A DNA stretch of 33,237 nt from Desulfobulbaceae bacterium. Lineage in GTDB: Bacteria > Desulfobacterota > Desulfobulbia > Desulfobulbales > Desulfobulbaceae. The position numbers and the translations under genes were made by a program. Location of the stretch: positions 1 through 33,237 of the forward strand of contig JABMJC010000013.1 of assembly GCA_013201405.1 (NCBI GenBank). Reading direction: 5' to 3'. Below the pieces are notes generated by a model. The model ran no database searches, was not told where the DNA came from, and saw nothing but the letters and a program-made list of their open reading frames with translations. Within the stretch, counting starts at the first letter, position 1. Every line of letters starts with the position of its first letter. Below are positions 1 through 33,237 of the stretch, piece by piece.

Positions 1-636
1 ATCCTGCAGGGGCTGGTACTCGTTTTTTGAGTCCTTGAAATCTTGATCATTGGCGAGAAAAACTGCGCCGGTTTTGCGGGCAAGATCCTTACTGCCGGCG
101 ATATAATCGGCCTGTAGATGGGTCTCAATGGTCTTGATGATCATGCAATTCTGCTGGGCGGCAAAATCCAGATAAAAATCAATATTCCTGGTAGGATCAA
201 AAACCATCATCTCCCTGCCATGGATAAGCCCGTAACTACAGGATGCCTTGGCCGGTCGAATGAACTGGTAGAGGGAAAAATCGCTGCTCTTCTCCAGGAG
301 CATGGGCACCAGCAGGTTACCCCAACTTTTAATACCACCCTCCAGGTAACCAACATTAGAGAAGCCATGTTTCATCAAAATTTCGCCAACATACTTTGCA
401 GACCCTTCCTGGGCACAAACAATGCGAATGGGTTTGTCCTTTGGTACTTTGGCCACTGATTCCTCTTCCAGCTCCATAAAATCGTAATAAGATACATTGA
501 GCATGGCAAAAGGATGGGGGCCCTCAACGGGAAAGCGGGCAAAATCCTTGTCGTTACGCACATCGAGCAAGAAAAAGTTTTCTTGTTGCACGATGGCATC
601 GAAAAGTTCTCTGGCCTGAAAGGAATATAATGACAT
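1..636 (-). CDS. Rhodanese / metallo-beta-lactamase fold fusion protein (3' end outside window)
   Basis: The 212 visible residues contain an N-terminal rhodanese domain (about residues 5-110) followed by the start of a metallo-beta-lactamase fold (from about residue 120). The rhodanese loop has its cysteine at residue 74 (VCAQEGSA), so persulfide transfer is plausible. The MBL metal motif reads THLQADY (residues 172-178), where persulfide dioxygenases of the ETHE1/PRF group have THxHADH; the second histidine is Gln175. The family acts on glutathione persulfide or polysulfide in the cytoplasm. The domain order (rhodanese first) is the reverse of the MBL-rhodanese PRF proteins. The ATG at 636 has GGAGG five bases upstream and a good promoter behind it. 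The remaining metal ligands lie beyond the window edge, so activity cannot be judged. Confidence 0.85.
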   Translation of the reverse strand, partial: MSLYSFQARELFDAIVQQENFFLLDVRNDKDFARFPVEGPHPFAMLNVSYYDFMELEEESVAKVPKDKPIRIVCAQEGSAKYVGEILMKHGFSNVGYLEGGIKSWGNLLVPMLLEKSSDFSLYQFIRPAKASCSYGLIHGREMMVFDPTRNIDFYLDFAAQQNCMIIKTIETHLQADYIAGSKDLARKTGAVFLANDQDFKDSKNEYQPLQD

Positions 637-698
637 GTCTGCCTCCGTTGTTCTTGCAGAAATATGAAGTTTTTTGCTGCTTTAACAGATCTCCTGAT

Positions 699-727
699 AC
701 TATATGAAAGCTTGGCCCCATTGTCCA
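699..727 (-). promoter_or_regulatory. Sigma70-type promoter for the rhodanese-MBL gene
   Basis: On the minus strand TGGACA (727-722) is followed after exactly 17 bases by TATAGT (704-699), each matching consensus at five of six positions. It lies about 63 bases upstream of the ATG at 636, in the 147-base gap shared with the divergent radical SAM gene. Confidence 0.7.
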
Positions 728-783
728 CCAGATAGGCGCGAACCTGCGTCTTTGTTTATGCACAACAATCGCTTCGTACCCAC

Positions 784-1749
784 ATGAATACAAGCTTTGC
801 ACAACGATTTGCCACAGCCATGCAAAAATGCCGGCTCTGTCCGCGCAACTGTGGTGTCAACAGGGTGCAGGGGCAACTGGGTTATTGTCGCAACGATGCA
901 GAGATGCATATTGCCTCCATCACCCCGCACCTGGGCGAGGAGCCGGTGCTCAACGGCCAAAACGGTATATGCAATGTCTTTTTTTCCCACTGCAACCTGC
1001 AGTGCCTCTACTGCCAGAACCATCAAATATCCCACAACAATAACAGCACAACAGGTGAACGATGGACTCTGCAACATGCGGTTACCCACATCATTGGCCT
1101 GCTTGAACGCGGCATCAAGCAGGTGGGTTTTGTATCGCCCTCACATATGGTTCCGCAGATGGTGGCCATAGTGGAGGCCTTGTGGCAACAGGGATGGCAG
1201 CCGTTGATCGTCTACAACACGAACGCCTACGAACAGGTGAGCACCCTGCGCCAATTGGAAGGTCTGGTGGATGTGTACCTGCCGGACTGCAAGTACATGG
1301 ATGCGGCTTTGGCTCAAACCTGGTCCGGTGCACAGGACTATCCACAGGTAGCGGCAGCTGCCCTCAAGGAAATGTACCGGCAGATGGGAGCAGTGCTCCA
1401 TCTCGATGAGCATGGCCTGGCACTGCGGGGCATGATCGTGCGCCACCTGGTGTTGCCCGGACAAATCGCCAACAGCCTGACTGTACTCCGTTTTCTTGCC
1501 CACGAGCTCTCACCCAAACTGACCCTCTCGCTCATGGCGCAATATCGGCCCATTGCTGCGGTGGCAACCCATCCGGATTTGGGACGGCGGCTCAGCCCCC
1601 ATGAATATGCGGCTGTGGTCAGGGAAATGGAAGAACTTGGTTTTAGCGAAGGTTTTGTGCAAAAATTGGAAAGTGCCGATTTTTACTGGCCAGATTTTTC
1701 CAAGCCAGAGCCCTTTGCAGAACACTATCGTGGCACAGCAGCATCCTGA
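784..1749 (+). CDS. PflX-like radical SAM protein (pyruvate formate-lyase activase homologue)
   Basis: A 321-residue radical SAM enzyme. The SAM-binding 4Fe-4S cluster motif is C70-x3-C74-x2-C77 (HCNLQCLYCQNH). Ahead of it is the cysteine-rich N-terminal motif CRLCPRNCGVNR (C16, C19, C23) with a further Cys35, the layout of the PflX/COG1313 group. These proteins resemble the activases that install a glycyl radical, but their substrate is generally unknown and no glycyl radical enzyme lies nearby. The length fits the family. The start at 784 lacks a strong ribosome site, so it is the weakest part of the call. It is divergent from the rhodanese-MBL gene and separated by a long gap from livK. 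Confidence 0.85.
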   Translation: MNTSFAQRFATAMQKCRLCPRNCGVNRVQGQLGYCRNDAEMHIASITPHLGEEPVLNGQNGICNVFFSHCNLQCLYCQNHQISHNNNSTTGERWTLQHAVTHIIGLLERGIKQVGFVSPSHMVPQMVAIVEALWQQGWQPLIVYNTNAYEQVSTLRQLEGLVDVYLPDCKYMDAALAQTWSGAQDYPQVAAAALKEMYRQMGAVLHLDEHGLALRGMIVRHLVLPGQIANSLTVLRFLAHELSPKLTLSLMAQYRPIAAVATHPDLGRRLSPHEYAAVVREMEELGFSEGFVQKLESADFYWPDFSKPEPFAEHYRGTAAS

Positions 1750-1785
1750 CATCCTTGCCGTTCAGGTTAACATCATAAATGTCTG

Positions 1786-2082
1786 CTACCGGTCAGGATC
1801 ATTGATGATCGTGAGGTCATCAACAATAAAAACGCGGCGCCCCCCCCTGATCCTGCCAAAGATAACAAACCCTTCCGCCAACAGGCAGTGTATCCACCAC
1901 AACACCTCTCGGGGGTGAGACAAATGGCGGACAAAGGGATAAGCTACCCGTTCCCCATTCTGCACACCACCTACCGTCTGCTCAGACTGCCCAGTGTTAC
2001 CTGAACCCGGGCACAACCGGCGACTTCGCCACTTTTGTTCAGCCTCTGCCCTTTTTCCATCCTGTGATACTCCTGCACGCAA
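1786..2082 (-). CDS. Doubtful small ORF in the radical SAM-livK gap
   Basis: An open frame of 98 codons from a TTG at 2082, or 59 residues from a GTG at 1965 (preceded by a purine-rich AGGTGGT). I do not recognise it. The second half has a protein-like pattern (PREVLWWIHCLLAEG, then GGRRVFIVDDLTII), alternating hydrophobic and charged residues, while the first 40 residues look like noise. It contains a run of eight G (1840-1847 on the plus strand), which would favour slippage. It could be a real small gene, a remnant, or chance. Confidence 0.25.
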   Translation of the reverse strand: MRAGVSQDGKRAEAEQKWRSRRLCPGSGNTGQSEQTVGGVQNGERVAYPFVRHLSHPREVLWWIHCLLAEGFVIFGRIRGGRRVFIVDDLTIINDPDR

Positions 2083-2091
2083 CTACTAAAA

Positions 2092-2108
2092 ATATTCCAT
2101 CACCTTGG
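2092..2108 (+). repeat. 17-bp direct repeat, copy 1 (livK leader)
   Basis: ATATTCCATCACCTTGG, matching copy 2 (2173-2189) at 16 of 17 positions; 81 bases separate the two starts. This copy lies upstream of the AT-rich candidate promoter and contains the small dyad CACCTTGGTG at its end. Confidence 0.7.
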
Positions 2109-2172
2109 TGCACGGTCATTTTTAGTGCAAAAAAATTTCTATAGAGTATGAAGAATAGTTCCAAACTGCATG

Positions 2173-2189
2173 ATATCCCATCACCTTGG
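2173..2189 (+). repeat. 17-bp direct repeat, copy 2 (livK leader)
   Basis: ATATCCCATCACCTTGG, 16 of 17 identical to copy 1. It ends 11 bases before the livK AGGAGG, so it would be in the leader RNA or form a downstream operator. Confidence 0.7.
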
Positions 2190-2212
2190 CAACCAACACA
2201 GGAGGTTTGTTC

Positions 2213-3337
2213 ATGGCAAAATCTGGAAAAATATTTCCTGTTCTTGCGAGCGCCGCACTATTAGTTGCAAGCGTAAGCCCATCCTTTGCAGCCGCTCCCA
2301 TAAAAATCGGCGTTGCCGGTGCCCACAGCGGCGACTTGGCCTCCTATGGCCTGCCCACCTTGAAGGGTGCTGAGTTGGTAGTCAAAGACGTCAATGCCAA
2401 GGGTGGCATCAAAGGAGAACTTGTTGAACTGGTGTTGGTGGATGAACAGTGCAAGCCCGAGGCTGCGGCCAATGTGGCCACCAAGCTGGTTTCCGACAAT
2501 GTAAAGGCAGTGATTGGTCATACCTGTTCCGGCCCCACTAAGGCTGCATTGCCCATTTATCGAGATGCTGGAATTGTGGCTATTTCTCCGTCAGCCACTA
2601 CCCCAGAACTCACGCAGTCCGGTGAATACAAGTATTTTTTCCGGACCATTGCCTCTGATGATCGGCAGGCCCGCACCATGACAGATTTTGTGTTGGAAAA
2701 GCTTGCTCCCAAAAAAATTGCCATCTTGCATGACAAGGGCGACTACGGCCTGGGTCTGGCCACCTATGCCAGGAAGTTTATCGGCGAATCTGGAAAGGCC
2801 GAGGTGGTACTTTTTGAAGGTATTACCGTGGGCCAGGTAGATTTTTCTGCAGTCATTCAAAAAATCAAACGCTCCGGCGCAGAAGTGGTCATTTTTGGTG
2901 GTTACCATCCCGAGGCGTCGAAACTGGTGAGCCAAATGCGCAAGAAGCGGCTGGACGCCATTTTTGTATCTGATGACGGTGCCAAAGACGAGGCCTTCAT
3001 CAAGGTGGCGGGCAAAGATGCCGAAGGCGTGTACGCCACCGGCCCCACCGACACCACTAAAAACCCCCTCACCATCGAGTACCGCGAAAAATTCAAAAAG
3101 GCAGAAGGTGCCGATCCCGGCTCCTTTTTTGATAATGGCATAGCTGCCACCCTGGCCATCATCAATGCCCTGGACAAGGCCAAATCCTTCACCGCCGATG
3201 ATGTCGCCACAGCCCTGCGTTCGGAAAAAGTCGATACACCTTTTGGTGAAATCAGCTTTGATGAACACGGCGACCCGGTGGGTATTGGTTTCAACATGTT
3301 CGTGGTGAAAGACGGTCAGTACGTAACCGCAGAGTAG
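2213..3337 (+). CDS. livK: Branched-chain amino acid ABC transporter, periplasmic binding protein
   Basis: A 374-residue LivK/LivJ-type solute-binding protein (periplasmic binding fold type I). A signal peptide is clear: basic N-terminus MAKSGK, hydrophobic stretch to about residue 22, and likely cleavage near Ala26/Ala27 in SFAAAP. The mature protein begins with the family pattern IKIGVAGAHSGDLASYG, and the ligand region has SGPTKAALPIY and SPSATTPELT. It captures a ligand in the periplasm and delivers it to LivHM. The ATG at 2213 is chosen over an in-frame TTG nine codons upstream because AGGAGG lies seven bases before it and the signal peptide then starts correctly. The ligand could be leucine, isoleucine and valine or another amino acid or amide; sequence alone does not decide. 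Confidence 0.93.
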   Translation: MAKSGKIFPVLASAALLVASVSPSFAAAPIKIGVAGAHSGDLASYGLPTLKGAELVVKDVNAKGGIKGELVELVLVDEQCKPEAAANVATKLVSDNVKAVIGHTCSGPTKAALPIYRDAGIVAISPSATTPELTQSGEYKYFFRTIASDDRQARTMTDFVLEKLAPKKIAILHDKGDYGLGLATYARKFIGESGKAEVVLFEGITVGQVDFSAVIQKIKRSGAEVVIFGGYHPEASKLVSQMRKKRLDAIFVSDDGAKDEAFIKVAGKDAEGVYATGPTDTTKNPLTIEYREKFKKAEGADPGSFFDNGIAATLAIINALDKAKSFTADDVATALRSEKVDTPFGEISFDEHGDPVGIGFNMFVVKDGQYVTAE

Positions 3338-3367
3338 CTATTTTAACAGACCTGCCTGTTCTTTTCT

Positions 3368-3410
3368 GGCTGGGCTCTCTGGTGCGTTAATGCGTACAGG
3401 AAGCCCGGCC
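3368..3410 (+). other. Stem-loop between livK and livH
   Basis: GGCTGGGCT (3368-3376) can pair with AGCCCGGCC (3402-3410): nine pairs including one G-U, with a 25-base loop that can pair further. No T-run follows, so it is more likely an RNA-stability or processing element than a terminator. Such hairpins after a binding-protein gene are a known way to keep its mRNA more abundant than that of the permease genes. Confidence 0.5.
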
Positions 3411-3493
3411 CCTTGTTCCGATGCCGGCCGCTGCCTGGATCTGTTGTCCAATCACGGTGCTTCCACTGGCTTTACCTTCCACTCTATTGCTGT

Positions 3494-4396
3494 ATGGAAT
3501 ATTTTCTGGAACTGGTTTTTAGCGGCCTAACCCGCGGCTCCATCTACGCGCTCATCGCCCTGGGTTATACCATGGTCTACGGCATTATCGGGCTGATCAA
3601 CTTTGCCCATGGCGAAATTTACATGATTGGCGCTTTCACCGCGCTGATCATTGCCACGGTGCTTAACATGTATGGTCTACCCCTGCCGGCGGTACTGATT
3701 CTGGCAGCCATCGCAGCGATTGTCTGGTCTGCGGCTTACGGTTTTACCGTGGAGCGGGTAGCGTACCGTCCCCTGCGTGGTGCGCCTCGGCTGTCTCCCC
3801 TGATCTCAGCCATCGGCATGTCCATATTTCTGCAGAACTATGTCATGCTGGCGCAAACGCCCAACTTCCTGCCCTTTCCCACCCTGATTCCCGAGCCAGC
3901 CTTTCTGGAGCCCATCGCCTCCATGGTGGGCACCACGGATCTGACTATTTTGCTGGTCACTACAGTGGTCATGGTCCTGCTTACTCTGTTGATCAAGTTC
4001 ACCCGCACAGGCAAGGCCATGCGTGCCACCTCCCAAGACCGAACCATGGCCTTTTTGGTGGGTGTCAATGTGGACACAGTTATCTCCATAACCTTTGTCA
4101 TCGGCTCGTCCTTGGCGGCCATTGGCGGAGTGCTCATTGCCTCGCATATCGGCCAGATCAATTTCTACATTGGCTTTATTGCCGGCATCAAGGCCTTTAC
4201 CGCTGCGGTACTCGGTGGCATTGGCTCCATTCCCGGTGCGGTTTTGGGCAGTTTTGTCCTTGGCCTGACAGAATCCTTTGCCACTGGCTATGTATCCAGT
4301 GCCTATGAGGATGTCTTTGCCTTCTCGTTGTTGGTCCTGATCCTCATTTTCCGGCCTGCCGGGCTGCTCGGCAAGGCAAGCATCGAAAAAGTCTGA
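3494..4396 (+). CDS. livH: Branched-chain amino acid ABC transporter permease LivH
   Basis: A 300-residue integral membrane permease. The N-terminal family signature is present (SGLTRGSIYALIALGYTMVY, then GLINFAHGEIYMIGAF), and the conserved C-terminal loop FTAAVLGGIGSIPGAVLG precedes the last membrane segments. It pairs with LivM to form the inner-membrane channel. The ATG at 3494 gives the usual family length. The frame stays open to a TTG at 3413, but those 27 residues do not look like LivH. No good ribosome site precedes 3494, so this start rests on homology. It follows livK by 156 bases containing a stem-loop. Confidence 0.92.
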   Translation: MEYFLELVFSGLTRGSIYALIALGYTMVYGIIGLINFAHGEIYMIGAFTALIIATVLNMYGLPLPAVLILAAIAAIVWSAAYGFTVERVAYRPLRGAPRLSPLISAIGMSIFLQNYVMLAQTPNFLPFPTLIPEPAFLEPIASMVGTTDLTILLVTTVVMVLLTLLIKFTRTGKAMRATSQDRTMAFLVGVNVDTVISITFVIGSSLAAIGGVLIASHIGQINFYIGFIAGIKAFTAAVLGGIGSIPGAVLGSFVLGLTESFATGYVSSAYEDVFAFSLLVLILIFRPAGLLGKASIEKV

Positions 4397-4419
4397 ACGT
4401 TCCGGAGTTCCCGCAGTTC

Positions 4420-5643
4420 ATGAACGTCATCACCATAAAAAATTTCCGCAACGCCCTGGTCACTGCCCTCTGGTTCATGTTTCTCACCTTTCCCATCATG
4501 GTGATCAAGGTGAACACGACTGAAAACCTGATTGTCTGGCGTTGGCACAACCTGCTCTACGTGGGTGCGACCGCCTTTACTGCATCGCTTTTGACTGCCC
4601 TGTACCGCCAATACCGCGACCGTAAACGGAGTCAGCAACAGCAGGAGGAGGGAACAAGCCGGGTCAGCTGGAATGAACGCTTTTTCAATACACCTGCCAT
4701 CGCCCGCCCGGTATGTGCCCTGGGTGCCCTTTTTTTTCTCGTCTTTCCCCTGCTCTTTTCCACTTATCAGGTCAACATCATGACCACTGCGCTGATGTAT
4801 GTGGTGCTTGGCCTGGGCCTGAACATCGTGGTCGGAGTGGCTGGCCTGCTCAATTTGGGCTACGTGGCCTTCTATGCAGTGGGCGCCTACACCTATGCCC
4901 TGCTCAACATGCACTATGGCGTGGGTTTCTGGGTGGCCCTGCCCCTGGGTGGTATCATGGCCGCCCTGTTTGGCATTCTCCTGGGCTTTCCAGTGCTGCG
5001 CCTGCGCGGTGACTACCTGGCCATAGTTACCTTGGGTTTTGGCGAAATCATTTTGCTGGTACTGAAAAACTGGAGCGAATTCTCCCAGGGACCCGGCGGT
5101 ATTTCCAATATCAGCCGGCCAGGTCTTTTTAACATCCAATTGAGTATGGAGGCCACGCTCAACTACCAGTACTACCTGACCATAGCCATGGTGCTGCTCA
5201 CCATTTTTGTCATCAACCGTTTGCAGAACTCCCGCATTGGCCGGGCCCTGTTTGCTTTGCGCGAAGATGAAATAGCCTGCCAGGCCATGGGTATTGACAA
5301 AACCACCATCAAACTCACGGCCTTTGCCCTGGGCGCCACCTGGGCCGGGCTTGCCGGGGTGTTCTTTGCTGCAAAAAACGCCTACATCAACCCAGATAGC
5401 TTTACCTTTCTCGAATCTGCCATGATCCTGTGCATCGTCGTACTGGGTGGCATGGGCTCCATTCTCGGAGTGATCATCGGTGCACTGGTCCTCATCCTCC
5501 TGCCCGAATACCTGCGCGCCTTTTCCGACTACCGCATGCTGGCCTTTGGTGCTATCCTTGTGTCCATGATGATTTTCCGGCCCCAGGGTATTGTTGCCAA
5601 CATTCGCCAGAGCTACCGCAGCAGCAAGGATGGTGCCCCATGA
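4420..5643 (+). CDS. livM: Branched-chain amino acid ABC transporter permease LivM
   Basis: A 407-residue permease of the long LivM type. About 90 N-terminal residues (one or two membrane segments and a charged linker with QQQQEE) precede the core, as in the enterobacterial protein. The core has MYVVLGLGLNIVVGVAGLLNLGYVAFYAVGAY split over two helices, LRLRGDYLAIVTLGFGEI, and the ATPase-contact region LREDEIACQAMGID, followed by VVLGGMGSILGVIIGA. It forms the inner-membrane channel with LivH. It starts 23 bases after livH, and its stop overlaps the livG start (ATGA at 5640), which implies coupled translation. Confidence 0.92.
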   Translation: MNVITIKNFRNALVTALWFMFLTFPIMVIKVNTTENLIVWRWHNLLYVGATAFTASLLTALYRQYRDRKRSQQQQEEGTSRVSWNERFFNTPAIARPVCALGALFFLVFPLLFSTYQVNIMTTALMYVVLGLGLNIVVGVAGLLNLGYVAFYAVGAYTYALLNMHYGVGFWVALPLGGIMAALFGILLGFPVLRLRGDYLAIVTLGFGEIILLVLKNWSEFSQGPGGISNISRPGLFNIQLSMEATLNYQYYLTIAMVLLTIFVINRLQNSRIGRALFALREDEIACQAMGIDKTTIKLTAFALGATWAGLAGVFFAAKNAYINPDSFTFLESAMILCIVVLGGMGSILGVIIGALVLILLPEYLRAFSDYRMLAFGAILVSMMIFRPQGIVANIRQSYRSSKDGAP

Positions 5644-6434
5644 ACATGGAGCCGATTCTTAGTGTGCGCGGCCTGTGTATGGATTTCGGTGGCATCCGCG
5701 CCCTGGACAAGCTGGACTTGCGTATCCGTGCAGGAGAAATCGCTGCCCTCATTGGTCCCAACGGTGCAGGCAAGACTACCTTTTTCAACTGCTTAACTGG
5801 TATCTATACCCCCACGGCAGGCGAGCTGTTACTGGCGCCGCCCGGCCAGCCCAGCCGCAGGCTCAACGGGCTCAAACCCAATCGGGTGACCGAGGCAGGC
5901 CTGGCTCGTACCTTTCAGAATATCCGTCTTTTTCCTGGTATGACTGTGCTGGAAAACGTGCTGATCGGCCGCCACTGCCGCACCAAGGCAAAAATTCTGG
6001 GAGCCATTCTGCGCGACCCCCGCACCCGCCGCGAAGAGAGAGAAAACGTGGATATTGGCATGGCTCTGCTCAAAAAGGTGGGGCTTGCCCATATGGCTGA
6101 CGAGGTCGCCAAAAACCTGCCCTATGGTGCACAACGTCGTCTGGAAATTGCCAGGGCCCTGGCCACGGAGCCGCTGCTGCTGCTGTTGGATGAGCCGGCA
6201 GCAGGCATGAACCCCCAGGAGACACAAGAACTCATCAGTCTTATCCGCAGCATCCGCGCCGAAGGTCTATCCATCCTGCTCATTGAGCACGACATGAAAC
6301 TGGTGATGAGCCTGTCAGACTACATCTTTGTGGTCGACTATGGCCGCAAGATTGCCGAAGGTGTGCCCGAGGAGGTGCGGATCAATCCGGTGGTGATCAA
6401 GGCCTACCTGGGCGAGGAGGTCGACTATGCTTGA
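5640..6434 (+). CDS. livG: Branched-chain amino acid ABC transporter ATP-binding protein LivG
   Basis: A 264-residue ABC ATPase. Walker A is GPNGAGKTT (residues 39-47), the signature region is PYGAQRRLEIARAL, Walker B is LLLLDEPAAGMNP, and the switch histidine is in IEHDMKLV. The DEPAAGMNP and ARTFQNIRLF motifs are typical of LivG. It energises transport through LivHM on the cytoplasmic face. The start is the ATG overlapping the livM stop by four bases; the reading frame is open further upstream, but that part reads through livM and is not coding. Confidence 0.94.
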   Translation: MNMEPILSVRGLCMDFGGIRALDKLDLRIRAGEIAALIGPNGAGKTTFFNCLTGIYTPTAGELLLAPPGQPSRRLNGLKPNRVTEAGLARTFQNIRLFPGMTVLENVLIGRHCRTKAKILGAILRDPRTRREERENVDIGMALLKKVGLAHMADEVAKNLPYGAQRRLEIARALATEPLLLLLDEPAAGMNPQETQELISLIRSIRAEGLSILLIEHDMKLVMSLSDYIFVVDYGRKIAEGVPEEVRINPVVIKAYLGEEVDYA

Positions 6435-7134
6435 ATTACGCCATGTGGACACCTACTATGGTAATATCCAGGCCCTGTACGACATTTCCCTTGAAATCAA
6501 GACCGGTGAAATCATCACCCTCATTGGCGCCAATGGCGCGGGCAAAAGCACCACGTTGATGTCCATCTCCGGTATCATCGTGCCACGCCGGGGAAAAATT
6601 TTGTTTAAGGGCCAGGACATTTTGGGAATGGCACCCAACACCATTGTGCAGTTGGGTATTTCCCAGGTACCGGAGGGACGGCACATCTTCCCGGCACTGA
6701 GCGTTGCCGAAAACCTGGACATGGGCGCTTTCTTGCGGCGCGACAAGAAAGGTATCGAAGAAGACCGCGCCTATATCTACGAACTGTTTCCCATTTTGAA
6801 ACAGCGCCGCAACCAGCCCGGCGGCAACCTCTCCGGAGGAGAACAGCAGATGCTGGCCATCTCCCGCGCGCTCATGGCCCGGCCACAACTGCTTTTGCTG
6901 GATGAACCGTCCATGGGACTCGCACCACTGGTAACCAGACAAATTTTTGAAATCATTAAAAAAATAAACAAGGAACAGCACACGACCATCTTTTTGGTCG
7001 AGCAAAATGCCAATCTGGCCCTGCAGGTGGCCGACCGTGGTTATGTGCTGGAAAATGGACGAATCACCATGCAGGACAAAGCAGAACTGCTCCTTGCCAA
7101 CACAGACATTCAGCGTGCCTACCTGGGTATTTGA
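6427..7134 (+). CDS. livF: Branched-chain amino acid ABC transporter ATP-binding protein LivF
   Basis: A 235-residue ABC ATPase. Walker A is GANGAGKST (residues 34-42), the signature is LSGGEQQMLAISRAL, and Walker B is LLLLDEPSMGLAP. The YYGNIQAL opening, SQVPEGRHIFP and VEQNANLAL are typical LivF sequences. It forms the heterodimeric motor with LivG. It overlaps the end of livG by eight bases, and its stop lies three bases before the next gene, so the oxidoreductase and lpxB are probably on the same transcript. Confidence 0.94.
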   Translation: MLELRHVDTYYGNIQALYDISLEIKTGEIITLIGANGAGKSTTLMSISGIIVPRRGKILFKGQDILGMAPNTIVQLGISQVPEGRHIFPALSVAENLDMGAFLRRDKKGIEEDRAYIYELFPILKQRRNQPGGNLSGGEQQMLAISRALMARPQLLLLDEPSMGLAPLVTRQIFEIIKKINKEQHTTIFLVEQNANLALQVADRGYVLENGRITMQDKAELLLANTDIQRAYLGI

Positions 7135-7137
7135 ATC

Positions 7138-8169
7138 ATGACAAAGGTTATACGCGTCGGAGTTATTGGGGTGGGCCATCTGGGTCGTTATCACGCCCAG
7201 AAATATGCGGCCATGGAGCATGTGCACCTGGTTGGAGTTGCCGACATCGACGAACAGCGCGTGCAGACAGTTGCCAGGGAAACCGACACCACCCCTTATA
7301 CCGATTTTCGTCGACTGGTGGACGCAGTGGACGCCGTCTCCATTGTCACCCCCACCACCAGCCATTTTGAAGTGGGCATCTACTGCCTGGAGCAGGGCGT
7401 GGACGTGATGATGGAAAAGCCCATCACCTCTACCCTGAAGCAGGCCGATGCCTTGGTTGCCCTGGCAGAAGAACGAGGCCGAATTCTGCAGGTTGGCCTG
7501 GTGGAGCGGTTCAACCCTGCCATGCGGGCCGCCCAAAAGCGCCTGACCCTGCCCCTGTTCATTGAGGCCAAACGGGTGGGTGGTTTTACCCGGCGCGCCA
7601 CAGATGTGGATGTAATCATTGATCTCATGATCCACGACCTGGACATTATTCTTTCCCTGATCAAGTCACCCATCACCAGTATCAGTGCCGCAGGCGCACC
7701 AGTACTGACCCCCCACACCGACATCGCCAACGCGCACCTCATCTTTGCCAACGGCTGTACCGCCAACATCACTGCCAGCCGTATTTCCCAGGTGGTGGAG
7801 CGGCGCATGCGCCTCTTTCAGCCCGGCGAGTGCCTGATCATCGACTTCCACGGTAAAAAATGCAGTTCCATGCAACTGCCTGCTAATGATTGTGCAGACA
7901 CCGTAACACCAACAATCAGTGAATTGGAGGTGGAGTTGACCGATGCCCTGGAACAGGAACTGCTCGAATTCATCAGCTGTGTGCGCACCCGCCGCGCGCC
8001 AGTGGTCACCGGTGCCCAGGGACGGGACTCACTGGCCGTAGCCCTGGCCATAATTGCTGCAGTCAAAAAAAATACCCAACAACTCATACACACCCTGTGC
8101 GCAGCAGAGGCAGGCGGCACAGTCTTGCGCCAGCGCCTTGGTCTGTACTGCGAAAGCAAACCCAACTGA
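7138..8169 (+). CDS. Gfo/Idh/MocA family NAD(P)-dependent oxidoreductase (GnnA-like candidate)
   Basis: A 343-residue member of the Gfo/Idh/MocA family. The Rossmann motif GVIGVGHLG (8-16) is at the N-terminus, the lysine motif EKPIT follows the nucleotide-binding domain, and the C-terminal domain has the DLMIHDLDI sequence carrying the catalytic-region histidine and aspartate. Family members oxidise or reduce sugar hydroxyls with NAD(P). Its position one base before lpxB suggests a nucleotide sugar used in lipid A: in some bacteria GnnA, of this family, oxidises UDP-GlcNAc at C3 before GnnB aminates it. No GnnB-type aminotransferase is in the window, so that role is a guess. It starts three bases after livF with no strong ribosome site, suggesting coupling. 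Confidence 0.88.
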   Translation: MTKVIRVGVIGVGHLGRYHAQKYAAMEHVHLVGVADIDEQRVQTVARETDTTPYTDFRRLVDAVDAVSIVTPTTSHFEVGIYCLEQGVDVMMEKPITSTLKQADALVALAEERGRILQVGLVERFNPAMRAAQKRLTLPLFIEAKRVGGFTRRATDVDVIIDLMIHDLDIILSLIKSPITSISAAGAPVLTPHTDIANAHLIFANGCTANITASRISQVVERRMRLFQPGECLIIDFHGKKCSSMQLPANDCADTVTPTISELEVELTDALEQELLEFISCVRTRRAPVVTGAQGRDSLAVALAIIAAVKKNTQQLIHTLCAAEAGGTVLRQRLGLYCESKPN

Positions 8170-8170
8170 C

Positions 8171-9361
8171 ATGGATCCGCCATCTGTGCCACAAACAACC
8201 GGTACAGTGATGATCGTGGCTGGCGAGGCCTCGGGCGACATGCACGGTGCAGCCCTGGTCCAGGCTATGCGCCAGTTGCGACCGGAACTGCATTTTTGTG
8301 GCATGGGCGGCAGGGAACTCCAGGCAGCCGGAGTGGAACTGCTCTATGATGCAGCCAAACTCGCGGTGGTGGGTGTAGTGGAAGTCTTGAGCCATTTGGG
8401 CGATATTCTCCAGGCACGCAGGGCACTGCTTCGGCGTATGCGTGCACAAGCGCCAAAACTGCTCATCCTGATAGACTATCCGGATTTTAACCTGCTTTTG
8501 GCTAGCCAGGCCAAAAAACTGGGCATTCCCATCCTGTATTACATCAGCCCGCAGATCTGGGCCTGGCGCAAAAAAAGGGTGCACACCATTGGCCGGCTGG
8601 CTGACTGCGTGGCCGTCATCCTGCCCTTTGAAGAACAACTCTACCGCGACCACGGCTACCGTGCTGTTTTTGTCGGCCACCCCCTGCTGGACAGAGTGCA
8701 CCCTACCCTGAGCCGCAGCCAGTTTATGCAAAAACATCAGCTCGCAGCCGATAACCAGTTGATCGGTCTCTTGCCCGGGAGCAGAAAAAAAGAAATACAG
8801 ACACTTCTGCCCATCTTTTTGGCAACAGCTGCCACCCTGTGCGCCCAAAATCCGCAGCGGCAGCGCACCTTTCTCATTCCCCAGGCTTCGACCATCAGCC
8901 GCTCACTGCTGGAGGAAAACGGCCTGACGGCATACCAGGGACGCATTGATTGTCGGGTAATCAGTGAAGACCGCTACAGCATGATGGCTGCCTGCGATGC
9001 CTGCCTGGCTGCCTCGGGTACGGTCACCCTGGAACTGGCCCTGTTACGGGTACCCAGCGTAGTTGCCTATCGAGTGGCAGCCCATACCTACTGGCTGGGC
9101 AAGCTGATCATCCGCAGTCTGCCCTTTTTCTCCCTGCCCAACCTGATAGCCAGCCGTGAAATCGTGCCTGAACTCCTGCAGCACAACGTGACTCCGCAGC
9201 AACTCCTGCTCAAACTCGAGCAGTTGCTTGTGGAAGGTCCTGCCCGCAACGCCATGCAAGAAGGCTTTAGCGAGCTACGCCTGCTTTTGGGAGAAACGGG
9301 CGCAGCCAAACGCACCGCTGCCCTGGCACTCGAGATACTTGGTGAACATGATGGACGATGA
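8171..9361 (+). CDS. lpxB: Lipid-A-disaccharide synthase
   Basis: A 396-residue GT19 glycosyltransferase that joins UDP-2,3-diacylglucosamine and lipid X (2,3-diacylglucosamine 1-phosphate) to make lipid A disaccharide at the inner membrane. Visible motifs are AGEASGDMHGA near the N-terminus, YISPQIWAWRKKRV, ILPFEEQLY, FVGHPLLD, LLPGSRKKEI and AASGTVTLELAL near the C-terminus, all characteristic of LpxB. The ATG at 8171 is one base past the upstream stop. An internal ATG at 8210 just before IVAGEASGD is a possible alternative. It normally sits beside lpxA; here it follows a transporter operon and the oxidoreductase, and overlaps the Smr gene by 14 bases. Confidence 0.95.
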   Translation: MDPPSVPQTTGTVMIVAGEASGDMHGAALVQAMRQLRPELHFCGMGGRELQAAGVELLYDAAKLAVVGVVEVLSHLGDILQARRALLRRMRAQAPKLLILIDYPDFNLLLASQAKKLGIPILYYISPQIWAWRKKRVHTIGRLADCVAVILPFEEQLYRDHGYRAVFVGHPLLDRVHPTLSRSQFMQKHQLAADNQLIGLLPGSRKKEIQTLLPIFLATAATLCAQNPQRQRTFLIPQASTISRSLLEENGLTAYQGRIDCRVISEDRYSMMAACDACLAASGTVTLELALLRVPSVVAYRVAAHTYWLGKLIIRSLPFFSLPNLIASREIVPELLQHNVTPQQLLLKLEQLLVEGPARNAMQEGFSELRLLLGETGAAKRTAALALEILGEHDGR

Positions 9362-9650
9362 TTTTTTTCCAGAAACAGTTGAACTGCCCATTGATGGTGT
9401 GCTGGATCTGCACCAGTTCAGACCAAAAGACATACCAAATCTGCTGCTCGACTACCTGTCACTGTGCCAGGAGCGCGGCATCCTGCAGGTACGCATCATC
9501 CATGGCAAGGGAAAGGGCGTGTTGCGCAGAACAGTGCACGCGCATCTGCAGCGCATGGAGATTGTGGCAGGTTTTCGCCTTGCCGGTCCGGATGGGGGTG
9601 AATGGGGAGCAACCCTGGTCAATCTGCGGCCGCCTGTAAAGGAGGCATAA
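9348..9650 (+). CDS. Small stand-alone Smr-domain protein
   Basis: A 100-residue protein consisting almost only of an Smr domain. The hallmark motifs are LDLH (residues 19-22) and IIHGKGKGVLR (50-60, catalytic-type His52). Smr domains in MutS2 and in small proteins are linked to nucleic-acid nicking or RNA cleavage; the target of this one is unknown. It begins inside the end of lpxB (either of two adjacent ATGs, 9348 or 9351), and its last 32 bases overlap the end of the convergent minus-strand gene. Confidence 0.85.
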   Translation: MMDDDFFPETVELPIDGVLDLHQFRPKDIPNLLLDYLSLCQERGILQVRIIHGKGKGVLRRTVHAHLQRMEIVAGFRLAGPDGGEWGATLVNLRPPVKEA

Positions 9651-10122
9651 CCTGGACCAGCCCTTCGGCCACAGCCAGTTTGCGCACCGCCTGCATGAAG
9701 GTGGAAGGCAACGGCAAGGGCTGTTCTGTATCCAAGAGTCCCAGCGCCTTGGCCATAAGGAGCGAGCCCGTGGAATTGATCCCCTCCTGTTCATCACAGA
9801 TAACCTGCATGCGCAGGGCATCGGTGAGTATGGGCTTAAGCTCGCCCACATGGCGGGCAAGACTGCGCAACTCTTCCTCCACCAACTCCTGATGCGCACG
9901 GGCATAGCGGGCAATGCCGGCATCCTCGGGCCGGGTACCGAATAAATTGTTGATCACTGCACCGCAGAGTTGGGCTGCATCCGGTGCAGACAGGCCGGGC
10001 CGCCTCCCTGCCAACCCACTGAGCAGTCGACGGTGTAGAACCATGCGCACCATGAGCACGGCCTCACGCATCAGCGGCAACATTCGGTTGTCTTGTACCT
10101 GTCCTGTTTGTGCCACAGGCAT
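9619..10122 (-). CDS. Unrecognised 167-residue protein
   Basis: I do not recognise a family. The protein is predicted to be soluble and mostly helical, with no signal peptide, membrane segment or cysteine pair. A charged helical centre (ARAHQELVEEELRSLARHV) is followed by ALRMQVICDEQEG. Its ATG overlaps the stop of the upstream DUF493 gene (TGATG), indicating translational coupling, and its 3' end overlaps the convergent Smr gene by 32 bases. Codon usage looks like that of the neighbours. The coupling suggests a function connected with the DUF493 protein, but nothing more can be said. Confidence 0.7.
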   Translation of the reverse strand: MPVAQTGQVQDNRMLPLMREAVLMVRMVLHRRLLSGLAGRRPGLSAPDAAQLCGAVINNLFGTRPEDAGIARYARAHQELVEEELRSLARHVGELKPILTDALRMQVICDEQEGINSTGSLLMAKALGLLDTEQPLPLPSTFMQAVRKLAVAEGLVQVMPPLQAAAD

Positions 10123-10385
10123 CAGAGCACCATCTTGATATCAGGATGCGCGGCCAATTTACTATATAACCCCAGACGCTCCTCTTCACTGGCCACAATC
10201 AACTCCACCTGCAAACTCAGGTAGCGGCCGCCCGAACTGCGGTTACCTACACTGAGGATACAGCGCTCAAGATCCAAACTGGCGGCCAACGCCGCCCGCA
10301 TGGCTGTTTCATTTTCACCGATGAGCCGGTACTGCCAGGGGCAGGGATACTGTATTTCCGGCTGACACTGCTTTTCTTTATCCAT
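10122..10385 (-). CDS. DUF493 / YbeD-like protein
   Basis: An 87-residue protein with the DUF493 pattern: PCPWQYRLIGEN at the N-terminus, a helix (MRAALAASLD), and the closing strand-turn segment SSGGRYLSLQVELIV. The ferredoxin-like fold of this family is ACT-like. YbeD of enterobacteria has been proposed to act in lipoate metabolism, but the role is not established and no lip genes are near. The start has GAAGGTAGG just upstream and lies 12 bases after the stop of the short ORF before it. Confidence 0.8.
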   Translation of the reverse strand: MDKEKQCQPEIQYPCPWQYRLIGENETAMRAALAASLDLERCILSVGNRSSGGRYLSLQVELIVASEEERLGLYSKLAAHPDIKMVL

Positions 10386-10397
10386 AACCTACCTTCT

Positions 10398-10574
10398 TTA
10401 TAGAAAGCGCTGCCTGACACCTTGTTCATGGCACAGTAAGAACAGTAAGGACTGCCGCAGTTCCTCCTGACTGGTATTCAAACCCAAGCGGCCATTGACT
10501 GCAGGCAAACAACCCGTTCCGTTCAAATCATTCATTTTGTCCAAATCGTCCAGGCAGCCTGCACTTGCAGCCAT
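10398..10574 (-). CDS. Unrecognised short ORF ahead of the DUF493 gene (58 residues)
   Basis: An ORF of 58 codons from the ATG at 10574, or 45 from an internal ATG at 10535. The second half looks protein-like: NGRLGLNTSQEELRQSLLFL followed by LCHEQGVRQRFL and a stop. The order of an acidic start, an EELRQSL helix and a short basic end faintly resembles the first half of gp25-like baseplate proteins, but this may be chance and no phage genes are near. It ends 12 bases before the DUF493 start. A possible promoter (TTGACG, 16 bases, TAATGT) would start RNA almost at 10574, which favours the internal start. Neither start has a good ribosome site. Confidence 0.45.
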   Translation of the reverse strand: MAASAGCLDDLDKMNDLNGTGCLPAVNGRLGLNTSQEELRQSLLFLLCHEQGVRQRFL

Positions 10575-10583
10575 TTCTGTAGT

Positions 10584-10611
10584 ACATTAAAAGAAAAAAA
10601 GCATTCGTCAA
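10584..10611 (-). promoter_or_regulatory. Possible promoter for the short ORF-DUF493 operon
   Basis: On the minus strand TTGACG (10611-10606) is followed after 16 bases by TAATGT (10589-10584), which is only a fair -10. It lies in the gap divergent to the aldo/keto reductase gene. Confidence 0.4.
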
Positions 10612-10638
10612 TCTTCCAACCCCTTCACCCGACAGCCC

Positions 10639-11811
10639 ATGGCCATGCTCTACCGCAGATTTGGCAGAACCGAACTGCCCCTGTCGGTTCTCTCGGCAGG
10701 CTGCATGCGCTCCATGCAGTCCTGGGAGGATATATCGGCAGATCATTTTGACAAAAACCAGCAACACAACCTGGAAGCCGTGCTGCAGGAGGCCCTGCAC
10801 CTCGGAATCAACCACATTGAAACCGCACGGGGTTACGGATCTTCCGAGCGGCAGCTCGGTAAGATTTTACCCAAACTGCAGCGGGACAACTTCTTTTTGC
10901 AAACCAAGATCGCTCCGGAAGACGACCCAGACACCTTCACGGCCAATGCGCTCGATTCGCTTGCACGTTTGGGGGTGGACTTTGTGGATTTACTCGCCTG
11001 CCACGGCATCAACAGCCACCGTGAACTCTGGCAAAGCTGCCGGCCGGGTGGCTGCCTGGCTGCAGCCAGAAAGTTGCAGCGCCAGGGCAAGGCCAGATGG
11101 ATTGGCCTGTCTGGCCACGGCAGCAGTGATATTCTCCTGGCTGCAGTACAGCACGAAGAGGATGGTGGCTTTGACTATATCAACCTGCACTGGTACACCA
11201 TCTTCCAACAAAATACCGTAGTGCTCAAGGCGGCCCGACAGCGGGACATGGGGGTGTTCATCATCAGCCCAAACGACAAGGGCGGCATGCTTTACCAGCC
11301 CCCTGCCCTTTTGGAGCAGCTGAGCGCACCGCTTGCGCCCATGCAGTTCAACGACCTATTCTGCCTGCACCAGCCAGAAATCCATACCATCAGTGTGGGT
11401 GCGGCCAAGCCAGAAGATTTCCATGCCCATGTGGAGGCCCTGGCCCATATCACTCAACCGGAATTGGTAAGCAGCATCTTCCAGCGCTGGCAAAAGACCA
11501 TGTTTGCCAGCACCGGTCAGCAACTGCCCGACGAGCATTGGCAGCGCTTCCCAGCCTACAGCCAGACGCCCGGCTACATGAACCTGCCCTATATTTTTTG
11601 GCTCCATCATCTGGCCACTGGTTGGGATATGCATCTCTATGCCAAAAACCGCTATGCCCGACTGGGTCAGGATATCCGCTGGGTGCCAGGCAACAATACG
11701 GCCCAGGCAGCGAGCCTTGATCTGGAAAAGGCAGCGGCCCAGGCAGGCCTGGGCAAGGAACAGCTAAGTGAACAGCTGATGCGGGCGCACACGCTGTTAA
11801 CCCAGCCATGA
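10639..11811 (+). CDS. Aldo/keto reductase family protein with C-terminal extension
   Basis: A 390-residue protein. The first 280 residues or so form an aldo/keto reductase barrel: IETARGYGSSERQLG (60-74), LQTKI (Lys90), LLACHGI (His122), and IGLSGHG. The catalytic tetrad is E61/Y66/K90/H122, with Glu where classical members have Asp. The C-terminal 110 residues carry no 4Fe-4S ferredoxin cysteines, unlike many bacterial aldo/keto reductases of this subgroup, and end in a helical tail. Substrate and cofactor preference are unknown; NADPH is usual. The ATG at 10639 (or the in-frame ATG two codons on) lacks a strong ribosome site. The hydrolase gene follows at once. Confidence 0.85.
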   Translation: MAMLYRRFGRTELPLSVLSAGCMRSMQSWEDISADHFDKNQQHNLEAVLQEALHLGINHIETARGYGSSERQLGKILPKLQRDNFFLQTKIAPEDDPDTFTANALDSLARLGVDFVDLLACHGINSHRELWQSCRPGGCLAAARKLQRQGKARWIGLSGHGSSDILLAAVQHEEDGGFDYINLHWYTIFQQNTVVLKAARQRDMGVFIISPNDKGGMLYQPPALLEQLSAPLAPMQFNDLFCLHQPEIHTISVGAAKPEDFHAHVEALAHITQPELVSSIFQRWQKTMFASTGQQLPDEHWQRFPAYSQTPGYMNLPYIFWLHHLATGWDMHLYAKNRYARLGQDIRWVPGNNTAQAASLDLEKAAAQAGLGKEQLSEQLMRAHTLLTQP

Positions 11812-11828
11812 CAAGGAGCACAGAATCC

Positions 11829-12326
11829 ATGAACAGCGATCAATCGTCAGCCACAGTTTTTTTCTTGCACGGACTTGATTCCTCAAACCAAGGCTATAAG
11901 GCGCGCTGGTTTAATGCGCGTTTTCCACAAATGCGCATCCACAATTACCGGGGCGAGCTGGCAGACAGACTGGCGCAACTGAAAAGCGAGACTCAGAGCA
12001 TACACCGTCTGATCTTGGTTGGCTCCAGCTTTGGAGGTCTTATGGCTGCCTGCCATGCTGCACAATATCCGGCCCAGTGCGCTGCGCTTGTCTTGCTTGC
12101 ACCGGCATTGAACTTCCACGGTTACCAGGTACCGACCACAGCGCTGAACATGCCCGTAACCTTGCTTATCGGCAAACAGGACACGGTCTGCCCGCCAGAG
12201 ATGGTGTTGCCGCGGGCCCGACAGAGCTTTTCCCGGCTCAACGTGCACCTGGTTGAAGACGACCACCTCCTGCACCACAGTTTCCAGCAGCTGGACTGGC
12301 CCAACCTGCTGCAGTGCACAGAGTAG
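11829..12326 (+). CDS. Small alpha/beta hydrolase (YqiA/RBBP9-like)
   Basis: A 165-residue minimal alpha/beta hydrolase. The oxyanion motif VFFLHGLDSS is near the N-terminus, the nucleophile elbow is VGSSFGG, the acid is probably Asp in GKQDTVCP, and the histidine lies in EDDHLLHH. The size and layout resemble the YqiA-type esterases; the natural ester is unknown. The ATG at 11829 is preceded by AAGGAG (10 bases away). An in-frame ATG at 11808 overlapping the upstream stop is the alternative and adds seven residues. Coupled to the aldo/keto reductase upstream and two bases from the rhomboid gene downstream. Confidence 0.8.
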   Translation: MNSDQSSATVFFLHGLDSSNQGYKARWFNARFPQMRIHNYRGELADRLAQLKSETQSIHRLILVGSSFGGLMAACHAAQYPAQCAALVLLAPALNFHGYQVPTTALNMPVTLLIGKQDTVCPPEMVLPRARQSFSRLNVHLVEDDHLLHHSFQQLDWPNLLQCTE

Positions 12327-12328
12327 AG

Positions 12329-13465
12329 ATGACAGGCCAGGAGCAGCACCATCTCGGCAGGTTCAGCGAACGTCTGGCACAGGTCAGCCCGCACGCCATT
12401 GTCACCCCGGCTATCGTTGCGCTCAATGTGCTTATCTTTGTCGCCATGGCAGTCTCTGGCATCGACATGATGCAGCCCGATGGCAGAAGGCTCATTGCTT
12501 GGGGCTCCAATTTCGGGCCATTGACCACAAACGGCCAGTGGTGGCGCCTGTTTACCGCCATGTTTCTGCACGCTGGTATTATTCACCTGGGATTGAACAT
12601 GTGGGTGCTCCTGTACTGTGGTCGGATCGTGGAGCGGCTCTATGGCAGCTTGCATTTTCTTTTGCTCTACATGGTTGCAGGATTGATGGGCAGCATTGCC
12701 AGCCTGCTCTGGAACCCGATGATCAACAGTGTTGGGGCCTCAGGGGCAATCTTCGGCGTGTACGGCGGCCTGCTTGCCTTCATGTTCAACCGGCGCAACC
12801 AGGTGCCGACAAACATCATGAAGGAACAGGGCTTAAGTGCCATTATTTTTATCGTCTATTCGCTAAGCTACGGTATGAGGCAGGAGGGCATCGACAATGC
12901 CGCGCATCTCGGTGGTCTGGTTGGAGGCCTGGCCATGGGCTGGCTGCTGGCTCGACCGCTGGATGCCCGGCTCCGCCAGGAAGCGGGCCTGCGTCGTCTG
13001 GCACTTGCCCTGGTTGTGGCACCGCTTGTCCTGGTTCTTTTCACCTTGCCTGTACAAAACACTGGCGAGGAGTACCGCCTGCAACAACAGTTCCTGAGCG
13101 ACATCAAGTGGTTTGGCGAAGAAGAAAAAAGACTGGTGCAACGAGCCGAAGAGTGGCGGCTGGCAGCAAGGTCAGAGAGGTATTCGCGTGCCGAACTTTC
13201 TGCACAGCTGGAGCAGGAGCTGGTCAAGCCCTGGCAGGCCATTCATGACCGCTTGGTGGCAAGCCCGCCGCTTGCTGAAGACTCGCAGTTCCACGCCCAC
13301 CAGGTTTTGATCCTTGAATCCGTGACCCTGCGCAGAGACGCCTTCCAGCTGCTTGCCCAGGGTATTCGCACCGATCATGAGCCAAGCCTTGCACAGGCCA
13401 AGGCACTTTTTGAGGCAAGCAACAAGACCATTGAAAAACTGCAGGAGCTGCAACAAACTCCGTGA
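12329..13465 (+). CDS. Rhomboid family intramembrane serine protease
   Basis: A 378-residue membrane protein. The rhomboid core has WWRLFTAMFLHAGIIHLGLN (loop 1 and the HxxxN motif), the catalytic serine in VGASGAIFGVYGG, and the catalytic histidine in NAAHLGG. A further hydrophobic segment (LALALVVAPLVLVLF) follows, and then about 130 residues rich in charged helices and likely coiled coil (EEEKRLVQRAEEW, SKTIEKL-type heptads). The first membrane segment is VTPAIVALNVLIFVAMAV. It cleaves membrane-spanning substrates in the inner membrane; the substrate is unknown. ATG 12329 begins two bases after the hydrolase stop; an in-frame GTG at 12314 is less likely. Confidence 0.9.
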   Translation: MTGQEQHHLGRFSERLAQVSPHAIVTPAIVALNVLIFVAMAVSGIDMMQPDGRRLIAWGSNFGPLTTNGQWWRLFTAMFLHAGIIHLGLNMWVLLYCGRIVERLYGSLHFLLLYMVAGLMGSIASLLWNPMINSVGASGAIFGVYGGLLAFMFNRRNQVPTNIMKEQGLSAIIFIVYSLSYGMRQEGIDNAAHLGGLVGGLAMGWLLARPLDARLRQEAGLRRLALALVVAPLVLVLFTLPVQNTGEEYRLQQQFLSDIKWFGEEEKRLVQRAEEWRLAARSERYSRAELSAQLEQELVKPWQAIHDRLVASPPLAEDSQFHAHQVLILESVTLRRDAFQLLAQGIRTDHEPSLAQAKALFEASNKTIEKLQELQQTP

Positions 13466-13507
13466 AACTTGGCTGCACCCGCGCTTTTGAGGCCACGACA
13501 AAAACTC

Positions 13508-13525
13508 GCTGCGTATGCAGCTTTT
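13508..13525 (+). terminator. Short hairpin with T4 after the rhomboid gene
   Basis: GCTGC-GTAT-GCAGC followed by TTTT, 43 bases past the rhomboid stop. The five-pair stem is short for an intrinsic terminator, so it is weak at best. Confidence 0.3.
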
Positions 13526-13545
13526 GCACCCCCTACCCTCCAAAT

Positions 13546-13579
13546 CAGTGCCGGGACCTCGGTAGCGGGCTCGGCACTG
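13546..13579. other. Hairpin between convergent rhomboid and ATPase genes
   Basis: CAGTGCCG (13546-13553) pairs with CGGCACTG (13572-13579), eight perfect pairs extendable by wobble pairs, with an 18-base loop. It is in the convergent gap (13466-13621) where both transcripts end. No long T-run follows on either strand, so a terminator role is only likely, not shown. Confidence 0.45.
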
Positions 13580-13621
13580 GTTTGCTTCCAAGGCGACCAA
13601 CATCTATCCCACTTCTACCTG

Positions 13622-15976
13622 CTATTTGTGCAGTACCCGTAGACCATTGGCGATCACCAACAGGGCAGCACCCACATCTGCAAGCACAGCCATCCACATG
13701 GTGGCGTGACCGCTGAAGGCAAGAGCAAAGAAAAGCGCCTTTATTCCCAGGGCAAAGCTGATGTTCTGCACCAGGATAGTATGGGTGGAACGGGACAACC
13801 GAATAAAACGCGGAATTTTAAGCAGATCGTCATCCATCAGGGCCACATCCGCGGTCTCGATGGCCGTATCCGTGCCGCCACCGGCCATGGCAAAACCAAT
13901 GTCTGCCCGCGCCAGGGCCGGAGCATCGTTGATGCCGTCGCCCACCATACCGACCACACCCTCTTTTCCCAGTTGCTCGATTATCTCAAGCTTGTCTGCT
14001 GGCAGGAGATTGGCCTGTAAGCCATCTACGCCCACCTGTTTGGCAATGGCCTGGGCTGCATGTTCGTTGTCGCCAGTGAGCATCATGGTGTGCACGCCAA
14101 GCCTCTTCAGCTCTTCAATGGCCTTGATGCTGCTCTTTTTCAGGGTATCGGCCACGGCAAACAGCGCCTGTACGCCCTGTTCCCCCACCAGGGCAACCAC
14201 GGTCTTGCCCATTTTCTCAAGGGCCACAGCCTGCTGCTTAAAAACATGCGAACCCTTGTTCAACTCTTCCACTATGCGGTAGTTGCCAAGAAACCACTTT
14301 TCATCATCAATTATCCCGCTCACCCCCCGGCCAGGAATAGCAGTAAATTCTGCAACCTCATGCAGCTGCACCCCTTTTTCCTGGGCAGCAGCGGCAATGG
14401 CCTTGGAAACCGGATGGTCGGAACGGGCCGCAATACTGCCGGCAAGGGCTGTTACTCTGTGTGGAGCAGATCCGCTTGCACAGAGCACCAAATCGGTCTG
14501 CTGCGGTCTACCGTGGGTGAGGGTGCCAGTCTTATCCAGTGCCAGCCGTGTTAGACGCCGCCCCTGTTCAAGGAACAGACCACCCTTGATCAGGATGCCA
14601 TGGCGCGTGGCCGCGGCCATACCACTGACAATGGTTACCGGTGTAGAAATAACCAGGGCGCAGGGGCAACCGATCACCAGGATGACCAGGGCAGTGTAGA
14701 TGGACTCGCTCCACAAAACGCCGAAAACAAGCGGCGGAAGGAGCGCGCTCAGCAGGGAGACCAAAAAAACCAACGGAGTGTAGTAGCTGGCAAAGCGGTC
14801 AATAAAGCGCTGCATGGGCGCCCGGCTCGCCTGGGCCTCCTCCACGGCATGGATGATGCGAGCCAAGGTAGACTCGGCCGCCAGGGCACTCACTGCAAAT
14901 TCAAAGGAACCAGATTCATTAAGGGTACCGGCATAGACCGCATCGCCTACACCCTTTTCCACGGGCATGCTTTCACCGGTAATGGCAGCCTGGTTGAGCG
15001 CAGATTGACCCTGCACAATCACGCCATCAAGCGCCACTTTTTCGCCGGGCCGCACCCGTACCCGACTGCCCACGGGCACCTGGCGGATATCCACTTCCAT
15101 CCAGGCGCCATCGGGCTGCAACACAGTTGCCTGTTCCGGTGCCCAAGCCAGCAGACTCTTGATGGCCTTGCGTGCTCTGTCCATGGCCTTGGCTTCAACG
15201 GCTTCCGACAGGTTGAACAGCACCATGACCATGGCTGCCTCGGGATATTGCCGAATGAATACCGCACCGGTCACTGCCACAGACATGAGCGCATTGATGT
15301 TCAGATTGCGATTACGGATGGCGAGCCAGCCCTTTTTGTAGGTGCTCAAACCACCTAGCCAAATCGCCACCAGTGCAAAGACAAGGGGCGCAAAAACCAC
15401 CGGAGCAAAACCGTTTATCTGCCAGCTCTCGAGATCCAGGCCAAAGGGGTGCAACTGCCAGGTGTGCAGCAGTTCAAAGGCCTCGGAAAGAAGTGCAAAG
15501 AAACCGGCAGCAAGCAACTTTTGCCAGGGAACCTGCGCCGCCGGCAGGACTCCGTCTTTTTCAGTTCCTGTCTTTACAAGGCGTGCGCCCATGTTCAGGG
15601 AATCAAGAGCCTTGCTGACACCAGATAACGCGGCAGGCTCGTATTGCACTTTCAGGATGCGCTGCATGAGGTTGAATTCCAGAGCAAGCACACCGGGCAT
15701 GCCTGCGAGCTTTTTGCGGATCAAGGCCTCTTCCACCGGGCAGTCCATCTCGGCAATGTGGTATATGGCGCAGTCAGCCGAGTCCTGCTTGTCATCGGCC
15801 AGTGCAAACGATTCAGCCGGTGTGACTGGGTCTGTTACTGGATGCCCGCAACCACAACTGCAGGATGAGAGCGATTTGGCAGCCTGCAGCAAGCTTTTCG
15901 CCTGGGTGCAGACAAAACCCTCGGGATGATCCACGCCGCAGGCGCATAGCTCAGAAGTCAAGGTAGAAGTGCCCAT
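13622..15976 (-). CDS. Zn/Cd/Pb-exporting P1B-type ATPase (ZntA/CadA-like)
   Basis: A 784-residue heavy-metal P-type ATPase. The N-terminus is cysteine-rich (C11, C13, C23 and C39, C41, C43), followed by an HMA domain whose metal motif is MDCPVEE instead of the two-cysteine form. Then come the TGES actuator loop (AAITGESMPVEKG), the membrane CPC metal site (VIGCPCALVIS), the phosphorylation site DKTGTLT, the SDHPVS motif and GDGINDAPALA. The CPC motif and the C-terminal membrane aspartate (AVLADVGAALL) point to the Zn/Cd/Pb subgroup rather than copper. ATG 15976 is chosen because GGAG lies six bases before it; an in-frame ATG at 16012 has no ribosome site. It is controlled by the divergent MerR-type regulator. 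Confidence 0.93.
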   Translation of the reverse strand: MGTSTLTSELCACGVDHPEGFVCTQAKSLLQAAKSLSSCSCGCGHPVTDPVTPAESFALADDKQDSADCAIYHIAEMDCPVEEALIRKKLAGMPGVLALEFNLMQRILKVQYEPAALSGVSKALDSLNMGARLVKTGTEKDGVLPAAQVPWQKLLAAGFFALLSEAFELLHTWQLHPFGLDLESWQINGFAPVVFAPLVFALVAIWLGGLSTYKKGWLAIRNRNLNINALMSVAVTGAVFIRQYPEAAMVMVLFNLSEAVEAKAMDRARKAIKSLLAWAPEQATVLQPDGAWMEVDIRQVPVGSRVRVRPGEKVALDGVIVQGQSALNQAAITGESMPVEKGVGDAVYAGTLNESGSFEFAVSALAAESTLARIIHAVEEAQASRAPMQRFIDRFASYYTPLVFLVSLLSALLPPLVFGVLWSESIYTALVILVIGCPCALVISTPVTIVSGMAAATRHGILIKGGLFLEQGRRLTRLALDKTGTLTHGRPQQTDLVLCASGSAPHRVTALAGSIAARSDHPVSKAIAAAAQEKGVQLHEVAEFTAIPGRGVSGIIDDEKWFLGNYRIVEELNKGSHVFKQQAVALEKMGKTVVALVGEQGVQALFAVADTLKKSSIKAIEELKRLGVHTMMLTGDNEHAAQAIAKQVGVDGLQANLLPADKLEIIEQLGKEGVVGMVGDGINDAPALARADIGFAMAGGGTDTAIETADVALMDDDLLKIPRFIRLSRSTHTILVQNISFALGIKALFFALAFSGHATMWMAVLADVGAALLVIANGLRVLHK

Positions 15977-16043
15977 TGCTTTCTCCGTGTACCCGTATAC
16001 GACACAACACATGGCAATATTGCCGCTTCGTTCTTACTGTTCA

Positions 16044-16074
16044 AAGATACTGTCTATAGCTGCTATAGGGTCAA
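16044..16074 (-). promoter_or_regulatory. MerR-type metal-responsive promoter and operator of the ATPase
   Basis: On the minus strand TTGACC (16074-16069) and TATCTT (16049-16044) are separated by 19 bases, the overlong spacer of MerR-controlled promoters. Within the spacer lies the perfect dyad CTATAGC-A-GCTATAG (16054-16068). A MerR dimer bound there would underwind the DNA on metal binding and bring the two elements into line. Transcription would begin about 60 bases before the ATPase ATG. Confidence 0.85.
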
Positions 16075-16160
16075 GCATCTTTCTTGCACAATAACCCGAT
16101 GCAGCCGGTAAAATAGAACTGCCAGAGACTCTATACGGATCAGATCGGAGTACGGATGAG

Positions 16161-16598
16161 ATGAAAATTGGCGAACTTGCGAAAAAAACCGGATGTCAGG
16201 TGGTGACAATCAGGTACTATGAAAAGGAGGGATTACTGGCTGAACCCGAACGCACGGAGAGTAACTACCGTGTGTATGGTGAGGAGGATGTCGAACGGCT
16301 GCACTTCATTCGCCACTGCCGCCACCACGGCATGAAGCTCTCGGAAATCCGCGAACTTCTTGCCTTCAAGGACAATCCCAGAGCGGATTGTAGCTGGATC
16401 AACACCATGATCGAAGGCCATATTGCAGGCGTCAATGAGCAGATCGCCTCGCTCACCCACCTCAAGGGACACCTGGAAGGGCTGCTCAAAAAATGTTCGG
16501 GCAGCGCATCCAGCGGCTGCGGCATCTTGAAAAGTCTGCACGATGCCGCCTCCTGCCCCTACTGTGAGGATAGCCGCTGTGGTCTGCAGGGCGACTGA
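16161..16598 (+). CDS. MerR-family heavy-metal regulator (CadR/PbrR-like)
   Basis: A 145-residue regulator with the MerR winged helix-turn-helix at the N-terminus (MKIGELAKKTGCQVVTIRYY), a long dimer helix, and cysteines at 77, 112 and 120. These match the CadR/PbrR metal site (Cys77, Cys112, Cys119 in those proteins) with one residue shift. The C-terminus has an extra CPYCEDSRC cluster (C132, C135, C140) that may bind metal. It should sense Cd, Pb or Zn and activate the divergent ATPase gene through the 19-bp spacer promoter. The ATG at 16161 gives the canonical N-terminus. Confidence 0.92.
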   Translation: MKIGELAKKTGCQVVTIRYYEKEGLLAEPERTESNYRVYGEEDVERLHFIRHCRHHGMKLSEIRELLAFKDNPRADCSWINTMIEGHIAGVNEQIASLTHLKGHLEGLLKKCSGSASSGCGILKSLHDAASCPYCEDSRCGLQGD

Positions 16599-16760
16599 TA
16601 TATTTCTTAGCCTGACTGGCTGCTTGAAATGACTGCTGCAGGGATCTAAACCTAAGCCCGCAACGTATCTTTTGGCATGAGCCAGTATTTTTGTGCTGGA
16701 GCGGGCCTAGAGCCTTATCCCTTCTTTACACCCCTGTCCATCTATTTGACCCTGCAGACA

Positions 16761-17459
16761 CTACCACAGCTTAGCAAAGAGCTGTTCGACACCTGCAGTC
16801 GCCAACTCGGCCAAGGCATTAAACTGCGCCGGAGCAAAGGGTGTGCCCTCTGCTGTGCTCTGCACCTCGATCCAACGGCCATCTGCACAGATGACAAAGT
16901 TGGCATCCACCTCGGCATTGGAATCCTCGCTGTAGTCCAAATCCAAAAGTGCCTTGCCCTGTACGATGCCAGTGCTGACCGCTGCCACAGGCAACAACTC
17001 GGGCATGCTAGCTAACCGCTTGTTGGCCACCATATGTCCGATGGCCTCGCGTACAGCCAGGGCCGCGCCGGTGATGGAAGCGCAGCGGGTACCGCCGTCT
17101 GCATTGAGCACATCGCAATCCACCCGCAGGGTATGTGGGCCCAACTGCTTCAAGTCCACCATCATACGCAAGGAGCGGCCAATCAGACGCTGAATTTCGT
17201 GGGTTCTGCCTGTTATGCCACTCATTGCCTCCCTGCGACCACGGCTATGGGTAGCCCTGGGCAACATGCCATATTCTGCGGTGATCCAGCCCTGTTCCCT
17301 GCCAAGCAAAAAGGGTGGCGCCCGGTCTTCCACCGTAACGGCACAAAGCACCCGGGTGTCCCCCATGCTGATGAGCACCGATCCTTCGGCATGGGGCTGA
17401 AAACCAAAATCCACCTGTACCGGCCGCAAGGCATCGGTGGCGCGATTATCTTGGCGCAT
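16761..17459 (-). CDS. rph: Ribonuclease PH
   Basis: A 232-residue phosphorolytic 3'-to-5' exoribonuclease that trims tRNA 3' ends. Family motifs are [67 protein letters not shown] and the C-terminal [11 protein letters not shown]. The length is right for the family. AGGAG lies six bases before the ATG. It is the last gene of the long minus-strand run; 162 bases without a gene or clear terminator separate it from the MerR gene end. Confidence 0.95.
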
Positions 17460-17493
17460 ACCTGTCTCCTACTCCCTGAATATCTTTGGTTCT

Positions 17494-18009
17494 TTAGTAA
17501 CTGGCTGGGTTGTATTCCTGCTGCACTGCGGGTATAGCAGCAAGGAGCACCACGGTGATCCCGGGATTGGCGCGGTTCAAATCCTGATGCCGTCGCAGAA
17601 AGGGATAACGGCGCAGGAGTTGTTTGCCGCGGCTGGAGCGGCCTTCAAAATCTTCACCTGCAATGACCGCCTCAACCTGCTCTTGCTGTTGCTCAAGAAA
17701 GGCAAGTCGGGTGCGCACTGCCTGGCGGATTGCGCCACCGCTGCCGCTTGAACCATAGCCATGGATCAGGGTCAACACCCGCAAACCCTGTTGCCGGCTG
17801 GTTTTGATCTCCGTCTCCAGGCGTTTGAGCGCCTGCTCAACCAAAGGCATGCCCTTTTCCAGGTTGACCAAACGGTGCAACTCCTGTGAATCAGTAGAAA
17901 TTTTCCCTGGTCTGCTCTGCCTGGAATGGCAATAGGGACAAGTTGCGGAACTGACCAAAACAGACGCAAAACTGTTGCCGCACACCTCACAGATCAGCAT
18001 ATCGTTCAA
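17494..18009 (-). CDS. Smr-domain protein with N-terminal zinc ribbon
   Basis: A 171-residue protein. Residues 7-27 form a zinc ribbon (CEVC, then CPYC: C7, C10, C24, C27). The Smr-like domain follows: VNLEKGMPLVEQALKRL, then LTLIHGYGSSGSGGAIRQ with the HGxG core. The usual LDLH start is VNLE here, so the domain is divergent. The role is unknown; Smr domains are tied to nucleic-acid cleavage. TTG at 18009 is preferred because AGGAA lies six bases upstream, while the ATG three codons later has that site 15 bases away. It sits between the RSH gene and rph in the operon. Confidence 0.75.
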   Translation of the reverse strand: MNDMLICEVCGNSFASVLVSSATCPYCHSRQSRPGKISTDSQELHRLVNLEKGMPLVEQALKRLETEIKTSRQQGLRVLTLIHGYGSSGSGGAIRQAVRTRLAFLEQQQEQVEAVIAGEDFEGRSSRGKQLLRRYPFLRRHQDLNRANPGITVVLLAAIPAVQQEYNPASY

Positions 18010-18039
18010 GCCCGGTTCCTGACGTGTTACCTGAACAGC

Positions 18040-20214
18040 TCAACGCCGCTTCAGTTCCACCACCTCGGGTATTTGCTGCAAATGCTGCAAAATGAGCTGC
18101 AGATGCTTGAGATCACGCACCTCAAGTATCAATTCCAGCTCTGCCATGTTCTCTGCCGTGGTTCGGGCATTGAGTTCAACAATATCGGCATCATCGGCGC
18201 TGATACTGCTGCTAATGGCAGCCAAAAGACTCTTCTTGTTTTCTGCGCGAATAAACAGCCCGCTCTGGTAGTTTTGTTGTAGAGCTGCCGGCCACTGCAC
18301 ATCAACCCAACGGGCCGAGTTGGTGGCCAACAAATTGCGGCAGTCTGCCTTGTGAATGGAAATGCCGGAACCTGTACTGATAAAACCGATAATAGCGTCA
18401 CCAGGGATCGGGCGGCAGCAGCGGCTTACCTTCACGGGCATGCCCGTCATGCCGTCCAGATCGATGCTCCCGTGCAATGCTGTGCCCGGCTTACTTTCTA
18501 CCTGCCGTTGCGCGCGCTGCTGGAGCTCCTCTATCCGGCGCTGTTCCTCCAGGACAGCATAGCCTTCGGGCTGGAGTGTGCGCAGCAGAGTGGGCATGGT
18601 CAACGCCCCGGAACCGACCTTGATCAACATGTCATCAAGGGAGGTGCAGCGTAACTCCTTCAGCAAAAGGCGGAAATGACCACCTTTGACCAGGGATTGC
18701 AGACTGAAGCCATTTTTCTTCAGTTCCCGCTCGCATATCTCCCGGCCCAGTTTGAGGGAACGCTCGTTTTCCTCTTTGCGCAGATACTGGCGAATTCTGG
18801 TGCGAGCCCGTCCGGTTTTGACGATCTGCAGCCAGGCCCGCTTGGGATGCTGATTCTTTTGGGTGAGGATTTCAACGATATCGCCGTTTTGCAGTGTATG
18901 TTTCAGCTGTACGATCTGGCCATTGACCTTTGCCCCCACACAGGTATCACCCACATCCGAATGGATGGCATAGGCAAAATCAATCGGGGTACTGCCCTGG
19001 GGCAACTCCCGCACCTCGCCCCTAGGGGTCAGAACGAACACATCGGGTTCAAAGAGTTCGCTCTTCAACGACTCCATGAACTCGGTGGGGTCTTCCACCT
19101 CCTGCAGGGTCTGCACCATCTGTTTGATATCCCTGAAAAGACGAGCGTCGTTTTGGGAAACCTTCTGCCCTTCCTTGTAGGCCCAGTGGGCGGCAACCCC
19201 CTCCTGCGCCACCCGGTCCATCTCCTCGGTGCGAATCTGAATCTCAATAAAATGGCCGTGTGGCCCAGCCACCGTGGTGTGCAAAGACTGGTAGTTATTC
19301 GCCTTGGGCACACTGATGTAGTCCTTGATGCGTCCAGGCACCGGCGGCCAATCGGCATGCACAGTACCCAGGGCCTGATAGCATTCCCGTACCGTGCGCA
19401 CGATAATCCGAAAGGCTACCTTGTCGTAGACCTGGTCTACGGTGATTTTCTGGACAACGAGTTTTTTGTAAATGGAATAGAGGTGCTTGGGGCGACCAAC
19501 AATGCGCACCGGCACCACCTTGTTGGCCCTCAACTTGGTATAGAGGATGCCAATTACCTCGTCCACATACGCCTGCCGCTCACCCAGGGTACTGTCCATC
19601 TGGCGCGACAGGTTTTCGTATTCCACTGGGAAAAGATGGGAAAAGGACAGGTCTTCCAACTCCCGCTTGAGCCATTCGATGCCCACCCGGCCAGCCAGGG
19701 GCGCATACAGATCCATGGTTTCCCTGGCCTTGTAGCGACGTTCCTCCACCGCAGCATTGCCCAGACTCTGCATATCTTGCAAGCGATCCGCCAGCTTGAC
19801 CAAAAGCACCCGAATATCCGCTCCCATGGCCAGCATGTACTTGCGAATATTTTCGACCTGATTGGCCAGGCGGGAGCTGTAGCGCACATTGGTAATGCGG
19901 GTGACACCATTGACGATGTTGGCCACATCATCGCCAAAGAGTTTCTGCAATTCCTCAAGAGTAGCCACGCCCTCATTGAGTACCCCATGCAGAAGACCGG
20001 CAACAATGGTACCCAAATCCATTTTCATGGACACGAGCGAGGCAGCCACGTTCAGAGCGTGGTTGATGAACGGACCACCGTAATTATAGGATTTGCCGTT
20101 GTGGCGTTCGACTGCAAAAGCGCCTGCCTTTTCCAGCTGAGCAAGATCACTGTGTGGTAAATGCCCCCTGGCCAGAGTGTAGAGATGCTCTAGGGTGATC
20201 GTGCTATCGTGCAT
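18040..20214 (-). CDS. RelA/SpoT-family protein, synthetase intact, hydrolase site degenerate
   Basis: A 724-residue long RSH protein with HD-type hydrolase, synthetase, TGS (VFVLTPRGEVRELPQGSTPIDFAYAIH), helical, zinc-finger-like (VSRCCRPIPGDAIIGF) and C-terminal ACT domains. The synthetase has GRPKHLYSIYKK, an aspartate in VYDKVAFRIIV, YQSLHTTV and EIQIRT, so (p)ppGpp synthesis is expected. In the hydrolase, His52, His76 and Asp143 are kept, but the HD...ED motif reads LLHGVLNEG: Gly77, Asn80 and Glu81 stand where active Rel enzymes have Asp, Glu and Asp. It therefore probably acts as a RelA-like synthetase in the cytoplasm, ribosome-linked through its C-terminal half. GGGAG lies nine bases before the ATG. 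Confidence 0.92.
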   Translation of the reverse strand: MHDSTITLEHLYTLARGHLPHSDLAQLEKAGAFAVERHNGKSYNYGGPFINHALNVAASLVSMKMDLGTIVAGLLHGVLNEGVATLEELQKLFGDDVANIVNGVTRITNVRYSSRLANQVENIRKYMLAMGADIRVLLVKLADRLQDMQSLGNAAVEERRYKARETMDLYAPLAGRVGIEWLKRELEDLSFSHLFPVEYENLSRQMDSTLGERQAYVDEVIGILYTKLRANKVVPVRIVGRPKHLYSIYKKLVVQKITVDQVYDKVAFRIIVRTVRECYQALGTVHADWPPVPGRIKDYISVPKANNYQSLHTTVAGPHGHFIEIQIRTEEMDRVAQEGVAAHWAYKEGQKVSQNDARLFRDIKQMVQTLQEVEDPTEFMESLKSELFEPDVFVLTPRGEVRELPQGSTPIDFAYAIHSDVGDTCVGAKVNGQIVQLKHTLQNGDIVEILTQKNQHPKRAWLQIVKTGRARTRIRQYLRKEENERSLKLGREICERELKKNGFSLQSLVKGGHFRLLLKELRCTSLDDMLIKVGSGALTMPTLLRTLQPEGYAVLEEQRRIEELQQRAQRQVESKPGTALHGSIDLDGMTGMPVKVSRCCRPIPGDAIIGFISTGSGISIHKADCRNLLATNSARWVDVQWPAALQQNYQSGLFIRAENKKSLLAAISSSISADDADIVELNARTTAENMAELELILEVRDLKHLQLILQHLQQIPEVVELKRR

Positions 20215-20257
20215 GGGTGAATACTCCCGGTTTCAGCGCATGGTATAAGGCATCGTC

Positions 20258-21979
20258 TTACAGGGCAGCAAACGCGCTGGCGATGCGCGCCTGCACCGCC
20301 GCCGCAGTCTCTGCCAGCAGCAGGGAAGACGTCGCACCACTACGGCGCTCCCGCAGTTCGACCTCACCCTTTTGCTTGAACGTTCTTCCCAAGGTAAGGC
20401 GGTATGGAATGCCCAGCAGGTCGGCATCGTTGAATTTGGAACCAGGCCGCTCGTCGCGGTCATCATAGAGCACCTCCACCCCTGCTGTCTGCAATTCCTG
20501 GTAGAGACTGTCGGCTGCCCTGGTGAGTTCCTCGTCATTGGGCCCGAGATTGAGCAGAATCACCTGGAATGGAGCAATTGGCAGCGGGAAGATGATGCCG
20601 TTTTCATCGTAGTTCTGCTCAATGGCCGCAGCCACGATCCGGCTAACACCAATACCGTAGCAGCCCATGATCAAGGGTTGTTCCTGTCCATCACTGTCCT
20701 GGAAGGTGGCTTCCATGGCCTCGGAATACTTGGTGCCCAGCTTGAAAATATGGCCAACTTCAATGCCTTCTTTGAAGTAGAGGGAACCACCACAGGCCGG
20801 GCAGCTGTCATCCTCGGCAATTTCCCGCAAATCTCCGCTGATCTGCACACTGAAATCACGTTCCGGATTGACCCCCTGGTAGTGGCTGCCCTTTTCATTG
20901 GCACCGGCCACAGCATTGCGCATGGCCAGCACCTCATGGTCTGCCACAACCCGAAGCGGCAGGTTTACCGGGCCAATATAGCCCATTGGCAAGCGCAGGG
21001 CCGCCCAAATCTGGTCTTCGGTGAGGATCTGCACTTCTGTCGCGCCAAGCAGATTCTTGAGTTTGACCGTCTGTACCTCGCGGTCGCCCCGTACCAGTGC
21101 AGCCACAATCTCTTCATCCGCCAGGTAGATCATGGTCTTGATGACCTGTTGCGGGCTGACCTGTAAAAATTCTGCCACGCTCTTCACCCGTTTTTGACCA
21201 GGAGTTTCCACCTTGCGCAGCTCTTCCAAACTCTGCGTGGCAACAGGGCTTTGGGCCGGCGCCTTGACCACTGCCTTTTCCACGTTGGCAGCGTAACTGC
21301 AGTCATGACAGAGTACCAGCGTATCTTCGCCAGTTTCGGCCAAGACCATGAACTCGTGCGAGTAGGAGCCACCAATGCTACCGCTGTCTGCCTCCACCAT
21401 ACGGAAATCCAGACCACAACGAGTAAAGATACGGTCATAGGCAGCGCGCATGCGCTCGTAGCTCTGGGCGGCACCTTCGTCGTCGGCGTCAAAGGAGTAG
21501 GCGTCTTTCATAACAAACTCGCGACCACGCATCAGCCCGAAACGTGGACGAATTTCGTCACGATACTTGGTTTGAATCTGGTACAGGTTCATCGGCAGCT
21601 GCCGATAGGATTGCAATTCGCGGCGGGCGATATCCGTGACCACCTCCTCGTGGGTAGGACCAAGACAGCAATCCCGCTCGTTGCGGTCGCGAAAGCGAAG
21701 CAGCTCCGGGCCATAGTGTTGCCAGCGGCCCGATTCCATCCACAGATCTCCGGGCTGCACCATGGGCATGAGTATTTCCTGGGCCCCGGCTCGGTTCATC
21801 TCCTCCCGCACAATAGCACTCACCTTTTGCAAGGTCAGCAGCCCCAGGGGTAGAAAGGTGTAAACGCCAGCACTGAGTTTGCGGATAAAACCGCCGCGCA
21901 GCAGCAACTGGTGGCTAATCACCTCGGCTTCGGCTGGGGTTTCCCTGGTGGTGGGCAACAACATCTGTGAATAGCGCAT
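20258..21979 (-). CDS. proS: Prolyl-tRNA synthetase
   Basis: A 573-residue bacterial-type (class IIa) enzyme that charges tRNA-Pro. N-terminal motifs MRYSQMLLPTTRETPAEAE and GGFIRKLSAGVYTFLPLG are typical; motif 2 is seen around CCLGPTHEE and motif 3 around GCYGIGVSRIVAAAIEQ. Between them, about residues 220-400, lies the INS (YbaK-like) editing domain that clears Ala-tRNA-Pro. The length matches the family. GGGAG lies six bases upstream of the ATG. It lies 20 bases after ispG and 43 bases before the RSH gene. Confidence 0.96.
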   Translation of the reverse strand: MRYSQMLLPTTRETPAEAEVISHQLLLRGGFIRKLSAGVYTFLPLGLLTLQKVSAIVREEMNRAGAQEILMPMVQPGDLWMESGRWQHYGPELLRFRDRNERDCCLGPTHEEVVTDIARRELQSYRQLPMNLYQIQTKYRDEIRPRFGLMRGREFVMKDAYSFDADDEGAAQSYERMRAAYDRIFTRCGLDFRMVEADSGSIGGSYSHEFMVLAETGEDTLVLCHDCSYAANVEKAVVKAPAQSPVATQSLEELRKVETPGQKRVKSVAEFLQVSPQQVIKTMIYLADEEIVAALVRGDREVQTVKLKNLLGATEVQILTEDQIWAALRLPMGYIGPVNLPLRVVADHEVLAMRNAVAGANEKGSHYQGVNPERDFSVQISGDLREIAEDDSCPACGGSLYFKEGIEVGHIFKLGTKYSEAMEATFQDSDGQEQPLIMGCYGIGVSRIVAAAIEQNYDENGIIFPLPIAPFQVILLNLGPNDEELTRAADSLYQELQTAGVEVLYDDRDERPGSKFNDADLLGIPYRLTLGRTFKQKGEVELRERRSGATSSLLLAETAAAVQARIASAFAAL

Positions 21980-21999
21980 CTCGTTCTCCCGCGTAGGTC

Positions 22000-23106
22000 T
22001 TAAGCCTGGCCAGTTCGGCCCTGCTGTTTCCGTTGATATTCTGTTTCCATATGTTCCAGTTCCTGGAGAAATACCGGCAACAAATCCGCTTCAGTCACTT
22101 TTTTGTACAACTCACCTTTCTTGAAGATGATACCAACACCATGCCCGCCGGCAATGCCGATATCCGCCTCTCTGGCTTCCCCGGGCCCATTGACCACGCA
22201 GCCCATAACCGCAACTTTGAGCGGGGCCTGCATGGTTTGTAGGCGTGCCTCCACCTGTTCAGCCAAGCTGAAGAGATCAATACGGGTACGGCCGCAGGTC
22301 GGACAGGAAATCAGCTCGGGTCCTCGTTCGCGGATCCTGAGTGAGCGCAGCAACTCATAGGCCACTCGCAGTTCTTCCACCGGATCCCGGGTGAGCGAAA
22401 TACGAAAGGTGTCGCCAATACCCTCCAGGAGTAAAATACCCAGGGCAAGGCTGGATTTGACTGTACCAGCAACAAGTCCGCCTGCTTCGGTCACCCCGAG
22501 GTGCAGGGGATAGTCGCAGCGTTTGGCCAAAAGCCGGTAACTGGCAATGGTGGTCAGTACATCCGGTGATTTGATGGAAATTTTGAGCTCACTAAAGCCA
22601 AGCCTTTCCAATTGGCGCACCTTGTCAAGCGCGCTCTCAATGAGGGCATCTGGCTGCTGTGGGCTGGGATACCCATGGCGGGCCAGAAGTTCCTTATCAA
22701 TGGAGCCGGAATTGACCCCCACCCGGATGGGTGCACCATGGGCACGGGCGGCATGCACGACCCGTTGCAGCTTGTCTGCTCCACCCAAATTGCCCGGATT
22801 GATGCGAATGCCCTGGGCGCCGTGCTCCAAGGCAGCCACGGCCAGGCGGGCATCGAAGTGAATATCGGCAATCAACGGCAGGTTGATGTGTGCACGGATG
22901 GCAGTAATGGCACGGGCCGCAGCCATGTCTGGGACTGCCACCCGAATCAGCTCGCAGCCAGCCTGGGCAAGCTGCTCGATCTGGAGGGTGGTGGCCTCCA
23001 CATCACTGGTTTGGGTGTTGCACATGGACTGGACAGAGATGGGGGCATCACCACCCACCGGCACGGTACCAATGCGAATTTGGCGTGTTTTGCGGCGCTC
23101 AATCAT
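22000..23106 (-). CDS. ispG: 4-hydroxy-3-methylbut-2-en-1-yl diphosphate synthase (IspG/GcpE)
   Basis: A 368-residue iron-sulfur enzyme of the MEP isoprenoid pathway, converting MEcPP to HMBPP. Visible are the N-terminal TIM-barrel sequence VGGDAPISVQSMCNTQTSDVE, PLIADIHFD, IRINPGNLG and the C-terminal cluster-binding cysteines in ISCPTCGRT and MGCVVNGPGEA. Together with dxr in the same operon it supplies isoprenoid precursors for UppS. It starts inside the end of tsaB (eight-base overlap). Confidence 0.96.
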   Translation of the reverse strand: MIERRKTRQIRIGTVPVGGDAPISVQSMCNTQTSDVEATTLQIEQLAQAGCELIRVAVPDMAAARAITAIRAHINLPLIADIHFDARLAVAALEHGAQGIRINPGNLGGADKLQRVVHAARAHGAPIRVGVNSGSIDKELLARHGYPSPQQPDALIESALDKVRQLERLGFSELKISIKSPDVLTTIASYRLLAKRCDYPLHLGVTEAGGLVAGTVKSSLALGILLLEGIGDTFRISLTRDPVEELRVAYELLRSLRIRERGPELISCPTCGRTRIDLFSLAEQVEARLQTMQAPLKVAVMGCVVNGPGEAREADIGIAGGHGVGIIFKKGELYKKVTEADLLPVFLQELEHMETEYQRKQQGRTGQA

Positions 23107-23860
23107 GGACTCTCCCCGGGCCAGGTCTGTTTGCCGCTGTTTGCTGGGCCGTCAAATTCAGTTCAGCCTCGGAGGCGCGCACATACAGGGGAGTACTGTC
23201 AGTCTGCCCTGCTCCATGGCTCAGCAGATCATGCGCACAAAAACCAAGTACCGCCGCCCGGGGCAAGGCAAGGATGGCAGGTGCCATGCGCACCAGTACT
23301 TGCTGTGGCAGGATCTGGCCACTGGCAGCCAGCAAGTCTGCCATACTTGGCCCAACACAGATGGTGGGCTCTGTAATCTGGTCCAACAGGGATGCAACAG
23401 AACATACCTGATAGGGGCCAAGACGCATGGGCATGCCTGTCTCATCCTGGAGACCGGTGTTGTAAAACGCAGCATAGACCTGGTTTTTTCTGGCGTCAAG
23501 CAAGGCCAAAACCGGTTCGTGCAGCGCAGGCAGCTGGGCAGCCAGAATGTCCAAAGTAGGTACTGTCACCAAAGGCTTGCCGCTTGCAAAGGCAATGCCC
23601 TTGGCTGCGGCCATACCGATACGCAACCCTGTGAACGAGCCCGGCCCTCGGCTCACTGCCACTGCATCAATGTCATCCCATGTCACAGCACAGCCCTTGA
23701 GCATGTCTGCCACCATCCCCAGCAAACGCCTTGAATGCGAACGGCGGGGATAGTGACTCTGTTCAGCCAGCAGTCTGCCCTGGACGCGGTCCCCCACCGT
23801 GAGGGCAACGCTGCCGCAACCGCATGCCGTTTCAATGGCCAAGATCAAGAAGCTATCCAT
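23099..23860 (-). CDS. tsaB: tRNA threonylcarbamoyladenosine biosynthesis protein TsaB
   Basis: A 253-residue ASKHA-fold protein needed with TsaD and TsaE to make t6A37 in ANN-decoding tRNAs. It opens with LAIETACGCGSVAL and has the highly conserved SRGPGSFTGLRIGMAAAKGIA. No metal-binding TsaD histidines are present, which separates it from TsaD. It begins 16 bases inside the end of rseP and overlaps ispG by eight bases, so translation is probably coupled through all three. Confidence 0.93.
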   Translation of the reverse strand: MDSFLILAIETACGCGSVALTVGDRVQGRLLAEQSHYPRRSHSRRLLGMVADMLKGCAVTWDDIDAVAVSRGPGSFTGLRIGMAAAKGIAFASGKPLVTVPTLDILAAQLPALHEPVLALLDARKNQVYAAFYNTGLQDETGMPMRLGPYQVCSVASLLDQITEPTICVGPSMADLLAASGQILPQQVLVRMAPAILALPRAAVLGFCAHDLLSHGAGQTDSTPLYVRASEAELNLTAQQTAANRPGPGRVHD

Positions 23861-24933
23861 CGCTGCACAAGACGGACAATGTCATTATAAAAAACAAAAA
23901 TCATCAGGGTGCCCAACAGGGCAATGCCGATCCTCTGGCTCATTTCCATACTGCGTTCGCTCAGGGGTTTGCGCCGCAGCATTTCCAGGGAAAGAAACAC
24001 CAGATGGCCGCCATCCAGTACCGGTATCGGTAAAAGGTTGAGGATGCCCAAGTTGATACTGAGCAGCCCCATGAAGTAGACGAAATTCATCCAGCCGGCC
24101 TCCAGCTGCTGCCCGGCAATCTCGGCGATACGGATGGGGCCACCCAGTTCACTGGCAGGAACAACCCGTTGCACCAGCTTGACAATACCCACCACAGTCA
24201 GGTAGCTCAGGTTCCAGGTTTGGACCAAGGCAGCCTGTGCATACTCTCCAACCGAAGCCTTGGCATAGCGCAGCTCATTGCTTGGACCTATGCCGATCAT
24301 GTACTTGTGCCCCACCTCCTCACCGAAAATGTTGCGTATGGGCAGCATCTCCGGCACTGCCTCAATGCGCAGACGTTGTTCACCGCGCTGGATCTCCATG
24401 GTAATGACCTTACCCTGACTGTCCCTGATCAGGCTGGAAACCTGCAGCCAGGAGTCGGTGCGTTCGCCATTGATGGCACGGATGGTGTCGCCCTGTACCA
24501 GGCCCGCCTTCTCCGCCACAGAGTCTGCACTCACCGTACCAATGGTGCTGGAATCCACTGGCTCGGGCAATCCGCCAGCAAAGAAAAACATGGCAAAGAA
24601 AAGCAACACCGCAAAAACGAGGTTGAACAGGGGGCCGGCAAAGACAATGAGAAAGCGCTGCCAAGATGGTTTGTGGGAAAAGGAACGGACGCGCTCTTCC
24701 GGCAGCACCTCTTCTCCGGGCTGCTCACCATACATCTTCACATACCCGCCCAGGGGAAAGGCACTGATGAGATACTCTGTTTCTCCCCACTGTCTGCCCA
24801 CCACCTTATTGCCAAAGCCCAGGGAAAATTTCTCCACCCGCACACCAAAGGCCTTGGCAAAGAGAAAATGCCCCAGCTCATGGACAAAAATGAGAACGCC
24901 CAGAACAACGATAAAGGAAAGAAGCGTAGTCAT
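23845..24933 (-). CDS. rseP: Site-2 intramembrane zinc protease RseP
   Basis: A 362-residue membrane metalloprotease. The zinc motif HELGH is in the first membrane segment (IFVHELGHFLFAK), the conserved FPLGGYVKM loop follows, one PDZ domain is centred on GLVQGDTIRAINGE, and the second metal motif is LLPIPVLDGGH. E. coli RseP has two PDZ domains; here there is one, as in shorter family members. It performs site-2 cleavage of anti-sigma factors or remnant signal peptides. No rseA-like gene is in the window, so the substrate is not shown. Confidence 0.94.
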   Translation of the reverse strand: MTTLLSFIVVLGVLIFVHELGHFLFAKAFGVRVEKFSLGFGNKVVGRQWGETEYLISAFPLGGYVKMYGEQPGEEVLPEERVRSFSHKPSWQRFLIVFAGPLFNLVFAVLLFFAMFFFAGGLPEPVDSSTIGTVSADSVAEKAGLVQGDTIRAINGERTDSWLQVSSLIRDSQGKVITMEIQRGEQRLRIEAVPEMLPIRNIFGEEVGHKYMIGIGPSNELRYAKASVGEYAQAALVQTWNLSYLTVVGIVKLVQRVVPASELGGPIRIAEIAGQQLEAGWMNFVYFMGLLSINLGILNLLPIPVLDGGHLVFLSLEMLRRKPLSERSMEMSQRIGIALLGTLMIFVFYNDIVRLVQRWIAS

Positions 24934-24982
24934 ACTACAATATGCAAAAAGTTAAAAAATCAACAGGAGTACAGCAGTCAAT

Positions 24983-26146
24983 TTATCCGGCAAGAGCGGG
25001 TACGAGCTGGCAAGCCAGCCTGCGCGCTTCGGCATCTGCTGCCACAATCGCCTCCAGGTCGAGTTCATCTCCCTGCTCGCAGCGGGCAAGGGTCTGGGCA
25101 ACCACCTGGGTAACCTGGGGAAAACCTATACTACCGGCAAGAAAGGCAGCCACCGCCACCTCGTTGGCCGCATTGAGCACCGCAGGCTGAGTGCCTCCTG
25201 CCCTCAACGCGTGATAGGCCAATTGCAAGGCAGGAAAACGATCGTGATCCGGTGCCTCGAATTCAAGGGAACCACAGCTGGCCAAATCCAGGCGAGGCAT
25301 GGCCAAGGGCATGCGTTCCGGATATGCGAGGGCATAGGCAATGGGGATACGCATATCAGGAATACCCAGTTGTGCCACCATGGAGCCATCCTGGTACTCC
25401 ACCAAAGAATGGACAATGGATTGGGGATGTACCACCACCTCAATCTGTTCCGGTGCTACATTGAACAGCCAGCGGGCCTCGATCACTTCCAGGCCTTTGT
25501 TCATCAGGGTGGCCGAATCAATGGAAATTTTCTTGCCCATGGCCCAATTGGGGTGGGCCAAGGCTGCCTCAGCGCTCACCTGTTTCAGGGCTGCTGCACT
25601 GTGCCTACGAAAAGGGCCACCAGAGGCGGTTAAAAGCAGGCGGCTCACATCCTGGCGACGACCAGCGGCAAGGGCCTGAAAAATGGCACTGTGCTCCGAG
25701 TCTATGGGCAAGAGACGTACCTCGGCCCTGCGCACCTCTTCCATCACCAGGCGTCCGGCCATGACCAAGGTTTCCTTGTTGGCAAGGCCAATATCCTTGC
25801 CTGCGCGAATGGCAGCCAAGGTGGGCTGCAGTCCAACCGCGCCCACCACGGCACTCACCACCATGTCGGTCTCGGGCAGGGCCGCTATTTGGCAGAGTCC
25901 CTGCTCTCCCCACAGTATCCTTTTACGATAGGCAGAGGGCAAGAGTTCGGCAAGCCGTCTCGCCAGAGGCTCGTCCGCCACACTCACCCAATCCGGGGCA
26001 AACTCCCTCACCTGTTGAGCTAAAAGCTCAATGTTGCGACCTGCAGCCAGGGCGCACAGGCGAAAACGCTCCGGAAACTGGCGCGCCACTGCACAGACAT
26101 TTTGTCCAATGGAGCCGGTTGAGCCCAAAAGTGCCAGGGTTTTCAC
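24983..26146 (-). CDS. dxr: 1-deoxy-D-xylulose-5-phosphate reductoisomerase
   Basis: A 387-residue NADPH enzyme that makes MEP from DXP, the committed step of the MEP pathway. The NADPH motif GSTGSIGQN is at residues 8-16. Catalytic-domain motifs include [30 protein letters not shown], the metal and substrate region [21 protein letters not shown] divided over two strands, and the C-terminal NAANEVAV. It overlaps cdsA by four bases and lies 49 bases before rseP. Confidence 0.96.
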
Positions 26147-26940
26147 GAGATTCCCAGAAAGTACAGCAGATAGTAGAGCACGGGCGCACTGAGCAGAAGG
26201 CTGTCAATGCGATCCAGCAAACCGCCATGCCCGGCCAGGATGGTGCCGGAATCCTTGACTCCGCTGGCCCGCTTGATCATGGACTCGGTCAAATCGCCGG
26301 CAATGCCCACCAGCACCAAAAAAACGGCCACCGGAACAAGCAGAGCCTGGCTGATTGGGCCATCCATGAAGAGTTGCACGACGATGGCAAAGGCCACACC
26401 GCAGAAGATGCCACCAAGCACACCCTCCAGGGTTTTTTTGGGGCTGATATTAGGAAATATCTTGCGGCGGCCAAAGCGGCGGCCGCTGTAGTAGGCGCCG
26501 GTGTCGGAACCGGCAATGATGGCAGTCAGGAGGATCAGCCAGAAACTACCGTGGGGCAAGAGGCGCAGGAGCATGAGATAGGCGCTGCAAAGGCCGATAT
26601 AGAGGCCGCCAAAGCCTGCGGTGCTCAGGAAGTGGAGCACGTTTTCCCACCTGGTATAGCGAATAAGCCCCAAGGCAATCCAAGCGGCCAGACTAAGAAA
26701 AAGGCCAAAAAGCACCAGCTCCGCCCGGCCGCTTAAAGCTGTCAGTACCGGTGCAAGGCAGCAGAGGACAACCAAGAGCCGCACTCCGCCTTGCAGGGTG
26801 GGAAGGCCCATGCGGAAGTATTCACTCAAGGCCATGCTCGCCCCAGACACAAGCACCAGCCCGAACAACCAGGCAGGAGCCAAGGCCAGCAAGAGCAGCC
26901 AGGCGACTGCCATGGCCAATCCAGGCAGAACCCTGCTCAT
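26143..26940 (-). CDS. cdsA: Phosphatidate cytidylyltransferase
   Basis: A 265-residue polytopic membrane enzyme making CDP-diacylglycerol from phosphatidate and CTP. About seven hydrophobic segments are visible. The conserved regions are [29 protein letters not shown] (in two parts) and the C-terminal CDP-alcohol signature [33 protein letters not shown], also in parts. It overlaps uppS and dxr by four bases each, the usual order in bacteria. Confidence 0.94.
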
Positions 26941-27710
26941 GACTGCCCCGTAGTATGTTGCCGCATTTGACCTCCGGTTTTGCCAAAACGGCGCTGCCTC
27001 TGATTGTAAGCGGCAATGGCCTCCAGTAGATGCTGGCGACGGAAGTCAGGCCATTTGGTTTCCGTGAAATACAGCTCCGCGTAGGAAAGCTGCCAAAGGA
27101 GAAAATTAGAAAGGCGGCGTTCACCGCCGGTGCGGATAAGTAAGTCCGGATCGGGCTGCCCTGCGCTATACAAGTACCCGGCCAGCATCTTTTCACCAAT
27201 ATCTGCCCAGTGCAGGTGTCCCTGCTCACATTCCCGCGCAAGGGCCTGGGCCGCCCTGACCAACTCGTTGCGGCCACCGTAACTCAAGGCCAAATTCAAA
27301 ACCATCGCGCCGCAGCGTGCAGTTTCGGCCATGCTCTTTTCCAACACCGCCCGCACCTCGGCAGGCAACTGCTGTACCTCACCCAGACAACAGAGCCGAA
27401 TGTCGTTTTTCAGCATCGCTTTCAATTCCGACCTGAGGTAGTTCTGCAGAAGGCTCATCAGGCCGCTGACTTCGCCCTGCGGTCGGCCCCAGTTCTCGGT
27501 GGAAAAGGTGTAGAGAGTTAGATGCCGCACCCCCAGGCTACGGGCTGTTTCCACCACCTCGCGCACCGAATCTGCCCCGGCCTTGTGGCCAAAGAGACGG
27601 TTTTGACCGCGTTCCTCGGCCCAGCGACCATTGCCATCCATGATAATGGCAATGTGGGCAGGAACCGGCAAGTCTGCGCTGTCACAGGTCATGACGCCCA
27701 ATTCCGGCAA
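26937..27710 (-). CDS. uppS: Undecaprenyl diphosphate synthase (cis-prenyltransferase)
   Basis: A 257-residue cis-prenyltransferase that builds the C55 lipid carrier for peptidoglycan and LPS. Motifs are IAIIMDGNGRWA (catalytic Asp), GHKAGADSVREVV, TLYTFSTENWGRP, LNLALSYGGRNEL and DLLIRTGGERRLSNFLLWQ with ELYFTETKWPDF. The start is taken as TTG 27710 because the AGGAGG that overlaps the frr stop lies four bases before it. The ATG at 27692 would still leave the whole domain but lies 22 bases from that site. Confidence 0.93.
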   Translation of the reverse strand: MPELGVMTCDSADLPVPAHIAIIMDGNGRWAEERGQNRLFGHKAGADSVREVVETARSLGVRHLTLYTFSTENWGRPQGEVSGLMSLLQNYLRSELKAMLKNDIRLCCLGEVQQLPAEVRAVLEKSMAETARCGAMVLNLALSYGGRNELVRAAQALARECEQGHLHWADIGEKMLAGYLYSAGQPDPDLLIRTGGERRLSNFLLWQLSYAELYFTETKWPDFRRQHLLEAIAAYNQRQRRFGKTGGQMRQHTTGQS

Positions 27711-27719
27711 CCAGCCTCC

Positions 27720-28271
27720 TTACACCTCCATAACTTCCTTTTCCTTTCCTTCAACGATACTGTCAATCATGGTGATGAAGGAATCGGTTACCTTCTGGGT
27801 TTCATCCTGCAGACGAAACATATCGTCTTCGGAGATTTCCTTGTCTTTTTTCAATTTTTTCAGGGCATCATTGCTGTCGCGACGCACATTACGTACCGCT
27901 ACCTTATACTCTTCCCCTATTTTTTTGACCTGCCTGACCAACTCGGCACGGCGCTCACCGGTAAGGGGCGGGATGGTCAAACGGATGACGTTGCCGTCGT
28001 TGGCCGGGGTGAGTCCCAAATCAGAGGCAAGGATAGCCTTCTCGATCATGGAGAGCACCTGCGGGTCCCAAGGCTTGATGGCAATCATATTGTTCTCGGG
28101 AATGGTCATGGTGCCCACCTGCTCAATCGGCATCTGGGAACCATAGGCATTAACCTTGATACCGTCCAGCAGGGCCAATGACGCACGGCCAGTACGAATT
28201 TTCATCAGTTCTCTTTTCAGGGCCTCAACACTGGCCTCCATCTTCTCGTTCACATCCTTGATGTCGATCAT
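27720..28271 (-). CDS. frr: Ribosome recycling factor
   Basis: A 183-residue RRF that, with EF-G, splits post-termination ribosomes. Sequence features are the helical start EKMEASVEALKRELMKIRTGRA, the domain II core GTMTIPENNMIAIKPWD and NVIRLTIPPLTGERR, then KIGEEYKVAVRNVRRD. ATG 28271 with GGAGG nine bases upstream gives the standard family length; an in-frame ATG 12 codons upstream would place a palindrome inside the coding sequence and is rejected. The stop TAA is followed directly by the uppS ribosome site. Confidence 0.95.
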   Translation of the reverse strand: MIDIKDVNEKMEASVEALKRELMKIRTGRASLALLDGIKVNAYGSQMPIEQVGTMTIPENNMIAIKPWDPQVLSMIEKAILASDLGLTPANDGNVIRLTIPPLTGERRAELVRQVKKIGEEYKVAVRNVRRDSNDALKKLKKDKEISEDDMFRLQDETQKVTDSFITMIDSIVEGKEKEVMEV

Positions 28272-28293
28272 CTGCGCAATCCTCCCTGCATCG

Positions 28294-28313
28294 CACGGTG
28301 TGTACACACCGTG
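28294..28313. other. Perfect 20-bp palindrome between pyrH and frr
   Basis: CACGGTGTGTACACACCGTG is its own reverse complement. It lies two bases beyond the pyrH stop and 22 bases before the frr ATG. As RNA it would fold to a stem of eight pairs with a four-base loop; as DNA it is an ideal dimer-binding site. No T-run follows on the minus strand. Confidence 0.85.
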
Positions 28314-28314
28314 T

Positions 28315-29022
28315 TTATTCCGTTATGAGCGTGCCAATGTCCGCGCCCTGCACCGCCTTGACAATGTTACCCCGCTCAAGCATGTTGAATACAAAAATAG
28401 GCAGTTTGTTTTCCCGAGCCAGGGAAATACCTGCGGCATCCATAACCTTGAGGTTGTCTCGCAGCACGGTGGTGTAGCTCAAGGCGCTGTAACGCCGCGC
28501 TTTGGGATTTTTCTCCGGATCAGCATCGTAGACGCCATCCACCCGGGTTGCCTTCATGACCACATCGGCCCGCACCTCCAGAGCGCGCAGTACCGCTGCA
28601 GTGTCTGTGGTAAAATAGGGATTACCGGTTCCAGCGGCAAACAGGACTACCCGCTTTCTTTCCAGATGCTCCACCGCCTTGACCCGCTCATACGGTTCGC
28701 ACACATTCGTCATGGCAATGGCAGACATCACCTGTGCAGGTACCCCCACTTTTTGCAGGCCATCCTGCACAGCGAGCGAATTCATGACCGTGCCAAGCAT
28801 GCCCATGTTGTCGGCCGCTCCTCTGTCCATACCACCGGCTGCACCGGCAACACCTCTGAAAATATTGCCTGCCCCGATGACCAAGGCCAGCTGTACTCCG
28901 GTCTGATGAATTGCCCTGATCTCTTCGGCGACAAAACGCACCATGTCAATACTGATACCGTACGGCGCAGTGCCCATGAGCGCTTCGCCGCTAATCTTCA
29001 GCAGAACACGTTGGTAGCGCAT
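28315..29022 (-). CDS. pyrH: Uridylate kinase
   Basis: A 235-residue hexameric UMP kinase of the amino acid kinase fold. It has the N-terminal VLLKISGEALMG, the GAGNIFRG motif, DNMGMLGTVMNSLAVQD, and GTGNPYFTTDTAAVLRA near the middle, followed by DGVYDADPEKNP. It makes UDP for pyrimidine nucleotide synthesis. The ATG at 29022 has GGAG eight bases upstream and the standard N-terminus; an in-frame ATG 13 codons earlier lies beyond the terminator hairpin and is rejected. A terminator-like element ends only 19 bases before this start. Confidence 0.95.
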   Translation of the reverse strand: MRYQRVLLKISGEALMGTAPYGISIDMVRFVAEEIRAIHQTGVQLALVIGAGNIFRGVAGAAGGMDRGAADNMGMLGTVMNSLAVQDGLQKVGVPAQVMSAIAMTNVCEPYERVKAVEHLERKRVVLFAAGTGNPYFTTDTAAVLRALEVRADVVMKATRVDGVYDADPEKNPKARRYSALSYTTVLRDNLKVMDAAGISLARENKLPIFVFNMLERGNIVKAVQGADIGTLITE

Positions 29023-29041
29023 TTGTTCAGCTCCATGGCGT

Positions 29042-29071
29042 AAAAAAGGGTGGCACAACAAAGCGCCACCC
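29042..29071 (-). terminator. Intrinsic terminator between tsf and pyrH
   Basis: On the minus strand GGGTGGC (29071-29065) pairs with GCCACCC (29054-29048); two further pairs (one G-U) close a six-base loop TTTGTT. The stem is followed at once by TTTTTT (29047-29042). This is a complete Rho-independent terminator shape, 52 bases after the tsf stop and directly before the pyrH ribosome site. Confidence 0.8.
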
Positions 29072-29123
29072 AGGTTGCATCTTTCCTGTCCTGAAAAACC
29101 GTGCGGCCCTGACCAGCCGTCTG

Positions 29124-29714
29124 TCAGCCAATCTGGTAACGGGTGAACCTGCGGATGGAGATATTTTCACCCATCTTCAAGATGAGTTCGTTAAGCAGAT
29201 CCTGCACGGTCAATTCCTGGTTTTTTACAAATTTCTGTTCAAGCAGACAGATTTCAGACAGGTATTTCTCCATTTTGCCACTGACCATCTTTTCCGCGAT
29301 CTGCTGTGGCTTGCCGGATTCAATGGCCTGGTTAATGTAGATATCCTTTTCACGTTGCAACAGGTCCGCTGGCACCTCTTCCCGGCTGATGGCCACCGGG
29401 TTGATGGCAGCAATGTGCATGGCAATATCCCTGGCAAAGACTTTGAAATCATCGGTTTTGGCCACAAAATCAGTTTCGCACACAACTTCGACCAGCACAC
29501 CCAGCTTGCCACCGGCGTGGATGTACGTTTCCACAATTCCTTCCTTGGCCTCACGTCCAGAACGCTTGGCTGCCACAGCTAAGCCCTTTTGCCGCAATAA
29601 ATCCACGGCTTTTTCCATATCGCCGCCCGTTTCGGTCAATGCCTTTTTACAGTCCATCATGCCGGCATTGGTCTTGGCGCGCAGCTCTTTCACCATCTGG
29701 CTTGTAATTGTCAC
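29124..29714 (-). CDS. tsf: Translation elongation factor Ts
   Basis: A 196-residue EF-Ts of the short type (E. coli has 283 residues). It has the N-terminal UBA-like region VKELRAKTNAGMMDCKKAL and the core TDFVAKTDDF motif contacting EF-Tu; the shortened core explains the length. It exchanges GDP for GTP on EF-Tu. The start is GTG 29714 with GGAGAG six bases upstream; the frame stays open eight codons further but has no ribosome site there. It follows rpsB by 73 bases. Confidence 0.94.
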   Translation of the reverse strand: MTITSQMVKELRAKTNAGMMDCKKALTETGGDMEKAVDLLRQKGLAVAAKRSGREAKEGIVETYIHAGGKLGVLVEVVCETDFVAKTDDFKVFARDIAMHIAAINPVAISREEVPADLLQREKDIYINQAIESGKPQQIAEKMVSGKMEKYLSEICLLEQKFVKNQELTVQDLLNELILKMGENISIRRFTRYQIG

Positions 29715-29787
29715 GGATATCTCTCCTCTCTCGTGCAAGCTCTGCCCGCAGGCAGCATCTGTTCAAGTTATTGTGGCTGATCCGGAT

Positions 29788-30555
29788 TTATTCGGCAGCA
29801 GGAGTTTCTTCTTTCTGCTGTTCAGCCATAGCGCTTTCCATTTCATCAAGGCTGGCCGGTGTTTCCTCGCCTCGGCGTGCCTTACCCTCCTGCACGGCCT
29901 CAGCCATCAGGGAGCAGATCAGCTTGATGGCACGGATGGCATCATCATTGCCAGGAATGACATAGTCAATGCCGTCAGGATCGCAGTTAGTATCGGTCAA
30001 GGCAACGATGGGGATACCCAGTTTCAGAGCCTCTTCCACCGCAATGCCTTCCTTCCTCGGGTCGATGATGAACAAAACATCCGGCAAGCTGCGCATATTC
30101 TTGATGCCACCAACATTACGGGTCAGTTTGATCCGTTCCTTCTCCATCTGCAGGATTTCCTTTTTGGGAAAGCGGTTGATAGAGCCATCTTCCTGCATGG
30201 ATTCAATTTTCTTCAAGCGGTCGATGGAATTTCGAATTGCCTGGAAATTGGTGAGCATGCCGCCCAGCCAACGATGGTTAACATAGTACATACCGCAGCG
30301 CTCAGCCTCTTCCTTAATGATGGCCTGGGCCTGTTTCTTGGTGCCGACGAATAGAATATAGCCACCGTCGGCCACGACATCTGTCATGTATTGGTAGGCC
30401 TTGCGGAACAGTTTCATGGTCATATCGAGGTTGACAATGTAGATGCCATTTCTCGGACCATATATATAGGGTTTCATCTTGGGATTCCAACGCCTGGTTT
30501 GATGACCGAAGTGCAGACCGGCCTCAAGCATTTGCCGCATGGTAACATTTGCCAT
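29788..30555 (-). CDS. rpsB: Ribosomal protein S2
   Basis: A 255-residue S2 protein of the small ribosomal subunit. Family sequences include [26 protein letters not shown], divided here as [10 protein letters not shown] and [27 protein letters not shown], and VDFV-type nucleotide-like stretch [25 protein letters not shown] in parts. The C-terminal 35 residues are acidic and glutamine-rich. ATG 30555 has AAGGAG six bases upstream. It heads the long housekeeping run and has its own promoter. Confidence 0.96.
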
Positions 30556-30674
30556 GATTTTCTCCTTTATGGTTTTTCCTCCACCCTGGCAGCCAACCCT
30601 CCACAAGGGCACCAAAGGCTTGTACGGGTGTGTGTATTTGGCCCAGGCTACTCAAACTCCGGGCCTGTTGAAAA
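30556..30674 (-). other. rpsB mRNA leader
   Basis: About 119 bases of untranslated leader lie between the predicted start site (near 30674) and the rpsB ATG. In Proteobacteria the rpsB leader binds S2 for autoregulation. I did not identify that fold by eye here, so this is only a candidate from position and length. Confidence 0.35.
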
Positions 30675-30680
30675 CAATGT

Positions 30681-30709
30681 ATGATAGCAGGATATTGATG
30701 TGCTTTCAA
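30681..30709 (-). promoter_or_regulatory. Sigma70-type promoter of rpsB
   Basis: On the minus strand TTGAAA (30709-30704) and TATCAT (30686-30681) are separated by exactly 17 bases, in an AT-rich region. This is the best promoter match in the window and fits the strong expression expected for rpsB-tsf. Confidence 0.8.
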
Positions 30710-30785
30710 TAATTTCCCGAATCAGAATCCTTTTAATCCAAAAAACAGCAAAGTGCATCGCCCCCGCCAACTATGGCAAGACACC

Positions 30786-31547
30786 TCAACGGGCAAGGAG
30801 TTGCTTTCTGCCACCCAGAACACCCTCCAACCATTTGAAGCCAAAAACGAGCAGGGCTGCATCACTGTTCTGCAGCGCACGGCGCTCGTTTTTCTGCAGA
30901 CGGTACTGCTCCACGAGACGATGCTCCTCGGTATAGGCGCGAAAAGCATCGATATTGTAGCAAACCATGAATGCTAACTGCTGTAAGGGACCGGCCTTGC
31001 CTTCACCTGCCCAGGGGTTACGGGAAAAAAAGGCGTCCAGTTCAGCCCAGTAGTCATTATAAAGATTCCAGTCGTACAGCTCCTGCTCTCGATCCCATTG
31101 ACGCAAGGTGTACTGGTGCGGCTCTTCATGACCTTTGCACCAGGGATGCCGAGTCAGAAAATAAAGAGAGGTCAAACCTGCCTGCTGAGTTTCCTTGCGC
31201 ACGCCACGCTCAAGAGGATAGGTACGGCAGGCGGAAGGACGATCCTGGTAGACGCCGCATCCTTCCTCAGTAAGGAATGGACAAGGATTGCCTTCCTGTT
31301 CACTGAGACGCAGCTTCAGACCTGGAAAATACTGATGGCTTCCTTCGCATAGCTCGACATGGCGCGCAAGAAAGTCAGCGGAATGCATGCGTAGGCACTG
31401 TTTGAGGCGCAGCACATCATAGGGATACAGCAGCATGCGCACATTGCGGCAGCACACCAGAAAACACGGTACTCCTGGATGACAGCGGAAGCGAAAACTG
31501 TCTTTGGTCTGCAGCGGTTCCGGCGAGCACGTTCCTAATTCGTTCAT
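30786..31547 (-). CDS. YkgJ-family cysteine-cluster protein
   Basis: A 253-residue protein with the CxxxxxCxxCC-type cluster of the YkgJ/zinc- or iron-chelating group: FRCHPGVPCFLVCC near the N-terminus, then NPCPFLTEEGCGVYQDRPSACRTYP in parts (PCPFL, GCGVY, RPSACR). The pattern suggests a bound metal or Fe-S cluster; the role is not known. The C-terminal 90 residues (NLYNDYWAELDAFFSRNPWA onwards) are helical and common to the longer deltaproteobacterial members. It starts 43 bases after the rplQ terminator, so it probably has its own promoter, though I saw no good one. It ends 77 bases before the rpsB -35. Confidence 0.85.
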   Translation of the reverse strand: MNELGTCSPEPLQTKDSFRFRCHPGVPCFLVCCRNVRMLLYPYDVLRLKQCLRMHSADFLARHVELCEGSHQYFPGLKLRLSEQEGNPCPFLTEEGCGVYQDRPSACRTYPLERGVRKETQQAGLTSLYFLTRHPWCKGHEEPHQYTLRQWDREQELYDWNLYNDYWAELDAFFSRNPWAGEGKAGPLQQLAFMVCYNIDAFRAYTEEHRLVEQYRLQKNERRALQNSDAALLVFGFKWLEGVLGGRKQLLAR

Positions 31548-31569
31548 GCGCTTGCCCTAGAGACCCCTT

Positions 31570-31587
31570 ATAGCTTGGATAGCTTGG
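31570..31587. repeat. Tandem 9-bp repeat upstream of the YkgJ gene
   Basis: ATAGCTTGG occurs twice without a gap (31570-31578 and 31579-31587) on the plus strand, 23 bases before the YkgJ-family start on the minus strand. Confidence 0.75.
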
Positions 31588-31590
31588 CAC

Positions 31591-31619
31591 AAAAAAGGCT
31601 GGTATGGTCCATACCAGCC
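31591..31619 (-). terminator. Intrinsic terminator of rpsD-rpoA-rplQ
   Basis: On the minus strand GGCTGGTATGG and CCATACCAGCC (31619-31597) form an almost perfect inverted repeat with one central base, giving a stem of at least nine pairs, followed by TTTTTT (31596-31591). It starts about 26 bases after the rplQ stop. The other strand has only TTTG after the stem, so it works mainly for the minus strand. Confidence 0.9.
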
Positions 31620-31644
31620 TTTGTCCACTTTGATACAGAAGGCT

Positions 31645-32046
31645 CTATTGCTCCTGTTCCGATACCTGCTCTGTTGCGAGGGGTTCATCTCTGTACTCGA
31701 CCAATTCAAGGATGGCCATGGGTGCAGCATCGCCAGTCCGGGAGCCGGTGCGAACAATACGGGTATAGCCACCTTGCCGCTCGGCATACTGGCTGCTGAG
31801 TTCGTCAAAGAGTTTGGCAACCACACTCTTAGAGCGGATATAAGCTAGAGCCTGTCTTCTGGCATGCAAGTCACCGCGTTTTCCCAAGGTAATCATCTGC
31901 TCGGCAAGCCGACGGGCTTCCTTGGCCTTGGGTACCGTGGTAACAATGCGCTCATGCTCCAAAAGTGAAGTCACCATGTTTCGCAACATGGCGTCGCGGT
32001 GGGATCTTACCCGGCTCAACTTGCGGCCAGCTTTTCTATGTCTCAT
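31645..32046 (-). CDS. rplQ: Ribosomal protein L17
   Basis: A 133-residue L17 protein of the large subunit. The family start [20 protein letters not shown] and the core [31 protein letters not shown] (in parts) are clear; the end [25 protein letters not shown] is standard. The last 15 residues are an acidic tail rich in Glu and Gln. GAGGAA lies six bases before the ATG. It follows rpoA by 47 bases, the usual order. Confidence 0.96.
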
Positions 32047-32093
32047 GACAAATTCCTCTGTCAGCTATGGTGCATATCCATGCTTGTACGAAT

Positions 32094-33134
32094 CTATTCC
32101 TCATGCTCTTCGTCGCGCTCATCCGGCGGGACCCAATCAGCATAGTCCATTCCCAAGGTGAGGTCGTGCTCGGCAAGCAGCGTCTTAATTTCATTGAGCG
32201 ACTTGCGACCAAAGTTCTTGGTCTTCAGCATTTCAGCATCGGTCTTGTTGACCAATTGTCCAATATACTGAATTTGTGCATTCTTTAAACAGTTGGCTGA
32301 ACGAACAGACAACTCCAAATCTTCAACGTTCTTGTCAAGAAAAGGAGGATATTTTTCACCCTCATCCTCTCCATCCGGGCGGTCGGGCGCTTTGGCAGCA
32401 TCCTCATTGAAGTTGATAAAAATCGTCATCTGCTCCTTGAGGATCTTCGCCGCATAGGCAAGTGCATTGCGCGGGGCTACACTGCCGTCTGTCTCGATTT
32501 CCATGGTCAGACGATCATAGTCGGTTTGCTGGCCTACACGGGCCTGGCTGACCATATACTGCACCCGCATAATAGGGGAAAAAACCGCGTCCATCGGAAT
32601 GACACCAATGGGCTGACCGTCCTTTTTGTTCTGCTCGGCAGTAACGTATCCCTTGCCCCACTCCACGGTCAGCTCGGCCCGAAAACTCACGTCACTGGTG
32701 ATTGTGCAGATGGGTTGTTCCGGGTTCAACACCTCAACCATGGCGCCACCGTTGATGTCAGCGGCTGTCACTGTGCATGGACCGGTTTTTTCGATGAGCA
32801 CGGTGCGCAGTTCGGGTGTATGCATCTTCACCCGGACTTGTTTCAAATTAAGAACAATATCGGCCACATCTTCATGCACGCCATCAATGGAGGTGAACTC
32901 ATGGAGTGCATCATTCAAGCGTACAGAGGTAATGGCCGCACCTCGAATGGAGGAGAGCATAATCCGCCGCAGGGAGTTACCAATGGTTGTGGCAAATCCT
33001 CGCTCCAGCGGCTGGCATACAAATTTACCGTAGCTGTCTGTCAGCGTCTCCTCATTCACCTCAAGTGAATCAGGCGCTATCAGATTATGCCAATTTTTAT
33101 AGAAGGGATTGGTATCCCGTATTTCCTGTGCCAT
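32094..33134 (-). CDS. rpoA: DNA-directed RNA polymerase subunit alpha
   Basis: A 346-residue alpha subunit. The N-terminal domain has PLERGFATTIGNSLRRIMLSS in parts and SPIMRVQYMVSQARVGQQTDYDRLTMEI in parts, for dimerisation and contact with beta and beta-prime. An acidic linker (PDRPDGEDEGE) leads to the C-terminal domain with LELSVRSANCLKNA and NFGRKSLNEI, which binds UP elements and activators. The C-terminus ends in an acidic tail (DERDEEHEE). AGGA lies shortly before the ATG, 18 bases after the rpsD stop. Confidence 0.97.
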   Translation of the reverse strand: MAQEIRDTNPFYKNWHNLIAPDSLEVNEETLTDSYGKFVCQPLERGFATTIGNSLRRIMLSSIRGAAITSVRLNDALHEFTSIDGVHEDVADIVLNLKQVRVKMHTPELRTVLIEKTGPCTVTAADINGGAMVEVLNPEQPICTITSDVSFRAELTVEWGKGYVTAEQNKKDGQPIGVIPMDAVFSPIMRVQYMVSQARVGQQTDYDRLTMEIETDGSVAPRNALAYAAKILKEQMTIFINFNEDAAKAPDRPDGEDEGEKYPPFLDKNVEDLELSVRSANCLKNAQIQYIGQLVNKTDAEMLKTKNFGRKSLNEIKTLLAEHDLTLGMDYADWVPPDERDEEHEE

Positions 33135-33152
33135 GAAATCCTGCTGTAAGTG

Positions 33153-33237
33153 TTACTTCGAATACAACTCAACGATCAACTGTTCCTGAATAGGCATGGT
33201 AATTTCTTCACGGTTGGGCATTGCCTTGACAAGGCCC
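33153..33237 (-). CDS. rpsD: Ribosomal protein S4, C-terminal fragment at window edge
   Basis: Only the last 28 codons are inside the window. They end PNREEITMPIQEQLIVELYSK and stop, in parts matching the conserved S4 C-terminus (IQEQLIVELYSK). Its place just before rpoA agrees with the rpsD-rpoA-rplQ order. The rest of the gene lies beyond the right edge. Confidence 0.9.
   Translation of the reverse strand, partial: GLVKAMPNREEITMPIQEQLIVELYSK

Follow-up and report, generated by a model that had tools for sequence, protein, structure and literature searches.

In a Desulfobulbaceae genome, the two reactions of (p)ppGpp metabolism appear to be divided in trans between two long RelA/SpoT homologues (RSH): the protein encoded in the window (RSH1) would have kept synthesis and lost hydrolysis, and a second protein (RSH2) would have done the reverse. 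The window is the whole stretch of DNA that was analysed, 33,237 nucleotides long. We put the probability of this reading at about 0.87. It is built on residues, gene pairing, distribution and gene trees, from which we infer the activities, the ribosome control and the order of events. RSH enzymes normally both make and destroy (p)ppGpp, and the most familiar case in which two proteins share these functions is that of E. coli and related bacteria. The Desulfobulbales are an order of sediment bacteria that take part in the sulfur cycle.

RSH1 is a 724-aa protein encoded on the minus strand (18040-20214), predicted from TIGR00691, Pfam and residue tables to be synthetase-only ([hS]). It scored 698.3 bits against TIGR00691, above the curated cut-off of 499.2, and matched the Pfam models HD_4, RelA_SpoT, TGS, AH_RIS and ACT_4. 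The HD_4 domain (19678-20124, minus strand; PF13328, E = 4.9e-43 in the genome search) has a dead-looking hydrolase site with replaced catalytic residues. In the RelA_SpoT synthetase domain (19165-19497, minus strand; PF04607, E = 1.2e-40) the checked catalytic residues were intact, and translation and motif count showed R-I-K-D at 19321-19332 (minus strand) to be an RXKD motif of the Rel/SpoT type. Three further regions follow on the same strand: a TGS domain (18862-19041) with a His equivalent to H432 of E. coli RelA, an alpha-helical and RIS (CC) region (18328-18828; PF19296) in which the CC pair is kept, and a C-terminal ACT domain (18046-18279; PF13291). RSH1 is preceded by ispG and proS, which share its strand. 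The proS gene (20258-21979, minus strand) lies directly upstream with 43 bases between, and was found in 47 of the 49 family RSH1 loci examined. Further upstream are a TsaD-like gene, an M50 peptidase gene, dxr, a cytidylyltransferase gene and rpsB. Elsewhere in the window, a P-type ATPase gene (13622-16012, minus strand) stands beside a divergent MerR-family regulator gene (16161-16598, plus strand), as in metal-efflux loci.

The hydrolase site of RSH1 was compared with that of B. subtilis Rel. The minus strand at 19972-19989, CATGGGGTACTCAATGAG, encodes H-G-V-L-N-E as RSH1 residues 76-81, exactly where the first-pass annotation had placed it, instead of H-D-x-x-E-D. The alignment confirmed the replacements that had been proposed there (D78G, E81N and D82E) and the retention of H53, H77 and D144, which we take to be metal ligands in Rel. 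Three more pocket changes, beyond those of the annotation, were found on the minus strand: R44Y at the guanine-stacking residue (20086-20088), Y50F (20068-20070; read in the translation and from column counts) and N148D (19774-19776). Catalytic positions are numbered as in B. subtilis Rel, by alignment, and this numbering is consistent with its D264, a change of which makes that enzyme synthesis-defective (PMC7058999; this and the other papers are cited for those parts of them that were available to us). In A. baumannii SpoT, substituting the equivalents of R44, Y50, E81, D82 or N148 abolishes hydrolysis; these include the guanine-stacking R45, and Y51 and N147, whose substitution left the enzyme hydrolase-inactive (PMC9974481). 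The equivalents were assigned by motif and spacing, not by alignment. RSH1 departs from all five, and from D78 of the HD pair as well. Y50F and D82E are mild and may not be equivalent to the changes made in A. baumannii SpoT, so we infer the loss of (p)ppGpp hydrolysis by RSH1, though on strong grounds. The synthetase had been described as in place, and the catalytic columns checked bore this out, all being intact. Of the synthetase residues checked, only position 250 differs, with Lys instead of Arg; of the 50 family rows in which this position could be read, 45 have the same change.

Changes at this site recur throughout the order. At D78, the family RSH1 proteins have Gly in 47 and Ala in 2 of the 49 rows with a letter, and those of all Desulfobulbales have Gly in 58 and Ala in 2 of 60. 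Chance, a misread base or a shifted frame was therefore rejected as the source of the motif in the window, as the D78 change is present in every one of the 60 rows. N148 is Asp in 58/60 rows, RXKD is found in 60/60, and H53, H77 and D144 are kept in 60/60, 59/60 and 59/60, respectively. The motif reads H-G-x-x-K-E (HGKE) in 45 of the 60 rows, and the HGNE form of the window occurs in 4. Within the family, G78, E82 and D148 vary less than the median hydrolase-domain column and K81 somewhat more. The HGKE site is therefore conserved and not freely drifting, which suggests that the dead site of RSH1 keeps a structural or regulatory role. One row (L006, from G009 of family f1) is a piece of an ordinary Rel whose site is intact; it is outside the 60 rows and was discounted as a companion. 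Partial RSH1 rows (L014, L027) and partial Rel rows (L213, L228, L327) were left out of the counts.

The first-pass annotation had reasoned that such an enzyme needs a separate hydrolase elsewhere in the genome, and one was found: a second long RSH whose hydrolase is intact and whose synthetase residues are broken. The genome is 2.46 Mb long, is listed as 99.99% complete and has only two PF04607 matches, RSH1 and RSH2. RSH2 is a 701-aa long RSH on another contig of the assembly (G000 contig C179; L002:703-2808). Aligned to B. subtilis Rel, it has the full set of hydrolase residues, and its synthetase differs at S247, K251, D264, R269, K297, N306, S310, E324, Q326 and H343, with Ser at D264 in the window genome. 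Across the family, the hydrolase residues were intact in 41/41 RSH2 proteins, and S247, K251, D264, R269, E324 and H343 were lost or unaligned. RSH2 scored 373.7 against TIGR00691, below the cut-off of 499.2. In the Pfam search of RSH2, PF13328, PF02824 and PF04607 exceeded their cut-offs, PF19296 fell short of its own, and no match to an ACT model appeared. The median entropy of the HD columns in the family was 0.17 in RSH2 versus 0.58 in RSH1. The TGS His and the CC pair were kept in all 33 type I companions examined, the class to which RSH2 belongs (see below). Among the best 80 of 255 RSH2 relatives, the titles were mostly those of Desulfobulbaceae, Desulfobulbus, Desulfocapsa and kin. An RNase R gene adjoins RSH2 in Desulfobulbus elongatus (L098:3633-5828, minus strand), and an RNase R match was present in the flanks of 75 of 80 RSH2 loci and of 41/41 loci longer than 12 kb. 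The window genome also encodes a third HD protein of 149 aa (L005:1483-1932, plus strand, G000:C55), which resembles small alarmone hydrolases and contains LHDVVEDS. Its nearest PDB structure is the (p)ppApp hydrolase 7smg (E = 1.6e-27), and it could share hydrolysis with RSH2.

The pairing of RSH1 with RSH2 was then consistent wherever both could be read. HD_4 matches were present in 71 of 73 family genomes, usually as two long ones. Among family genomes at least 90% complete, one was listed with RSH1 only (G022), two with RSH2 only (G055, G071) and one (G011) with no HD_4 match in the family genome search; most family genomes without both copies are incomplete assemblies. In 51/51 Desulfobulbales genomes with both copies read, the two proteins were complementary. 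The same held for 11/11 genomes reached via named records, which partly overlap the 51 and include Desulfobulbus elongatus DSM 2908, Desulfogranum japonicum DSM 18378, Dg. marinum DSM 2058 and Desulfopila aestuarii DSM 18488. In the phylum sample of genomes at least 90% complete, all 19 genomes of the order had two matches, one of them RSH2. Contamination or an isolated paralogue was ruled out by this order-wide occurrence of the pair.

Could RSH1 still be bifunctional, with residual or altered hydrolysis at a remodelled H-G-x-x-K-E site? The replaced motif is conserved, not random, and the three retained residues H53, H77 and D144 are nearly invariant, both of which speak for this reading. 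On the other hand, RSH1 changes D78, the E-D pair and N148 together, and the equivalents of E81, D82 and N148 are each needed in A. baumannii SpoT (PMC9974481). In predicted structures the motif helix stops at residue 74 in RSH1 and runs through residues 70-84 in RSH2, but these models were given little weight because their pTM values were 0.40 and 0.46. Taken together, we consider continued hydrolysis by RSH1 unlikely. The opposite possibility concerns the partner: RSH2 might be a decayed or repurposed paralogue, the true hydrolase being the 149-aa HD protein or another enzyme. The low TIGR00691 score of RSH2 and the motif and structural match of the 149-aa protein would fit. However, hydrolase residues that are invariant across the family and an HD entropy well under that of RSH1 are not what decay produces, RSH2 is found in every order genome of the phylum sample at least 90% complete, and a third HD_4 match is listed in only a minority of family genomes. 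This leaves a decayed RSH2 very improbable.

The pair could also be the RelA and SpoT of beta/gamma-proteobacteria, gained by horizontal transfer, for the division of labour between RSH1 and RSH2 is the same as that between RelA and SpoT. Against this, RSH1 has RXKD, not EXDD, and in a quick tree with one RelA, on a long branch, and one SpoT it grouped with Desulfobacterota Rel and not with E. coli RelA, while RSH2 formed a clade of its own apart from E. coli SpoT. Such a transfer can hardly be credited. These results also bear on the suggestion of the first-pass annotation that RSH1 may be a lineage-specific RelA-like split: the pair is lineage-wide, and "RelA-like" fits the way in which RSH1 should work, not its descent.

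The distribution of such companions outside the order was studied by searching 394 phylum genomes with the RSH2 profile (A1) and reading the residues. Across Desulfobacterota, three kinds of hydrolase-only companion were found. Type I is full length and occurs in Desulfobulbales and in families f70, f87, f106 and f37; type II, of about 685-720 aa, occurs in f45, f21, f92 and f78; type III, of about 465 aa with most of the C-terminal region absent, occurs in f60, f79, f96 and f103. Apart from L006, the 97 companion rows represent 85 distinct genes in 85 genomes, and all 85 carry the nine hydrolase residues counted. The partner Rel was identified by its kept synthetase residues, and its hydrolase core was substituted in 79 of the 83 genomes in which a companion was read. 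The other four genomes, one each of f106, f96, f103 and f78, have a companion with an intact Rel core and are possible intermediates. In part of f70 and f87 the Rel carries D82E or E81D alone, which might leave some hydrolysis; the case for hydrolase loss is far stronger in Desulfobulbales than in these two families.

In contrast to the companion genomes, the Rel core was intact in 82/82 control genomes from 50 families. In companion-less families all nine hydrolase positions were intact in 91/91 Rel rows, which are 89 genes in 87 genomes. The annotation had asked whether Gly, Asn and Glu occur widely among the clade's active hydrolases; they do not, D78, E81 and D82 being present in these 91 rows and in all 85 companions. 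The controls take in a selection of the single-copy genomes. They came from better-scoring single-match genomes (40 regions), from low- or no-score genomes (48 entries, of which 11 had no match and two repeated companion genomes already known) and from genomes with a second match. Six fragments (L322, L323, L325, L327, L338, L339) were left out of the controls or the paired test. When the 24 genomes with a second match were searched again, most second matches proved to be another piece of the same Rel.

Several genomes of the phylum differ from this pattern in their own ways. Second RSHs of 392-504 aa stand beside an intact bifunctional Rel in four of the controls, G124, G312, G344 and G455 (L439, L440, L441 and L442). 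Their synthetase looks intact, an intact hydrolase site is missing, and the RXKD/EXDD position holds Asp-Asp; by these residues they are synthetase-only, the opposite of the companions. A second long RSH on a long branch (L301; G345, family f34) has both sites intact, as does a second RSH of 450 aa in G410. Control genomes G101, G362 and G440 also have a small HD protein, the frames being 196-241 aa long. One candidate for a further broken Rel, in G103 (L207, G103:C261), was dropped because its frame is broken in two, with the hydrolase part in 264 aa and the synthetase and C-terminal part in a 691-aa frame; a sequencing error, a pseudogene or a real split are all possible. In 11 of the 48 low- or no-score genomes (G098, G116, G118, G193, G213, G274, G296, G373, G390, G419 and G432), several of them listed as near 100% complete, no HD_4 match was found at 1e-10, possibly through loss of the long RSH or an assembly gap.

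In a careful Rel tree, Desulfobulbales, f70/f87/f37, the type II partners and the type III partners each fell on one side of a branch, and intact single-copy Rel proteins lay between these groups. The Desulfobulbales RSH1 clade grouped with the intact Rel of f28, f64, f61 and f104 (99/97). The intact Rel of f96 stood beside the decayed one of f60 (88/84, not starred), and the intact Rel of f103 beside the decayed one of f79 (91/49, not starred). This arrangement suggests several decays after the companion had arrived. Against it, a single decay shared by Desulfobulbales and f70/f87/f37 was not rejected by the AU test (p 0.164). The paired sign test of companion against decay had only 4-5 independent pairs, of which about 3 agreed and none opposed (median p 0.25). 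The four companion genomes with an intact Rel core suggest that the companion came first, and it is likely that a hydrolase-only companion was present before the Rel hydrolase decayed. In the quick tree, the companions themselves fell into three clades, and one branch (96) placed all three on the same side; this grouping could reflect one ancient origin or long-branch attraction.

A mechanism can be proposed from these observations. RSH1 would be a long RSH of the ribosome type that still makes (p)ppGpp and no longer degrades it, and starved ribosomes would switch it on by way of its TGS, helical, CC and ACT regions, all of which are intact. RSH2 would retain hydrolysis without synthesis and act as the main brake, needed for viability while RSH1 is active. 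Together the two would perform in trans what one bifunctional Rel does. Because the TGS His and the CC pair are kept, the RSH2 hydrolase may answer to tRNA or ribosomes, in which it would differ from the hydrolase-only Acinetobacter SpoT. In evolution, the companion would have come first and the decay of the Rel hydrolase site would have followed. A more ambitious combination of these ideas is tentative, and we doubt that all its parts hold at once: Desulfobacterota would have split Rel several times, companion first, with intermediates still living; the HGKE site would be under selection, its Lys perhaps replacing Mn2+ and holding the domain ready for synthesis; and the partner hydrolase would still be gated by tRNA or ribosomes, so that one starvation signal may turn synthesis on and hydrolysis off in separate proteins.

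If the division is real, a complementary split has arisen in a different phylum; each of the two proteins carries a pseudo-domain, and some lineages appear to be half-way. Such natural replicates bear on why the enzyme divides, why dead domains stay and whether synthetase-only life needs EXDD. Moreover, in an order of sulfur-cycling bacteria these Rel genes are probably mislabelled when they are described as bifunctional. No account of the Desulfobulbales split was found among the open-licence papers listed, preprints excluded, as judged by titles and abstract openings.

Among known systems, bifunctional Rel[HS] is the parent family of RSH1, which is alike in its synthetase and C-terminal region and differs in the lost hydrolase site. 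Desulfotalea psychrophila, which we take to be a member of the Desulfobulbales, is one of the species treated in earlier work. In Atkinson 2011, Rel was listed as bifunctional, delta-proteobacteria included, and a second long RSH in four delta-proteobacteria, D. psychrophila among them, was named RshD[HS] (PMC3153485). Type I RSH2 is probably this RshD, judging by taxonomy. However, the available parts of that paper list RshD as [HS], do not describe it as hydrolase-only and do not describe its partner Rel as hydrolase-dead; there, complete subfunctionalisation is described only for Moraxellaceae (PMC3153485), and the available parts of two key papers treat the division into RelA and SpoT as something that took place in beta/gamma-proteobacteria (PMC3153485, PMC9974481).

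With E. coli RelA[hS], RSH1 shares the long RSH form, a dead-looking hydrolase site, an intact synthetase, a full C-terminal region and a second RSH that would hydrolyse. In contrast, E. coli RelA has EFDD and RSH1 has RXKD (RIKD in the window) without the acidic EXDD, and the alignment shows that H53, H77 and D144, all absent from E. coli RelA, are kept in RSH1. From its RXKD motif and its place among Desulfobacterota Rel, RSH1 is expected to function as RelA does while being of different descent. D264 of RSH2 presumably corresponds to the synthetase Asp that is replaced by Ser in A. baumannii SpoT. EXDD and RXKD have been tied to GDP and GTP preference, respectively, in work cited by Atkinson 2011 (PMC3153485). 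By its residues, RSH2 resembles the Moraxellaceae SpoT[Hs] of A. baumannii, also a long RSH with an active-type hydrolase and a pseudo-synthetase, in which the catalytic synthetase Asp is Ser (PMC9974481). A. baumannii SpoT has lost the TGS His that reads the tRNA CCA and is described as not regulated by tRNA or ribosomes (PMC9974481), whereas RSH2 keeps this His. RSH2 also differs from Moraxellaceae SpoT[Hs] in standing apart from E. coli SpoT and in having as its partner a derivative of Rel, not RelA.
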